DNA of 64,000 bases from Allostella sp. ATCC 35155 (GTDB lineage: Bacteria; Pseudomonadota; Alphaproteobacteria; ATCC43930; Allostellaceae): positions 4,584,001-4,648,000 of the forward strand of contig AP019701.1 in NCBI GenBank assembly GCA_006738865.1. Direction: 5' to 3'. Each line of letters starts with the position of its first letter. The stretch's first letter is position 1. Shown here one piece after another: positions 1 to 64,000 of this stretch. The position numbers were made by a program, and so were the translations under genes. The notes beneath the pieces were generated by a model. It did not search any database. It was not told where the DNA came from and was given only the letters and a program-made list of their open reading frames with translations.

Positions 1-2
1 GC

Positions 3-374
3 CGCAAGGAGCGGCGGGTGCCGGTCCTGCCGGCCGTGCGCGAGGCGGTCACCGACTATCTCGGTCTCAGCCCCTGGGGCGGGACGCCGGACGGCCCGCT
101 CTTTCGCGGCGCGCGCGGCGGTGCGCTGCAGCCGGCAGTGGCACAGCGCCGGATGCGGGATCTGCGCCGCCGGCTGGGCCTGCCCGAGACCGCGACGCCG
201 CACGCGCTGCGGCACAGCTTCGCCACCCACCTGCTGGCGGCGGGCGGCGACCTGCGCGCCATCCAGGAGCTGCTCGGCCATGCCTCCCTGTCGACGACGC
301 AGCGCTATACCGCGGTCGACACGGCGCAGCTGATCGAGACCTACAACCGCGCACACCCGCGCGCCCGCACCTGA
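3..374 (+). CDS. xerC: Tyrosine recombinase XerC-like, C-terminal part (5' end outside window)
   Basis: Site-specific recombinase of the XerC/XerD type, which resolves chromosome dimers at dif in the cytoplasm. Only the C-terminal catalytic part is present; the frame is open to the window edge, so no start is visible. The catalytic signatures are readable: [10 protein letters not shown] (the H-x-x-R motif), [14 protein letters not shown] (the second His and the nucleophilic Tyr). It converges on the TauE-type permease gene with a 125-bp gap in which I see no other gene. XerD or an integrase could look similar over this length, so the symbol is tentative; the family is certain. Confidence 0.85.
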
Positions 375-499
375 CCCGGGAACCGGACCCGCCTTCGTCC
401 TCGCCTTCCTGCCTCAGACCGTCGATCCCGCGCGGCTGGGACGCGGCGATGCCGTTCGTCGTCCTCGGGCCGACGCTCGCGGTCCGCAGGCGACGTCGG

Positions 500-1282
500 T
501 CAGGCCACGAGGCCCTTCACGACGAGGACGCCGCCGCCGATCAGGATCGCGGCCTCCAGGATCCGGGTGTGCAGCGTCGCCGAGAAGCGACGCACCAGCC
601 AGCGGGCGATGAAGGCGCCCGGTGTCGTGACGGCGCCGATCATGAGGGCCATCGCCCAGTTCGCCGGCGACATCGAGCCGGCCGCCTGGAAGACGCCGGT
701 CTTCACGACCGACGTCACCAGCGTCACCGCGCAGTCGGTGGCCAGGACCGCGGGCCCGCCGAGGCCGGCCGCCATGAGGATCGACAGCAGCAGGATGCCC
801 GAGCCCGCCGTCGAGCCGACGAGCACGCCGTATCCCGCGCCCGCCACCGCCATGCCGGGTTCCGACAGGCGCAGTTGCACCCGCCGGGCCCAGCGCCGGG
901 CGGGCACCATGACGATGAGGAAAAGGCCGATCAGCACGCCCGCGCCGGGTCCGGTGAGCAGGGAATAGCCCCAGGCGCCGAGGATGCAGCCGGGGACGGC
1001 CGCCGCCGCGACGATCAGGAACGCCCGGCGGTCGAGATGCTCCCGGAAGACCCAGAACCGGCTGGCATTGGTCAAGAAGGCCGAGGCACCGATCACCGGG
1101 ACGGTCGATTCGGCGCCGATCGTCGGCACCAGGACCAGCGGCAGCAGCAGGCCCGGGCCGTACCCAGCCAGACCGCCGATGACCGAGGCCGTCAGCGCGA
1201 CGGCCAGGACCAGGAGATACTCTGGAAGCGAGACGTCCCCGAAGAGGAGGCGTGCGAGGTCACCGGCCGCAGCATCCTCCAT
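500..1282 (-). CDS. TauE/SafE family membrane permease
   Basis: A 260-aa integral membrane protein with about eight hydrophobic segments and the glycine-rich N-terminal motif [16 protein letters not shown], typical of the TauE/SafE (DUF81) family. Members export sulfite, sulfoacetate or other organosulfur anions, or take up small anions; the substrate cannot be read from sequence. It starts 18 bp after the lpd stop on the same strand and is probably the last gene of the mdh-suc-lpd operon, a placement that says nothing clear about substrate. The ATG start is followed by about 20 non-membrane residues before the first helix. Confidence 0.85.
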
Positions 1283-1300
1283 CGGCCGGCGATCCCGGGA

Positions 1301-2704
1301 TCAGATGTGCAGCGCGCGTCCGTCGACCGCCAGCGCGGCTTCCTTGACCGCCTCGTTCAGCGTCGGATGGGCGTGGCAGGTGCGGGCGATGTCCTCGGCC
1401 GAGGCGCCGTACTCGATCGCCAGCACGCACTCGGCGATGAGGGTGCCGGCATCCGGGCCGATGATGTGGACGCCCAGCACCTTCTCGGTGCGCGCATCGG
1501 CCAGGATCTTCACGAAGCCGTCGGTCTCGCCGACGCAGCGGGCGCGGCCGTTGGCCGTGAAGGGGAACTTGCCGACCTTGTAGGCGACGCCCTCCGTCTT
1601 CAGCTCCTCCTCGGAGCGGCCGACGGTGGCAACCTCCGGCCATGTGTAGACCACGCCCGGAATGGCGTTGTAGTCGATATGGCCTGACTGCCCGGCGATG
1701 ATCTCGGCCGCGACGACGCCCTCGTCCTCGGCCTTGTGGGCCAGCATCGGGCCGCGGACGACGTCGCCGATGGCGTAGATGCCGGGGACGGGCGTCTGGA
1801 AATGCTCGTCGATCGGCACCCGGCCGCGGTCGAGCGTGATGCCGACCCCCTCCAGGCCGAGACCGGCCGTGTAGGGCCGGCGGCCGATCGCGACCAGCAC
1901 GACGTCGCATTCCAGCGTCTCGGCCGTGCCGCCGGCAGCCGGCTCGAGCGTCAGCGAGACGCCCGCGTCCGACGCTGCCGCCGCCGTCACCTTGGTGCCG
2001 AGGCGGAACTTCAGCCCCTGCTTGGCGAGCGTGCGCTGCAGCGTCTTGGCGATCTCGAGATCGATGCCGGGGGTGATGCGGTCGAGGAACTCGATGACCG
2101 TGACCTCGGCGCCGAGCCGGCGCCAGACCGAGCCCAGTTCCAGCCCGATGATGCCGCCGCCGACCACGACGAGGCGCTTGGGCACGGCCGAAAGGGCGAG
2201 CGCGCCCGTGGAGGACACGATGCGCTGCTCGTCGATCGCGACACCCGGAAGCGGTGTCACCTCCGAGCCCGTCGCGATCAGGATGTTCCGGGTCGAGAGG
2301 GTGCGCTCGGCCCCGTCCGCACCGGTCGCCACCACCTGCCCCGGCGCGGCGATGCGGCCGACGCCGCGAACGCGCTCGACCTTGTTCTTCTTGAAGAGGA
2401 AGTCGATGCCGCGGGTGTTGTCGGCGACCGCCTTGTCCTTCCACGCCATCATCGCCGGCAGGTCGAGCGAGACCTTCTCGACGACGACGCCCTGGCGGGC
2501 GAGATGGCCGACCTCGGCGAACTTCTCGGAGGAATCGAGCAGCGCCTTCGACGGGATGCAGCCCACGTTGAGGCAGGTGCCGCCCAGGGTGGCGTCCTTC
2601 TCGACGCAGGCCACCCGCAGCCCGAGCTGGGCCGCGCGGATGGCGGCGACATAGCCGCCGGGCCCGCCGCCGATGACGACGAGGTCGAAGCTGTCCTCGG
2701 CCAT
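1301..2704 (-). CDS. lpdA: Dihydrolipoyl dehydrogenase (E3)
   Basis: FAD enzyme that reoxidises dihydrolipoyl groups with NAD+; here most likely the E3 of the 2-oxoglutarate dehydrogenase complex encoded just upstream. The 467-aa protein has the FAD dinucleotide motif [11 protein letters not shown] at residues 11-21, the redox pair GGTCLNVGC (Cys44, Cys49), an NAD-binding [12 protein letters not shown] segment, and the C-terminal [10 protein letters not shown] His-Glu motif. I chose the ATG giving [10 protein letters not shown], 10 bp after the odhB stop with GAGGAA upstream; a longer frame adds 17 implausible residues. Length is normal for the family. Confidence 0.96.
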
Positions 2705-2714
2705 GTCTGGTTCC

Positions 2715-3944
2715 TCAGAGATCGAACAGGAGGCGTTCCGGATCCTCGATCGCATCCTTGATGCGGACGAGGAAGGTCACCGCCTCGCGCCCGTCGATGA
2801 TGCGGTGGTCGTAGGAGACGGCGAGATACATCATCGGCCGCGCCTCGATCCGGTCGCCGACCACCATCGGGCGCTGCATCGTCTTGTGCATGCCGAGGAT
2901 CGCCGACTGCGGCGGGTTGATGATCGGCGTCGACATCAGCGAGCCGTAGACGCCGCCGTTGGAGATCGTGAAGGTACCGCCGGTCAGGTCCTCCATCGAG
3001 AGCTTGCCGTCGCGCGCCTTCTTGCCGAGGGCGGCGATCGTCTTCTCGATCTCCGCGAAGGACATGGCGTCGGCATCGCGCACCACCGGGACGACGAGGC
3101 CCTGCTCGGTGCCGACCGCGACGCCGATGTCGTAGTGGTTCTTGTAGACGATCTCGTCGCCGTCGATCTCGGCATTGACCGCCGGGATCTCCTTCAGCGC
3201 GGCGATCGCAGCCTTCACGAAGAAGGACATGAAGCCGAGCTTCACGCCGTGCTTCTTCTCGAAGGCGTCGCGATGGCGCTCGCGCACGGCGATCACCCGC
3301 GTCATGTCGACCTCGTTGAAGGTCGTCAGGATCGCGGCGGTGTTCTGCGCGTCCTTCAGGCGCTCGGCGATGCGCTTGCGCAGGCGCGACATGCGCACCC
3401 GCTCTTCCCGCGGGCCAGCCTCCCGACGCGGCGCGGAGGCGGCAGTGGGCGCCGGGGCAGGAGCCGAGGGAGCCGGGGCCGCCGCGGCGGGCTTGGCCTC
3501 GACATGGTTGACGACGTCTTCCTTGGTGATCCGTCCGCCCTTGCCCGTCGCGGCGATGGTGCCGGCATCGAGCCCCTGGTCGGCGATCATCTTCCGCGCC
3601 GCGGGCGAGGCCGCGACCTCGGCCGTGGCGGCCGGTTCTGGCGCGGCCGCGGCCGGGGCCGCCTTCGGCGCCTCGGCCTTCGCGGTGGCGGGCTGGGCCG
3701 CGGCGCCGGCTGCGTCGATCGTGCCGAGGAGGGCGCCGACCTCGACCGTGGCGCCTTCCGGCTGCGCGATCTCGACCAGCACGCCGGCAGCGGCGGCGTT
3801 GACCTCCAGCGTCACCTTGTCGGTCTCGAGCTCGACCAACGGCTCGTCCTGCTTCACGACGTCGCCCGCCTTCTTGAGCCAGCGCGCCACCGTGGCTTCG
3901 GTCACCGACTCGCCGAGCGCGGGGACTTTGATTTCGGTCGCCAT
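2715..3944 (-). CDS. sucB: 2-oxoglutarate dehydrogenase E2, dihydrolipoamide succinyltransferase
   Basis: Succinyl-transferring E2 core of the 2-oxoglutarate dehydrogenase complex. The 409-aa protein shows an N-terminal lipoyl domain with the lipoylated lysine in [11 protein letters not shown] (Lys43), an Ala/Pro-rich linker, a peripheral-subunit-binding domain around [16 protein letters not shown], a second Ala/Pro linker, and the catalytic acetyltransferase-type domain ending with [12 protein letters not shown] (His380, Asp384). Single lipoyl domain and length are typical of SucB. ATG start with AAAGGAC upstream. It lies 30 bp after odhA and 10 bp before lpd, so E1, E2 and E3 are encoded together. 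Confidence 0.96.
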
Positions 3945-3974
3945 GGTCGTCCTTTGTTCCGAACGGTGCGGTGA

Positions 3975-6866
<2,892 letters not shown>

Positions 6867-6909
6867 GATCGGGTTTCTCCAGGCTCCGGCCGGGGGGTGC
6901 CGGCGGCGC

Positions 6910-7785
6910 TCAACCTTTCAGAACCTTCAACATGGTGGTGCCGAGGGCCGCTGGGGAGTCCGCGACCGTGATGCCGGCCGAACGCATGGCCTCCATCTTG
7001 TCGCCGGCCCCGCCCTTGCCGCCGGAAATGATGGCACCGGCATGGCCCATGCGGCGGCCGGGCGGCGCGGTGACGCCCGCGATGAAGCCCACCACCGGCT
7101 TCTTCACCTTGGACGCCTTCAGCAACGCCGCGCCGTCCTCCTCGGCCGAGCCGCCGATCTCGCCGATCATGATGATCGCCTGCGTCTCGTCGTCGGCGAG
7201 AAACATCTCCAGCACCTCGACGAAGTTGGTGCCGTTGACCGGGTCGCCGCCGATGCCGACGCAGGTCGACTGGCCGAGGCCGGCCGCCGTCGTCTGCGCC
7301 ACCGCCTCGTAGGTCAGGGTGCCCGAGCGGGAGACGATGCCGACCTTGCCGCGGAGATGGATGTGGCCCGGCATGATGCCGATCTTGCACTCGTCGGGCG
7401 TGATGACGCCGGGGCAGTTGGGCCCGATCAGGCGGGTGCCGGAGCCGCTGAGGCCGCGCTTCACCCGCACCATGTCGACGACCGGGATGCCCTCGGTGAT
7501 GCAGATGACGAGCGGCAGGCCGGCATCGGCCGCCTCCAGGATCGCGTCGGCCGCGAACGGCGGCGGGACGTAGATCACCGATGCGTTCGCGCCGGTCCGG
7601 TCGACGGCCTCGGCGACGGTGTCGAAGACCGGCAGGTCGAGATGGCGGCCGCCGCCCTTTCCGGGCGTCACGCCGCCGACCATCTTGGTGCCGTAGGCGA
7701 TCGCCTGCTCGGAGTGGAAGGTTCCCTGCGCGCCCGTGAAGCCCTGGCAGATGACCTTGGTCGCGGAATTGACGAGAATGGACAT
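6910..7785 (-). CDS. sucD: Succinate-CoA ligase (ADP-forming) subunit alpha
   Basis: Alpha subunit of succinyl-CoA synthetase, which makes ATP or GTP from succinyl-CoA. The 291-aa protein has the N-terminal CoA-binding Rossmann segment ([26 protein letters not shown]) and the phosphohistidine region [17 protein letters not shown]. The ATG overlaps the sucC stop by one base (TGATG), implying coupled translation, as expected for an equimolar complex. Length and start match the family exactly. Confidence 0.97.
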
Positions 7786-8954
7786 CAGGCCGCTTCCTTC
7801 ACCGCTTTGACGATCTTTTCCGCGGCATCGGCGAGGTTGTCCGCCGAGGTGATCGCGAGACCGGACTGCTTCAGGATCTTCTTGCCGAGGTCGACGTTGG
7901 TGCCTTCCAGCCGCACGACCAGCGGAACATGCAGGCTGACCTCCCGCGCCGCCGCGACCACGCCCTCGGCGATGACGTCGCAGCGCATGATGCCGCCGAA
8001 GATGTTGACGAGGATGCCCTCGACGTTGGCGTCCGACAGGATCAGCTTGAAGGCGGTCGTCACCCGCTCCTTGGTCGCGCCGCCGCCGACATCGAGGAAG
8101 TTCGCCGGCTGGCCGCCATAGAGCTTGATGATGTCCATCGTCGCCATGGCGAGGCCGGCGCCGTTGACCATGCAGCCGATATTGCCGTCGAGCTTGACGT
8201 AGTTGAGGCCGTGCTTGCCCGCCTCCAGCTCGTACGGATCCTCCTCGTCCTCGTCGCGCAGCGCCTCGACCGCCTTCTGGCGGTAGAGCGCGTTGTCGTC
8301 GAAGTTCATCTTGGCATCGAGGGCGATGAGCTCGCCCGCGCCGGTGACGACGAGCGGGTTGATCTCGACGATGCTGGCGTCGAGGCCGACGAAGGCGTCG
8401 TAGAGGGCGGTCATGAACTTGACCGCCGCGGAGACCTGCTTGCCCTGGAGGCCGAGGCCGAAGGCGAGCTTGCGGGCGTGGAAGGGCTGGAAGCCCGTCG
8501 CCGGATCGACCGCCACCTTCAGGATCTTCTCGGGCGTGGCGGCGGCGACCTCCTCGATCTCCATGCCGCCTTCGGTCGAGGCCATCACCGTGACGCGCTG
8601 CGTGCCGCGGTCGATGAGCAGGCCGAGATAGAGTTCGCGCGCGATGTCGCAGCCTTCCTCGACATAGACCCGCTTGACCTCGCGGCCTTCCGGCCCGGTC
8701 TGGTGGGTGACGAGGTTCATGCCGATCATGCGGCGCGTCTCGGCCCGGACGTCGTCCAGCGACTTCACCACCTTGACGCCGCCGCCCTTGCCGCGGCCGC
8801 CGGCATGGATCTGCGCCTTCACGACCCAGACCGGCCCGCCCAGCGCCTCGGCCGCAGCCGCCGCCTCGTCCTCGGTATAGGCGACCTGCCCCTGCGGCAC
8901 CGGAACGCCGTATTTCTTCAGGAGCGTCTTCGCTTGGTACTCATGGATGTTCAT
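7785..8954 (-). CDS. sucC: Succinate-CoA ligase (ADP-forming) subunit beta
   Basis: ATP-grasp beta subunit of succinyl-CoA synthetase. The 389-aa protein starts [20 protein letters not shown], the standard N-terminus of the family, has the ATP-grasp segment [20 protein letters not shown] and the metal-binding [10 protein letters not shown] region, and the C-terminal flavodoxin-like ligase part [17 protein letters not shown]. It overlaps sucD by one base. A 146-bp gap separates it from mdh, where a possible internal promoter and an imperfect hairpin are visible. Confidence 0.97.
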
Positions 8955-9053
8955 CGCGGAACCGTTCCGTTCAGTCGAGACGCGGGGGACGGGCCGGGCG
9001 CACGCCCGAAAACGCGATCACCCCGCCGTTTCGGGGGGCGATCACGTCCGGCC

Positions 9054-9081
9054 ACTCTAGCAAGTTTTTGTTGCACCGCAA
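9054..9081 (-). promoter_or_regulatory. Candidate sigma-70 promoter for sucC
   Basis: On the minus strand TTGCGG (9081-9076), a 16-base spacer and TAGAGT (9059-9054) resemble a housekeeping promoter about 100 bases before the sucC start. Between it and sucC, at about 9014-9047, an imperfect GC hairpin carries two GCGATCAC copies; this could partly terminate mdh transcripts. Inferred from motif resemblance only. Confidence 0.35.
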
Positions 9082-9100
9082 CGCGCGGCCGGGCGGGCGA

Positions 9101-10081
<981 letters not shown>

Positions 10082-10167
10082 TCACCAGCGGCTGGAGGGC
10101 CCGGCAGGACGGGCCGATTCGGGATGAGACAGGGGCGCCGACAGGGGGCGGCACCCGGCCGGGCGGC

Positions 10168-10196
10168 TTGTTAGCGCGAATGGACCGCACCTGCAA
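10168..10196 (-). promoter_or_regulatory. Candidate sigma-70 promoter for the mdh-suc operon
   Basis: Minus-strand TTGCAG (10196-10191), a 17-base spacer and TAACAA (10173-10168) form a plausible sigma-70 promoter about 95 bases before the mdh start. It lies in the 160-bp gap between mdh and the TctB-like gene, which reads in the same direction, so mdh probably has its own promoter rather than depending on the transporter operon. Confidence 0.4.
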
Positions 10197-10232
10197 GCCG
10201 GGCCGGGCGCATGGCTGCCCGGCCGTCGCCGC

Positions 10233-10706
10233 TCAGACGAGCCAGCCGCGCGGCAGCGGCACCCCCAGCCCCCACTCGAAGACGAGGTAGAATCCGCCGA
10301 CGATCGCCAGCGCGGCGAGCCCCTCGAACGCCGCCTGGCGCGTGGACCAGGGCGTGAAGCGGGCGACCCGCATGGTCGCGAGGAAGCCGGCGAGACTGGC
10401 CGCGAGGAAGCCCGCGACCGGCATCGCCGCGACCCAGGCGACCGCGACCGCCACCAGCGCGAGCCGCCGCCCGGCAGACCCGCCGGGCGCGCGCGGCCGC
10501 ACGGCGGGAGCCAGGACGATGCGCCCGGCGAGCAGCAGCGAGGCGGCGATCATCACCGTGGCGATGGTGCGCGGAAAGACGGCGGCGAAATCGCTGAACG
10601 ACGACGCCTCGTGGAGCATCCATCCGCCGAGCAGGATCGCCGCGCCCGCCCCTGCAAGGCCGGGCCAGTCCCGCCGGGCGGCGGTGGTCTCGCCTGTGGC
10701 GCTCAC
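10233..10706 (-). CDS. Tripartite tricarboxylate transporter small subunit, TctB-like
   Basis: Small four-helix membrane subunit of a TTT-family (Bug-type) secondary carboxylate transporter. About 157 aa with hydrophobic segments around GLAGAGAAILLGGWM, TIATVMIAASLLLAGRIV, LALVAVAVAWVAAMPVAGF and GLAALAIVGGFYLVF, and the usual C-terminal GVPLPRG. I prefer the GTG at 10706 because GTGA overlaps the stop of the TctA gene by four bases; another GTG at 10727 would add seven residues and a 25-bp overlap. Sequence divergence is normal for TctB proteins. Confidence 0.85.
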   Translation of the reverse strand: MSATGETTAARRDWPGLAGAGAAILLGGWMLHEASSFSDFAAVFPRTIATVMIAASLLLAGRIVLAPAVRPRAPGGSAGRRLALVAVAVAWVAAMPVAGFLAASLAGFLATMRVARFTPWSTRQAAFEGLAALAIVGGFYLVFEWGLGVPLPRGWLV

Positions 10707-12196
10707 GTCGCCAGCCGCGGCCGCCACAGGCGCGTCGCCAGCAGCGGATAGAGCAGCGTCAGGGCGATCACCGCCAGGATCGCCAGCGAGATCGGCCGGC
10801 CGAAGAACATGCCGACGAGATCCTCCTGCGCGCCGCCGATCAGCCAGCCCTGGACGAAGCCCTGTTCGCAGATGCCGCCGAGCACGACCCCGAGCACGAT
10901 CGGCGCGGCCGCGAAGCCGGCCCGGCCGAGCAGCCAGCCGGCCACGCCCAGGACCAGCATGACCACGACATCGTCGCCGCTGCCCTGGATCGCATAGGTG
11001 CCGAGGATCGTCATGAGAAGGATCGTCGGCGCGAGCAGGGTCTTCGGCACGGCGGCGATCGAGCGGTAGGCGTAGCGTCCGAGCAGCAGGCCGAGCGGCA
11101 GCATCAGGATCGTCGAGACCAGAAGCCCCGCCATGAAGGTGTAGACGATCGCGCTCTGCTCCTGGAACAGGTTGGGCCCCGTGCGCACGCCATGCACCAG
11201 CAGGGCGCCGAGGATGATCGCATCGGGGGGTGTGCCGGGGATGCCGAGTACGAGCGTCGGGATGAAGCCGCCGCCCACCGTCGCGTTGTTCGCCGACTCG
11301 CAGGCGAGGATGCCCTGGGGAGCGCCCTTGCCGAAGGTCTCGGGCCGCGGAGAGGTCCGGCGCGCCTCGGCATAGGCGATGAGCGCGGCGATCGCCCCGC
11401 CCGCCGCCGGCAGGGCGCCGACGAAGGTGCCGATGGAGGAGCTGCGCAGCAGGTTCCAGGCGCCGCCCCGCACCTCCGAGAGGGCCTCGGAGAGGCGGTA
11501 GCCGCGCCCGCTCTCCGCCATCTCCATGTGGCCGCCGGGCTCGGCAACCAGGTCGATCACGACCGGGATGCAGAAGAGGCCGATCAGGGCGGCGACGACG
11601 TTGACCCCGCCCAGCAGGCCCGGCAGCCCGAAGGTGAAGCGCACGTCGCCGCCGACCACGGCTGTCCCGACCATGGCGATCGACAGGCCGACGCAGCCGC
11701 CGATCAGTCCCTTGAGCAGGCTGCCCTCGGACAGGGAGGCGATCAGGGTGAGCCCGAGGACGGCGAGCCAGAAATACTCGACCGGGCCGAAGGCCAGCGC
11801 CACCTCCGCCAGCGGCGGTGCCAGGGCGAACAGCGCGAGCGCGCCGACGAGGCCGCCCGCCACCGAGGCGAGGTTGGCCAGCGTCAGGGCGAGGTCGGCG
11901 TCGCCGCGGCGCGCCATCGGATAGCCGTCGAAGGTGGTGGCGATGGCCGACGGCGTGCCCGGGGTGTTGATGAGGATGGCCGAGTAGCAGCCGCCATAGA
12001 TCGCGCCGGTATAGATGGCGCCGAGCGCGATCATGGCGGAGGCCGGCTCCATGCTGAAGGTGAGCGGCGTCAGCACCGCCACCGCCATGGTCGCCGTCAG
12101 TCCCGGCAGGGCCCCGATCACCGTCCCGGCGACGACGCCGCCCACCGCCAGCAGGAGGTTGAGCGGCGTCAGGGCCGCCAGCAGGTCGGACAGCAT
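10703..12196 (-). CDS. Tripartite tricarboxylate transporter large permease, TctA-like
   Basis: Large membrane subunit (497 aa, about 12 helices) of a TTT transporter, which uses an ion gradient to import the carboxylate delivered by the periplasmic Bug protein. Family motifs are clear: GTVIGALPGLTATMAVAVL near residue 24, NTPGTPSAIATTFDGYPMA, and the second-repeat GIPGTPPDAIILGAL. It follows the TctC-like gene by 28 bp and overlaps TctB. The substrate is not deducible; the Bug family handles many mono-, di- and tricarboxylates. Confidence 0.92.
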   Translation of the reverse strand: MLSDLLAALTPLNLLLAVGGVVAGTVIGALPGLTATMAVAVLTPLTFSMEPASAMIALGAIYTGAIYGGCYSAILINTPGTPSAIATTFDGYPMARRGDADLALTLANLASVAGGLVGALALFALAPPLAEVALAFGPVEYFWLAVLGLTLIASLSEGSLLKGLIGGCVGLSIAMVGTAVVGGDVRFTFGLPGLLGGVNVVAALIGLFCIPVVIDLVAEPGGHMEMAESGRGYRLSEALSEVRGGAWNLLRSSSIGTFVGALPAAGGAIAALIAYAEARRTSPRPETFGKGAPQGILACESANNATVGGGFIPTLVLGIPGTPPDAIILGALLVHGVRTGPNLFQEQSAIVYTFMAGLLVSTILMLPLGLLLGRYAYRSIAAVPKTLLAPTILLMTILGTYAIQGSGDDVVVMLVLGVAGWLLGRAGFAAAPIVLGVVLGGICEQGFVQGWLIGGAQEDLVGMFFGRPISLAILAVIALTLLYPLLATRLWRPRLAT

Positions 12197-12224
12197 CGCC
12201 GGGATCGCGCCGGATCGGTCGCCG

Positions 12225-13184
12225 CTACTTCACGAGCCCCAGCAGCTTGCCGATCTCCGCATAGCGCCGGGTGTGCTCGGCCATGAAGGCCGGCAGCTTG
12301 TCCTGGCCGACATCGAGGGGAACATAGCCGCCGTCGATCATCTTCTGGCGGAAGGCGGGATCGGCGTTGATCTGCCGGAAGGTCTCCGACAGCTGCCGGC
12401 GCACGGGATCGGGGGTTCCCGCCGGCACCGCGACGCCGCGCATCGCGCCGTCGACCATGTCGACGCCCTTCTCGCGGAAGGTCGGAACGTCCGGGAACTG
12501 CGGATGCCGCTGTTCCATCGCCACGGCCAGAACCCGCACCTTGCCCTTCTGCTCCACCCCGACGGTGGTGAAGTTCCACAGCGCGGCGACCTGCTTGCCG
12601 AGCAGCGCGGTGACGGTCGCCCCGGTTCCGGTGAAGGGGACGTAGGTGGTGCGGATGCCGGCCGCCTGGTCGAACGACTGCTGGGCGACGTGGTTGGCCG
12701 AATGGGTGCCGGTGCCGGCGACGGTGATGGCGCCGGGCTTGGCCTTGGCGGCGGCGACATACTCCTCGATCGACTTGATCGGGCTGTCGGCGGCGACGAT
12801 CAGGGCATGCGGCGTCAGCTGGAAGATGTAGACGGGATTGATGTCGGCCGTGCGGTATCCGGCCTTGCCGGACATCGGCTGCAGGAAGATGTGCGGGGTG
12901 TTGAAGCCCATCATCGTCCCGCCGTCCGTCGGCAGGCCGTTCAGCTGCGCCCAGGCGGCGGCGCCGCCGCCGCCCGTCTTGTACTGGATGACGAAGCCGT
13001 GCCCCGTCAGGCGGCGGTAGACCGGCTCCTGCAGCCGGGCCGTCACGTCGGACTCCCCGCCCGGATTGAAGGGGATGATGTAGGTCAGGTCGCGCGCCGG
13101 CAGCGTCTGTGCCGATGCCGCCGTGCCGGCAAGCGTGAAGGCGAACAGCGCCGCTACTGCGCGGCCCAGGCGATGCGTCATCAT
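12225..13184 (-). CDS. Bug-type periplasmic substrate-binding protein (TctC-like)
   Basis: Periplasmic receptor of the first TTT system. The 319-aa protein has a Sec signal peptide (MMTHRLGRAVAALFAFTLAG, cleavage likely after ASA) and the Bug-family core YIIPFNPGGESDVTARLQ, where the N-terminal loop binds the carboxylate through water. Two adjacent ATGs are possible starts; GGAGGGA lies just upstream. First gene of a minus-strand tctC-tctA-tctB operon. Compared with most Bug proteins (IVPFAPGG) the loop is slightly divergent. Confidence 0.9.
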   Translation of the reverse strand: MMTHRLGRAVAALFAFTLAGTAASAQTLPARDLTYIIPFNPGGESDVTARLQEPVYRRLTGHGFVIQYKTGGGGAAAWAQLNGLPTDGGTMMGFNTPHIFLQPMSGKAGYRTADINPVYIFQLTPHALIVAADSPIKSIEEYVAAAKAKPGAITVAGTGTHSANHVAQQSFDQAAGIRTTYVPFTGTGATVTALLGKQVAALWNFTTVGVEQKGKVRVLAVAMEQRHPQFPDVPTFREKGVDMVDGAMRGVAVPAGTPDPVRRQLSETFRQINADPAFRQKMIDGGYVPLDVGQDKLPAFMAEHTRRYAEIGKLLGLVK

Positions 13185-13260
13185 GGTCGGTCCCTCCGGC
13201 TGCGGGCCCCGACCGTCTGGCGCGGCGGCTTGCCCGTTCGTCCCGGGGCAGAGCCTAGGG

Positions 13261-13294
13261 AGTCCGGGGGCTTCCTGGCAACCCGCCCCGGACT
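13261..13294 (-). terminator. Inverted repeat downstream of the zapE-like gene
   Basis: AGTCCGGGG (13261-13269) and CCCCGGACT (13286-13294) are perfect 9-bp arms around a 16-base loop, 25 bp after the stop of the AFG1/ZapE-type gene. There is no T-run, so it would be a weak or Rho-assisted terminator; it could also act as an operator for the following Bug-protein gene. Confidence 0.4.
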
Positions 13295-13318
13295 GCGATG
13301 CACGCTACCGATGACGCG

Positions 13319-14452
13319 CTACCGGTGCGCGTCGTCGTCGAGATAGTCGGCCGACTGCATCTCCTGCAGGCGCGACGCCGTGCGCTGGAACTCGAACGCC
13401 CCGTCACCGGCGGGGTAGAGCCCCTCGGGTTCGTCCTCGGCCGAGCAGAGGAAGCGCACGCGCCGGTCGTAGAGGGCGTCGATCAGCGTGACGAACCGCT
13501 TGGCGACGTCGCGGCGGTCCCGCCCCATCCGCGGCACGTCCGACAGGATCACCGCGTCGAAGTGATCGGCGATCGCGAGATAGTCGGCGGGGCCGAGCGG
13601 CCGGCCGCAGAGTTCCTCGAAGCCGAACCACGCGACGCGGCGGGCGGCCCTGGGCACCCGCAGCCGCCGGCCCAATACCGCGATCTCCTCCGGCGTCCCG
13701 GCCGCGCCCGCGGTCAGGTCCGCGAAGGCCGCGGCCAGGGCCGCCTCGGCCTCGGGCCCCGGCGGCACATGATAGAGCCGGTGGTCCTTCAGCCGGTCGA
13801 GCCGGTAGTCAACGGCCCCCGCCAGTTCGAGCACGTCGAGCTTTTCCTCGATCAGCGCGATGAAGGGCAGGAAGCGCTCGCGCTGCAGCCCGTCCTTGTA
13901 GAGGTCGCGTGGCGGCCGGTTCGAGGTCGCGACGACCACCACGCCCGCCTCGAACAGCGCCTGGAACAGCCGGCCGAGAATCATCGCGTCGGCGATGTCG
14001 CTGACCTGGAATTCGTCGAAGCAGAGGAGCCAGGCCTCGCCCGCCAGTTCCTGGGCCAGCGGCTGCAGCGGGTCGCCCGCATTCGCCTTGCGCCACTCGT
14101 GCAGGCGGCGATGCACGTCCTGCATGAAGGCGTGGAAATGGACCCGCCGCTTCGCCTCGACCGGCGCCACGTCGAAGAAGAGGTCCATCAGCATCGACTT
14201 GCCGCGGCCGACCTCGCCATAGATGTAGAGGCCCTGCGGCGCCGGATCGGGGCGTCGGGTCAGGCCCAGCCGCGCCCGCCAGCCGCCGCTGCCGGTCTGC
14301 GGCCGGTAGCCCGTCAGCGCGTGCCACAGGCTCTCCAGCTTCTCGGCGGCCAGCGCCTGCATGGGATCGGAGCGCAGGTCGCCGCGGCGCACGAGGCCGC
14401 GGTACCGGGCGAGCGGCGACGCCGCGGCGGGGGATTGGGACGTATCGGGCAT
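13319..14452 (-). CDS. zapE: AFG1/ZapE family ATPase
   Basis: P-loop ATPase of the AFG1/ZapE family; the E. coli member associates with the Z-ring and the mitochondrial one takes part in membrane-protein quality control. The 377-aa protein has Walker A YGEVGRGKSMLMDLFF, the family segment HFHAFMQDVHRRLH, Walker B LLCFDEFQVSDIADA, and the sensor VVATSNRPP. ATG start; length typical. In many alphaproteobacteria this gene sits next to mdh; here a TTT operon lies between them. Identity is firm, the precise role in this organism is not. Confidence 0.92.
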   Translation of the reverse strand: MPDTSQSPAAASPLARYRGLVRRGDLRSDPMQALAAEKLESLWHALTGYRPQTGSGGWRARLGLTRRPDPAPQGLYIYGEVGRGKSMLMDLFFDVAPVEAKRRVHFHAFMQDVHRRLHEWRKANAGDPLQPLAQELAGEAWLLCFDEFQVSDIADAMILGRLFQALFEAGVVVVATSNRPPRDLYKDGLQRERFLPFIALIEEKLDVLELAGAVDYRLDRLKDHRLYHVPPGPEAEAALAAAFADLTAGAAGTPEEIAVLGRRLRVPRAARRVAWFGFEELCGRPLGPADYLAIADHFDAVILSDVPRMGRDRRDVAKRFVTLIDALYDRRVRFLCSAEDEPEGLYPAGDGAFEFQRTASRLQEMQSADYLDDDAHR

Positions 14453-14555
14453 GGAACCGGGCGATAGATAGCCGTCGCGGCCCGGATTGCAACATTCGAT
14501 CTCACGCCCGATGCCCCGCCGGACGCGCGGTCCGGCGGGGCTCGGCGGTTGCCGT

Positions 14556-15467
14556 TCAGGATTCGGCGACGCAGCGGTTGGCGATGGTGCCGATGCCTGC
14601 GACCACGCATTCCACGAGATCGCCCGGCCGGAGCCAGGCTTCGCTGCCGACGTCGCCGGTCGCGATATAGTCGCCGGGCTTCAGCGTCATCGCCTCGGCA
14701 CAATCCCGGATCTGGGCCGCGACCGAAAAGACCATGTCGCTGGTATGGACGACCTCGTGGTCCTTGCCGTTGACCCGCACCGTCAGCGTGACGTTCTGCG
14801 GGTCGGGCGCGTAGGCACGCGGCACGATCCACGGACCGGTCGGGGCGAAGCTGTCGAAGATCTTGTTCTTGGGGAAGGACAGGCCGCGCGCCGTCACGTC
14901 GTTGAAGGCGGTGTAGCCATATACGCAGTCCAGCGCGTCCTCCTCGCGCACGCCCTTGGCCGGACGGCCGATGACGACGCAGAGTTCCGCGCCGGAGGCC
15001 GTACGCTCGGGCCAGACCTTCGGGATGACGATGTCCTCCATGTTGCCGACCAGCGCCGACGTCGGCTTCATGAAGATCTGCGGGCTCTTCGCCATCTGCT
15101 GCCCGGTGGCGACGGCATGGGTCGGGAAGATGAGGCCCATGCACAGGATCTTCTCGGGATCGGGGACCGGAGGCAGCAGGCGCGTCTCCGCAAGCGGGGT
15201 ACGGAGCACGCGGCCCAGCCACCTGGCTCGGCCCTGTTCCTTGACGTGGGTGGCGGCGGAGATCGCCGCATCCACCCCGGCATCGCCCAGCGCGATGAAG
15301 GACCGCATCGCTGCCGGCAGGAAAGACGGCCCCTTGCCGCCGCGGCCGTCGGCCAGCGCTGCGGCATGGCAGTCGGGAATGTCCCAAACCGCATCGTCGT
15401 CGACGATGCCGATCGAGGTCGTGCCGCCGCGCTGATAGGTGACCAAACGAACTGGCTCGAGGGCCAT
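14556..15467 (-). CDS. Fumarylacetoacetate hydrolase family protein
   Basis: FAH-superfamily metal-dependent hydrolase, isomerase or decarboxylase acting on 2-oxo or enol acids. The 303-aa protein has a small N-terminal domain (RLVTYQRGGTTSIGIVDDDAVWDI) and the FAH core: ILCMGLIFPTHAVATGQQ, FMKPTSALVGNMEDIVIP, the metal ligand Glu in GAELCVVIG, and GYTAFNDVTARG. The start gives MALEPVRL; the frame continues upstream without stop, but that is out of frame with the Bug gene. It lies 50 bp after that gene, so the transporter probably supplies its substrate or a precursor. Exact reaction unknown. Confidence 0.88.
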   Translation of the reverse strand: MALEPVRLVTYQRGGTTSIGIVDDDAVWDIPDCHAAALADGRGGKGPSFLPAAMRSFIALGDAGVDAAISAATHVKEQGRARWLGRVLRTPLAETRLLPPVPDPEKILCMGLIFPTHAVATGQQMAKSPQIFMKPTSALVGNMEDIVIPKVWPERTASGAELCVVIGRPAKGVREEDALDCVYGYTAFNDVTARGLSFPKNKIFDSFAPTGPWIVPRAYAPDPQNVTLTVRVNGKDHEVVHTSDMVFSVAAQIRDCAEAMTLKPGDYIATGDVGSEAWLRPGDLVECVVAGIGTIANRCVAES

Positions 15468-15517
15468 CTTTTCCACTCCCACGAAGTTCCGGTGTCCTGG
15501 GTCGTCCGGCAGCCCGG

Positions 15518-16477
15518 TCAGCTGCCGAAGAATTCCCGATAGGCGGCGTCCTGCGCCTTCAGGAAGGCCATGAAGGCGGGTCCGTCGAGGTAGCGGATGC
15601 CGAAGCCCTGCTTCTCCATGAACTGCTTGAAGCGCGGATCGGCGACGGCCTTGGCGACCGCGGCCTGCATTCTCTCGACGACGGGTGCCGGCACGCCGGG
15701 CGGAAGCGCCAGGCCGCGCCAGGTGCCGAGGGTGATGTCGAGACCCTGCGACTTGGCGGTCGGAACCGAGGAAAAGGCCTCGACCCGCTCGGGCGCCGTC
15801 ACGGCCAGCATCCGGGCAAGGCCGCCCTCGACCTGCGCGCGGACCTCCGCGGCGCTGACCGTCACTGCCTCGATATGGCCGCCGAGCATGTCGCGGGTCG
15901 CCGGCGCTGCGCCGTTGTAGGGCACATGGACGAGCTTGAGGTCGGCCTTCCGCTCGAGCTCGACCGCGACCATGTGCCAGGTGCCGCCCTTGCCGCTGTT
16001 GCCGACGCGGACCTTGCCGGGGTTGGCCTTGGCGTGGGCCACGAACTCCTGCAGCGACGTCCAAGGCGCGTTCGCCGCCACGGTGACCGCGCCGGGATCC
16101 GAATTGACCATCGCCAGCGGCGTCAGCTCGGTGAAGCTGAGCTTGCTGGTGCCGAGGATGGGTGCGGTCAGGAGCTGCGGCGTGATGAAGCCGAAGGTGT
16201 AGCCATCCGGCTCCGCCTGGCGGATCGCGGTATGGCCGACGACACCGGCTCCGCCCGGCTTGTTGATGACGGGGATCGGTGTCCCGAGGATCTCCGAAAG
16301 GATCGGGGCGAGCGCGCGGCCGACCTGGTCGGTGCCGCCGCCGGGGGACCATGGCACGATGAACTCGATCGGCTTGGACGGCCATTCGGCCGCCGTCGCG
16401 CCGCCGGGTGTCGCGAATGCAAGCGCTATCAACGAAAAGGTGGCCGTTGCCAGACGGCAAGCCGTGTTGGAACGCAT
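15518..16477 (-). CDS. Bug-type periplasmic substrate-binding protein (second TTT system)
   Basis: Periplasmic carboxylate receptor of a second TTT system. The 319-aa protein has a Sec signal peptide (MRSNTACRLATATFSLIALA, cleavage after TAA) and the Bug core IEFIVPWSPGGGTDQVGRAL followed by VINKPGGAGVVGHTAI. I chose the ATG with GGAGGAG ten bases upstream; earlier in-frame starts would extend into the regulatory region. It is transcribed divergently from its tctB and tctA partners, and the FAH-family gene follows on the same strand. Confidence 0.9.
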   Translation of the reverse strand: MRSNTACRLATATFSLIALAFATPGGATAAEWPSKPIEFIVPWSPGGGTDQVGRALAPILSEILGTPIPVINKPGGAGVVGHTAIRQAEPDGYTFGFITPQLLTAPILGTSKLSFTELTPLAMVNSDPGAVTVAANAPWTSLQEFVAHAKANPGKVRVGNSGKGGTWHMVAVELERKADLKLVHVPYNGAAPATRDMLGGHIEAVTVSAAEVRAQVEGGLARMLAVTAPERVEAFSSVPTAKSQGLDITLGTWRGLALPPGVPAPVVERMQAAVAKAVADPRFKQFMEKQGFGIRYLDGPAFMAFLKAQDAAYREFFGS

Positions 16478-16544
16478 GACAGTCTCCTCCATTCCGGATC
16501 TGACGTCCGGCTCGTGTGTGGACCGCTTCTGGGCAGACCCGAAA

Positions 16545-16560
16545 GGTATACCATCATACC
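16545..16560. promoter_or_regulatory. Candidate operator in divergent TTT promoter
   Basis: The self-complementary octamer GGTATACC (16545-16552) is followed by ATCATACC, so GGTAT and ATACC also form a 5-bp inverted repeat across the site. It lies in the 184-bp divergent promoter between the Bug gene and tctB. The motif resembles FadR-subfamily GntR operators (TGGTATACCA). No GntR gene is in this window, so the regulator would be encoded elsewhere. Inference only. Confidence 0.35.
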
Positions 16561-16661
16561 GAGACCGAATGCGCCCCAAAATTCGATCATTCTATTGCGC
16601 CGATCCTCGCAGGCATGTTTCCTGGACACCAATCAACAACGCATTCCGGGAGTCGACGTCC

Positions 16662-17111
16662 ATGGCCAGACTGGTTTCGGCGCCGATCGATCTTGCAACA
16701 GGCATACTTCTGGCGGGGCTCGGAACAGCCGCATTATGGATCGGCTGGGACTGGCCGGCCGGCTCGCTGGCGGAGATGCAGGCCGGCTTCTTTCCCCGCC
16801 TTCTCGCCGCGGCGCTCGTCCTCGGCGGGCTGGCCCTGATCGGTCGATCGGTGCTGACGAACGGGGAGCCGATGCCGCGCATCTCCTGGCGGCCGGTGCT
16901 CGGCGTGACGGCTGCCGTCATCGCCTTCGCCCTGACGCTGGAGCGATTGGGGCTCGTCATCGCGATCCTGACGGTGGTGGTCATCGGCAGCACCGCCGGC
17001 GCCGGCCTCCGGCCATTGCCCCTGCTGCTGCTGTGGCTCGTGTTGACCGTACTGTGCGGGGTGATCTTCGTCTGGGGCGTGGGCCTCCCGATCCAGCTTG
17101 CCCCGTTCTGA
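16662..17111 (+). CDS. Tripartite tricarboxylate transporter small subunit, TctB-like (second system)
   Basis: A 149-aa, four-helix membrane protein. MARLVSAPIDLATGILLAGL begins a hydrophobic hairpin, and GSLAEMQAGFFPRLLAAALV is the characteristic TctB segment (G-x-x-x-M-x-x-G-F-F-P). The C-terminus GVGLPIQLAPF matches the family. Chosen ATG at 16662; the frame is open further upstream but those residues have no TctB character and overlap the divergent promoter. It ends 13 bp before the TctA-like gene. Confidence 0.85.
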   Translation: MARLVSAPIDLATGILLAGLGTAALWIGWDWPAGSLAEMQAGFFPRLLAAALVLGGLALIGRSVLTNGEPMPRISWRPVLGVTAAVIAFALTLERLGLVIAILTVVVIGSTAGAGLRPLPLLLLWLVLTVLCGVIFVWGVGLPIQLAPF

Positions 17112-17124
17112 TCGGCCGGGACCG

Positions 17125-18621
17125 ATGGACATTCTCGGCAACCTGACGCTCGGCTTCTTAACCGCAACCACGCCCAACAATCTGCTGTTCTGCCTGCTCG
17201 GCTGCCTGCTCGGTACGCTGATCGGCGTGCTGCCGGGCCTCGGGCCGACCGCGACGATTGCGCTTCTCCTGCCGATCACCTTCTACCTGGAGCCGGTCAC
17301 CGCCCTCATCATGCTCGCCGGCATCTACTACGGCTCGCAGTATGGCGGCTCGACCACGGCGATCCTCGTCCGCATCCCGGGCGAGTCGGCTTCGGTCGTG
17401 ACCTGTCTCGACGGGCACGAGATGGCACGCCAGGGCCGAGCGGGCGCGGCACTCGCGGTGGCGGCGCTGAGTTCGCTGTTCGCCGGCTGCATCGCGACGG
17501 TGGCGATCGCCGCCCTGGGGCCGCCGCTCGCGATGATCGCGCTCGAATTCGGGCCGGCGGAGTATGTCTCGCTGATGGTTCTCGGCCTGATCAGCGCCGT
17601 GGTGCTGGCGCACGGATCGGTCCTGAAGGCGATCATGATGATCTTCGTCGGGCTGCTGCTCGGGCTGGTCGGCATCGACGTCAATTCGGGCGAGCAGCGG
17701 TTCACCTTCGGCCTGCCCGAACTCTTCGAAGGCATCGGCTTCGTCACCCTGGCGATGGGCCTCTTCGGACTGGCGGAGATCATCGGCAACCTCGAGGAGA
17801 CGGCCGGCAAGGGGCGGGTTACGGCGGCGCTCTCCCGCCTCTGGCCCACCCGGGAGGATGTTCGCCGGTCGGCGCCGGCGGCCGTCCGCGGCACGCTGCT
17901 CGGCACCGCGCTCGGCATCCTGCCCGGCGGCGGCTCGACCCTATCGGCGTTCGCCGCCTACGCGCTCGAGAAGAAGGTCTCCCGCGATCCCGGCCAGTTC
18001 GGCCACGGCGCCGTCGAGGGCGTGGCGGGGCCTGAGGCAGCCAACAATGCCGCCTCGCAATCCTGCTTCATCCCGATGATGAGCCTGGGCATTCCGCCGT
18101 CCGCCATCATGGCGCTGATGATCGGTGCGCTTACGATCCACGGCATCACGCCCGGCCCGCAGGTCATGACGAACCATCCGGAACTGTTCTGGGGGATGGT
18201 CGCCAGCATGTGGATCGGCAATCTGATCCTGGTCGTGCTCAACCTGCCGCTGATCGGGCTGTGGGTGCGCATCCTCAACGTCCCCTACGCCTTTCTCTTC
18301 CCGGCGATCCTGGTCTTCTGCTGCATCGGCGCCTTCAGCGTGAACAACAGCGCGTTCGAAGTGATCCTGATGGCCGGCTTCGGGGTCTTCGGCTACGTCC
18401 TGCGCAAGCTCGGCTGCGAGCCCGCCCCGCTGCTGCTGGGCTTCGTCCTCGGCCCGATGCTGGAAGAGAACTTCCGCCGTGCCATGCTGCTGGCCTATGG
18501 CGATGCCACGGTCTTCGTGACGCGGCCGATCAGCGCCGGCCTCCTTCTCGCCGCCCTCGCGGTGCTGCTCCTGATCGTCGCCCCATCCTTCCGGCGGGCG
18601 CGGGAGGAGCTTCGGGAATAG
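17125..18621 (+). CDS. Tripartite tricarboxylate transporter large permease, TctA-like (second system)
   Basis: A 498-aa, roughly 12-helix TTT permease. The start MDILGNLTLGFLTATTPNNL is the usual TctA N-terminus. Motifs: GTLIGVLPGLGPTATIALLL, VRIPGESASVVTCLDGHEMA, FTFGLPELFEGIGFV and LGIPPSAIMALMIGAL. With the divergent Bug protein and TctB it makes a complete second transporter, about 5 kb from the first and in opposite orientation. The two TctA proteins differ widely in sequence, so they are separate subfamilies, not a recent duplication. Confidence 0.92.
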   Translation: MDILGNLTLGFLTATTPNNLLFCLLGCLLGTLIGVLPGLGPTATIALLLPITFYLEPVTALIMLAGIYYGSQYGGSTTAILVRIPGESASVVTCLDGHEMARQGRAGAALAVAALSSLFAGCIATVAIAALGPPLAMIALEFGPAEYVSLMVLGLISAVVLAHGSVLKAIMMIFVGLLLGLVGIDVNSGEQRFTFGLPELFEGIGFVTLAMGLFGLAEIIGNLEETAGKGRVTAALSRLWPTREDVRRSAPAAVRGTLLGTALGILPGGGSTLSAFAAYALEKKVSRDPGQFGHGAVEGVAGPEAANNAASQSCFIPMMSLGIPPSAIMALMIGALTIHGITPGPQVMTNHPELFWGMVASMWIGNLILVVLNLPLIGLWVRILNVPYAFLFPAILVFCCIGAFSVNNSAFEVILMAGFGVFGYVLRKLGCEPAPLLLGFVLGPMLEENFRRAMLLAYGDATVFVTRPISAGLLLAALAVLLLIVAPSFRRAREELRE

Positions 18622-18629
18622 GGCGCCGT

Positions 18630-19085
18630 TCAGAGGCCCGCGATCTGCTGCCGCCACCAGTCGCCCATCATGCGCAGGAGCGCGACGTCGGCGAGGCCGT
18701 GGCGGGCGGGATGGCCGGGCCGCAGGCGGTCGAGGCCGGCATGGCGGACGGTGACCCGGGTGCCGCCCGGAACGGCCGCGAAGCGGACCTCGACCTCGGT
18801 CTCCTCGCCCGGCGCGTAGTTCGGATTGCGCCAGGAGAAGGCGAGCCGGCGCCCCGGTTCCCAGGCGCGGATGCGACCGACCTCGAACTCCGTGCCGTCG
18901 GGGTAGGCTTCCAGCAACCGGCCGTCCGGACCCGGCTCGAACCGCATCGTGCCGTCGCCGGCCGGCCGGAAGCGGTAGACCGGCCCCCGCCGCCACCAGC
19001 GATCGACCTCGACCGTGAAGAGGCGGAAGGCGGTCTCGGGATCGGCCGCGACCGTCGTCGCCACCATCACCGCGGCGCCGCTCAT
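18630..19085 (-). CDS. SRPBCC (AHSA1-like) domain protein
   Basis: A 151-aa START/Bet v1-fold protein of the activator-of-Hsp90-ATPase type. N-terminal VATTVAADPETAFRLFTVEV and RWWRRGPVYRF, then FEVGRIRAWEPGRRLAFSW and EVEVRFAAVPGGTRVTVRH are typical. Such proteins often follow an ArsR-type regulator and are thought to bind small hydrophobic ligands. The start overlaps the ArsR stop by four bases (ATGA). Last gene of the VOC-ArsR-SRPBCC operon; it converges with tctA, 8 bp apart. Confidence 0.88.
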   Translation of the reverse strand: MSGAAVMVATTVAADPETAFRLFTVEVDRWWRRGPVYRFRPAGDGTMRFEPGPDGRLLEAYPDGTEFEVGRIRAWEPGRRLAFSWRNPNYAPGEETEVEVRFAAVPGGTRVTVRHAGLDRLRPGHPARHGLADVALLRMMGDWWRQQIAGL

Positions 19086-19429
19086 TCGTCCTGCCCTCCG
19101 CGGGCATCGACGTGGGTGCGGAAGGCGTCGAGCTGGTCGCTCCAGTAACCCGCCACCGCCTGCAGCCACCCCTCCAGCTCCTGGAAGGGCTCCGGCCGCA
19201 GCCGGTAGAGCCGCGCCCGCGCATCCTCGGCGACCGCCACCTCCTCGATGATCCGGCACTGGCGCAGGACCCGCAGATGCTTGCTCATCGCCGGCGGCGC
19301 CAGCGCCAGCCGGCGTGCCAGCTCGCCCGCGCGGACGGGCCCGTGCCGCAGGATATCGACGGCGCGCCGGCGGGCCGGATCGGCCAGCGCCGCCAGCGCC
19401 CGGTCGATGCCGGCCTCGGCCGGCGTCAT
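19082..19429 (-). CDS. ArsR-family winged-helix transcriptional regulator
   Basis: A 115-aa winged-helix protein: LAALADPARRRAVDILRHGP, then VRAGELARRLALAPPAMSKHLRVLRQ as recognition helix, and a C-terminal RLRPEPFQELEGWLQAVAGYW. There is no metal-binding ELCVCDL-type motif, so this is the SdpR/AHSA1-linked type rather than an arsenic sensor. The start overlaps the VOC stop and the stop overlaps the SRPBCC start, each by four bases. It probably represses its own operon, for which a palindrome before the first gene is a good candidate operator. Confidence 0.92.
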   Translation of the reverse strand: MTPAEAGIDRALAALADPARRRAVDILRHGPVRAGELARRLALAPPAMSKHLRVLRQCRIIEEVAVAEDARARLYRLRPEPFQELEGWLQAVAGYWSDQLDAFRTHVDARGGQDE

Positions 19430-19866
19430 GTGCGGTATTCGACCGTGAGGCCCGTGGCCTTGCGCATGTCCTCGGCCGAGACGTCCCGGACATGCTGGCC
19501 GAAGTTCCAGTGGTGGCCCTCGGGATCGGCCGCGCGATAGGTGCGGTCGCCGTAGAACTGGTCGCTCGGCTCGGCGACGATGCGCGCGCCCGCCGCGCGC
19601 GCCCGCGCGCAATGGGCGTCGACGTCGGCCACCGCGACATGCACCGTCTGCGTGTTGGCGCCGCCGGCGGAGCGCGGACTCCGGGCCCAGTCGGACCAGC
19701 CGCTGGGCCCCAGCATGACGGTGCCGCCCTCGGCCGCGAGTTCGGCGTGCTGAACGCGGCCGGCGTCGTCAGTCACCATCAAGGTGGGCTGGAACCCGAA
19801 TGCCGCCTCCAGGAACGTGATCGCGGCGTTGGGGTCGTCATAGGTGAGGGCGGGCATGACGCTCAT
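19426..19866 (-). CDS. VOC (glyoxalase/bleomycin resistance-like) family protein
   Basis: A 146-aa VOC-superfamily protein with two beta-alpha-beta-beta-beta units: MPALTYDDPNAAITFLEAAFG starts the first, TQTVHVAVADVDAHCARARA the second, ending with YRAADPEGHHWNFGQ. It belongs to the subgroup often described as PhnB-like or glyoxalase-like, of unknown reaction. First gene of a three-gene overlapping operon with an ArsR regulator and an SRPBCC protein, a recurrent trio. Start MSVMPALTY chosen; a longer frame would cross the inverted repeats. Confidence 0.88.
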   Translation of the reverse strand: MSVMPALTYDDPNAAITFLEAAFGFQPTLMVTDDAGRVQHAELAAEGGTVMLGPSGWSDWARSPRSAGGANTQTVHVAVADVDAHCARARAAGARIVAEPSDQFYGDRTYRAADPEGHHWNFGQHVRDVSAEDMRKATGLTVEYRT

Positions 19867-19914
19867 CGGACACTCCAATCCATTTCCATTTTTGGAAATA
19901 GTATCCGATGAGCG
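19860..19914. promoter_or_regulatory. Nested inverted repeats over the VOC/ArsR operon start
   Basis: Outer arms CGCTCATCGGA (19860-19870) and TCCGATGAGCG (19904-19914) are a perfect 11-bp inverted repeat; the left arm contains the VOC start codon. Inside it lies a perfect 7-bp palindrome, ATTTCCA-TTTT-TGGAAAT (19882-19899), AT-rich in a GC-rich genome. The inner palindrome is the likely ArsR operator. The outer arms could sequester the start codon in a hairpin, or bring a second binding site. Confidence 0.5.
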
Positions 19915-19934
19915 CAATTACAAGCGTGCTGACC

Positions 19935-20684
19935 TCACAGCCCGCCGGTCGCGCGGAGCGTCCCGCCATGGCAATAGGCGGCCGCATCGGACAGAAGGAA
20001 CAGGATCTGTCCGGCGACCTCCTCCGGCGAAGCCGCCCGACCGAGCGGAACGAGCGAGACCATGCGCGCAACCCGGCCGGGCTCGCCGGCCGCGGCGTGG
20101 ATGTCGGTGTCGGTCAGGCCGGGCGCGATGCCGACGACCCGGATGCCCTCCCCCGCCACCTCCTTGGCGAGGCCGATGGTCAGGCTGTCGATCGCCCCCT
20201 TGGAGGCCGCATACCACACGAACTCCCCCGCACTGCCGCGACTGGCCGCGCCCGAGGAGACGTTGACGATGACGCCGCCCCCACCGCCCCGCGCGGTCGA
20301 CATGCGTCGCACCGCCTCCCGGGCGCAGAGGAAGGCGCCCAGCACGTTGACCCGGAAGACCTGGTCGAGCGTCTCGGCCGAGACGTCGGCGACGCGGCCG
20401 ATCGGCCCGCAGATCCCGGCATTGTTGACGAGGCCCGTCAGCGGTCCGAGGGCGGCAGCGGCCTCGAACATGCCGAGCACGTCGGCCTCGACCGCGACGT
20501 CGCCGGCGACCGCGGCCGCCCGGCCGCCCACCGCCTGGATGTCGGCAACGACGCCGGCCGCAGCCGCCGCGTCGCGGGCATAGTTGACGCAGACGGCATA
20601 GCCGGCCTTCGCCGCGGCCCGGGCGGTGGCGGCGCCGATGCCGCGGCTGCCGCCGGTGACGAGCAGCACCCCCCGCGCGCTCAT
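19935..20684 (-). CDS. SDR-family NAD(P)-dependent oxidoreductase
   Basis: Classical short-chain dehydrogenase, 249 aa: cofactor loop TGGSRGIGAATA near residue 10, NNAGICGP, catalytic Ser in VNVSSGAAS, catalytic YAASK, and the PGLTDTDIH loop. The charge pattern after beta-2 (CVNYARD) suggests NADP(H). It overlaps the preceding dehydrogenase gene by four bases (ATGA) and is the last gene of a dioxygenase-dehydrogenase-SDR operon, so it probably acts in the same catabolic route. Substrate unknown. Confidence 0.93.
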   Translation of the reverse strand: MSARGVLLVTGGSRGIGAATARAAAKAGYAVCVNYARDAAAAAGVVADIQAVGGRAAAVAGDVAVEADVLGMFEAAAALGPLTGLVNNAGICGPIGRVADVSAETLDQVFRVNVLGAFLCAREAVRRMSTARGGGGGVIVNVSSGAASRGSAGEFVWYAASKGAIDSLTIGLAKEVAGEGIRVVGIAPGLTDTDIHAAAGEPGRVARMVSLVPLGRAASPEEVAGQILFLLSDAAAYCHGGTLRATGGL

Positions 20685-22060
20685 TGGGCGGCCTCGCCCA
20701 GGGCCGCAGGGCGGAACATCGCCTCCATCTCCCGGCGCACCCGCACCGCCTCGACGCCCGCGTCGATGGCGACGTCGGCCCAGCCGACCGGCCGGCCGGC
20801 GGCGATCGGCCGCTTCAGGCGCACCCCGTGCGCCAGGCCGAGCGGCAGGCCGCCCGCCGCCAGCGACGCCGCCGCCGGCATCAGCCGGCCATAGACGGTG
20901 AAGCCGCCCTCCCCGTCGAGCGTCTCGCCCTCGGCGAGGTCGCGCTTGGCGGTCGCGACGACGTCGCCGAGGAAGCCCTGTGCGGCACCGGTCGCCTCGC
21001 CGCGCAGGCCCGCCATCGCGACCGTGATGCCGAGTTCGAGCCCGATCAGGTGATAGGGCTTGTGCATGGCGGCATAGCGGCCCGAGGGATCGGTGACGAG
21101 GCCGTACTCGCGGAAGCAGCGGGCGACATAGTCGTCGGGCGCCTCGAAGACCGCATAGACGCCCCAGCGCAGGTCGCGGAAGACCGGCCGGCCGTCCCGC
21201 TCCAGGCTGGAGACGACCTCGACCGTGCCTGGCCCGTCGGCGACGGCATCGGCGAGTGCCCCACCGAGCCGCGCCGGACGCAGTACCCGTGGCAGGTCGT
21301 CGACGCCGCAGGGCGGGAACGAAAGCCCGTGCGCCTGGGGGACGAGGCCGGTCGCGTTGGCGACCGCCGCCATCTCGATCGCCGACTTGGTGCCGTCGAG
21401 GAACGAGTTGAACATCTGCGGGTTCATCCCGCCCGCGGCCGCATCCTCGGGCGAGAGGCCGTAGTGACCCCAGACGGTATCGGGGGTCGAAGCGTGATAG
21501 GCTGGCAGGTACTTGGTCCCCTTGCCGGCGCAGACGACGCGCAGGCCGACGGCGCGCGCCCATTCCACCATCTCGGCGATCAGCGCCGGCTGGTCGCCAT
21601 AGGCCAGCGAATAGGCGACCCCGGCCTGGGCCGCCCGCCGCGCGAGCAGCGGCCCGGCCAGCACGTCCGCCTCGACATTGACCATGGTGACGTGCCGGCC
21701 CTGGGCGAAGGCCGCCAGCGCATGGCGGATGCCGGCCGCCGGATGGCCCGTCGCCTCGACCACCACGTCGAGCCCGTCGGCGGCGATCAGCGCCATGGCG
21801 TCGTCGGTGATCGCCGTGGTGCCGCCTGCGCGGGCGGCCGCGAAGTCCACGGCGGCATACTGCTCGGCCGGCCAGCCGCAGCGGGCGAGGGCTGCCCGCG
21901 CCCGGTCGGGCGAGAGGTCGGCGATGCCGAGGACATGGAGGCCCGGCGTGCGGCGGGCCTGGGCCAGGAACATGGTGCCGAACTTGCCGGCGCCGATCAC
22001 GCCGACGCGGATCGGATTCCCGGCGGCTGCGCGCGCCATCAGCAGGCGATGCAGGAACAT
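20681..22060 (-). CDS. COG4091-type dehydrogenase with C-terminal SAF-like domain
   Basis: A 459-aa oxidoreductase resembling homoserine dehydrogenase at its N-terminus: Rossmann loop VGVIGAGKFGTMFLAQARR, then ATGHPAAGIRHALAAFAQG and VNVEADVLAGPLLA. The C-terminal part (DVVATAKRDLAEGETLDGEG onward) looks like a SAF domain, as in COG4091. Such proteins are annotated as predicted homoserine dehydrogenases, but the reaction is not established. It lies 4 bp after the EctD-like dioxygenase gene and overlaps the SDR gene, implying a joint pathway. Start MFLHRLLMARA; the longer frame is spurious. Confidence 0.87.
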   Translation of the reverse strand: MFLHRLLMARAAAGNPIRVGVIGAGKFGTMFLAQARRTPGLHVLGIADLSPDRARAALARCGWPAEQYAAVDFAAARAGGTTAITDDAMALIAADGLDVVVEATGHPAAGIRHALAAFAQGRHVTMVNVEADVLAGPLLARRAAQAGVAYSLAYGDQPALIAEMVEWARAVGLRVVCAGKGTKYLPAYHASTPDTVWGHYGLSPEDAAAGGMNPQMFNSFLDGTKSAIEMAAVANATGLVPQAHGLSFPPCGVDDLPRVLRPARLGGALADAVADGPGTVEVVSSLERDGRPVFRDLRWGVYAVFEAPDDYVARCFREYGLVTDPSGRYAAMHKPYHLIGLELGITVAMAGLRGEATGAAQGFLGDVVATAKRDLAEGETLDGEGGFTVYGRLMPAAASLAAGGLPLGLAHGVRLKRPIAAGRPVGWADVAIDAGVEAVRVRREMEAMFRPAALGEAAQ

Positions 22061-22064
22061 GGGC

Positions 22065-22853
22065 TCAGGCGGCCTTTCCGAGGTGCAGCAGGCAGTCGTC
22101 CGGCAGCGGATCGATCGGGCGGAAATCGCGATGCGCGATCCATTCCGGCCGCTTGAAGCGGCGGATCGCGTTGTCGACCCGGTTGAGGCTGACATAGACG
22201 ATGGTGCGGTCGAAGGGCGACAGGTTGCCCGGGCTGGCATGGACGAGGTTGCCGTGGAACATCAGCACCGAGCCCGCCCGGCCCTTGGGCGCCACCAGCC
22301 CACCCTCGGCGACGAGGCGGCGGATGGTGTCCTTGTCGATCGTCCACAGGGGATAGCTGGTCGTCTGGAGGTCGTGGCCGGCCTCCAGCACGCCCAGCTT
22401 GTGCGAGCGCGGGATGAACATGAGCGCGCCGTTGAACTCGGTCACGTCGTCGAGGAAGACGGCGACGTTCATCGCGTTCGGCCCGGGCATGTCGTCGTCG
22501 TTCTTCCAGGTGCCGTAGTCCTGGTGCCACTGCCACTGGTCGCCGTCGAAGGCAGCCTTGGCGTTGATCTTGAACTGGTGGATGTAGGTCGGCCCGCCGA
22601 GCAGCTGGATCACCGGCTCGACCATGCGCGGATGACGGGCCAGCGCCGCGAAGGTCGGGTCGTAGGTGTGGGTCGCGAATGCGGTCCGGACGACGTCGCC
22701 CGTCCGCTCGCGGACATTCTCGGGCCGGCGCTGGGCGAAGATGCGCGGCACCTCGCCCCGCATCACCGCCACCTCTTCGGCGGTGAAGACATCGGGAAGG
22801 AAGAGGTAGCCCTCCTCCTCGAAGCGCGCGACCTGATCCGAAGCCAGTCTCAT
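22065..22853 (-). CDS. EctD-like phytanoyl-CoA dioxygenase family protein
   Basis: Fe(II)/2-oxoglutarate dioxygenase of the PhyH family, 262 aa. The iron triad is readable: His110 and Asp112 in WQWHQDYGTW, distal His205 in NLVHASPGN, and Arg216 for 2-oxoglutarate. WHQDYGTWKNDDDMP and EFNGALMFIPRSH strongly resemble the ectoine hydroxylase signature, but the Glu of FETW is Gly here and no ectABC genes are near, so I do not call it EctD. It probably hydroxylates a small polar substrate that the following dehydrogenases process. Start MRLASDQ. Confidence 0.88.
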   Translation of the reverse strand: MRLASDQVARFEEEGYLFLPDVFTAEEVAVMRGEVPRIFAQRRPENVRERTGDVVRTAFATHTYDPTFAALARHPRMVEPVIQLLGGPTYIHQFKINAKAAFDGDQWQWHQDYGTWKNDDDMPGPNAMNVAVFLDDVTEFNGALMFIPRSHKLGVLEAGHDLQTTSYPLWTIDKDTIRRLVAEGGLVAPKGRAGSVLMFHGNLVHASPGNLSPFDRTIVYVSLNRVDNAIRRFKRPEWIAHRDFRPIDPLPDDCLLHLGKAA

Positions 22854-22998
22854 GGCGTTCGCTCCCTTCGATCTTCGTTGCCCGAGGCTAGGCCGAACGC
22901 CACCTGCCAGCAAGCCGGCGGCATCACGCCGACGTGACGATGCGGGGTTGGCGCCGGTCTGCTATTCGAGTACGGCAGATTGCACGGGAGGAGCACCC

Positions 22999-23517
22999 AT
23001 GACCTCGAAGCTGGCCGCCGGCAGCGCGATGCCGTCCATCACCCTGCCCAGAGCGGGCGGCGGAACCGTCGATACGGCGGCGGGGGCGCCGGACTGGTCG
23101 CTGGTCGTCGTCTATCGCGGCCGGCACTGCCCGCTCTGCAAGCGCTATCTGGCGCGGCTGGAGGAACTGCGGCCGGAGTTCGAGGCGGCCGCGACGCGTG
23201 TGCTCGCCGTCTCGGGCGATCCGCAGGAGAAGGCGGAAGCCGACGTCGCCGAATTCGGCTGGAACTTTCCGGTCGGCTATGGGCTGTCGGTCGACCAGAT
23301 GCGCATGCTGGGCCTCTACGTCTCCGAGCCGCGGAGCGCGCAGGAGACCGACCGCCCCTTCCCAGAGCCCGGTCTGTTCGTCGTCAATCCCGCCGGCCAG
23401 ATCCAGATCGTCGACCTGTCGAACGCGCCCTTCGCGCGGCCGGACCTCGACGGCATCCTGCGCGGCGTGCGGCTGATCCAGGAGCGCAGCTACCCGATCC
23501 GCGGCACGCTCGCCTGA
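22999..23517 (+). CDS. Peroxiredoxin-like (AhpC/TSA) thioredoxin-fold protein
   Basis: A 172-aa thioredoxin-fold protein of the AhpC/TSA-like group. VVVYRGRHCPLCKRYLARLE carries a CPLC pair at the position of the peroxidatic Cys, and FVVNPAGQIQIVDLSNAPFARPD is the C-terminal part. The atypical C-x-x-C and missing T-x-x-C motif of true peroxiredoxins suggest a thiol oxidoreductase rather than a classical peroxidase. Start at 22999 has GGGAGGAG upstream. Transcribed divergently from the EctD-like operon across 145 bp; it converges with the MAPEG gene. Confidence 0.85.
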   Translation: MTSKLAAGSAMPSITLPRAGGGTVDTAAGAPDWSLVVVYRGRHCPLCKRYLARLEELRPEFEAAATRVLAVSGDPQEKAEADVAEFGWNFPVGYGLSVDQMRMLGLYVSEPRSAQETDRPFPEPGLFVVNPAGQIQIVDLSNAPFARPDLDGILRGVRLIQERSYPIRGTLA

Positions 23518-23536
23518 GCCGGCGGGCGCCGGCTCA
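23515..23536. terminator. Bidirectional hairpin containing both convergent stop codons
   Basis: TGAGCCGGCG (23515-23524) and CGCCGGCTCA (23527-23536) are perfect 10-bp arms with a two-base centre. The left arm begins with the TGA of the peroxiredoxin-like gene and the right arm ends with the antisense TGA of the MAPEG gene. This probably works as a shared terminator for the two converging genes; there is no T-run. Confidence 0.5.
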
Positions 23537-23929
23537 GCCCAGCGCCGTCGCCAGCACCATGATCGACGCGGCGGCGACGACGGCCCAGGTGGCGAGCATG
23601 CCGAAGCCCCGGCCGAGGCTGGGACCGTCGGAGCCGGCGAGTCCGATCGCGTGGCCGATGCGGCCGGCAAAGAGGATGCCCGCCAGGATATGGATGTAGA
23701 GCGAGCCCCACCCCGCCAGCGCCAGCAGGAGCAGGAGGAAGAGGGCGAGCGGCACATACTCGGCGAAGTTGCCATGCACCCGGATGGCCCGTGCCAGCAC
23801 CGGGTCGCCGCCGTCGCCGACGCCGGCCCTGGCGCGGTAGCGGTGGCGCACGACCAGCCCGGCGAGCGCGAGATAGAGCAGGCCGAGCAGGCCCGACCAC
23901 AGCATCAGGGCGGCGATGGCGGGCTTCAT
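23534..23929 (-). CDS. MAPEG family membrane protein
   Basis: A 131-aa membrane protein with four hydrophobic helices and the MAPEG hallmark DPVLARAIRVHGNFAEYVPL, where the Glu and Arg/Asn would bind glutathione. Bacterial MAPEG proteins are trimeric, usually of unknown substrate; some have glutathione transferase or peroxidase activity. The start overlaps the D-carbamoylase stop by four bases, so it is co-translated with a cytosolic amidohydrolase, which is odd. The gamma-glutamyltransferase gene nearby is the only possible glutathione link. Confidence 0.9.
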   Translation of the reverse strand: MKPAIAALMLWSGLLGLLYLALAGLVVRHRYRARAGVGDGGDPVLARAIRVHGNFAEYVPLALFLLLLLALAGWGSLYIHILAGILFAGRIGHAIGLAGSDGPSLGRGFGMLATWAVVAAASIMVLATALG

Positions 23930-24873
23930 GCCTCGTCCTCCGGCGGCAGGATGACGCCGGCGCGCTGGGTGATCGGGCCATAGGCCTCGGGCCGGCGGTG
24001 GGCGGCGAAGTTGAAGATGCTGGTCTTGTAGGCGACCGTGCGGTCGAGGTCGCAGCGGGCGACGATGAGTTCGTCGTCGCGGCTCACCGCCTGGGCCACG
24101 ATCTCGCCCGAGGGCGCGATGATCGCCGAGCCGCCGATCAGCATGCAGCCCTCCTCGACGCCGGCCTTGGCGACGCCGACCACCCAGGTGCCGTTCTGGT
24201 AGGCGCCGGCCTGCATCGAGAGATGGTTGTGGAAGTCCGACAGGGGATCATGCTCGGGCGCCGGCGGATTGTGCTCGGGCGTGTTGTAGCCGAGCAGGAC
24301 CATCTCGACGCCCTGGAGGCCCATGACGCGATAGGTCTCGGGCCAGCGGCGGTCGTTGCAGATCGCCATGCCCATGATGCCGCCGAAGGCGCGCCACACC
24401 GGCCAGCCGAGGTTCCCGACCTCGAAATAGCGCTTCTCCAGGTGCTGGAAGGCACGCCAGGGTTCGTTCGCCGCATGGCCCGGCAGGTGGATCTTGCGGT
24501 ACTTGCCGACGATGCGGCCCCTGGGGTCGACCAGGATGGCGGTGTTGAAGCGGCGGCGGCGCCCCTCCTCGACCGTCAGCTCGGCATAGCCGATCTTGAA
24601 GCCGATGCCGAGCCGGGCCGCCTCCTCGAAGAGCGGCCGCGTCTCCGGCCCCGGCATCTCCTGCTCGAAGAAGGCGTCGATCTCGGCCTCGTCCTCCATC
24701 CACCAGCGCGGGAAGAAGGTGGTCAGCGCGAGTTCGGGGAAGACCACGAGGCGGCAGCCCATGCCGTGCGCCTGGCGCATCAGCTCGACCAGACGCCGGA
24801 TGACGTCGGCGCGCGTGTGCGCCCGCTGGATCGGTCCGAGCTGGGCGGCCCCGACGGTGAGGATGCGCGACAT
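23926..24873 (-). CDS. N-carbamoyl-D-amino-acid hydrolase (nitrilase superfamily)
   Basis: Carbon-nitrogen hydrolase splitting N-carbamoyl-D-amino acids into D-amino acid, CO2 and ammonia. The 315-aa protein aligns by position with the Agrobacterium enzyme: catalytic Glu47 in VVFPELALTTFFPRW, Lys127 in GKYRKIHLPGH and Cys172 in MAICNDRRWPET. The segments EMPGPETRPLFEEAARLGIG and GYNTPEHNPPAPEHDPLSDF are diagnostic of this subgroup. Start MSRILTVGAA; the longer frame is unlikely. Third gene of a dpaL-carbamoylase operon. No hydantoinase gene is present in the window. Confidence 0.9.
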   Translation of the reverse strand: MSRILTVGAAQLGPIQRAHTRADVIRRLVELMRQAHGMGCRLVVFPELALTTFFPRWWMEDEAEIDAFFEQEMPGPETRPLFEEAARLGIGFKIGYAELTVEEGRRRRFNTAILVDPRGRIVGKYRKIHLPGHAANEPWRAFQHLEKRYFEVGNLGWPVWRAFGGIMGMAICNDRRWPETYRVMGLQGVEMVLLGYNTPEHNPPAPEHDPLSDFHNHLSMQAGAYQNGTWVVGVAKAGVEEGCMLIGGSAIIAPSGEIVAQAVSRDDELIVARCDLDRTVAYKTSIFNFAAHRRPEAYGPITQRAGVILPPEDEA

Positions 24874-24886
24874 GGGTCCCCTCTCT

Positions 24887-24919
24887 CCTATTCCTCGGCC
24901 AACCCTATTCCTCGGCCAA
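24887..24919. repeat. Tandem 16-bp repeat copying the carbamoylase stop region
   Basis: CCTATTCCTCGGCCAA occurs at 24887-24902 and 24904-24919. The second copy encodes the last codons (Leu-Ala-Glu-Glu-stop) of the M20 hydrolase; the first lies directly downstream, in the leader of the D-carbamoylase gene. It looks like a local slippage duplication that leaves both genes intact. Confidence 0.8.
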
Positions 24920-26143
24920 TTCGACCAGTGTGTGCAGCAGGACATCGGCCCCGGCCGTCAGGTCCTCGGCCCGTGTGAACTCGCCAACATTGTGGCTGAG
25001 GCCGCCGACCGAAGGCGTGAAGATCATCGCGGCCAGGCAGATGCGCGCCATCATCTGGGCGTCGTGGCCGGCGCCCGAGGTCATGCGGCGGATCGAGTGC
25101 CCCAGCCGCCCCGCGACCTGCTCGATGCGCCGGGCGATGCCCGTGTCGAAGACCACGGGATCGAACCGCGCCAGGCGCCGCGACCGGATTTCGACCTTCT
25201 CCGACCGGGCGAGATCCTCGGTGAAGGCGGCGAGCCGCCGCTCCGCCTCGGCCAGCGCCGCGGCGTCGGTGTTGCGCAGGTCGACCGTCATGGTGGCGCG
25301 GGCCGCGATGACGTTGATGATGTTGGGGACGAGCTCGATCCGCCCGACGGTCGCCAGCTGGTTGCCGCCCATGCGCTGCGCCAGCTCGCGCAGGAAGAGC
25401 GTGACGGCGCCGGCGACGAAGCCGGCATCGCGGCGCAGGCGGAGCGGCGTCGTGCCGGCATGGTTCGACTGGCCCTCGATCGTCAGTTCCTGCCAGGAGA
25501 TGCCCTGGAGGCTGTCGACGGCGCCGAGCGTCACCCCTTCGCTATCGAGCACCGGCCCCTGCTCGATATGCAGCTCGACGAAGGCGTGCGGCCGGATGGT
25601 GCCGACCGGCATGTCGCCGACATAGCCGATGCGCGCCAGCTCGTCCCCGACTAGCGCGCCGTCGATGCCGCGGACGGCGAGCGCCTCGGCCAGCGACAGG
25701 CCGCCGGCATGGACGAGGCTGCCCATCATGTCGGGCGCGAAGCGCGCGCCCTCCTCGTTGGTGAAGACGGCGACCGCGAGCGGCCGGCGCGTCAGCACCT
25801 CCGCCTCGTTGAGGACGCGCACCACCTCGAGTCCCGCCAGCACGCCGTAATTGCCGTCGTAGCGGCCGCCGGTGCGCACCGTGTCGATGTGCGAGCCGGT
25901 CATCACCGGCGCGCCGTCCTCACGGCCCGCACGCACCCCGAAGATGTTGCCGATCGCGTCGATCCGCACGAAGAGGCCGAGTTCGCGCATCCATTCCACG
26001 ACCTGGTCGCGGCCGGCCTTGTCCGCGTCGGTCAGTGCCAGGCGGCAGCAGCCGCCGCCCTCGATCGCGCCGATCCCGGCCAGCGCGTCGAGCCTGGCGG
26101 CGAGCCGTTCCCCGTCGATGCGGAGCTTGCCGAGGTTCCTCAT
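24905..26143 (-). CDS. M20-family N-carbamoyl-L-amino acid hydrolase / allantoate amidohydrolase-like
   Basis: Zinc amidohydrolase of the M20 hydantoinase/carbamoylase group, 412 aa. Metal ligands are visible: His in TGSHIDTVRTGGRYDGNYG with the bridging Asp, Glu pair in FTNEEGARFAPDMMGS, His in ELHIEQGPVLD, and the C-terminal SGAGHDAQMMA. The family splits N-carbamoyl-L-amino acids, beta-ureidopropionate or allantoate; the motifs do not decide. Its start overlaps the dpaL stop by four bases. Next to dpaL and a D-specific carbamoylase, a role in ureido or diaminopropionate nitrogen salvage is likely. Confidence 0.9.
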   Translation of the reverse strand: MRNLGKLRIDGERLAARLDALAGIGAIEGGGCCRLALTDADKAGRDQVVEWMRELGLFVRIDAIGNIFGVRAGREDGAPVMTGSHIDTVRTGGRYDGNYGVLAGLEVVRVLNEAEVLTRRPLAVAVFTNEEGARFAPDMMGSLVHAGGLSLAEALAVRGIDGALVGDELARIGYVGDMPVGTIRPHAFVELHIEQGPVLDSEGVTLGAVDSLQGISWQELTIEGQSNHAGTTPLRLRRDAGFVAGAVTLFLRELAQRMGGNQLATVGRIELVPNIINVIAARATMTVDLRNTDAAALAEAERRLAAFTEDLARSEKVEIRSRRLARFDPVVFDTGIARRIEQVAGRLGHSIRRMTSGAGHDAQMMARICLAAMIFTPSVGGLSHNVGEFTRAEDLTAGADVLLHTLVELAEE

Positions 26144-27351
26144 GCCGCCGCCCGCACCGCCGCGGCCGGGCGGCCGACCAGCTCGGCATAGAGGGCGGGG
26201 TCGGTGTCGCCCTCGCTGCCGAAGAGCAGCACCCGCGAACCGGCATCGAGGCCCAGCGCCCGGCGCGCGTCGGAATCGCCCATGGCCGCCATCAGCCCGG
26301 CGAGACCGCCGACCCCGGATTCACCCGCGACGACCGGCGGCGCGCCCGCGGCCAGCGCCTGCATCGCCGTGACGGCGGCGGCGTCGGGGATCGTCATGAA
26401 GGCGTCCGCACCGGTTTCCAGCACTGCCCAGGCGATGAGCGAGACCTCGCCGCAGGCGAGCCCGGCCATGATCGTGTCGAGCGCACCGGGAAAGACGGTC
26501 GGCCGCCCGGCCTCGGCGCTGGCGAAGAGGCAGGCCGCCTTCTCCGGCTCGACGACGACGAAACGCGGTCGATCGGCGCCCCAGCGCTCCCAGAAATGGC
26601 CGCAGATGGCGGCCGCGAGGCCGCCGACGCCGGCCTGGACGAAGCAGTGGGTCGGCCGCTCGCCGGCGGGCAGCTGGGCCATCGCCTCGTCCGCCATCAG
26701 GGCATAGCCCTGCATGACGTCGCGCGGCACGTCGACATAGCCCTCGTAGGAGGTGTCGGAAACGACGAACCAGCCGTTCCGCGCCGCATCCTCGGCCGCC
26801 CGGCGCACCGAATCGTCGTAGTTGCCGGGCGTGCGCACGACCTCGGCGCCGTAGGCGGCGATGGCGTCGCGGCGGCCCTCGCTCACCGTCTCGTGGATGT
26901 AGATGACGCAGCGGCAGCCGAAGGTCCGGGCGCCCCAGGCGACCGAGCGGCCATGGTTGCCGTCGGTGGCGCAGGTGACCGTGATGCCGGACACGATGTC
27001 GCGATGCCGGCCGGCCGCGAGTTCCGCCGCCCCGACCGTCTCGCCGGTGCGCGCCGCGATCTCGCGGGCGAGCAGGCGGAAGACGGCATAGGCGCCGCCC
27101 AGTGCCTTGAAGCTGCCGAGGCCGAAGCGCCCGCTCTCGTCCTTGTACCAGAGGGCGCTGAGGCCGAGATCGCGGGCGAGGCCCGGCAGCGCGACCAGCG
27201 GCGTCGGCGCATAGCCCGGCCAATGCCGGATCTCGTCGCGGGCGGCGGCGAAGGCGGCCTGGTTGAGCACGGCCTGCTGGGCGGGGCCGTAGGGAGCATC
27301 CGGGCCGGCGGCGCGCGGATTGGCGATGAGGCGGTGGGGGATCGTCGTCAT
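26140..27351 (-). CDS. dpaL: Diaminopropionate ammonia-lyase
   Basis: PLP enzyme converting D- or L-2,3-diaminopropionate to pyruvate and two ammonia. The 403-aa protein has the PLP lysine in GRFGLGSFKALGGAYA, the motif TVTCATDGNHGRSVAWGAR, SDTSYEGYVDVPRDVMQGY (specific to this family), and the glycine loop in VQAGVGGLAAA. Start MTTIPHRLIANP. First gene of the operon dpaL-M20 hydrolase-D-carbamoylase-MAPEG. The pair dpaL and M20 hydrolase recalls E. coli ygeX and ygeY, next to hydantoinase hyuA. Confidence 0.94.
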   Translation of the reverse strand: MTTIPHRLIANPRAAGPDAPYGPAQQAVLNQAAFAAARDEIRHWPGYAPTPLVALPGLARDLGLSALWYKDESGRFGLGSFKALGGAYAVFRLLAREIAARTGETVGAAELAAGRHRDIVSGITVTCATDGNHGRSVAWGARTFGCRCVIYIHETVSEGRRDAIAAYGAEVVRTPGNYDDSVRRAAEDAARNGWFVVSDTSYEGYVDVPRDVMQGYALMADEAMAQLPAGERPTHCFVQAGVGGLAAAICGHFWERWGADRPRFVVVEPEKAACLFASAEAGRPTVFPGALDTIMAGLACGEVSLIAWAVLETGADAFMTIPDAAAVTAMQALAAGAPPVVAGESGVGGLAGLMAAMGDSDARRALGLDAGSRVLLFGSEGDTDPALYAELVGRPAAAVRAAA

Positions 27352-27357
27352 GGCTGC

Positions 27358-27390
27358 GGGACAATAGCCCGCCCTTGGCCCGATTGTCCC
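27358..27390. promoter_or_regulatory. Candidate operator between dpaL and ggt
   Basis: GGGACAAT (27358-27365) and ATTGTCCC (27383-27390) form a perfect 8-bp inverted repeat with a 17-base spacer, about 25 bp centre to centre, in the 114-bp divergent gap. A shorter related element, GGGAATCGTCCC, lies at 27418-27429 nearer to ggt. These could bind one dimeric regulator for both operons. No regulator gene is adjacent. Confidence 0.4.
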
Positions 27391-27465
27391 TTGTCGCTCC
27401 GCGCCTGCGCGCGGTACGGGAATCGTCCCTCCGCCGATCCCGCCATTCCTTCCGGGAGCCCCGTC

Positions 27466-29043
27466 ATGATCGACCATTCGTTCAGCCACAATCTGCAGAT
27501 GACCAAGGCGGTCGTCCGCTCGAAGGGCGGCGTCGTCGCCTCGCAGAGCCGGCGCGCGGCCGATGCCGGCGCGGCCGTGCTGCGCGCCGGCGGCAATGCC
27601 GTCGACGCGGCCATCGCCGCCTCCTTCACGGTCGGCGTGCTGGAGAACTGGATGAACGGCATCGGCGGCGGCGGCTGCATGCTGGTCTACGTCGCCAAGG
27701 AGAAGCGCGTCCACGCCATCGACTTCACGATGGTGGCGCCGCTCGGCATCGACCCGGCCGACTATCCCCTGACCGGCACCAGCGGCGCGGCCGATCTCTT
27801 CGGCTGGCCCGGCGTGCTGGAGGACCGCAACGTCCACGGCCCGCTGTCGATCGCCGTTCCCGGCTACCTCGCCGGCATCGACCTCGCCCGGCGCACCTTC
27901 GGCTCCAAGCCGCTGGCCGAGCTGATGGCGCCCGCCATCTCCCATGCCGAAGCCGGCCTGATGGTCGACTGGTATGCGACGCTGCTGATCTCGACCGGTG
28001 CCAAGGACCTGCGGAAGTATCCCGGAAGCGCGGGCATCTGGCTCGACGACGGCGTGCCGCCGGTCGGCAACTGGTCGGGCCCGCCCCGGATGCTGCCCTT
28101 CCCGAAGCTGGCGGCGACGCTGCGGCACATCGCGACCCACGGTGCCGAGGACTTCTACAAGGGCACGCTGGCGAAGAAGGTCGTCGCCGACATGCAGGCC
28201 GTCGGCGCCAAGATCTCGCTCGAGGATCTCGCGCGCTACGAGGCGCGGCTGGTCGAGCCGATCCGGCTGCCCTATCGCGGCTTCGACATCCACGCCATGT
28301 CGGGCCTGACGGCCGGCCCCACCGTCGCCAAGTGCTTCGAGCGGCTGGCGGCCGAGGCGGTCGGAGGCGACGGCGCCCCCGACACCGAGCGCTATCTCGC
28401 CTATGCCCGGACGCTGCACGACGCCTATGCCGAGCGGCTGGAGACGATGGGCGAGGCCGAGGGCACGAAGGAGCCGGTCTCGACCACCCACCTCGCCGCC
28501 ATCGACGGCGAGGGGAACATGGTGACGATCACCCAGACCCTGCTGTCGCTGTTCGGCAGCAAGGTGACGCTGCCCGAAACGGGCATCCTGATGAACAACG
28601 GCATCATGTGGTTCGACCCACGGCCGGGCCGGCCCAACGCGATCGCCCCCGGCCGGCGGCCGCTCAACAACATGTGCCCGCTGGTGGTGACCAAGGACGG
28701 CGCGCCGCGCTTGGCCATCGGTGCCTCGGGCGGGCGGCGCATCATGCCGGCGGTGATGCAGATCTCGGCCTTCCAGATGGACTATGGCATGGGCTTCGGG
28801 GAGGCGTTCGCCCAGCCGCGGCTCGACGTCAGCGGCGTCGACGGGGTCACGGCCGAGCCGCGCCTGCCGCAGGCGACCCTGGACGCGCTCGGCGCCGAGT
28901 TTCCGCTCAGCGTGCAGCCGCGCATGGTCTATCCCAAGAACTACGCCTGCCCGGTGGCCGTCGCGGTGGACCCGGCGACGGGCGAGCGCATGGGCACGGC
29001 CGAACCGTCGCAGCCCTGGGGCGACGCGTCCCCGGAGGTGTGA
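27466..29043 (+). CDS. ggt: Gamma-glutamyltransferase family protein (Ntn hydrolase)
   Basis: Self-processing Ntn hydrolase of the gamma-glutamyltranspeptidase family, 525 aa. The N-terminal ALRAGGNAVDAAIAASFTVG-like segment (VLRAGGNAVDAAIAASFTVG) is typical. The cleavage and nucleophile site is Thr340 in EPVSTTHLAAID, followed by FGSKVTLPETGILMNNGIMWF. No signal peptide is visible, so it is cytosolic, unlike periplasmic Ggt; it may act on imported gamma-glutamyl peptides or as an acylase. It precedes a Dpp-type importer by 209 bp, supporting uptake followed by cleavage. Start MIDHSFSHNLQ. Confidence 0.9.
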   Translation: MIDHSFSHNLQMTKAVVRSKGGVVASQSRRAADAGAAVLRAGGNAVDAAIAASFTVGVLENWMNGIGGGGCMLVYVAKEKRVHAIDFTMVAPLGIDPADYPLTGTSGAADLFGWPGVLEDRNVHGPLSIAVPGYLAGIDLARRTFGSKPLAELMAPAISHAEAGLMVDWYATLLISTGAKDLRKYPGSAGIWLDDGVPPVGNWSGPPRMLPFPKLAATLRHIATHGAEDFYKGTLAKKVVADMQAVGAKISLEDLARYEARLVEPIRLPYRGFDIHAMSGLTAGPTVAKCFERLAAEAVGGDGAPDTERYLAYARTLHDAYAERLETMGEAEGTKEPVSTTHLAAIDGEGNMVTITQTLLSLFGSKVTLPETGILMNNGIMWFDPRPGRPNAIAPGRRPLNNMCPLVVTKDGAPRLAIGASGGRRIMPAVMQISAFQMDYGMGFGEAFAQPRLDVSGVDGVTAEPRLPQATLDALGAEFPLSVQPRMVYPKNYACPVAVAVDPATGERMGTAEPSQPWGDASPEV

Positions 29044-29129
29044 CGCGATCGAGGCACGGGTCTTGCTTGGCCGGCACGCGGAGGCTTCGCGCGTCGCCGG
29101 CGGCGACCCGTGCCGATCGACCTCGGCGC

Positions 29130-29157
29130 TTGTCAGGTCGGCGGTCCGGGTTATGCT
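29130..29157 (+). promoter_or_regulatory. Candidate sigma-70 promoter for the peptide importer
   Basis: TTGTCA (29130-29135), a 16-base spacer and TATGCT (29152-29157) resemble a sigma-70 promoter about 95 bases before the binding-protein start. It lies in the 209-bp gap after ggt, which otherwise shows no gene or strong hairpin, so the importer operon may be expressed independently of ggt. Confidence 0.45.
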
Positions 29158-29252
29158 AGCTGTCAACGAACAAGAACGCGCGGGATCCCTGGGGATCGAC
29201 GACCGTTCGGGCCGCCCTTCCATTGTGGAAGGGCCAATGGGGAAGGGGAAGC

Positions 29253-30764
29253 ATGATGAAGCAGTGGGCAATCGCCGCATCCGCGGCGGCGCTGGCGGTA
29301 TCGTGGGGCGCGCCGGACGCGGCCGCGCAAAAATCCAAGGACACGCTGCGCGTAGCCTGGCAGTACACAGTCGAGAACGTCGACAACTACTTCAACACCA
29401 ACCGCGAGGGCATTCTCTTCTCGCGCATGGTCTGGGACACGCTGGTCGATCGCGACCCCAAGACCTTCGAGACGATCCCGAACCTCGCCACGGCGTGGAA
29501 GTGGATCGATGACCGCACGCTGGAGATGGAGCTGCGCCAGGGCGTCAAGTTCCACAACGGCGAGGAGTTCGATGCCGACGACGTCGTCTTCACCCTGAAC
29601 TGGATCTCCAATCCCGAGAACAAGGTCCTCAACCAGTCGAACGTGAGCTGGATCGAGAAGACCGAGAAGGTCGACAAGTTCAAGATCCGGATCATCAGCA
29701 AGAAGCCGTTCCCGGCGGCGCTGGAGTTCCTGACCATCCCGATCGTCATCTATCCGAACGAGTACTATGCGAAGGTCGGCCCGAAGGAGATGGGCCTGAA
29801 GCCGGTCGGGACCGGCCCCTACAAGGTCACCAAGATCGAGCCCGCCAAGGAATACACGCTGGAGCGCTGGGAAGGTCATTTCTCGGGCGGCTCCAAGCCG
29901 CATGCCAAGATCAAGAACATCGTCATCCGCACCATCCCGGAAATGTCGACGCAGATCGCCGAACTGCTGGCCGGCGGCGTCGACTGGATCTGGTACGTCC
30001 CGACCGACCAGGCCGACCGCCTGGAGCGCCTGCCCAACCTCAAGGTCGACCGCGCCGAGACGATGCGGACCGGCTATATCGGCTTCGACGCCTCCAACCG
30101 CACCAACAACAAGGCGATCAACGACGTCCGCGTGCGCCAGGCGATCGCCCATGCCATCGACCGCGACGCCATCATCAAGAACCTGATCGGCGGCGCCTCG
30201 CGCAAGATCCACGCACCCTGCTTCCCGACGCAGTTCGGCTGCGACGATTCGGTGGCGACGAAGTACGAGTACGATCCCGCCAAGGCGAAGAAGCTGCTCG
30301 CCGAGGCCGGCTACGCCAACGGCTTCGACCTCGACTTCTACGCCTACCGGCCGCGCGACTGGGCCGAGGCGATCATGGGCTACCTGACCGCGGTCGGCAT
30401 CCGTCCGAAGCTGCAGCACATGACCTACATCGCCGTGCGCGACAAGAACCATGAAGGCGTCACGCCGATGTACTTCATGGACTGGGGCTCGTATTCGATC
30501 AACGACGTCTCGGCCATCATGCCGAACTTCTTTGGCGGCAGCCCGGACGACTTCGCGCGCGATCCCGACGTCCAGAAGTGGCTGGCGGCCGGCGGCGCCA
30601 CCGTCGACCAGAAGGTGCGCAAGGAGAATTACTCCAACGCCATCAAGCGGATCACCGAGCGGGTCTACTGGCTGCCGATGTACAGCTTCGTGACCAACTA
30701 CGCCTATACGAAGGACCTGGACTTCACGCCCTTCCGGGACGAGCTGCCGCGCTACTACCTCTAC
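29253..30764 (+). CDS. Peptide ABC transporter substrate-binding protein (DppA/OppA family), 3' end corrupted
   Basis: Periplasmic SBP_bac_5 receptor of an ABC peptide importer. Sec signal peptide MMKQWAIAASAAALAVSWGA with cleavage after AAA; mature core DTLRVAWQYTVENVDNYFN, LRQGVKFHNGEEFDADDVVF and VRQAIAHAIDRDAIIKNLIGG. GGAAGGGGAAG precedes the start. Native-looking sequence ends at about 30764 (PRYYLY). There the frame enters a Nextera adapter match and an inverted copy of its own upstream sequence, and then runs without stop through the permease genes. The true stop is lost; about 504 aa are credible, near the normal family length, so only a few residues may be missing. Confidence 0.88.
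30584..30620 (+). repeat. Source copy of the 37-bp inverted duplication
   Basis: This stretch inside the peptide-binding protein gene (codons for AAGGATVDQKVR) recurs as an exact reverse complement at 30803-30839. It is native here, since it reads through in a conserved-looking part of the protein; the other copy is out of place and follows an adapter-like sequence. Confidence 0.9.
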
Positions 30765-30802
30765 TTAGATCCTCGGCAGCGTCAGATGTGTACAGGGGCC
30801 AG
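30765..30802. other. Nextera transposase-adapter-like sequence (assembly artefact)
   Basis: TCGGCAGCGTCAGATGTGTA at 30773-30792 is an exact 20-nt match to the Illumina Nextera Read 1 transposase oligo as I remember it; the following CAG fits the oligo end if seven bases are deleted. The preceding TAGATC at 30766-30771 could be the start of an i5 index. On the reverse strand the match reads YTSDAAEDL, a peptide often seen when this adapter contaminates translated databases. I regard it as technical, not biological. Confidence 0.88.
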
Positions 30803-30839
30803 GCGCACCTTCTGGTCGACGGTGGCGCCGCCGGCCGCC
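30803..30839 (-). repeat. Inverted 37-bp copy of 30584-30620 after the adapter
   Basis: Exact reverse complement of 30584-30620, directly downstream of the adapter match. A fold-back read, in which a fragment is followed by adapter and then its opposite strand, would create this. Native sequence appears to resume after 30839, leading into the permease start at 30868. How much native intergenic sequence was replaced cannot be seen. Confidence 0.88.
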
Positions 30840-30867
30840 CCGCTTCCCCCCTGTCACGGGCGACCCG

Positions 30868-31785
30868 ATGCTCGCTTATTCCCTGAAGCGCCTGGTCCTG
30901 GCCTTCCTCGTGGTGCTGACGGTTTCCGGCATCACCTTCACGCTGACCAATGCGGCGATCGACCCGGCCAAGGCCCTGGCCGGCGAGTCGGCGACCGCCG
31001 GCGACATCGAGGCGATCCGCAAGGCCTACGGTTTCGACCGCTCCTATCTCGTGCAGTATTTCGACTGGCTGGGCGGCGCGCTCACCGGCGAGTTCGGCGA
31101 ATCCTTCCGCATGCGCCGCCCGGTCGCGACCCTGCTGGCCGAACGCCTGCCGGTGACGATGACGCTCGGCCTGTGCGCGCTGGCCTTCGCGCTGCTCGTC
31201 TCGATCCCGCTCGGGGTGGTGGCCGCGCTCAAACCGAACTCCGGGGTCGACCGAGTCGCCCTCTCCATATCCGTCCTCGGTCAGGCACTGCCGACCTTCT
31301 GGTTCGCGCTGATGATGATCATCCTGTTCGGGGTGGTCCTGCGCTGGCTGCCGATCTCCGGCTCGGACACCTGGCTGCATTTCGTGATGCCATCGATCGC
31401 GCTCGGCTACTACGCGACGCCGGCCTTCATGCGCCTCACGCGGGCGGGGATGATCGAGGTGCTGGCCTCGGACTATATCCGCACCGCGCGCGCCAAGGGC
31501 CTGCGCGCGCCGACCGTCCTCTTCAAGCACGCGCTGCGCAACGCGATCATTCCGGTCGTCTCGCTGGCTGCGGTTCAGTTCGGCTTCATGCTCGGCGGCT
31601 CGGTCGTCATCGAGACGATCTTCGCACTGCACGGCGTCGGCTTCCTCGCCTGGGAATCGATCAGCCGGTCGGACATTCCCGTGGTGCAGGCGATCGTGCT
31701 GCTGATCTCGCTCTTCTACATCGTGCTGACGCTGCTCGCCGACCTCCTCAACGCCTATCTCGATCCTCGCATCCGGGTGGCCTGA
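30868..31785 (+). CDS. dppB: Peptide ABC transporter permease, DppB-like
   Basis: Inner-membrane permease of the Dpp/Opp importer, 305 aa, six helices. Starts MLAYSLKRLVLAFLVVLTVS and has the usual large loop with RKAYGFDRSYLVQYFDWLG. The EAA loop SDYIRTARAKGLRAPTVLFK contacts the ATPases. The C-terminus ADLLNAYLDPRIRVA is standard for DppB. The start is 28 bp after the inverted artefact; whether the native ribosome-binding site is intact is uncertain. Followed by the DppC-like gene after 5 bp. DppB is used as family label; the transported peptide is unknown. Confidence 0.93.
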   Translation: MLAYSLKRLVLAFLVVLTVSGITFTLTNAAIDPAKALAGESATAGDIEAIRKAYGFDRSYLVQYFDWLGGALTGEFGESFRMRRPVATLLAERLPVTMTLGLCALAFALLVSIPLGVVAALKPNSGVDRVALSISVLGQALPTFWFALMMIILFGVVLRWLPISGSDTWLHFVMPSIALGYYATPAFMRLTRAGMIEVLASDYIRTARAKGLRAPTVLFKHALRNAIIPVVSLAAVQFGFMLGGSVVIETIFALHGVGFLAWESISRSDIPVVQAIVLLISLFYIVLTLLADLLNAYLDPRIRVA

Positions 31786-31790
31786 CGACC

Positions 31791-32723
31791 ATGTCGACCT
31801 CGACCGTGATCGGCCCCGGCCGCCTCTCTCCCGGACAGATGCTGGCTCCGACGCCGGGCGCGCTGCTGCGGCGGCGCGTCTTCGGCCACCGCAGCCTGAT
31901 GTTCGGCATCATCGTCCTCGGCCTGATGCTGCTGATGGCGTTCGGCGCCTGGTTCATCGCGCCGCACGACCCCTATGCGCAGAGCCTCGCCACCCGGCGC
32001 ATGCCGCCGATCTGGCACGCCTGGTTCTGGGACGACCCCAAGGCGACCTGGGATCATGTGCTGGGCACCGACAAGGTCGGCCGCGACTACCTGTCCCGCC
32101 TCATCTACGGCGCCCGCATCTCGCTCCTGATCGGCGTCGCGACGATGCTGCTGTCCGGCATCATCGGCACGACGCTGGGCGTGCTCGCCGGGTATTTCGG
32201 CGGCCGGGTCGACCTCGTCGTCACCTTCCTCATCACCACCCGCCTCTCCATGCCGGTGGTCCTGGTGGCGCTGGCGGTGGTCGCGCTCTACGGCAGTTCG
32301 CTCGAGGTCGTGATCCTGGTGCTGGGCTTCCTCCTGTGGGACCGCTTCGCGGTCGTCATGCGCAGCGTCACGATGCAGGCGCGCTCGCTCGACTACGTCA
32401 CGGCGGCGCAGGCCATCGGCTGCTCGACCTCCTACATCGTCGTCCGCGAGATCCTGCCGAACATCCTGAACTCGCTGGTGGTGGTGGCGACGGTCGAGAT
32501 GGCCAACGCGATCCTGCTCGAGGCGGCGCTGTCCTTCCTCGGCCTCGGGGTCCAGCCGCCCCTGCCATCCTGGGGCCTAATGCTGTCCGAGGCGAAGGAG
32601 GACATGTTCTTCAGCCCCTGGATGATCACCCTGCCCGGCATCTGCCTCTTCATGCTGGTGCTTTCGATCAACCTGCTGGGCGACGGCGTGCGCGACGTCA
32701 CCGCGCCCGAGAACCGGAACTGA
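31791..32723 (+). CDS. dppC: Peptide ABC transporter permease, DppC-like
   Basis: Second permease of the importer, 310 aa. A cytoplasmic N-terminal stretch (about 35 residues) precedes FGIIVLGLMLLMAFGAWFIAP; then HVLGTDKVGRDYLSRLIYGAR, the DppC/OppC signature, and the EAA loop LDYVTAAQAIGCSTSYIVVRE. It ends LNLLGDGVRD-like (INLLGDGVRDVTAPENRN). ATG at 31791, 5 bp after dppB; 10 bp before the first ATPase gene. The frame is open far upstream only because the binding-protein gene lost its stop. Confidence 0.93.
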   Translation: MSTSTVIGPGRLSPGQMLAPTPGALLRRRVFGHRSLMFGIIVLGLMLLMAFGAWFIAPHDPYAQSLATRRMPPIWHAWFWDDPKATWDHVLGTDKVGRDYLSRLIYGARISLLIGVATMLLSGIIGTTLGVLAGYFGGRVDLVVTFLITTRLSMPVVLVALAVVALYGSSLEVVILVLGFLLWDRFAVVMRSVTMQARSLDYVTAAQAIGCSTSYIVVREILPNILNSLVVVATVEMANAILLEAALSFLGLGVQPPLPSWGLMLSEAKEDMFFSPWMITLPGICLFMLVLSINLLGDGVRDVTAPENRN

Positions 32724-32733
32724 GGCGGCCGAA

Positions 32734-33737
32734 ATGAGCGCCATTCTCGAAGTCGAGAACCTCCGCGTCGAGATCCCGGTCGCGACCGGCACGCTGGTGC
32801 CGGTCCGCGGCATCAGCTTCAGCGTCCAGCGCGGCGAGACGCTGTGCATCGTCGGCGAATCCGGCTGCGGCAAGTCGCTGACCTCGCTGTCGATCATGAA
32901 CCTGCTGCCGAAGCGCGCGAAGCGTACCGCCGACCGGCTGAGGCTCGGCGGCGCCGACCTGCAGACGATGGACGAGCGGACGATGTCCGACATCCGCGGC
33001 GACCGCATGGCGATGATCTTCCAGGAGCCGATGACGAGCCTCAATCCGGCCTACACGGTCGGCAACCAGCTCGAGGAGGCGTTTCTGCGGCATCGCAAGG
33101 CCTCGCGGCGGGAAGCGCGGGAGCGTGCGGTCTTCCTCCTGGAGAAGGTCGGCATCAGCGCCGCGGCAAGCCGGCTCGGCCAGTATCCGCACCAGCTCTC
33201 CGGCGGCCTCCGGCAGCGCGTCATGATCGCCATGGCCCTCATGTGCGAGCCCGAGCTGATCATCGCCGACGAGCCGACGACCGCGCTGGACGTCACCATC
33301 CAGGCGCAGATCCTGCACCTGCTCGCCTCGCTGCAGCGCGAGTTGCAGATGGGGGTCATGCTGATCACCCACGACCTCGGCATCGTCGCCCGGGTCGCGG
33401 ACCGCGTCGCCGTCATGTATGCGGGTGAGATCGTCGAAACGGGGACGGTCCACGAGGTGTTCTCGCGCCCGCTGCACCCCTATACGCAAGGCCTGCTGCG
33501 CTGCATCCCGGTCCCGGGCAAGACCAGGCGCGGCGCACATCTGGGTTCGATTCCGGGGGTCGTGCCGGCCCTCTTCGGCGATCCCACGCAGTGCAACTTC
33601 GCCAACCGGTGCGAGCATGCGGTGCCCGCCTGCACCGCCGGGCCGGTGCCGCTGACCGGGCTCGGCGAGGGGCGCGGCTACCGCTGCGTGCTGCCCGTCG
33701 AGACCTGCATCGCCAACCAGGCGCGCCCGGTGGCCGC

Positions 33738-33741
<4 letters not shown>
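32734..33741 (+). CDS. dppD: Peptide ABC transporter ATPase, DppD-like
   Basis: First ATPase of the importer, 335 aa. Walker A GESGCGKSLTSLSIM, Q-loop FQEPMTSLNPAYTV, signature LSGGLRQRVMIAMAL, Walker B LIIADEPTTALDVT and the H-loop MLITHDLGIVARVADRV. The C-terminal oligopeptide-transporter extension holds Cys residues (CNFANRCEHAVPAC) as in DppD, which may bind an iron-sulfur cluster. The stop overlaps the start of the DppF gene by four bases. Confidence 0.94.
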
Positions 33742-34709
<968 letters not shown>

Positions 34710-34723
34710 CGCCGGGCGTCATC

Positions 34724-37539
34724 GTGCCACGGCCATCGACCCTGCGTGAGCGGTTCGCGGACGACGGATTCGTCGGCCCGGAGGCGGTTCTCACCGTGCC
34801 GCAGTGCGCCCTTCTGCTGCGTCACGAAGCCGTAGGCTCGTGTCCTCCACCGCTCGACTGGAACAAGGGCCGCGCCGCCACCGACCCGCTGTTCGCCGAC
34901 ATCGCACGCACCCCCGCGATCCTGCGCCTCCTGCGCCCGCTGCTCGGTGACGACGTCGTTCTGTGGGGTGCATCGATCGTCCGCCGCGGCCCGGGCGACG
35001 TTCACACCTGGCACACGGACATCGAGACATCGACCCCAACCGGACGGTTCGTCTCGGTCTGGATCGGGCTCGAGAACACCAGCGCGGCGTCGGGCCTGAC
35101 CCTGATCGGCGGCTCGCACCGCCTGCCGCGCACGATCCAGGAAGAACTGCATCGCCGCGGCCTGCGACGGAGCGAAGTCGACGACGACGCCGTCCTCGCG
35201 ATCGCCCGCGAGATGGATCCGGGTGCGACGCTGGCCATCCCGCCGACCGGGGACGGGCTGGCGATCCTGTTCCATGGACGCACCTGGCACGGCTCGCGCA
35301 ATCTTCGCGGCGGCCTGCCGCGGAGCGCCCTCCTGCTGCAGTACGCGGCGGCGGCCACGCCGGTCCGCATCCTCGATTCGAGCCGGCTGGAGTGGCCGTT
35401 CGCCTTCCTCGACGAGCCGCGACCGCCGGTGCTGGCCGTGCTGGGCGAAGGCGACGCGCAGGCGAACCGCGTGGTCCCGCCGCCCGGCCGCGCCGGAACC
35501 CTGCCGCCGGAGCGGGTGTTCCCCCTGACCCTGCCGTTGCCCCGACCGCCCGCGGCCGCTTGGCATCCGCATGCCCTGCTGTCGGGGCGGGCACCGAACC
35601 TGCCCGCCTTCACCTGCCACGCTTCGGTGCTGGCGCCGGGTCACCAGCCGCACCTGCCGCACAGCCACATCGAGGAGGAGATCCTGGTCGTCCTCGAAGG
35701 CGAGGCGGAGCTGGCGATCGCCCACGCCCCGGAGGATCCGGCGCCGCGGCGGATCGCCGCCCATGCCGGCCACGTCGCCTACTATCCGGCCTATCAGCAC
35801 CATACGATCCGGAACGTCGGCCCGGGCCCTCTCAGCTACGCCATGATCAAGTGGTCGGGTCCGGCTGCAGCCGTCGAAACCGCGCTTGGCCTGCAGTCCG
35901 CAGCCGATCCCGGCGCAGCTGCGGCGCCTGGCAGCGACCGCGTCGCCATCCGGCCGATCTTCGAGGGCCCGACGCAGTTTCTCGGCAAGCTGCACGCCCA
36001 CCGCACGACGATCCGGCCCGGCGGCGGCTACCCGGCCCATGTCGACCCCCACGACATCGTCATCTTCGTGCTGTCCGGGCGCGTCCGCACGCTCGGCCGG
36101 GAAGTCGGCGCGGGCGCCGTGCTCTTCCACCCGGCGGGCGAGCCCCACGGGATGGAGAACCCCGGTTCCGAGCCTGCACGCTACGTCGTGTTCGAATTCC
36201 ATGCGCCCGACCCCGCAACCATTCCGGCGCTGGTCGATGCCGACTGGTACCGGGCGCGATATCCGGACGTGGCAGCCGCCGGCATCGATCCACTGACCCA
36301 CTACCTGCGCTTCGGCGCGCGGGAGGGACGGCTGCCGCGACCGCCGACGCCCGCCGCGCTCGTCGATGCCGACCTGCTGGATCCGGCGTGGTACCTCGCC
36401 CGCTATCCCGACGTCGCCGCCTCCGGCCAGGATCCGGTCCAGCATTATCGCTATTTCGGCGCTGCCGAGGGGCGCGATCCCTGTCCCGAACCCGTGCTTC
36501 GCCTCGCCGAGCGGTCCGGACTGTTCGATGCGGACTGGTATCGCCGCGAGCACCCGGGCGAAGCCGGTCCGGTGGAGGCGCTCCTGCGGGCCTACCTCGC
36601 CGATCCGGCCCTGAGGCAGCGGGCGCTCGGGCCGCGCTTTCACGGTGCCCGATACCTGGCGGAGAACCCGGATGTAGACGCGGCCGGGCTGAACCCGCTC
36701 GCCCACTATCTCCGGCACGGGCGTCACGAGGGACGCGCGCTCCCGATCTGCGAGGACTGGAAGCCGCCGCCGGACCTGGAGCAGCGCGTCGCCCACTATC
36801 GCGCGCGCTCGCCCGGTGGCCAGCCACGCATCGCGCTCTGCACGGCGATCGTCGGCGGCTACAAAACCCTGATGGTGCCCGACCGCCCCGACCCCGCCGT
36901 CGACTATCTCTGCTTCTCCGATCGCCCGATCGACGGGTACGGCGTCTGGGACGTCCGCACCATCCCGTTCCGGCACGACGACCCGGTGCGCGTCGCTCGC
37001 TTCGCCAAGACCCATATCGCCAAGCTGGCGGAGGGGTATGAGACGGTCGCCTGGATCGACGGCAACGTGCTGCTTCGCGGCAGCCCGCTATCCTATGCCG
37101 ACCGCATGGAGGCCGCCGGCTGGGGCGTCGGGCTCGTTGTCCATCCCGAGCGCGCCTGCATCTTCGCCGAAGCCGAAGCCTGCAAGGCCCAGATGCGCGA
37201 CGATCCCGCCACCATCGATGCGCAGATGGCAGCTATCGTGCGCTCGGCCTCCCGTCGGACGCCGGCCTATGGGAGACCAACTTCCTCGTCCTCCGTCCGG
37301 GCGCGCCCGGCGTACGCGCCGCGCTCGATCTGTGGTGGGACGAGATCGCGCGCCATAGCCGTCGCGACCAGCTTTCCCTGGGCTTCGCGCTCGCACGCTC
37401 GGGCGCCGTTCATGGCGCCCTGCTGCCGGCCGGGCAATCCGTGCGCAACCACCCCGACTTCAGCTATTTCGACCATGCGGTCTGCCGGCGAATGATCGCG
37501 CCCGAATTCCTGCGCACCTCGCTGCTCGTCCCGTCCTGA
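34724..37539 (+). CDS. PhyH dioxygenase-bicupin-repeat-DUF616 fusion protein, frameshifted near 37230
   Basis: About 938 aa once a missing base near 37229-37234 is restored; as read, the frame ends at 37495 with nonsense. Domain order: (1) PhyH-type Fe(II)/2-oxoglutarate dioxygenase, residues about 1-240, with His97 and Asp99 in HTWHTDIET and distal His189 in GRTWHGSRN; (2) cupin about 295-385 with HSHIEEEILVVLEGEA; (3) second cupin about 410-500 with HVDPHDIVIFVLSGR; (4) four WY..YPDV..HYL..G..EGR repeats, about 502-680; (5) DUF616 (TOD1/MUCI70 glycosyltransferase-like), about 698-938: ALCTAIVGGYKTL, AWIDGNVLLRG, HPERACIFAEAEACK and, in the shifted frame, WETNFLVLRP and WWDEIARHSRRDQLS. A GTG start is inferred. 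No signal peptide or membrane segment is visible. It probably hydroxylates and glycosylates, or senses, a glycan or small metabolite; function unknown. Confidence 0.75.
36227..36752 (+). repeat. Four degenerate protein repeats of about 40 residues
   Basis: Units at about 36227-36342, 36357-36494, 36524-36618 (degenerate) and 36635-36752 encode the pattern (D)W-Y-x3-Y-P-D-V-x-x-x-G-x-D-P-L-x-H-Y-L-x-x-G-x-x-E-G-R. Examples are DWYRARYPDVAAAGIDPLTH and AWYLARYPDVAASGQDPVQH. I recall similar units in large alphaproteobacterial glycosyltransferase-like polypeptides; their role is not established. They join the cupins to the DUF616 domain. Confidence 0.85.
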
Positions 37540-37542
37540 GCC

Positions 37543-38721
37543 TCACGGCCGCCGGTTGCGCCGGCGGTCCTCGGGCTGGTCCCACATCAGGAAGTCCGGC
37601 CCGAGGCGGTCGATCGCGGGGCAGCCCATCTGCGCCATGGCGAGGTCGACCTCGCGGCGCAGGATCGAGAGCGCCTTGTCGACGCCCGCCTTGCCGCCGG
37701 CCGCAGCGCCGTAGAGGGTCGCCCGCCCGGTGAAGACCATCTTCGCGCCGAGGCAATGGGCGATCAGCGCGTCGCTGCCGCGGCGGATGCCGCCGTCCAG
37801 CATGATCGTCATCCGGTCGCCCACCGCTTCGGCGACCGAGGGCAGGGCCTCGATCGGCGCCGGGGCGCGATCGAGCTGCCGCGCGCCGTGGTTCGACACC
37901 ATGATGCCGTCGACGCCGAGATCGGCCGCGCGCAGCGCGTCGTCGGGATGCATGATGCCCTTGATGACGAGATTGCGTGGCCACAGACGCCGCAGCTTCT
38001 CGACCGCATCCCAGGTCAGCGCGGGATAGGATTCCTGGACGACGAAGTCGGCGACCTCGTCCGCGGTCGCGCCCGGGCGGGCATAGGGCGCCCAGTTGTC
38101 GAACATCGGCGTCCCGGTGCGCAGATACTCCATCATCCAGCCGGGATGGAGCAGCGCCTCCAGCCGCGTGCGCATCGTCATCCGCAGCGGCCGGCCGAAG
38201 CCGTTGCGCACGTTCCGCTCGCGGTTCGAGGTGCAGGGAACATCGACCGTCAGCACCAGGGTCGATAGGCCGGCGTCGCGGGCGCGCTGCACCATGCCCT
38301 CGGAGACGTTCCAGCTCTTGGCCAAATAGATCTGGTACCAGCCATGCTCGGGCGCGACACGTGCCAGATTCTCGATCGAGGCGGTGGCGGTGCCGGACAT
38401 GATGAAGGGCACGTCGGCGTCGCGCGCGGCCTCGGCCAGCATCAGGTCGGCGCCGGGGCGGAAGAGGCCCGCAAGCCCGGTCGGCGCGATGCCGAAGGGA
38501 CTGGCGTACTCGCGCCCGAACACGGTCGTCTTCTGGCTGCGCTGCGTCACGTCGACGAGGAAGCGCGGCACGATGCGATAGTCCTGAAACGCACCAGTGG
38601 CCCGGTCGAGCCCCTCCTCGCCGTCGGCGCCGCCTTCGATGAAGTCGTAGCAGATCTGCGGCAGCCGCCGCTTCGCCATCCGGCGCAGATCGTCGAGATT
38701 GACGGCACGGTCGAGATTCAT
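37543..38721 (-). CDS. FMN-dependent alpha-hydroxy-acid dehydrogenase (LldD family)
   Basis: FMN enzyme oxidising an L-2-hydroxy acid such as lactate, 392 aa. Signatures: YDFIEGGADGEEGLDRA, FGIAPTGLAGLFRPGAD, MSGTATASIENLARVAP, catalytic His and Arg in VSNHGARQLDRAPAPIEALP, and FMN-phosphate region IMLDGGIRRGSDALIAHCLG. Start MNLDRAVNLDDLRRMAKRRL is the family N-terminus. It converges on the fusion gene with 3 bp between stops. The GARQLD loop is typical; lactate, glycolate or mandelate cannot be told apart. Confidence 0.92.
   Translation of the reverse strand: MNLDRAVNLDDLRRMAKRRLPQICYDFIEGGADGEEGLDRATGAFQDYRIVPRFLVDVTQRSQKTTVFGREYASPFGIAPTGLAGLFRPGADLMLAEAARDADVPFIMSGTATASIENLARVAPEHGWYQIYLAKSWNVSEGMVQRARDAGLSTLVLTVDVPCTSNRERNVRNGFGRPLRMTMRTRLEALLHPGWMMEYLRTGTPMFDNWAPYARPGATADEVADFVVQESYPALTWDAVEKLRRLWPRNLVIKGIMHPDDALRAADLGVDGIMVSNHGARQLDRAPAPIEALPSVAEAVGDRMTIMLDGGIRRGSDALIAHCLGAKMVFTGRATLYGAAAGGKAGVDKALSILRREVDLAMAQMGCPAIDRLGPDFLMWDQPEDRRRNRRP
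37549..37567. terminator. Small hairpin at a convergent gene junction
   Basis: CCGCCGG (37549-37555), loop TTGCG and CCGGCGG (37561-37567) lie within the last codons of the LldD-family gene, 10 bp beyond the stop of the fusion gene. It could end the plus-strand transcript. It also encodes the Arg-rich C-terminus, so it may be only codon-driven. Confidence 0.3.
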
Positions 38722-38940
38722 GGTTTCCACCCCGATGCGGATCGTTCTTGCGGCGACGGCGCCGCCCCCGGGGCAGGCCTCGACTCGCTGCCATTCTGAT
38801 TCGCAAGCCGACCCGTTCCAAGGGCTTCGCGCTGGCCGGTCGCTCAATTCCGTCATAATGTCGCGATCCTTCCGCGGGCGGCCTCCGGGGCCGCCGCATC
38901 AGCCCATCGCGATCCGATCCGAACCGCCGAGGCCCCTGCC

Positions 38941-40341
38941 ATGTCCCGCGACGCCGTCATCCAGGAAATCGAGCGGCACTTCGATTCCGGTGCCTTCCAC
39001 GCCGACCTCGCGCGCCGTGTCGCCATCCCGACCGAGAGCCAGAACCCCGACCGGCGCCCCGTGCTCTACCAGTACCTGACCGAGGAGATCGGGCCGGCCC
39101 TGGCCGCCCTCGGCTATCGCTGGGAAGTGCTGGAGAACCCGGTCGCCGGCGGCCCGCCCTTCCTGGTCGCGGAGCGGCGCGAGGGCGACCATCTGCCGAC
39201 CGTGCTGACCTACGGCCACGGCGACGTGGTGCGCGGGCAGGAAGAGCAGTGGAAGAAGGGCAAGGGGCCCTGGCAGCTCGACATCGACGGCGAGCGCATC
39301 TATGGCCGCGGCACCGCCGACAACAAGGGCCAGCACACGATCAACATCGCCGCCATCGCCGCGGTGCTGAAGCTGCGCGGCCGGCTCGGCTTCAACTCGC
39401 GCATCCTGATCGACATGGGCGAGGAGGTGGGATCGCCCGGGCTCGACGCGTTCTGCGCCGCCCACCGCGACCGGCTGGCGAGCGACGTGCTGATCGGCTC
39501 GGACGGGCCGCGCCTGCAGCCGGGGCAGCCGACGCTCTACATGGGCACGCGCGGCGCCTTCAATTTCGACCTCACGATCGACCTGCGCCAGGGCGGTCAT
39601 CATTCCGGCAACTGGGGCGGGTTGCTCGCCAACCCCGGCATCCTGATGGCGCACGCGCTGGCGAGCCTGACCGGGCCGACCGGCGCCATCCGCGTGCCGG
39701 AATGGCGGCCGGCGCCGATGACCAACTCCGTGCGCGCCGCCCTCTCCGGCCTCCAGGTCGACGGCGGCGAGGACGGCCCGGAGATCGATCCCGACTGGGG
39801 CGAACCCGGCATGTCCCCGGCCGAGCGCGTCTTCGGCTGGAACAGCTTCGAGGTGCTGGCGATGCGCACCGGCAATCCCGACAAGCCGGTCAACGCCATC
39901 CCGCCCAAGGCCACGGCACACTGCCAGATCCGCTATGTCGTCGGCTCCGATCCCGAGGAATTCGTCCCGGCCCTGCGCCGCTGGTTCGACAGCCACGGCT
40001 TCCCCATGGTCCAGGTGAGCCGGTCGCGCGGCGAGGCGGCACCCGCCACCCGCCTCGACCCGGAGCATCCCTGGGTCGTCTGGACGTCGGGTTCGGTCGA
40101 ACGCACGCTCGGCCGGCCGCCGGCGCTGCTGCCCAATCTCGGCGGCACCCTGCCCAACCATGCCTTCGCGCTGACCCTCGACACGCCGACCGTCTGGGTA
40201 CCGCACTCCTACGCCTCGTGCTCGCAGCACGCGCCGGACGAGCACATGCTCGCCCCGATCGCGCGCGAGGGGCTGCGCATGATGGCCGGCATCTTCTGGG
40301 ACCTGGGCGAGCCGGGCACGCCTGCCCGCGCCGCCGCCTGA
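38941..40341 (+). CDS. M20-family metallopeptidase
   Basis: Dinuclear zinc peptidase or deacylase, 466 aa. Ligands: His in VLTYGHGDVVRGQ, bridging Asp in IYGRGTADNKGQH, Glu pair in DMGEEVGSPGLDAF, Asp in LIGSDGPRLQP and the C-terminal His in CSQHAPDEHMLAP. A dimerisation insert starts near TRGAFNFDLTIDLRQGGHHS. The size and motifs fit dipeptidase or acyl-amino-acid hydrolase types. The 219-bp region upstream, shared with the divergent LldD-family gene, has a CATAAT at 38854-38859 but no good -35. First gene of an M20-amidase-MlrC operon. Confidence 0.9.
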   Translation: MSRDAVIQEIERHFDSGAFHADLARRVAIPTESQNPDRRPVLYQYLTEEIGPALAALGYRWEVLENPVAGGPPFLVAERREGDHLPTVLTYGHGDVVRGQEEQWKKGKGPWQLDIDGERIYGRGTADNKGQHTINIAAIAAVLKLRGRLGFNSRILIDMGEEVGSPGLDAFCAAHRDRLASDVLIGSDGPRLQPGQPTLYMGTRGAFNFDLTIDLRQGGHHSGNWGGLLANPGILMAHALASLTGPTGAIRVPEWRPAPMTNSVRAALSGLQVDGGEDGPEIDPDWGEPGMSPAERVFGWNSFEVLAMRTGNPDKPVNAIPPKATAHCQIRYVVGSDPEEFVPALRRWFDSHGFPMVQVSRSRGEAAPATRLDPEHPWVVWTSGSVERTLGRPPALLPNLGGTLPNHAFALTLDTPTVWVPHSYASCSQHAPDEHMLAPIAREGLRMMAGIFWDLGEPGTPARAAA

Positions 40342-40361
40342 CCGATCGAAAGGAACGCTTG

Positions 40362-41795
40362 ATGAGCCAGCTCGTCGACCAGCCCGCAACCGAACTGCGG
40401 CGCCTCATCGGAACCCGCCAGCTCTCGCCGGTGGAACTGCTGGAGGCCTGCCTCGTGCGGATCTCGGAGGTGAACCCGACGCTGAACGCCGTCACCGCGA
40501 TGTGCGTCGACCGCGCCCGCGACGAGGCCAGGAAGGCGGAAGAGGCGGTGATGCGCGGCGATCCGCTGCCGCCGCTGCACGGCCTGCCGGTCGGCATCAA
40601 GGATCTCAACGAGACGGGCGGCCTCAAGACCACCTGGGGCTCGCCGCTCTTCGCCGACCACGTCCCCGCCAAGGACGAGCGCATGGTGGCGGGCGTGCGC
40701 GCCGCCGGCGCCATCGTCGTCGGCAAGACCAACGTGCCCGAATGGGGTGCGGGCGCCAACACCAACAACCCGGTCTGGGGTCCGACGGGCAATGCGTGGG
40801 ATCCGACCCGCATCTGTGGCGGCTCCTCGGGCGGCTCGGGCGTCGCGCTCGCGACCTCGATGCTGCCGATCTGCACCGGTTCGGACACCGGCGGCAGCCT
40901 GCGCATCCCCGGCGCCTTCTCGGGCATCGTCGGCTACCGGCCCTCGCCCGGCCTCGTCCCGTCCGAGCGCCGCGGCCTCGGCTGGACGGCGCTGTCGGTG
41001 GTCGGCCCGATGGGCCGCAACGTCGCCGACACATGTCTGCTGATGGAGGGCATGGTCTCCGACGACAGCCGCGATCCCTTCGCGGTGCCGGTCGACGCGG
41101 CCAGCTTCGGCCGTCCGGGCCGCTGCGACCTCTCGTCGATGCGGGTCGCCTTCTCCGAGGATCTCGGCTTCGCGCCGGTCGACAACCGCATCCGCGCGAC
41201 CTTCCGCGAGCGCGTCGAACTCTTCCAGCACGTCTTCAAGGAGGCCGTCTGGCGCGACCCGAACATGGAAGGGGCCGACTTCGCCTTCGACACCATGCGG
41301 GCCCAGAACTTCCTCGCCTCGCACCGCGAGCGCTACGAGAAGCACCGCGACAAGCTCGGCCCCAACATCATCGACAATTACGAGCAGGGCCTGAAGTTCA
41401 CCGCCCTCGACATCGCCGAGGGCCACAAGGCACAGACCCGCATCTTCCGGTCGTTCCAGGACTTCTTCCGCGAGTTCGACTTCCTGGTCACCCCGACCGT
41501 GCCGGTGCCGCCCTTCCCGCTCGACCAGCTCTACGTCACCCATGTCAACGGCGAGCCGCTGCGCCATTATTTCCACTGGCTGGCCCTGACCTACGGCATC
41601 ACCCTGACCGGGCACCCGTCGCTCAGCATGCCCTGCGGCCTGGAGCCGACCGGCACCCCCTTCGGCCTGCAGGTCATCGGCCCGCACCGCGGCGACCTCA
41701 AGCTGCTCGCCTTCGCCCATGCCCTCGAGCAGGTGCTGGAAGGCGACGCCCGAACCGCCCGGCCGATCCCCGACCTCGCCAAGCTGAAGAAGTGA
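40362..41795 (+). CDS. Amidase signature family protein
   Basis: Ser-cisSer-Lys amidase, 477 aa. The catalytic Lys is in LPVGIKDLNETGG, the cis-Ser and nucleophile in RICGGSSGGSGVALAT and CTGSDTGGSLRIPG. Substrate range of the family is broad (aryl- and alkyl-amides, carbamoyl compounds), so none is assigned. Start at 40362 (TTGATGAGC), with AAAGGAAC upstream, 20 bp after the M20 gene; 10 bp before the MlrC gene. Not GatA: the flanking genes are not gatB or gatC. Confidence 0.92.
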   Translation: MSQLVDQPATELRRLIGTRQLSPVELLEACLVRISEVNPTLNAVTAMCVDRARDEARKAEEAVMRGDPLPPLHGLPVGIKDLNETGGLKTTWGSPLFADHVPAKDERMVAGVRAAGAIVVGKTNVPEWGAGANTNNPVWGPTGNAWDPTRICGGSSGGSGVALATSMLPICTGSDTGGSLRIPGAFSGIVGYRPSPGLVPSERRGLGWTALSVVGPMGRNVADTCLLMEGMVSDDSRDPFAVPVDAASFGRPGRCDLSSMRVAFSEDLGFAPVDNRIRATFRERVELFQHVFKEAVWRDPNMEGADFAFDTMRAQNFLASHRERYEKHRDKLGPNIIDNYEQGLKFTALDIAEGHKAQTRIFRSFQDFFREFDFLVTPTVPVPPFPLDQLYVTHVNGEPLRHYFHWLALTYGITLTGHPSLSMPCGLEPTGTPFGLQVIGPHRGDLKLLAFAHALEQVLEGDARTARPIPDLAKLKK

Positions 41796-41805
41796 GGCTG
41801 CCGCC

Positions 41806-43287
41806 ATGCCGCGCCTGCTGCTGGTCCACATCTCCCACGAAACCAACACCTTCTCGAAGCTGAAGACCGACCTCGCCGCCTTCCAGCGGCGCATGTTCCA
41901 TGTCGGCGACGCCTCGGTCATCCAGGCGATGCGCGGGACACGGACCGAGGTGGCCGGGTTCCTCGACGCCGCGGAGTCCTATGGCTGGGACGTGCGGTTG
42001 CCGATCTCGGCCGCCGCCACGCCCAACGGCACGGTGACGGCCGAGGCCTGGGACGCCCTGACCGGCCCCGTGCTCGATGCGCTGGCGGACCCGTTCGACG
42101 GCATCCTCATCGCCTTCCACGGCGCCATGGTGGCCGAGGGCGCGGACGATGCGGAGGGCGACCTCCTGACCCGCATCCGCGAGCGCATCGGCCCCGATGT
42201 GCCGATCGCCATCACGCTCGACCTGCACGCCAACGTGACCGAGACGATGTGCCGCCACGCCGACATCGTCATCGCCTACCGCACCTATCCGCACATCGAC
42301 CAGTACGAGCGGGCGCAGCAGGCGGCCGCCCTCATGAAGCGGACGCTGGAGGGCGAGATCCGGCCGAAGGCGGTCGTGGTGAGCCGGCCGACCCTGCTCG
42401 GTTTCGACGGCGGCAAGACCACCATCGAAGGCGTGATGACCGAGGCGCTGCGCCGGGCCGAGGCCTTCGAGAAGGAACCGGGCATCCTCGTCGTCAGCGT
42501 CCATGCCGGCTTCACCCGCTCCAACATCCACGATGCCGGACCGTCGGTCGCGGTGACGCATGACGGCCAGCCCGAACGCGCCGTCGCCATCGCCGAGACG
42601 CTGATGGACTATTGCTGGGAGAACCGGAAGAACAGTTCGACCCAGCGAACCACGGTCGGCGAGGCGGTGTCGATCGCCCGCCGGCCGGACGACAGCGGCA
42701 AGCCGCTGGTACTGGCCGACTACACCGACAATCCCGGCGGCGGCGGCTATGGCGATGCAACCAACCTGCTGCGCGGCCTGCTGGCCGCCGGCGTGAAGGA
42801 TGTCGCGGTATCGTCGATCACCGACCCCGAGGCGGTCGAGATCTGCCGCGCGGCCGGCGTCGGTGCCACCGTCGAGCTCGCGATCGGCGGCAAGATCGAT
42901 CCCGAGTTCGGCGGGCCGCCGCTCGAGGTGAAGGGCGTCGTCAAGCATCTCGGCGACGGCGAGGTCGTCTTCGACGGCCCGATGTCGAAGGGGGTGCGGT
43001 CGAGCATGGGCAGGACCGCCGTGCTGCAGGTCGGCGAGATGGAGGTCGTGCTGGCGACCAACCGCTTCCAGACCATCGACCGCCAGCACTTCCTTTCGGT
43101 CGGGATCGACCCCGCGAAGAAGAATGTGCTGGTGGTGAAGTCGGCGCAGCACTTCCGCGCCACCTACGCCCCCATGGCCCGCCGCGTCCTGACCGTCGAT
43201 ACCGGGGCGCTGACGACGCCGGAGCTGACCCGCTTCGACTTCTCGAAGCTGCGCCGGCCGATCTGGCCCCTCGACCCGCTGGAATAG
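41806..43287 (+). CDS. mlrC: M81-family metallopeptidase (microcystinase C-like)
   Basis: Zinc peptidase of the MlrC (M81) family, 493 aa. N-terminal LLVHISHETNTFSKLKTDLA is diagnostic; metal ligands lie in ITLDLHANVTETM and IVIAYRTYPHIDQYERA. The C-terminal domain has LADYTDNPGGGGYGDATNLL. MlrC itself completes microcystin degradation by cleaving small peptides; most homologues have unknown natural substrates, and no mlrA or mlrB gene is present here. Last gene of the operon; it converges on the histidine kinases. Confidence 0.9.
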   Translation: MPRLLLVHISHETNTFSKLKTDLAAFQRRMFHVGDASVIQAMRGTRTEVAGFLDAAESYGWDVRLPISAAATPNGTVTAEAWDALTGPVLDALADPFDGILIAFHGAMVAEGADDAEGDLLTRIRERIGPDVPIAITLDLHANVTETMCRHADIVIAYRTYPHIDQYERAQQAAALMKRTLEGEIRPKAVVVSRPTLLGFDGGKTTIEGVMTEALRRAEAFEKEPGILVVSVHAGFTRSNIHDAGPSVAVTHDGQPERAVAIAETLMDYCWENRKNSSTQRTTVGEAVSIARRPDDSGKPLVLADYTDNPGGGGYGDATNLLRGLLAAGVKDVAVSSITDPEAVEICRAAGVGATVELAIGGKIDPEFGGPPLEVKGVVKHLGDGEVVFDGPMSKGVRSSMGRTAVLQVGEMEVVLATNRFQTIDRQHFLSVGIDPAKKNVLVVKSAQHFRATYAPMARRVLTVDTGALTTPELTRFDFSKLRRPIWPLDPLE

Positions 43288-43309
43288 TGGCAGCGGGCGG
43301 CGGCGGAAG

Positions 43310-44737
43310 TCAGCCTTCCGTCGCCGCCTCCCCCCGCAGCGAGCGGGCGGGCGGAAATTCGAGCGTCGCCGTCGTCCCTGCGCCCGGCGCGCTCTCCAGC
43401 GTAAGCCGCCCCTGGTGCAGGGCCATCAGTTCCTTCACCACGGCGAGGCCGAGGCCGGTTCCGGCCGGCCGGTCCGGCCCGTCTCCGGTGCCGCGATAGT
43501 AGGGCTCGCCCAGCCGCGCCAGCACCTCGGGCGCGATGCCGATCCCGTTGTCGGCGACCGAGACCGAGATCCCGCCGTCTCCGCGCAGCGACGCCGACGT
43601 GCCGACGATGCCGCCCGGACTGTAGCGCACCGCGTTCGACAGGAGGTTGAGCAGCATCTGGCGCAGCATCCTGGCATCGGCGACGAGCCGGGGCAGGCGG
43701 TCCGCGATCGAGACCACGAGCTGGGCGCCGTTGCCCTGCGCCATCGGCGCCACGACCGTCATCTCGCGCGCCAGGAATTGGGCAACGTCGATCGGCTCGT
43801 CGCGCGGCACCGATGCCGGTTGGCCGATCTCCTCCGCCAGACCGCCGACGAGCTCGAGCAGGTGCTGCCCGGAATGCCGGATCAGCGCCGCATAGTCGCG
43901 ATACTTGGGGTTCGCCAGCGGCCCCAGGACTTCCTGCTCGACCATCTCCGAGTAGCCCAGCACCGCCGACAGCGGCGTGCGGAACTCGTGGCTGAGACGC
44001 TGGATGAAGGTGGCCCGCACGCCAATCTCGGCCTCCAGGCGCTCCTTCGCGCGCCGCAACTCGTCCTGAACCCGCTTGACCTCGGTGATCCGGGTGCGCA
44101 GCGACAGGCGCAGGCCGTGCGGCGTATCGATCACCCGCACCTTCTCCCAGTTGCCGGATGCCATCATCCGCTCGGCCATGCTCGGCTGGTTGGCGCGGAA
44201 CTCCGCGATGCGACGCGCGACGAAACCCTCGGGATCGCGTTCCGCCTGGGCGTCGGCGAAGCTGCCGGCCGCCAGCGTCCGGCGCAGCATCTCCTCGAAG
44301 GTCCGGCCGACCAGTTCCTCGTCCGGCGGCAGATGCGGGTAGCGCCGGTGATAGGCGCCGTTGCCGAAGAGGTACCGGTCGTCCCGGTCGTAGGCGACGA
44401 TGGTGGTGTCGAGGCTGTCCAGGACTTCGCGCATGAACTCCGCGTCGTCCTGCGGCGACGGCACCAGCACCGCCCAGGCGCCCCCCTCGAGGTCGAGCCG
44501 CCGCACGAGCACGGAACGACCGTCGGGGAGGTGGACCCGCCCGTCCGCGTCGGGATGGGCCGCCACCTCGGGATCGCGCCCGGCGAGGAAGCGCTTCAGG
44601 CTGGCATTGGCATGGACGAGGCGGCCCGCCCGGTCGAAGACGGCGATGCCGGTCGCCTCCGCGTCGAGTTCCGCCGCGAGCCGAGCCACCCCATCGGCCC
44701 CGCCGGACGCCGTTCCCTCATCTCCCTCATGTGCCAC
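43310..44737 (-). CDS. PAS-domain sensor histidine kinase, copy 1
   Basis: Soluble hybrid-free histidine kinase, 475 aa. A short PAS-like segment at about 25-60 (TGIAVFDRAGRLVHANASLK), a PAS_7-type domain at about 105-225 (TTIVAYDRDDRYLFGNGAYH), a coiled linker, HisKA with His250 in IQRLSHEFRTPLSAVLGYSE, and HATPase with NLLSNAVRYSPGG, VADNGIGIAPEVLARLG and GTGLGLAVVKELM. No membrane helix is visible. Last of three tandem paralogues; 11 bp after copy 2. It has the same layout as copy 3 (His250 in both). No response regulator is adjacent. Confidence 0.92.
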   Translation of the reverse strand: MAHEGDEGTASGGADGVARLAAELDAEATGIAVFDRAGRLVHANASLKRFLAGRDPEVAAHPDADGRVHLPDGRSVLVRRLDLEGGAWAVLVPSPQDDAEFMREVLDSLDTTIVAYDRDDRYLFGNGAYHRRYPHLPPDEELVGRTFEEMLRRTLAAGSFADAQAERDPEGFVARRIAEFRANQPSMAERMMASGNWEKVRVIDTPHGLRLSLRTRITEVKRVQDELRRAKERLEAEIGVRATFIQRLSHEFRTPLSAVLGYSEMVEQEVLGPLANPKYRDYAALIRHSGQHLLELVGGLAEEIGQPASVPRDEPIDVAQFLAREMTVVAPMAQGNGAQLVVSIADRLPRLVADARMLRQMLLNLLSNAVRYSPGGIVGTSASLRGDGGISVSVADNGIGIAPEVLARLGEPYYRGTGDGPDRPAGTGLGLAVVKELMALHQGRLTLESAPGAGTTATLEFPPARSLRGEAATEG

Positions 44738-44748
44738 TGCGGAGCCTC

Positions 44749-45984
44749 TCAGGCGACAGCCACGGCTTGAACGGTGCGGTCGGACGGGAATGACAGCGTC
44801 GCCACCGTCCCTTCCCCGGGCGCGCTGACGAGCTGCAGCCAGCCCTGATGCAGGGCGGCGAGTTCCTTGACGACCGCCAGACCCAGCCCGCTGCCGCCCT
44901 CACCGCCCGACGCGGGCGGCATGCCGTGGAAGTACGGTTCCCCCGCGCGCGCCAGCACTGCGGACGTCATGCCGACCCCGTTGTCCGCGATGCGCACGTC
45001 GATGCCGCCGTCGGCGCGCTGCGTCAACGACACCGCGACCGCTCCCTGGCGGGTGAAGCGAACGGCATTCGTCAGAAGATTCAGCAGCATCTGCCGCACC
45101 AGGCGAGGGTCGGCCCGCAGGCGCGGGAAATCGCGCGGCAGGTCGAGCGCGAGGAGCGTGCCGTTGTCGCGCGCGGTGGGTTCGACGACCGTGATCTCCC
45201 GCCGCAGCAGGTCGACCAGGTCGACGGTGCTGTCGGACACCTCCATGCGGCCCGCCTCGAGCCGGCTCAGCTGGAGGATCTGGTTGACCAGATCGAGCAG
45301 CCGCTGGCCCGCCTGGACGATGCTCGCCGCATAGCCGCGATAGCGATCGGCTCCCACCGGACCGACGACTTCGCCCTCGATCATGCCGGCATAGCCGAGG
45401 ATGGCGGTGAGCGGCGTCCGCAGTTCGTGGCTGAGCTTGGCGACGAAGGCGGCGCGCTGGGCACCCTCCATCTCGAGCCGATCGAGCGCGCCGCGCAGTT
45501 CCTCCTGCGTGCGCTTCTGCTCGGTCACGTCGCTCCGGATCGAGAGGCGAAATCCGTGCGCCGTCAGGATGATCCGCGTCAGATCCCAGCTGCCGTCATT
45601 GTTCAGACGCTCGGAGCTGGTTCCGTCGGGCTGGCGAAGCTGGTAGAGGCGGCGCGCCAGATAGCCCTCGGGATCCTCGACCGCCTGCTTCTCCAGGATC
45701 GATCCCGCCTCCATGGCGTAGCGCACGATCTGGGTGAACGTGCGCCCGGCCAGTTCTCCGTCCGGCCCGAGATGGGGATAGCGGCGGTGATAGGCCCGGT
45801 TGCCGGTCAGGTAACGGTCGTCGGGGCTGAAGGCGACGGCCGACTCGTCGAGACAGTCGAAGATCTCGCGGTAGAGGGCGGCGCCGGAGCGCACGTCCCG
45901 TTCGCTTTCCCTGGCGCGCAGTTCGGCGCGCACGGCGCCGAGCCATCCCGCGAGCTGCGTCGTATCGGCGCCGGCAACTGTCAT
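44749..45984 (-). CDS. PAS-domain sensor histidine kinase, copy 2 (shorter)
   Basis: A 411-aa soluble kinase paralogous to its neighbours but without the first PAS-like segment. One PAS_7-type domain at about 40-160 (SAVAFSPDDRYLTGNRAYHR), HisKA with His186 in VAKLSHELRTPLTAILGYAG and an H-box helix ending LQLSRLEAGRMEV, then HATPase (NLLTNAVRFTRQG, IADNGVGMTSA, GSGLGLAVVKELA). The start overlaps the stop of copy 3 by four bases. Cytosolic; signal and partner unknown. Confidence 0.92.
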   Translation of the reverse strand: MTVAGADTTQLAGWLGAVRAELRARESERDVRSGAALYREIFDCLDESAVAFSPDDRYLTGNRAYHRRYPHLGPDGELAGRTFTQIVRYAMEAGSILEKQAVEDPEGYLARRLYQLRQPDGTSSERLNNDGSWDLTRIILTAHGFRLSIRSDVTEQKRTQEELRGALDRLEMEGAQRAAFVAKLSHELRTPLTAILGYAGMIEGEVVGPVGADRYRGYAASIVQAGQRLLDLVNQILQLSRLEAGRMEVSDSTVDLVDLLRREITVVEPTARDNGTLLALDLPRDFPRLRADPRLVRQMLLNLLTNAVRFTRQGAVAVSLTQRADGGIDVRIADNGVGMTSAVLARAGEPYFHGMPPASGGEGGSGLGLAVVKELAALHQGWLQLVSAPGEGTVATLSFPSDRTVQAVAVA

Positions 45985-47405
45985 GACCGTCCCCCGACCG
46001 GCGCGCTGCGCTGCGCGGGAAAGGACAGGGTCGCGGTCGTGCCGACGCCGGGCGCACTCTCGATTGCCAGGTCGCCCTGGTGCTGTTCGATCAGATCCCG
46101 GACGATCGCGATCCCCAGGCCGGGGCCGGCCTCGCGATCGTCGCCCTGCCGGGCCTGGAAATAGGGCTCGCCCAACCGCGCCACCACCTCGGGCGCCATC
46201 CCGCTGCCGGAATCGGCCACGATCACGTCGACGCCGCCGTCGCCGCGCAGCGCCAGGGTGAGATTGACGACGCCGTCGGGGGTGTGACGCACGGCATTGC
46301 CGATCAGCGCCTGCACCATCTGGCGCACCATGCGCGGGTCCGAAACGACCGCCGGCACGCCATCCGGCACGACCACGCTCAGCTGGGTGCGTCCCGCGCG
46401 GGCCGCGGCCTCGAAGCCCACGATCTCGCCGCGCAGCAAGGCGCCGAGATCGACCGGCTCCTCGCGCATCTCTCCGGCGCTGGCCTGGGTCCGGCTCATC
46501 TCCAGCAGGCCCTCGACCAGTTGCAGGAGCTGGCGACCGGCCTGATGGACGAGTGCGGCATATTCCTGATACTTCGGCGATCCCAACGGCCCCAGCACTT
46601 CGGACTCGATGAGTTCGGCATAGCCGAGGACGGCCGACAGCGGGGTCCGCAGGTCGTGGCTCAGCCGCCCGACGAAGCGGGCACGGCTCGCGGTCTCGAC
46701 TTCCAGGCGCTCCTTCGCGCGGCGCAACTCCTCCTGGACGCGCTTCTGCTCGGTGATGTCGGTCCGCATCGACAGCCGCAGCCCGGACGGTGTGTAGGTC
46801 GTACGCAGGAGATCCCACTGGCCCGCTGGCGACAGCCGCTCCGACTCACCCGGACGATGGTCGCGGAACTCGCGCAGGCGGCGCTCGATATACCCTTCCG
46901 GGTCGCGCACGGCCTGGACATCGGCGACGACGCCGGCGGACAGCGTCGCGCGCAGAAGATCCTCGAAGGTCCTGCCGATCAGTCCGCCGTCGTCGCCGTG
47001 GTTCCCGTAGCGCTGATGAAAGGCGGCATTGCCGAACCGGTAGCGCTCTGCCCGGTCGTAGACCGCAAGCGAACTGCCGAGATGGTCGAGCGCCTCGTGC
47101 AGCAGATGCGCCTCGTCCTGGCGCACGAGGTGCAGCGTGTCGCCGCCCAGCAGATAGGAGCGCACGGCGAAATGCGGCAGCTCCCGAAGCCGGGCCAGGG
47201 TGGCCGCCGGCGCCTCCTCCGGCGCCTGCACCAGCCGGCGCCACACGGCATTGGCATAGACCAGCCGACCGGAGGGCGCCTCCAGGGCGACGCCCTCGAT
47301 GACGCGGTCGAGCAGGTCGGCCAGCGGCACGCCGCCGGCCCGGTCGGCTGCCCCTTCGGAGCAACCATCCTGCCCGGCATCGGTATGGCCGTCGGCGTTC
47401 GCCAT
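45981..47405 (-). CDS. PAS-domain sensor histidine kinase, copy 3
   Basis: A 474-aa soluble kinase, first of the three. PAS-like segment at about 30-65 (RVIEGVALEAPSGRLVYANA), PAS_7-type domain at about 105-225 (SSLAVYDRAERYRFGNAAFH), linker, HisKA with His250 in VGRLSHDLRTPLSAVLGYAE, and HATPase with LIGNAVRHTPDG, VADSGSGMAPE and GPGLGIAIVRDLIEQ. The Gly-Ser in place of Asn-Gly in the second motif (ADSGSG) is a mild deviation. 69 bp after the D-aminoacylase gene, so possibly one transcript. Confidence 0.92.
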   Translation of the reverse strand: MANADGHTDAGQDGCSEGAADRAGGVPLADLLDRVIEGVALEAPSGRLVYANAVWRRLVQAPEEAPAATLARLRELPHFAVRSYLLGGDTLHLVRQDEAHLLHEALDHLGSSLAVYDRAERYRFGNAAFHQRYGNHGDDGGLIGRTFEDLLRATLSAGVVADVQAVRDPEGYIERRLREFRDHRPGESERLSPAGQWDLLRTTYTPSGLRLSMRTDITEQKRVQEELRRAKERLEVETASRARFVGRLSHDLRTPLSAVLGYAELIESEVLGPLGSPKYQEYAALVHQAGRQLLQLVEGLLEMSRTQASAGEMREEPVDLGALLRGEIVGFEAAARAGRTQLSVVVPDGVPAVVSDPRMVRQMVQALIGNAVRHTPDGVVNLTLALRGDGGVDVIVADSGSGMAPEVVARLGEPYFQARQGDDREAGPGLGIAIVRDLIEQHQGDLAIESAPGVGTTATLSFPAQRSAPVGGRS

Positions 47406-47474
47406 CCGGTCATTGTGCCGCCGTCCGCCCCGGCCGTCGACCGGCTTGGAGCCGGCGACGACAGAAGCCGGAGA

Positions 47475-48932
47475 TCAGCTCGCCCGTTGCAGTTCCTGCC
47501 GGCGCAGGAGGCGGCCCGGACGCGCTCCGGTAGAGGCGCCATCGGCCCACACCGCCGTTCCGTTGACGAAGACGCAATCGATGCCCTCCGCCGGCGTCGC
47601 GGGCTTCTCGAAGGTCGCCGAGTCGATCACCGTCGCGGGATCGAAGACCGTGATGTCGGCATGGGCGCCGACCGCGATCCGGCCGCGGCCCGAGAGGCGG
47701 AACCGCTCGGCCGGCAGGGACGTCATGCGCCGCACCGCCTCCTCCAGCGGAAACAGGCCAACATCCCGCGCATAGTGGCCGAGCACGCGCGGGAAGGTGC
47801 CCCACAGCCGCGGGTGCGGGTGGCTGTCGTGCGGCAGCCCGTCGGAGGCGACGATGGTGTGCGGATAGGACAGGATCCGGCGGACGTCCGCCTCGTCCAT
47901 CATGAAATAGATGGCGCCGGCCGGGTTGAGGCGGTCGACGGCCTCGATCTGGCTGATGCCCCATTCCGCGGCGATGTCGGCGAGATCGCGGCCGCTGACT
48001 TCCGGATGCTTCGTCGACCAGGTGACCATGACGCGGCTGGAGCGTTCGAGCCGGCTCGAATCCAGCACGGTCGACGCGGCGACGTAGGGATAGCAGTCGA
48101 GCCCGATATCCTGCTCGCCCTGGGTGCGGTCGATCAGCGCCAGGGTTTCCTCGGAGCGGCCGAAGTTCGGCTTTCCGATCACCTTGTGGTGGCTGACGAT
48201 CGCCCGCACCCCCGCCTCGCGCCCGATGCGGAAGGTCTCGTGCAGGGAGTCCATCACCCCCTCGCCCTCGTCGCGCATGTGGGTGGCGTAGAGCGCGCCG
48301 GCCGGCTGCAGCAGCTCGGCCAGCGCGATCACCTCCTCCGTCGGGGCGGCGTTGGCGGGGCGGTAGAAGAGGCCGGTCGACATGCCGATGGCACCCGCCT
48401 CCAGCCCTTCCGCCAGGCGCTCCTTCATCGCCGCGATCTCCGGTTCGGTCGCGGGCCGCATCAGGTCGTCCATGGCACCGACGCGCAGCGTGCCGTGACC
48501 GACGAGGCAGGCGGCATTCACGGCCGCCGGGGCGGCATCGACCGCCGCCATGTAGTCGGCCATGCGCGGGAAGCGATACCACTCCTGATCGCCCAGCAGG
48601 TCGAGCGGCGGCGGCGGCCGGCGGTCGATCGCCAGCGGCGACAGGCTGACGCCGCAATTGCCCACCACGACCGTCGTGACGCCCTGGCTCGTCTTCATCG
48701 CCATGTCGGGATTGGACAAGAGGGCCCGGTCGTCGTGGGTATGCACGTCGATGAAACCCGGCGCCACCGCCTTGCCCGTCGCATCATGGACCGCGTCGGC
48801 GCTCGCGCCCGAGAGGTCGCCGACGGCGGCGATGCGGTCGCCGATCACGCCGACATCGGCCGGGCGGCCGGCAGCGCCGGTGCCGTCATAGAGGGTGCCG
48901 CCGCGGACGATGAGGTCGAAGTGCTGGGTCAT
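47475..48932 (-). CDS. N-acyl-D-amino-acid deacylase (D-aminoacylase)
   Basis: Amidohydrolase-superfamily zinc enzyme removing acyl groups from N-acyl-D-amino acids, 485 aa. Starts FDLIVRGGTLYDGTGAAGRP; metal HxH in APGFIDVHTHDDRALL; MSTGLFYRPANAAPTEEV, a D-aminoacylase hallmark; VSHHKVIGKPNFG; DCYPYVAAST; and the C-terminal metal Asp in IVASDGLPHDSHPHPRLWG. 42 bp after glpD on the same strand. With the D-carbamoylase and M20 enzymes it adds to a D- and N-substituted amino-acid degradation theme. Confidence 0.92.
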   Translation of the reverse strand: MTQHFDLIVRGGTLYDGTGAAGRPADVGVIGDRIAAVGDLSGASADAVHDATGKAVAPGFIDVHTHDDRALLSNPDMAMKTSQGVTTVVVGNCGVSLSPLAIDRRPPPPLDLLGDQEWYRFPRMADYMAAVDAAPAAVNAACLVGHGTLRVGAMDDLMRPATEPEIAAMKERLAEGLEAGAIGMSTGLFYRPANAAPTEEVIALAELLQPAGALYATHMRDEGEGVMDSLHETFRIGREAGVRAIVSHHKVIGKPNFGRSEETLALIDRTQGEQDIGLDCYPYVAASTVLDSSRLERSSRVMVTWSTKHPEVSGRDLADIAAEWGISQIEAVDRLNPAGAIYFMMDEADVRRILSYPHTIVASDGLPHDSHPHPRLWGTFPRVLGHYARDVGLFPLEEAVRRMTSLPAERFRLSGRGRIAVGAHADITVFDPATVIDSATFEKPATPAEGIDCVFVNGTAVWADGASTGARPGRLLRRQELQRAS

Positions 48933-48974
48933 GCCGGAACTCGCTGAAGAGGGATTCGGAAGGTCGGGATCGGC

Positions 48975-50459
48975 TCAGGCCATGTGCTGCGCGACGTCCT
49001 CGCGCTCGGCCGGTGTCAGGTGGAGGCCCTCCTTGGTGCGTCGCCACAACACGTCGTCGGCCATCTCCGCCCATTCGGCCCGGCGCAGGCGGTCGATCTC
49101 GCGCGCATAGAGGCCGGCGCCGAAGTGCCGGCCGAGGTCGCCCGGGGTCTTCGCATCGCCCAGCACGTCCGAGACCATCGCGCCATGGCGGCGGGCCAGG
49201 CGCCGCAGCCAGGCGGCGTCGAGGCCGGGATGGCGGCGGGCGAGCGCCGCACAGAAGCCGTCGAAGTCGCCGCCGTCGATCGCCCCGCCCGGCAGGGAAG
49301 ACCCCGCCGTCCAGGCCGGCTTCAGGTCGGGCAGGACGGTTCCGAGCTTTTCCATCGCATGCTCGGCCAGCCGGCGGTAGGTGGTGATCTTGCCCCCGAA
49401 GACATGCAGGGCCGGCGCCTCGCCGCCCTCCGCCTCCAGCTTGAGGACATAGTCGCGGGTGACGGCCGACGGATTGGCGGTGCCGTCGTCATAGAGCGGC
49501 CGGACGCCGGCATAGGTCCAGACGACGTCCGCAGGCGTGAGCGCACGGGCGAGATAGCGCGAGGCGGCGGCGCAGAGATAGGCGATCTCGTCCGCACTCG
49601 CCGCGACGCCGCCGGGGTCGCCCGCGAACGTCACGTCGGTGGTCCCGATCAGCGAGAAGCGGCCTTCGTAGGGGATGACGAAGACGACCCGACGATCCTC
49701 GTTCTGGAGGATGAGGGCATGGTCGCCGTCATGAACCCGCGGCACCACGATGTGGCTGCCCTTGATGTGGCGCAGGGGCGGCATCCGGTTGCCGCCCATG
49801 ACGCCGCCAGCCACGCGGTCGGCCCAGGGGCCGGCGGCATTGACCAGGATGCGGGCCGCGGCGACGGACTCCGCGCCGTCACGGCGGCGGCGCAGCCGCA
49901 GTTCCCACAGCGGCCCCGAACGCCGCGCGGACACGCATTCGGTGCGGGTGCGCACGTCCGCGCCGAGGCGCTGCGCGTCCATCGCGTTCAGGACCACCAG
50001 CCGGGCGTCGTCGACCCAGCAGTCGGAATAGACGAAGCCCTTCGCCAGTTCCGGCCGCAGCCCGGCGCCGAAGGCGCTCTTTCGCAGGTTCACGCCGCGC
50101 GAACCCGGCAGGGTCCGGCGGCCGCCGAGATGGTCGTAGAGGAAGAGGCCGGCGCGGATCATCCAGGCCGGCCGCAGGTGGGGCTCGTGCGGCAGCGCGA
50201 AGCGCAGCGGCCAGATGATGTGCGGGGCCATCGCCAGCAGCACCTCGCGCTCGGCCAGCGCCTCGCGCACCAGCCGGAACTCGTAATGCTCCAGATAGCG
50301 CAGGCCGCCATGGATGAGCTTGCTCGATGCCGAGGACGTCGCCCGCGCGAGATCGTCGGCCTCGACCAGCAGCACCTTCAGTCCGCGTCCGGCCGCGTCA
50401 CGCGCGATGCCCGCGCCGTTGATCCCGCCGCCGACGATCGCGAGGTCGAAGGCGGTCAC
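48975..50459 (-). CDS. glpD: Glycerol-3-phosphate dehydrogenase (GlpD-type)
   Basis: FAD enzyme oxidising glycerol-3-phosphate at the membrane, feeding electrons to quinone; 494 aa. FAD loop LAIVGGGINGAGIARDAAGR, then ATSSASSKLIHGGLRYLEHYEF, RHIKGSHIVVPRVH, SLIGTTDVTF, and a C-terminal domain with HVFGGKITTYRRLAEHA. GTG start (V-T-A-F-D) inferred, since no ATG is near and the frame upstream is implausible. Transcribed divergently from the polyamine-type transporter with 90 bp between. No glpFK genes are in the window. Confidence 0.93.
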   Translation of the reverse strand: MTAFDLAIVGGGINGAGIARDAAGRGLKVLLVEADDLARATSSASSKLIHGGLRYLEHYEFRLVREALAEREVLLAMAPHIIWPLRFALPHEPHLRPAWMIRAGLFLYDHLGGRRTLPGSRGVNLRKSAFGAGLRPELAKGFVYSDCWVDDARLVVLNAMDAQRLGADVRTRTECVSARRSGPLWELRLRRRRDGAESVAAARILVNAAGPWADRVAGGVMGGNRMPPLRHIKGSHIVVPRVHDGDHALILQNEDRRVVFVIPYEGRFSLIGTTDVTFAGDPGGVAASADEIAYLCAAASRYLARALTPADVVWTYAGVRPLYDDGTANPSAVTRDYVLKLEAEGGEAPALHVFGGKITTYRRLAEHAMEKLGTVLPDLKPAWTAGSSLPGGAIDGGDFDGFCAALARRHPGLDAAWLRRLARRHGAMVSDVLGDAKTPGDLGRHFGAGLYAREIDRLRRAEWAEMADDVLWRRTKEGLHLTPAEREDVAQHMA

Positions 50460-50549
50460 GAAATGCCGGCCATTGTCATGGGCGCGCAACCGACGGCTGC
50501 TAAGGGGGCGTCTCCGCCCGGTTCGGGCTGTCGGCAGTGGAGGTGCATC

Positions 50550-51701
50550 ATGTCGCGTCAGCGTTACGTCTTCGGCAAGGGCCCGTCCCGGCGTGCCGTG
50601 CTCAAGGCCGCAGCGACGACCGGTGCGATGGTCGGTCTGGCTCCGTGGATCGCGCGGGAAGCGCTGTCCTCGTCCGGAAGCCTCGATCTCTACACCTGGG
50701 GCGACTACGTCTACCCCGAAATGGTCAGCGATTTCGAGAAGAAGACCGGCATCAAGGTCAAGCTCTCCACCTACGGCACCAACGACGAGGTGTTCAACAA
50801 GATGCGCGCGGCCGGCGGCCAGGGCTTCGACATCATCATGCCCTCGGTGACCCGCGTTCCGAACTATCTCGATTATGAGCTGCTGCAGCCGATCGACGAG
50901 AAGAAGGTCAACATCGCGGGCGTCATCCCGTCGATGTGGAAGGCGTCCGAAGGGCTCGGCGGCGTCGACAAGGGCAAGCGCTACGCCTGCCCCTTCAACT
51001 GGGGCACCGAGGCACTCTGCATCGACACCTCCAAGGTCAAGCTGGCCTACGGCGAGGCCTCCTACGGCTCGCTGTGGGATCCGGCCGTGAAGGGCAAGGT
51101 CACCATCCGCACCCATTCCGGGATGCTGGGCATGGGCCTCTTCCTCGATGCGACGGGACAGGTCGCCTCGAACCGGATGCGCGACACCTACAAGGACGAG
51201 GCGTCGATGCGGAAGGTCTACGACCAGATCGCCAAGTTCGCCTGCGACAAGCGCGCCTGGATCGCGCGCTTCTGGAACAACGCCCAGGAGACCGAAGCCG
51301 CCTTCAAGCAGGAGGGCTGCGTCCTCGGCCAGACCTGGGACGGGCCCGCCATGCGCATGCGCACCGAGACCAAGGGGCGCATCACCTATCTCGCCCCCAA
51401 GGAAGGCGCGCTCACCTGGATGGATTCGATGGCGATCCCCAAGGGTGCGCGCAACGTCGAGCAGGCCTATGCCTGGATGAACTGGTACTACACGCCGGAA
51501 GCGGCCGCGATCCACATCCGCAAGTCCGGCTACAACAGCTGCGCGGCGGGTGCCGACAAGCTGGCGGGAGACGCCTATGCCGCCAACTTCGCCGCCGCCT
51601 ATCCCGGCAACGCGATCGAGAACCTGTGGTGGTATCCGGCCGAGCCGGCCTGGTTCGTGGCCGCGCGGACGGAGTACCGCGACCGCCTGATGGCCTGCTG
51701 A
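50550..51701 (+). CDS. Spermidine/putrescine-type ABC transporter substrate-binding protein
   Basis: Periplasmic receptor of the PotD/F type, 383 aa. The N-terminus has a twin-arginine signal (PSRRAVLKAAATTGAMVG), suggesting Tat export of a folded protein, unlike most PotD. Core: LDLYTWGDYVYPEMVSDFEK, DIIMPSVTRVPNYLDYELLQ and VGT-like CPFNWGTEALCIDTSKV. GTGGAGGTG precedes the start. Followed by ATPase and two permeases, a complete potD-A-B-C order. Ligand could be polyamine, an amine or an opine-type compound; not decidable. Confidence 0.9.
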   Translation: MSRQRYVFGKGPSRRAVLKAAATTGAMVGLAPWIAREALSSSGSLDLYTWGDYVYPEMVSDFEKKTGIKVKLSTYGTNDEVFNKMRAAGGQGFDIIMPSVTRVPNYLDYELLQPIDEKKVNIAGVIPSMWKASEGLGGVDKGKRYACPFNWGTEALCIDTSKVKLAYGEASYGSLWDPAVKGKVTIRTHSGMLGMGLFLDATGQVASNRMRDTYKDEASMRKVYDQIAKFACDKRAWIARFWNNAQETEAAFKQEGCVLGQTWDGPAMRMRTETKGRITYLAPKEGALTWMDSMAIPKGARNVEQAYAWMNWYYTPEAAAIHIRKSGYNSCAAGADKLAGDAYAANFAAAYPGNAIENLWWYPAEPAWFVAARTEYRDRLMAC

Positions 51702-51748
51702 GCCAAGGGAGGCGGGAGGGCTTCGCCGGTCCTCCCGCCGCTCGACCG

Positions 51749-52825
51749 ATGGTCGCAGCAGTCACCCTCGACAGCCTGACGGTGCGCTTCGGACGCGTCG
51801 CCGCGGTCGACGACGTCAGCCTCGACATCCGGCCGGGCGAGTTCTTCACCCTGCTGGGGCCGTCCGGCTGCGGCAAGACGACCCTGTTGCGCTGCCTCGC
51901 CGGCTTCGTCCAGCCGACGGCCGGGCGCGTGGCGATCGGCGGCCGCGACATGAACGGGGTCGGCCCGAACCAGCGGCCGACCGCGCTCATCTTCCAGAGC
52001 CTCGCGCTCTTCCCGCTGATGAGCGTCGCCGACAATATCGCCTTCGGGCTGGAGGTGCGGGGCATGGACCGCGCGACGCGGCACGCGCGTGTCGAGGCCC
52101 TCCTCGACCTGATCGCACTGCCCGGCATGGGCCAGCGCCGCGTCGACGAGCTGTCGGGCGGGCAGCGCCAGCGCGTGGCGATCGCGCGCGCGCTCGCGGT
52201 CGAGCCCGCCGTCCTGCTGCTCGACGAGCCGCTCTCCGCCCTCGACCTCAAGCTGCGCCAGCACATGCGGGCCGAGCTGCGCGCGCTGCAGCAGCGCACC
52301 GGCATCACCTTCGTCTACATCACCCACGACCAGGGCGAGGCGCTCGCCATGTCCGACCGGGTCGGCGTGATGGCCAACGGCCGGCTGGAGCAGGTGGCGG
52401 AGCCGGGCGACATCTATGCCAGCCCGGCGACCCCCTTCGTCGCCCGCTTCGTCGGCGAAACCAACGCCATACCGGGCCGGGTGGTGGCGATCGACGGCGG
52501 CCAGGCGGTGCTGGAGACGCCGTTCGGACGGTTGACCGGCCGGTCCGGCGCGGATCTCGCGGTCGGCACCATGGCGACCCTGTTCCTGAGACCGGAACGG
52601 CTGCGCACCGGGCCGCCGCCATGGAGCGCCCAGCTGGTCCGCGGGACGCTCGAACGGACGGAGTTCGAAGGCGCGGCGACGACGCTGTTCGCCAGCGCCG
52701 CGGACGGGATCCGCCTCGTCTGCCAGGTCGCGAGCCATGCCGCAGTGCCGCCCGCCACCGGCACCGAGATCACCTTCTTCTACGCGCCGTCCGACGCCCT
52801 GGTCCTCGCCGAGCAGCCGGCATGA
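51749..52825 (+). CDS. Polyamine-type ABC transporter ATPase (PotA-like)
   Basis: A 358-aa ATPase of the PotA/CysA type with a C-terminal TOBE domain. Walker A LLGPSGCGKTTLLRCLAGF, Q-loop ALIFQSLALFPLMSVADNIA, signature [17 protein letters not shown], Walker B LLLDEPLSALDLK, H-loop YITHDQGEALAMSDRV; TOBE around ETNAIPGRVVAIDGGQAVL. ATG at 51749, 47 bp after the binding-protein gene; the stop overlaps the next start by four bases. Confidence 0.94.
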   Translation: MVAAVTLDSLTVRFGRVAAVDDVSLDIRPGEFFTLLGPSGCGKTTLLRCLAGFVQPTAGRVAIGGRDMNGVGPNQRPTALIFQSLALFPLMSVADNIAFGLEVRGMDRATRHARVEALLDLIALPGMGQRRVDELSGGQRQRVAIARALAVEPAVLLLDEPLSALDLKLRQHMRAELRALQQRTGITFVYITHDQGEALAMSDRVGVMANGRLEQVAEPGDIYASPATPFVARFVGETNAIPGRVVAIDGGQAVLETPFGRLTGRSGADLAVGTMATLFLRPERLRTGPPPWSAQLVRGTLERTEFEGAATTLFASAADGIRLVCQVASHAAVPPATGTEITFFYAPSDALVLAEQPA

Positions 52826-53706
52826 ACGGGCTCGCGGCGCGCTATGGCTGGCCGCTGGCCGCCATCTGCCTGGCGCTGGTCGCGGCCTGGCTCGCGCTCC
52901 TGATCCTGCTGCCGCAACTCATGATGTTCGAGTTCTCGCTGCGGCCCAACCTCCTGCCGCGGCAGCTCGGCGGGCCGGAGGATGTCCGCAGCCTCGCGAA
53001 CTATGCCCGCCTGTTCGGCAACCCGATCCATCTCGGGATCTTCCTGCAGACCATCTGGGCCAGCAGCCTGGTGACGGTCGTCGTCCTTGCCGTCTGCTAT
53101 CCGATCGCTTTCTACCTGGCACAGGTCGCCCGCGGCCGGCAGGCGGCGCTGCTGTTCGTGGCGCTGGTCGTCCCCTTCTGGGTGAACGAGATCCTGCGCG
53201 CCTTCGCCTGGCTGATCCTGCTCGCCCGCAACGGGCTCGTGAACCGCCTGCTGATCGATGCGGGGCTGATCGCCGAGCCGCTGCCGCTGCTGGGCGGGAC
53301 CGGCTCGGTCCTGCTCGGGATGGTCTATGCCTACGTCCTCTTCATGGTGTTCCCGCTCTACAACGCCATCGAATCCCTCGAACGCCAGCAGATCGAAGCG
53401 GCACGCGACCTCGGCGCGCCATGGTGGCGCATCCACTGGCGCGTGGTGCTGCCGCACGCCAAGCCCGGGATCGCCGTCGGCTGCATCATGACCTTCATGC
53501 TGGCGGCCGGCAGCTATGCGGTGCCGATGCTGCTGGGCGGGGTGCGCAGCCGCTGGTTCACCGAGGTCATCTACACGTGGTTCTTCGAGGGGGCGAACTG
53601 GAACCAGGGCGCGGCCTACGCCTTCGTGCTGCTGCTGCTGTGCATCCTGTTCATCTTCGCGATGATGCGGATCTTCCGGGTGCGCGTCTCGGATATCGGC
53701 CGATGA
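52822..53706 (+). CDS. Polyamine-type ABC transporter permease (PotB-like)
   Basis: A 294-aa, six-helix inner-membrane permease. MNGLAARYGWPLAAICLALV starts helix 1; LVVPFWVNEILRAFAWLILL and SLERQQIEAARDLGAPWWRI (the EAA loop that docks on the ATPase) are typical of PotB/PotH. Overlaps the ATPase gene and the next permease gene by four bases each (ATGA), suggesting coupled translation of the membrane complex. Confidence 0.93.
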   Translation: MNGLAARYGWPLAAICLALVAAWLALLILLPQLMMFEFSLRPNLLPRQLGGPEDVRSLANYARLFGNPIHLGIFLQTIWASSLVTVVVLAVCYPIAFYLAQVARGRQAALLFVALVVPFWVNEILRAFAWLILLARNGLVNRLLIDAGLIAEPLPLLGGTGSVLLGMVYAYVLFMVFPLYNAIESLERQQIEAARDLGAPWWRIHWRVVLPHAKPGIAVGCIMTFMLAAGSYAVPMLLGGVRSRWFTEVIYTWFFEGANWNQGAAYAFVLLLLCILFIFAMMRIFRVRVSDIGR

Positions 53707-54491
53707 CCGCCGACCGGCTGGCGCAGGTCGCGATCCGCGGCTACCTCGCGCTCTTCTTCGCCTACCTCTTCCTGCCGCTCGGCGTCCTGGTCGGCGCCGC
53801 CTTCAACGCCAGCCGCTACCCGACCCTGGTTCCCTGGGAAGGTCTCACGGGCCAGTGGTTCGCCGACCTCCTGGCCGACCGGCTGATGGGCGAGGCGGCG
53901 TGGAACAGCCTCGTCGTCGGGCTGGGGGTCGTCGCCGTCTCGGTGCCCGTCGGCACGGCCGGCGCGCTCGTGCTCTCCAGCCTCCATGCCCGCGCCCGCA
54001 CGCTCCTCTACGGGTTCCTCGTCTCGCCGATCCTGACGCCGGGGGTCATCATCGGGATCGCAACCCTGATCTTCTGGAACCGCGCCTTCGGCGTGCCGGG
54101 CGGACTCATGCTGACCGTCGTCGCCCAATCGAGCTTCATCGCCGCCTACTGCATGCTGCTGGTGCTGGCGCGGCTGGAGCGCTTCGACCGGGCACAGGAG
54201 GAGGCGGCCCTCTCGCTCGGGGCAAGCCGCCTCCAGGTCTTCCGGCGGATCACCCTGCCGTTCCTGGCGCCGGCGCTCTATGCCGGCGCCTTCATCGCCT
54301 TCCTTCAATCGTTCGAGAACTTCAACACGACGCTCTTCGTCGTCGGAACAGACACCACCCTGCCGATCCGCCTCGCCAGCATGGTGCGGCAGACGATGTC
54401 GCCTTCGGTGAATGCGCTGGCGGTGATCCTGATCGCCACCACCGTCGCCGCCGCCGCTGCCTACGAGGTGCTGCGCCGGCGCGGCCGCTGA
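53703..54491 (+). CDS. Polyamine-type ABC transporter permease (PotC-like)
   Basis: A 262-aa, six-helix permease. Segments YLALFFAYLFLPLGVLVGAA, SPILTPGVIIGIATLIFW and the EAA loop DRAQEEAALSLGASRLQVFR are typical of PotC/PotI. Starts inside the previous stop (ATGA). Its last 31 bp overlap, antisense, the 3' end of the methyltransferase gene. Confidence 0.93.
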   Translation: MTADRLAQVAIRGYLALFFAYLFLPLGVLVGAAFNASRYPTLVPWEGLTGQWFADLLADRLMGEAAWNSLVVGLGVVAVSVPVGTAGALVLSSLHARARTLLYGFLVSPILTPGVIIGIATLIFWNRAFGVPGGLMLTVVAQSSFIAAYCMLLVLARLERFDRAQEEAALSLGASRLQVFRRITLPFLAPALYAGAFIAFLQSFENFNTTLFVVGTDTTLPIRLASMVRQTMSPSVNALAVILIATTVAAAAAYEVLRRRGR

Positions 54492-55522
54492 CGCGCCGGA
54501 GCCTCCGGGCGGTCGAAGGTCATGATCTTCGAGAGGAAGCGGCGCTCGACCCGGCCCGGGACGAGGCCCGCCGCGGCAAACAGGCCGGCAACGTCCAGCG
54601 TGTTCCAGCTCGCGAAATAGGGTTCGTGGAACACTGCCGGGAACCGCTCCAGCAGCCCGTCATAGGGCGGGTGGTCACCGGTCTGCAGGGAATCGACCAG
54701 CACGAGGCGGCCGCCCGGCCGCAGGACGCGCGCGACCTCGGCCGCGACTGCCGTCCGCACCTTCGGCGGCAGTTCGTGGAAGAGGTAGATGCAAGTCACC
54801 GCATCGAGGCTGGCGTCGGCGAGCGGCAGCCGTTCGGCCGGTGCCTGGACGAGGGCGACGCGGCGCCGGCCGGCGAGGCGTCGCGCGGCCTCGGCGAGAT
54901 AGGCGGGGCTGAGATCGACGCCGAGCGCGGCCACCCGCGGCCAGTTGTCCTTCACTGCCGACAGGAACCCGCCGGTCCCGCAGGCGAGGTCGGCCATGCG
55001 GGCGCCCGGACCCGCGCGCCGCAGGGCCTCGCACAGCGGCGGCAGGGCGCCGCGGCGCATCGCACCCGCCGCGCCGGCGAACAGCACCTCGACCTGGAAG
55101 TCGTAGAGGCGGGCCGACTGCGGCGTCAGCCAGCCGCCGCTCTGGTAGTGGAAGTTCTGGCGATAATAGGCGGGCAGCCCGAGGAGGCCGGGCTCGGCCG
55201 CCGCCTCCCGGAAGCCGCGTTCGCGCCGCCGCCGCGAGACCTCCGGCAGGTCGCGAAAGAAGGCGCGGCTGTCGGCGATGGCGCGGGCAGGCCGGGCCGG
55301 CAGTCCGGTCGGCGCCAGATAGTGCCCGGCCTCGACGGCGGCCCAGTCGGCCGCGACCAGCGCATCGAGGTCGGCGTCGATGGCGGCCCGGCCTGGGCCC
55401 ACGGCCCCGGACGGCCGGCGCCCGCGGTCGAGCGCGGCCGCCGCCAGCCAGTGGCCGCGGTACCAGGACCGGCGCAGCCGCTGGGCTGCGTGAAAGGCGA
55501 TGCGTTCCAGCGTGTTCGGCAT
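54461..55522 (-). CDS. Class I SAM-dependent methyltransferase
   Basis: A 353-aa protein with a C-terminal Rossmann methyltransferase domain: motif I MADLACGTGGFLSAVKDNWP, ALGVDLSPAYLAEAARRLAG, LPLADASLDAVTCIYLFHEL and LRPGGRLVLVDSLQTGDHP. The N-terminal 150 residues (YRQNFHYQSGGWLTPQSARL) belong to a conserved bacterial subgroup of unknown substrate. Start MPNTLERIAFHAAQRLRRSW. It overlaps the PotC-like gene tail to tail by 31 bp and is divergent from pgk across 132 bp. Confidence 0.87.
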   Translation of the reverse strand: MPNTLERIAFHAAQRLRRSWYRGHWLAAAALDRGRRPSGAVGPGRAAIDADLDALVAADWAAVEAGHYLAPTGLPARPARAIADSRAFFRDLPEVSRRRRERGFREAAAEPGLLGLPAYYRQNFHYQSGGWLTPQSARLYDFQVEVLFAGAAGAMRRGALPPLCEALRRAGPGARMADLACGTGGFLSAVKDNWPRVAALGVDLSPAYLAEAARRLAGRRRVALVQAPAERLPLADASLDAVTCIYLFHELPPKVRTAVAAEVARVLRPGGRLVLVDSLQTGDHPPYDGLLERFPAVFHEPYFASWNTLDVAGLFAAAGLVPGRVERRFLSKIMTFDRPEAPARQRPRRRSTS

Positions 55523-55654
55523 CCATGGCGGATGTGGGGCGGCGGCCGGGCCGGTCAAGCATCCCGGCCGTGAGCGCCGGCCCAAGCTGGACTCGCCGCG
55601 GCGGGCGCGGATATGACGGTCGCCTCCCTTCCCCCGCCTCGGAGCCGCCCGCCC

Positions 55655-56851
55655 ATGACCGCGCCCTTCCGCACCCTGGACGACCTCGACGTCGCCGGCC
55701 GCACCGTGCTCGTGCGGGCCGACCTCAACGTGCCGATGGCCGACGGGCGCGTGACCGACGCGACCCGCATCGAGCGGCTGGTGCCGACCCTGACCGAACT
55801 CGCCGGGCGCGGTGCCAAGGTCGTCGTCCTGTCCCATTTCGGCCGCCCCAAGGGCAAGGACCCGGCCCTGTCGCTGGCGCCCCTCGTGGCACCGCTTTCG
55901 GCTGCGCTCGGCGGCCGGCCGGTCGCCTTCGGCATCGACTGCGTCGGACTGGCCGCCGCCGCGGTGGTCGACCCGCTGCCGCCGGGCGGCATCGCCCTGC
56001 TGGAGAACCTGCGCTTCCACAAGGGCGAGGAGAAGAACGACCCGGCCTTCGCGAAGGAGCTGGCCGAGCTGGGCCAGATCTACGTCAACGACGCCTTCTC
56101 GGCCGCCCACCGCGCCCATGCCTCGACCGAAGGGCTGGCGCATCTGCTGCCATCGGCCGCCGGCCGCCTGATGCAGGCCGAGTGCGAGGCGCTGGCCCGC
56201 GCGCTGGAGACGCCGGAGAAGCCGGTCGTCGCCATCGTCGGTGGCGCCAAGGTCTCGACCAAGCTCGACCTGCTGCGCAACCTCGTCGCCCGGGTCGACC
56301 GGCTGGTGATCGGTGGCGCGATGGCGAACACGCTGCTGTTCGCCCGCGGCATCGATGTCGGCGCCTCGCTCTGCGAGCGCGAGATGGCCGAGACCTGCCG
56401 CGAGATCGAGGCGGCGGCGAAGGCCGCCGGCTGCGAGCTGATCCTGCCCGCCGACGCGGTGGTCGCGGCCAAGCTCGCGCCCGGCGTCGAGACGGCGACG
56501 GTCGCGATCGACGCGGTGCCGGCGGACCGGATGATCCTCGATGTCGGCCCGGCGACCGTGGCCGCGGTCAATGCCGCGCTCGCGACCGCGCGCACGCTGG
56601 TCTGGAACGGCCCGCTCGGCGCCTTCGAGACCAAGCCATTCGACGCCGCGACCGTCGCGGTCGCGCAGGAGGCGGCGCGCCTGACCGCGGAGGCCGGCCT
56701 GGTCAGCGTCGCCGGCGGCGGCGACACGGTGGCCGCGCTGGCTGCCGCCGGGGTCGAGGACCGGCTGACCTATGTCTCGACGGCGGGCGGTGCCTTCCTC
56801 GAATGGCTGGAGGGCCGCCAGCTGCCGGGGGTCGAGGCGCTGCGCCGCTGA
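55655..56851 (+). CDS. pgk: Phosphoglycerate kinase
   Basis: Glycolytic and Calvin-cycle kinase interconverting 1,3-bisphosphoglycerate and 3-phosphoglycerate, 398 aa. Motifs: [20 protein letters not shown] near the N-terminus, [54 protein letters not shown], and the C-terminal [11 protein letters not shown] and [15 protein letters not shown]. Start [13 protein letters not shown]; the earlier ATG at 55613 would add 14 unlike residues. It is not next to gap, fba or tkt here. Convergent with the radical SAM gene, 2 bp apart. Confidence 0.96.
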
Positions 56852-56853
56852 TC

Positions 56854-57930
56854 CTATAGCAGGCGGAGCTGATCGCCCGCCTTCTGCGGCGGACGGAAGC
56901 GACTGGTGTCGAGGCGCCAGTCGCGCCGGCCGAGGCCGAGGCGGCGGACGGCCAGCGCGAAGCGCTGCGAGAGCAGCTCGGCATGGACGCCGGTGCCGCG
57001 CATGCGCTTGCCCCAGCGGCTGTCATAGGCCTTGCCGCCCCGCATCTCGCGCACGATCGCCATGACGTGCCGGGCGCGGCCGGGCGCGTGCTCGGAAAGC
57101 CATTCCTCGAAGAGCTGTTCGATCTCCAGCGGCAGGCGCAGCAGGACATAGCCGGCGGTACCGGCGCCCGCCGCGGCCGCCGCCTCCAGGATACGCTCCA
57201 GTTCGCAGTCGTTGAGGGCGGGGATGACAGGCGCCGTCAGCACCCCCGTCGGCACGCCGGCTGCCGCCAGCGCCCGAATGGCGTCGAGCCGCCGCTCGGG
57301 CGTCGCCGCCCGCGGCTCCATCCGGCGGGCGAGGTCGCGGTCGAGGGTAGTGACGCTGATCGCCACCTGGGCCAGTCCCTTGGCCGCCATCGGCGCCAGG
57401 ATGTCGATGTCGCGCAGCACCAGCGCCGACTTGGTGACGATGGTGACCGGGTGATCGCACGCCGCCAGCACCTCGAGGATGCCGCGGGTGACGCCCATGC
57501 TGCGCTCGACCGGCTGGTAGGGGTCGGTGTTGGTGCCCATGGCGATCGCCCGGCAGCGATAGCGCGGGTGCCGCAACTCCGCCTCCAGCAGCGCTGCGGC
57601 GTTCGGCTTGGCGAAGAGCCGGGTCTCGAAGTCGAGGCCGGGCGAGAGGCCGAGCCAGGCGTGGGTCGGCCGCGCGAAGCAATAGACGCAGCCATGCTCG
57701 CAGCCCCGGTAGGGGTTGATCGAGCGGTCGAAGGGGACGTCGGGGGAATCGTTGGTGGTGATGATGCGCCGGGTCGCATCGACCCCGACGGTGGTGCGCA
57801 GGGGCGACAGCTCGGCGTCGGCCGATCCCCAGCCGTCGTCGGTCGCGATGCGCTGCGTCGGCTCGTACCGCCCGGTCGCGTTCGAGACGGCGCCCCGGCC
57901 TTTCCTGGCCCGATCTGCGACGGCGTCCAT
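56854..57930 (-). CDS. PA0069/Rv2578c-type radical SAM protein (SplB-like), SOS-box controlled
   Basis: Radical SAM protein of the COG1533 group, often labelled DNA repair photolyase-like, 358 aa. The cluster motif is YRGCEHGCVYCFARP (C-x3-C-x2-C); then AMGTNTDPYQPVERSMGVTR, TIVTKSALVLRDIDIL and VLTAPVIPALNDCELERIL. Spore photolyase shares the fold, but this subgroup has no proven reaction. A GAAC-N7-GAAC LexA box begins 26 bases before the start, so it is probably SOS-induced, supporting a DNA-damage role. Start MDAVADRARKGRGAVSN. Confidence 0.9.
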   Translation of the reverse strand: MDAVADRARKGRGAVSNATGRYEPTQRIATDDGWGSADAELSPLRTTVGVDATRRIITTNDSPDVPFDRSINPYRGCEHGCVYCFARPTHAWLGLSPGLDFETRLFAKPNAAALLEAELRHPRYRCRAIAMGTNTDPYQPVERSMGVTRGILEVLAACDHPVTIVTKSALVLRDIDILAPMAAKGLAQVAISVTTLDRDLARRMEPRAATPERRLDAIRALAAAGVPTGVLTAPVIPALNDCELERILEAAAAAGAGTAGYVLLRLPLEIEQLFEEWLSEHAPGRARHVMAIVREMRGGKAYDSRWGKRMRGTGVHAELLSQRFALAVRRLGLGRRDWRLDTSRFRPPQKAGDQLRLL

Positions 57931-57955
57931 GCCCGCCAGGATGTCGTTGCCGTTA

Positions 57956-57970
57956 GAACAAATCAAGAAC
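57956..57970 (-). promoter_or_regulatory. Alphaproteobacterial LexA (SOS) box
   Basis: Plus strand GAAC-AAATCAA-GAAC; on the minus strand this reads GTTC-N7-GTTC, the direct-repeat LexA box known for alphaproteobacteria. It is 26-40 bases before the start of the radical SAM gene, where a repressor would block transcription. Both half-sites are perfect and the spacing is exact. Confidence 0.75.
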
Positions 57971-58057
57971 TCATTGCAGGGTTGCGACGATCGGCATAGT
58001 TGCCGCTGGAATCGCCCGCGCGCGTCGGCGATGATCCGCCGGCCGATTTCCGCCGCC

Positions 58058-58084
58058 GGCCCCAGGGGCCTCGGCCCCCGGGGC
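58058..58084 (+). promoter_or_regulatory. Overlapping GC hairpins in the ilvE leader
   Basis: Three overlapping palindromes share sequence: GGCCCC-A-GGGGCC (58058-58070), GGGGCC-TC-GGCCCC (58065-58078) and GCCCC-C-GGGGC (58074-58084). They cannot all form at once. They lie about 35 bases before the ilvE start, and their exclusivity could allow attenuation-like control. They may equally be chance in GC-rich DNA; no leader peptide is evident. Confidence 0.3.
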
Positions 58085-58116
58085 GAGGACGGCATGTTCG
58101 CAAGAGGAAGCGCCCC

Positions 58117-59220
58117 ATGGATGGCCTCGACCGCGTCCCGTTCAACGTCGTCCCGAACCCCGCCCCGACACCCGCGGCCGAGCGCGCGAAGCTGGTCGCC
58201 GCGCCCGGGTTCGGCCGCGTCTTCACCGACCACATGGTCACCATCCGCTATGCCGAGGGGAAGGGCTGGCACGACGCCCGGGTCGAGGCGCGCCGCCCGC
58301 TGACGCTGGACCCGGCGACGGCGGTCCTGCACTACGCGCAGGAGATCTTCGAGGGCCTCAAGGCCTATCGCACGCCCTCCGGCGGGGCGGCGATGTTCCG
58401 GCCCGACGCCAATGCCCGCCGCTTCCGCCAGTCGGCCGAGCGCCTGGCGATGGCGCCGCTGCCGGAGGGCCTCTTCGTCGAATCCCTCCGCCGCCTCGTC
58501 GAGGCCGACCGCGAGTGGATTCCCGCGGTCGATGTCGGCACCCTCTATCTGCGGCCCTTCATGATCGCCGACGACGTCTTCCTCGGCGTCAAGCCGTCGG
58601 CGACCTACCTCTACATGGTCATCGCCTCGCCGGTCGGCGCCTACTTCAAGAACGGCGCCGACGGCGTCACCGTCTGGGTGGCCCAGCAGGACACACGCGC
58701 CGCGCGCGGCGGCACGGGCGCGGCCAAGTGCGGCGGCAACTACGCCGCCAGCCTGCAGGCCCAGGCCGAGGCGGTGCGCAACGGCTGCGACCAGGTCGTC
58801 TTCCTCGACGCCATCGAGCGCCGGAAGATCGAGGAGCTCGGCGGCATGAACGTCTGCTTCGTCTTCGCCGACGGCTCGCTGCAGACGCCGCCGCTGGACG
58901 GCACCATCCTGCCCGGCATCACCCGCGATTCGATCCTACGGCTGGCCCGCGATTCCGGCATGACGGTGCGCGAGGAGGCCTACACGCTCGACCAGTGGAA
59001 GGCCGACGCCGCCAGCGGCCGCTTGACCGAGGTCTTCGCCTGCGGCACCGCCGCCGTCATCACCCCGATCGGCCGCATCCGCAGCCCGGAGGGCGAGTTC
59101 ATCGCCGGCGCCGCCGGCCCGGCGGGCGGCCCCGTCACGCAGCGCCTGCGCAAGCAGCTCGTCGACATCCAGACCGGCCGGTCGGCCGATCCCTACGGCT
59201 GGGTGCACAGCGTCTGCTGA
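58117..59220 (+). CDS. ilvE: Branched-chain amino acid aminotransferase
   Basis: PLP class IV transaminase for leucine, isoleucine and valine, 367 aa. GRVFTDHMVTIRYAEGKGWH, LHYAQEIFEGLKAYRTPSGG, YLRPFMIADDVFLGVKPS, the PLP Lys in GTGAAKCGGNYAASLQAQAE, and NVCFVFADGSLQTPPLDGTI are typical of the long IlvE type (type II). Start MDGLDRVPF with AAGAGGAAG upstream; an ORF start at 58000 would add 39 doubtful residues. Divergent from the radical SAM gene across 186 bp that hold the LexA box. Confidence 0.95.
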   Translation: MDGLDRVPFNVVPNPAPTPAAERAKLVAAPGFGRVFTDHMVTIRYAEGKGWHDARVEARRPLTLDPATAVLHYAQEIFEGLKAYRTPSGGAAMFRPDANARRFRQSAERLAMAPLPEGLFVESLRRLVEADREWIPAVDVGTLYLRPFMIADDVFLGVKPSATYLYMVIASPVGAYFKNGADGVTVWVAQQDTRAARGGTGAAKCGGNYAASLQAQAEAVRNGCDQVVFLDAIERRKIEELGGMNVCFVFADGSLQTPPLDGTILPGITRDSILRLARDSGMTVREEAYTLDQWKADAASGRLTEVFACGTAAVITPIGRIRSPEGEFIAGAAGPAGGPVTQRLRKQLVDIQTGRSADPYGWVHSVC

Positions 59221-59350
59221 GCCACGCGACACGGGCCGGCGAGGGAGTGCCTTCGTCGGCGCGTGATGCGCGCATGGCGCACTATCGCGATCACCCCCTC
59301 GTCGAGTAGGTTTGCCCTCGGTTGCAACACCGACAGCAGGGTGAGAGACG

Positions 59351-59776
59351 ATGCAGACTGTCTCGCGGGGCTTCCTCCGTCGCGCGGGTCGCCGGGCGGC
59401 GCTACCCGTGATCGCGATCGCAGCAGCGGCGTCAACAGCCGCCCCGGCCCAGGCCCAGGCGCTGTCGTGCCAGACCGCGGCCCGCCTGGAGATCACGACC
59501 GTGGGCACCAGCCCGCGCTATCTCTCGTTCCGCATCTTCAACCTGCACGCCGGCGCGCTGTCCGTGAAGATCACGGTCGGCAAGGTCGAGGCGCCGTGGA
59601 TCGCCATGAACCCGCTTCTCGACCACTATCTCCGGCAGGGCCGCTCCGTCGCGTACACCTTCGCGCAGACCGCCGACCTGACGGCCGCGATGCCGGCCTA
59701 TCTTCCCGTCTACGACATGCCCGCCGACCCTGCGGCGCTGCAGGTCGGAATCCAGGACTGCGTCGCCTCCTCCTGA
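59351..59776 (+). CDS. Small secreted protein of unknown function
   Basis: A 141-aa protein I do not recognise. The N-terminus is a signal peptide: basic MQTVSRGFLRRAGRRAALP, hydrophobic VIAIAAAASTAAPAQAQA, cleavage likely after AQA. The mature part is about 105 residues with a Cys near each end (LSCQTAA and QDCVASS), which could form a disulfide, and a beta-rich pattern (YLSFRIFNLHAGALSVKITV). It stands alone between ilvE (130 bp upstream) and a convergent ligase gene, with a clear terminator after it. Likely periplasmic. Confidence 0.75.
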   Translation: MQTVSRGFLRRAGRRAALPVIAIAAAASTAAPAQAQALSCQTAARLEITTVGTSPRYLSFRIFNLHAGALSVKITVGKVEAPWIAMNPLLDHYLRQGRSVAYTFAQTADLTAAMPAYLPVYDMPADPAALQVGIQDCVASS

Positions 59777-59782
59777 GCCGTC

Positions 59783-59809
59783 GGCGGCACGGCCTCCGGC
59801 CGTGCCGCC
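59783..59809. terminator. Strong bidirectional terminator hairpin
   Basis: GGCGGCACGGCC (59783-59794), loop TCC, GGCCGTGCCGCC (59798-59809): perfect 12-bp arms. It fills the 33-bp space between the stops of the secreted protein gene and the convergent PaaK-like gene. There is no T-run, so it may need Rho, but placement and symmetry support a shared terminator. Confidence 0.7.
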
Positions 59810-61039
59810 CTACCGGCGATCGACGATGGTCGCTGTCCAGCCCTCGGCCTGCGGGGCATCGGCGAACGTGACCGTGCCGCGCAGCTTGGTGACCGACTGC
59901 AAGGTGTCGGCAACGCGCTCGGCGAACCCCGCATCGGAAGCCGCAGAAACGCACTCCAGCGCCATCTGGTCCCGCCCGGCCTCGCCCGACACCACCAACC
60001 TTGCGCGAGCGATCTCGGGATGGCGGCGGACGACTTCGGCGATCTGGGCCGGGTGGACGAACATGCCGCGCACCTTGGTCGTCTGGTCGGCGCGGCCCAT
60101 CCAGCCCTTGATGCGGGCGTTCGTGCGCCCGCAGGGACTGGCGCCGGTCAGGATCGCCGAGATGTCGCCGGTCGCGAAGCGGATCAGCGGATAGTCGCGG
60201 TTGAAGGTGGTGACCACGACCTCGCCCGGTTCGCCGTCGGGGACGGGCTCGCCGGTGCCGGGGCGGACGATCTCGACGATCACGCCCTCGTCGACGATCA
60301 TCCCCTCGCGCGCCGGGCTCTCATAGGCGACGAGGCCGAGGTCGGCGGTGCCGTAGCATTGCAGCACCGCGACGCCGCGCTCGGCCAGCTCCTGGCGCAG
60401 CGGCGGCGGCAGCGCCTCGCCCGAGACCAGCGCCTTGGTCAGCGACGAGACGTCGGCGCCGAGTTCCCCGGCCTTCTCCAGGAGGATCTTGAGGAAGGAC
60501 GGCGTGCCGCCATAGCCGTGCGGCCGGAGGTCGGCGATCGCCCGCACCTGCTGCTCGGTCTGGCCGACGCCGCCCGGGATCACGGCGCAACCCAGCGCAT
60601 GGGCGGCCGATTCCAGCATCGCGCCGGCCGGGGTCAGGTGATAGCTGAAGGAGTTGTGCAGGATCTCGCCGCGCCGGAAACCGGCCGCGAACAAGGCACG
60701 GGCGAAGCGCCACCAGTCGCGCCCATGGCCTTCCGGATCGTAGATCGGGCCGGGCGAGGCGAAGAGCCGGGCAAGCCCCGCCGGCGCCGTCGCGTTGAGG
60801 CCGCCGAAGGGCGGCACCCGCCGTTGCTGCTCAATGAGGTCGCTCTTGCGGGTGACCGGCAGGGCCGCCAGCGCCGCGCGGCTCGCGACGGCAGCCGGGT
60901 CAACCGCGGCCAGGGTTTCCGCATAGTGGGCCGCATGGGTCCGGGCATGGGCAACCTGGGCCGGCAGGGCCGCCATCAGCGCCCGCTCGCGCGCTTCGGG
61001 GTCGCGCGTCTCGAGTTCGTCGAAGAAGGGTCCGCTCAC
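59810..61039 (-). CDS. Phenylacetate-CoA ligase-like AMP-forming enzyme (PaaK family)
   Basis: Adenylate-forming protein of the PaaK type, 409 aa. Adenylation core motifs are present: YGGTPSFLKILLEKAGE, QCYGTADLGLVAYE, RFATGDISAIL and GRADQTTKVRGMFVHPAQIAEV. The usual SSGTTG phosphate loop is FASPGPIYDPEG here, and the C-terminal GK, where the catalytic Lys is expected, reads EGW (PQAEGWTATIVDRR). Activity may be altered. It overlaps the LivF-like gene by four bases and closes an ABC transporter operon, so it probably activates an imported aromatic or other acid. Confidence 0.87.
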   Translation of the reverse strand: MSGPFFDELETRDPEARERALMAALPAQVAHARTHAAHYAETLAAVDPAAVASRAALAALPVTRKSDLIEQQRRVPPFGGLNATAPAGLARLFASPGPIYDPEGHGRDWWRFARALFAAGFRRGEILHNSFSYHLTPAGAMLESAAHALGCAVIPGGVGQTEQQVRAIADLRPHGYGGTPSFLKILLEKAGELGADVSSLTKALVSGEALPPPLRQELAERGVAVLQCYGTADLGLVAYESPAREGMIVDEGVIVEIVRPGTGEPVPDGEPGEVVVTTFNRDYPLIRFATGDISAILTGASPCGRTNARIKGWMGRADQTTKVRGMFVHPAQIAEVVRRHPEIARARLVVSGEAGRDQMALECVSAASDAGFAERVADTLQSVTKLRGTVTFADAPQAEGWTATIVDRR

Positions 61040-61884
61040 AGCCAGCGCTTCCGCCGCTTGTAGGATTTCAGGTTCTTGAAGGACTTGCGCTCTTCGCCGC
61101 CCCCGCCGCCGAGATAGAACTCCTTCACGTCCTCGTTCTCGGCCAGGGCCGCGGCGGTGCCGTCGAGCACCACCTTGCCGCGCTCCATGATGTAGCCGTA
61201 GCTCGCGACCTGGAGGGCCATGCGGGCGTTCTGCTCGACCAGCAGGATGGTGACGCCGAGTTCGGCCACCAGCCGGCGGACGATCTGGAAGACCTCCTGG
61301 ACCAGGAAGGGCGAGAGGCCCATCGAGGGCTCGTCCATCAGGATCAGCTTGGGCCGCGCCATCAGCGCCCGCCCGATCGCGAGCATCTGCTGCTCGCCGC
61401 CCGAGAGGTATCCCGCCAGCCCGGTGCGTTCCTTGAGGCGGGGGAAATACTGGTAGACCATGTCGATGTCGGCAGCGACCTGGCCGCGATCGCGCCGGGT
61501 GAAGGCGCCGAGCCGGAGGTTTTCCAGGCAGGTCATGTCGGAGATGATGCGGCGGCCCTCCATCACCTGGAAGACGCCGCGGCGCACGATCGCCTCGGGC
61601 TCCAGCGCCTGGATCGGCTGGCCGTCGAACAGCACCTCGCCGCGGGTGATCGCGCCGTCCTCGGACTTGAGCAGGCCCGAGATCGCCTTCAGCGTCGTCG
61701 ACTTGCCGGCGCCGTTGGCGCCGAGCAGCGCCACGATCTGCCCCGGCGGCACCGCCAGCGACAGGCCGCGCAGCACCAGGATGACGTCGGAATAGACGAC
61801 CTCGATATTGTTGACCGCCAGCAGCGGCGCCGCGGAGGGCGCCGCCGCTGCCGGCCGGGAGGCGGGCTCGGCCGCGAGGCTCAT
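61036..61884 (-). CDS. Branched-chain-type ABC transporter ATPase (LivF-like)
   Basis: A 282-aa ATPase of the LivF type. Walker A LLGANGAGKSTTLKAISGLL, signature LSGGEQQMLAIGRAL, Walker B LILMDEPSMGLSPFLVQ. The C-terminus carries a basic tail (KSFKNLKSYKRRKRWL) that I associate with HAAT transporters linked to PaaK-like ligases rather than with true leucine transporters. N-terminal extension of about 20 Ala-rich residues. Followed directly by the ligase gene. Confidence 0.92.
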   Translation of the reverse strand: MSLAAEPASRPAAAAPSAAPLLAVNNIEVVYSDVILVLRGLSLAVPPGQIVALLGANGAGKSTTLKAISGLLKSEDGAITRGEVLFDGQPIQALEPEAIVRRGVFQVMEGRRIISDMTCLENLRLGAFTRRDRGQVAADIDMVYQYFPRLKERTGLAGYLSGGEQQMLAIGRALMARPKLILMDEPSMGLSPFLVQEVFQIVRRLVAELGVTILLVEQNARMALQVASYGYIMERGKVVLDGTAAALAENEDVKEFYLGGGGGEERKSFKNLKSYKRRKRWL

Positions 61885-61906
61885 GCCCGTCTCCCCGTGT
61901 CCGGTC

Positions 61907-63169
61907 CTACCAGCCGAGCCATTCCGGCTTGCGCGGCAGGTTCACGGTCGTGACCTTCTCCATCTTGACCACGCCCGACTTGATGAGCTCGTCGAGCGGC
62001 GCGTCGGTCGGCCCGGAGATGCGGGCGCGATAGAGCAGCACCTCGGTGGTCGGACGATGGTCGGTCTTGCTCCAGGTCGAGGGCACGCAGACCCCGTCCA
62101 TCCCCTTCGGCACCCAGTTCTTGCGGGCATACATGCCGTCGCGGATCTTGATCGCGGTGATGCCGCCATTGCCGGCCGCCCACTCCATCGCCTCCTTGAT
62201 GTAGAAGGCGGTGCAGATGCCGGCGATGTAGTGCGACGGGCGATAGCTGCCGGTGCCGCCGATCTCGCGCACCGTCTTCATGCCGGGCGCATCGTCGCTC
62301 CACAGGGTCCGGGTACGCACCGGCAGGACAACGCCGTCGGCGGCGTCGCCCGCGGCCTTGGCCGCGTTCTCGTCCATGCCCCAGACATTGCCCATGAACT
62401 GGATCTGGACGCCGGCGTTCTTGCACGCCTTGAGGACCGAGACGTTCGAGCCGGCCGTGTTGCCGAGATAGGCGTAGTTGGCGCCGGACTGCTTGAGCGT
62501 CAGGCACTGGGCGGTGTAGTCGCCGGGCGTCAGCGCGAACTGGATCGCCGGCAGCACCTCGAAGCCCAGCTCCTTCGCCAGCGACTCGGCCGCCGCCTTG
62601 GGCGCGTTCGGGTAGGGATGGTTGGCGCCCATATGGACGTATTTGGGGGCACCCTGGCCGCCCTTCTTCTTCCAGTCCTCGGCCGCCCAGGTGACGAGCG
62701 CGCGGGCCGCGTCGGAGTAGGAGGGGCCGTAGAAGAAGTTGAAGGGCGCGGCCGCCGTAGCCTTCTCGGCCTTGCCGGTCGGGTCCGTGAGCGAGCCGGC
62801 ATAGGAGCCGGAGATGTAGGGGATCTGGTCCTTCGAGACGAAGGTGATCAGCGCCTCGGTGTCGGCCGTGCCCCAGCCGAAGATGGCGACGACCTTGTCG
62901 CGGCCGGTCCACTTCTTGTAGGTCGCGATCGAGCGCGGCACCTGGTAGCCATAGTCGACCGTGTCGAGGTTGACCTGGCGCTTGGCGACGCCGCCATTCT
63001 TGTTGATCCAGGCCATGGCGTCTGCGACGCCCTCGCCGAACGGCTTGCCGACGTCCGACGTCGGGCCGCTGTAGTCGGCGAGATGGCCGACATTGATCTT
63101 CTGAGCCGCGGCGGGTGCCGCGATCAGGGCCGCCGCCGCTGCGGTCAGCACCATGGGCTTCATGCGCAT
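61907..63169 (-). CDS. Branched-chain-type ABC transporter substrate-binding protein
   Basis: Periplasmic type I receptor (LivJ family), 420 aa. Sec signal MRMKPMVLTAAAAALIAAPA, cleavage after AAA or AQ. Core: INVGHLADYSGPTSDVGKPF, AMAWINKNGGVAKRQVNLDT, VAIFGWGTADTEALITFVSK and PYISGSYAGSLTDP. The subgroup differs from leucine binders and is found beside PaaK-like ligases, so its ligand may be an aromatic or other carboxylic acid. Lies 37 bp after the LivM gene and 22 bp before the LivF gene. Confidence 0.92.
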   Translation of the reverse strand: MRMKPMVLTAAAAALIAAPAAAQKINVGHLADYSGPTSDVGKPFGEGVADAMAWINKNGGVAKRQVNLDTVDYGYQVPRSIATYKKWTGRDKVVAIFGWGTADTEALITFVSKDQIPYISGSYAGSLTDPTGKAEKATAAAPFNFFYGPSYSDAARALVTWAAEDWKKKGGQGAPKYVHMGANHPYPNAPKAAAESLAKELGFEVLPAIQFALTPGDYTAQCLTLKQSGANYAYLGNTAGSNVSVLKACKNAGVQIQFMGNVWGMDENAAKAAGDAADGVVLPVRTRTLWSDDAPGMKTVREIGGTGSYRPSHYIAGICTAFYIKEAMEWAAGNGGITAIKIRDGMYARKNWVPKGMDGVCVPSTWSKTDHRPTTEVLLYRARISGPTDAPLDELIKSGVVKMEKVTTVNLPRKPEWLGW

Positions 63170-63206
63170 TATAGTTCCTCCCGGGACATTGTCGTTTGCC
63201 GCGAGC

Positions 63207-64000
63207 CTAGTATGAAAAGGGATAGAGCTTCCAGTACGCCTTGATCTGGCGCCAGCGATGCGCGAGCCCGTCGGGCTCGAACACCAGGAAGAGGATGATG
63301 GTCACGCCGACCGCGATCTCACGCAGGTAGGAGAGATTGTCCTTGAGGCCGAGGGCCCGGTCGAGGGGGGTGCCGGCGAGCGCCCCCGTGAGGCCGTCCA
63401 TCACCTCGGGCAGCAGCACCATGAAGGCGGTGCCCATCAGCGATCCCATGATCGAGCCCAGCCCGCCGATGATGATCATGCCGAGGAACTGGATCGAGAA
63501 CAGGATGGTGAAGCCCTCGACCGAGACGAAGCCGAGATAGTGGCCGTAGAGGGCGCCGCCGATGCCGGCATAGAAGGACGAGATGCCGAACGACATTGTC
63601 CGGTACTTCGTCAGGTTGATGCCCATCATCTCGGCCGAGAGGTAGTGGTCGCGCACGGCGACCAGCGCGCGGCCGTCGCGCGTGCGCATCAGGTTGGCGG
63701 CCCCGAGATAGAGCAGCACGACATAGGCCAGCACGACGTAGAAGAAGGTGGCGTCGGTGTCGAAGGCGAAGCCGAAGATGCTGAAGGGGCTGGCCGGGGC
63801 ACCGTGCGTCCCGCCCGAGAACCAGTCGGCCCGGCCGAAGAAGTCCTGCAGGATGAACTGCGCGGCCAGGGTCGCGATGGCGAGATAGAGGCCCTTCAGG
63901 CGCGCGGCGGGAATGCCGAAGAGCATGCCGGCCGCCGTCGCCATCAGGCCGGCGAGCGGAATCGAGAAGAAGACCGGAATGCCGAAATTGTTGTTGAGGA
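63207..64000 (-). CDS. Branched-chain-type ABC transporter permease (LivM-like), 5' end outside window
   Basis: Permease of the same HAAT importer; the start lies beyond the window, since the frame continues upstream of the Met at 63944 as LNNNFGIPVFFSIPLAGL. Typical LivM segments: GIPAARLKGLYLAIATLAAQ, RTRDGRALVAVRDHYLSAEM (the EAA-like loop), LTKYRTMSFGISSFYAGIGG and IIIGGLGSIMGSLMGTAFMV. At least 264 residues are seen. The partner permease (LivH) and ATPase (LivG) should lie just past the window end. Confidence 0.92.
   Translation of the reverse strand, partial: LNNNFGIPVFFSIPLAGLMATAAGMLFGIPAARLKGLYLAIATLAAQFILQDFFGRADWFSGGTHGAPASPFSIFGFAFDTDATFFYVVLAYVVLLYLGAANLMRTRDGRALVAVRDHYLSAEMMGINLTKYRTMSFGISSFYAGIGGALYGHYLGFVSVEGFTILFSIQFLGMIIIGGLGSIMGSLMGTAFMVLLPEVMDGLTGALAGTPLDRALGLKDNLSYLREIAVGVTIILFLVFEPDGLAHRWRQIKAYWKLYPFSY

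Follow-up and report, generated by a model that had tools for sequence, protein, structure and literature searches.

A candidate glycan-tailoring protein that joins PhyH-type oxygenase, bicupin and DUF616 modules in an alphaproteobacterial genus

What might be the function of a single protein that joins a PhyH-type Fe(II)/2-oxoglutarate dioxygenase, two cupins, YPDV-type repeats and a DUF616 (TOD1/MUCI70-type) domain? Such a protein is encoded in a 64,000-nucleotide stretch of Allostella sp. ATCC 35155 (GenBank assembly GCA_006738865.1, contig AP019701.1, positions 4,584,001 to 4,648,000), hereafter the window, which lies in a 5.34-Mb single-contig genome. A first-pass annotation had drawn attention to this domain order as an unfamiliar one, and both the order, borne out by Pfam matches and by a sister-species ortholog, and its rarity proved right. 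The hydroxylation, ligand binding and sugar transfer it had suggested are putative activities that agree with the evidence presented here.

The in-frame part of the fused gene runs from a GTG start in frame 2 (34724 to 37231, forward strand, as are the parts that follow). The PhyH domain (34736 to 35368, residues ~5-215, with H97, D99, H189 and R200) scores 42 bits with PF05721 against a Pfam cut-off of 22. Next come cupin 1 (35579 to 35878, residues ~286-385; Cupin_2 and Cupin_1 matches; H313, H315, E319 and H359) and cupin 2 (35939 to 36208, residues ~406-495; best Cupin_2 stretch 428-489; non-canonical H439, D441, D444 and H475), and the two Cupin_2 stretches, 68.9 bits in all (cut-off 27.2), define a bicupin. 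YPDV-type repeats occupy 36209 to 36778. The four repeats claimed earlier are present as units, but the third is degenerate and the full HY...G..EGR motif is found in three only, in the window and sister copies alike. The N-terminal part of the DUF616 domain (36779 to 37231), which has the W-x-D-x-N motif, reaches 17.3 bits with PF04765, below the cut-off of 21.4, and is likewise sub-threshold (19.6 bits) in a whole-genome search; the C-terminal part, with its ETN and RRDQLS motifs, is out of frame (37234 to 37539, frame 1, stop at 37537-37539). The frame break lies at 37231-37234, where the tblastn match to the ortholog passes from frame 2 (through residue 841) to frame 1 (from residue 843). 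No 19-residue stretch of the protein exceeds a mean hydropathy of 1.2, and thus no membrane-spanning stretch is indicated by hydropathy.

The genus is represented by four genomes: the window's own (G000), G001, G002 and G003. In the sister species G001, the ortholog (L023:7852-10680) is a single open frame of 942 residues with the same domain order, flanked, as the window copy is, by the importer and the FMN dehydrogenase, and its Pfam matches all pass (PhyH 40 bits, Cupin_2 74.6, TOD1_MUCI70 31.0 against 21.4). The profile searches proposed at first pass thus succeed for PhyH and Cupin_2, whereas PF04765 is recovered in the intact ortholog but not in the window copy. Because G001 encodes the entire protein without a frame change, an origin of the fusion in assembly error is rejected. 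In the window copy, the last ~100 residues may be truly disrupted or may reflect a sequencing error. Over the region compared between the two genomes, no other gene was seen to be interrupted, apart from the odd end of the SBP gene. The in-frame part is 59% identical to ortholog residues 11-841 (tblastn), and the out-of-frame tail is 62-63% identical to residues 843-942, with 48% of four-fold sites the same. By domain, amino acid identity is 70% for PhyH, 59% for cupin 1, 72% for cupin 2, 55% for the repeats and 54% for the in-frame part of DUF616, against only 45-50% agreement at four-fold degenerate sites in each domain (40% in the linker). The excess of amino acid identity (54-72%) over four-fold identity (45-50%) points to purifying selection on every domain, the tail included.

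The fused gene lies, as first noted, 14 bases behind the ATPase stop of a dipeptide/oligopeptide ABC importer (29253 to 34709, forward strand; SBP_bac_5, two permeases and two ATPases by Pfam), which we do not judge to be a functional partner; an FMN-dependent dehydrogenase (37543 to 38856, reverse strand; Pfam, synteny in four genomes) forms the downstream border of a variable slot. All four genomes of the genus retain the importer, the FMN dehydrogenase, an M20 peptidase, an amidase (86-92% identical in the three other genomes, 91% in G001) and an M81 protein. What lies between importer and dehydrogenase differs: the fusion in G000 and G001, an alpha/beta hydrolase in G003, with no remnant of the fusion found in the gap there, and ~50 bp in G002. 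Flanking proteins of G000 and G001 are 77-93% identical and the fusion 61%; the slot is variable and the fusion gene fast-evolving. These surroundings could be taken to mean that an imported amino acid or peptide is the substrate of the PhyH domain, which would work in the manner of EctD or leucine hydroxylase, that the placement behind the importer is functional and that the bicupin processes the product, as BacB or ureidoglycine aminohydrolase would, a reading we consider unlikely. The 14-base gap suggests co-transcription, and a peptide importer, M20 peptidase, amidase and M81 protein are fitting neighbors; however, two of the four genomes (G002 and G003) keep the importer without the fusion gene, and a link to the importer is not supported. 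The nearly empty slot of G002 and the replaced slot of G003 rule out the importer as an obligate partner.

Nor is the locus a capsule or exopolysaccharide cluster: the neighbors are importer, peptidase, amidase and dehydrogenase genes, and no glycan genes were found among ten flanking genes scanned with Pfam or, by eye, among the window genes that were read. The initial statement that no glycan operon surrounds the gene is therefore true at this locus, but both halves of the protein accompany glycan enzymes in several other places.

The whole architecture is rare. It was found over most of its length in two of 61 genomes (the window's own and 60 relatives), namely the window's own and G001, and a PhyH-bicupin profile (A2, E 1e-20) returned the same two among 43 genomes of the order. 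Across 385 genomes sampled from the class, full-length matches of this profile were confined to the window's own genome and G380, and G136 matched in the bicupin alone; the phylum sample (398 genomes) gave the window's own genome and G461 (bicupin only), and 143 relatives of G380 gave G380 itself and G136. A bicupin profile run on 299 phylum genomes was strong in the window's own and G461 and weak (E ~1e-10) in three more (G370, G544 and G606). A pattern scan of an 84,980-species collection yielded one relative, a 650-residue protein of a Methyloceanibacter MAG (L022) with a coiled-coil-like N-terminus (by eye) and without YPDV repeats or DUF616. Four bacteria with a fused PhyH-bicupin were thus found in this analysis; since the genome searches score the best few candidates per genome, these absence counts are not exhaustive. 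Among the 20 plasmid records listed of 131 that matched, none covered 80% of the fused protein; in plasmids the PhyH-bicupin part gave weak PhyH matches only and a phage bicupin query none, and a separate search gave three weak PhyH matches. That the domains might always be separate genes, which had been raised as an objection, does not hold: two genomes have them fused, and others carry them separately.

Rarity of this kind would also be expected if unrelated modules had been joined by recombination in one genus, had no joint function and were now decaying. The confinement to two of 43 genomes of the order, the frame break in one of the two copies, the variable slot and the absence of the gene from two sister species all fit such a history. 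We nevertheless regard it as improbable, as the ortholog is intact and purifying selection is seen on every domain and even on the out-of-frame tail.

The hallmark of the PhyH family is a His-x-Asp...His iron triad with an Arg for 2-oxoglutarate, and the canonical cupin metal motif is HxH..E..H. The PhyH triad with R200 and the cupin 1 ligands, which follow the canonical motif, are identical in all four aligned bacterial copies and in the two phage copies that were aligned. Cupin 2 departs from the canonical motif, having H439-x-D441-x-x-D444...H475 instead, conserved in bacterial and phage copies. The earlier assertion that all metal-ligand motifs are intact is therefore accurate for PhyH and cupin 1 but not for cupin 2, and the bicupin probably binds metal, at least in cupin 1. 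In PhyH-type halogenases the triad Asp is replaced by Gly or Ala; with D99 conserved, membership in that group is rejected, and L022 scores 42.7 bits with the chlorinating-enzyme model TIGR01762, below its cut-off of 226.3.

Sequence comparison with solved structures puts EctD (E 2e-10), a monooxygenase (6zyk) and leucine hydroxylase (6e-7) nearest to the PhyH domain. Most of its structurally characterized relatives hydroxylate amino acids; a weaker match is EvdO2, which has a role in sugar chemistry. EctD (3emr, 4mhr) and leucine hydroxylase (5nch) are of the same PhyH family and have the HxD...H and distal Arg, but their similarity to the fused PhyH is weak, and we know of no fusion of either to cupins or a transferase. 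These best matches favor action on an amino acid, but the ectoine-hydroxylase equivalog TIGR02408 is far missed (22.3 against 336.5 bits), and EctD itself is rejected on this ground.

Structure prediction, suggested as a check at first pass, was of use for the bicupin but gave no confident fold for the PhyH domain. AlphaFold with a two-sequence input for PhyH-bicupin was poor (pLDDT 41.6); with six sequences the bicupin alone was usable (block pLDDT 77-89 over residues 291-380 of cupin 1 and 74-90 over residues 411-497 of cupin 2). The bicupin model aligns with DUF861, BacB, AerE and ureidoglycine aminohydrolase (VIA-align Z 19.7-21.8, 203-223 residues, rmsd 3.1-3.6), which have two cupin barrels in the same order. 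It differs from them in its low identity (14-17%), in the HxDxxD...H of cupin 2 and in being fused to or paired with PhyH. The resemblance to BacB, AerE and ureidoglycine aminohydrolase (Z 19.7-20.8) would again suit the processing of an amino acid. However, ring-cleaving salicylate/gentisate dioxygenases match as well (Z 20-21), and seed storage proteins also match (Z ~19); the bicupin fold thus fixes no reaction.

A ChrR-type regulatory cupin is also among the fold matches (Z 20.4), and this, together with the lack of canonical ligands in cupin 2, raises the question of whether the cupins, or the PhyH-bicupin as a whole, serve purely to bind a ligand and to regulate the DUF616 transferase, with no oxygenase reaction. 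Such a sensor or regulator is quite unlikely in our judgment: the PhyH HxD...H and Arg are invariant in the bacterial and phage copies aligned, the cupin 1 ligands are kept, and in phages PhyH and bicupin are separate genes, so DUF616 is not needed.

Whole modules gave no match in the first viral scans, and a named-phage collection gave none; a profile of the PhyH domain alone found two IMG/VR contigs, and later scans a third. On each of the three, the PhyH gene adjoins the bicupin gene, their ends overlapping by a few bases (starts as chosen), in a cassette ordered GT2, PhyH, bicupin, Methyltransf_24, GT4; two contigs have a GT-like gene without Pfam match between the last two (by eye), and on one (L122) the GT4 gene is cut and just at the Pfam cut-off. 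The phage PhyH proteins score 54.7, 73.4 and 45.3 bits with PF05721 (cut-off 22). On one contig (L124), PHROGs assigns portal and head proteins upstream of the cassette and tail completion and tape-measure proteins downstream, and no PHROGs family to its GT2, PhyH and bicupin; phage context of the other two was judged by eye. Against the query or window protein, identity is 43-47% for phage PhyH and 39-40% for phage bicupin. Among themselves the contigs are 65-67% (PhyH) and 68-78% (bicupin) identical, and being such mutual relatives the three amount to about one lineage. Glycosyltransferases in a phage genome are a feature shared with phage virion-glycosylation genes, and for mycobacteriophage Maravista capsid glycosylation has been proposed (PMC11256854). 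The glycosyltransferases beside the phage pairs also speak against an amino-acid hydroxylase.

A tree of 32 PhyH rows groups the four bacterial sequences with the three phage ones in one clade (96/96), which takes in none of the 25 other alphaproteobacterial PhyH included; since the rows were picked by the module's own profile, the sampling favors this single-clade result. The tree drew on 25 of 27 fetched PhyH loci, leaving out two partial matches (L038 and L053) and matches without a fetched locus. One sequence (L048) forms a long branch next to the clade; its gene is EctD-like, and cupins are absent in the stretch read.

The other half of the fusion also occurs elsewhere. YPDV repeats were detected in other genomes (profile A3), and 25 other genomes match a YPDV-DUF616 profile, two of which (G396 and G319) had neighborhoods fetched. 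Six DUF616 loci were fetched, of which five were Pfam-scanned and one (L088, in G319) was read and aligned outside that scan. Four of the six have a polysaccharide or capsule-type setting, two by annotation and two by eye. AXQ96024.1 (Cereibacter sphaeroides plasmid) adjoins sugar ABC export, rfbB/rfbC and sulfotransferase genes, WP_082128383.1 (Hoeflea plasmid) adjoins rfbA, GT and GT61 genes, and the two by eye are the G396 loci. Both plasmid proteins share with the window protein a DUF616 domain with W-x-D-x-N and RDQ motifs, and AXQ96024.1 likewise starts with YPDV-type repeats; they differ in having GT2 (and RgpF) domains in place of PhyH-bicupin and in being set among polysaccharide genes. 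A second GT domain is above cut-off in four of the five scanned DUF616 proteins and weak in the fifth (L086). One DUF616 protein (L121), in the genome that holds L022, is a GT92-TPR-DUF616 protein of 1290 residues. Three further YPDV proteins, all from the window's own genome, were examined: one has WsaF glycosyltransferase domains, a second has a sub-threshold methyltransferase stretch and GT-like neighbors (by eye), and the third is Pfam-negative with a neighbor that reads like a dTDP-sugar reductase (by eye). This YPDV-DUF616 half would be left unexplained by amino-acid hydroxylation.

For the DUF616 domain itself, a PDB profile search gave weak matches (best WbbM, E 0.36). Plant MUCI70/RGGAT1 and TOD1 belong to the same Pfam family, PF04765, as the intact ortholog (31.0 bits), and to our knowledge neither occurs in such a fusion. 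The reported activities disagree: MUCI70 is a seed-mucilage enzyme with galacturonosyltransferase activity in vitro (PMC10576798), whereas TOD1 is a 462-residue Golgi protein assayed as a ceramidase (PMC4309442).

Taken as two pre-existing modules, the protein would consist of an enzyme pair, PhyH and bicupin (residues ~1-495), and a glycosyltransferase-like unit of capsule or polysaccharide type, YPDV repeats and DUF616 (residues ~496-942 of the intact copy). The PhyH domain would use Fe(II), 2-oxoglutarate and O2 to hydroxylate or oxidize a sugar or sugar-bound substituent; the bicupin would handle the same compound, as an isomerase- or lyase-like partner or as a binding and gating domain. 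The DUF616 domain may transfer sugar, and the YPDV repeats may serve as a scaffold or recruit other glycan enzymes, so that the fusion would keep modification and transfer on a single chain. From the conserved residues, the bicupin fold matches, the PhyH relatives and the MUCI70 and TOD1 reports, we infer a role in glycan tailoring. Also in its favor are the phage cassettes and the clade that unites their PhyH with the fused ones, the polysaccharide-type settings of several other DUF616 proteins, the glycan-type genes or domains in or near the other YPDV proteins, and a 1351-residue protein of G461 in which a distant form of the bicupin is found twice alongside radical SAM and sulfotransferase domains. 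A cytosolic enzyme of this type, with oxygenase and bicupin acting on a sugar or substituent and the transferase-like domain on the same glycan, is in our estimate about equally likely to be right or wrong. Counting against a glycan role are the lack of glycan genes at the window locus and (by eye) near the stand-alone PhyH-bicupin of G380 and that in L022, and the lack of a clear polysaccharide cluster around the DUF616 genes of L088 and L121 (by eye). The closest solved PhyH relatives, mainly amino-acid enzymes, and the ceramidase assay reported for TOD1 (PMC4309442) count against it as well, as do the bicupin fold that fits several chemistries, the near-single lineage of the phage contigs and the lack of a confident PhyH fold.

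It is for the PhyH-bicupin pair, found in phages as two genes, that the first-pass suggestion of an undescribed system is most plausible. The split oxygenase and bicupin beside sugar-transfer genes in some phages point to an undescribed way of modifying surface sugars. A full-text literature search (titles and starts of abstracts, with most subscription papers and all preprints outside its scope) returned no PhyH-bicupin pair, no such fusion and no PhyH-bicupin pair in a phage virion-glycosylation cassette. More tentatively, and at somewhat less than an even chance, PhyH and bicupin could be an undescribed two-part oxygenase unit that makes an oxidized sugar or substituent, used by phages as two genes on virion glycans and by alphaproteobacteria on surface glycans of their own, either free or fused to a DUF616 transferase. 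Genome sequences give little guidance on hydroxylated or oxidized surface sugars; a conserved PhyH-bicupin pair, whether fused to a transferase-like domain or beside phage glycosyltransferases, offers a specific, testable enzyme unit, and its presence in phages suggests that some decorate their virions with an oxidized glycan.

A GT2-PhyH-bicupin-Methyltransf_24-GT4 cassette is common to three related phage contigs (L122:2159-6612, L124:9252-15413 and L127:1165-6195), and intein domains lie within the GT4 of the L124 copy. In the genome G461, bicupin, radical SAM, bicupin and sulfotransferase domains are joined in one protein of 1351 aa (L092:2201-6256), upstream of which a GT-like gene was recognized by eye. 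The window itself holds a separate second PhyH-type gene (22065-22913, minus strand), identified by eye in translation.

The Methyloceanibacter MAG that carries a PhyH-bicupin relative of the fusion also encodes a GT92-TPR-DUF616 protein of 1290 aa (L121:6942-10814). Further YPDV-repeat proteins are present in the window's genome at three loci, L093, L094 and L095; that at L095 has WsaF glycosyltransferase domains, and that at L094 has a methyltransferase stretch that falls below threshold.

Within the genus, the slot behind the importer is occupied in G003 by an alpha/beta hydrolase (L108:9419-10243) in place of the fusion, and is nearly empty in G002. The frame of the importer's substrate-binding protein (window 29223-32723) lacks a stop where the protein should finish and stays open until the second permease ends, unlike that of the sister species, which stops about three residues past the match. 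The end of the window's substrate-binding protein may contain a small frame error.
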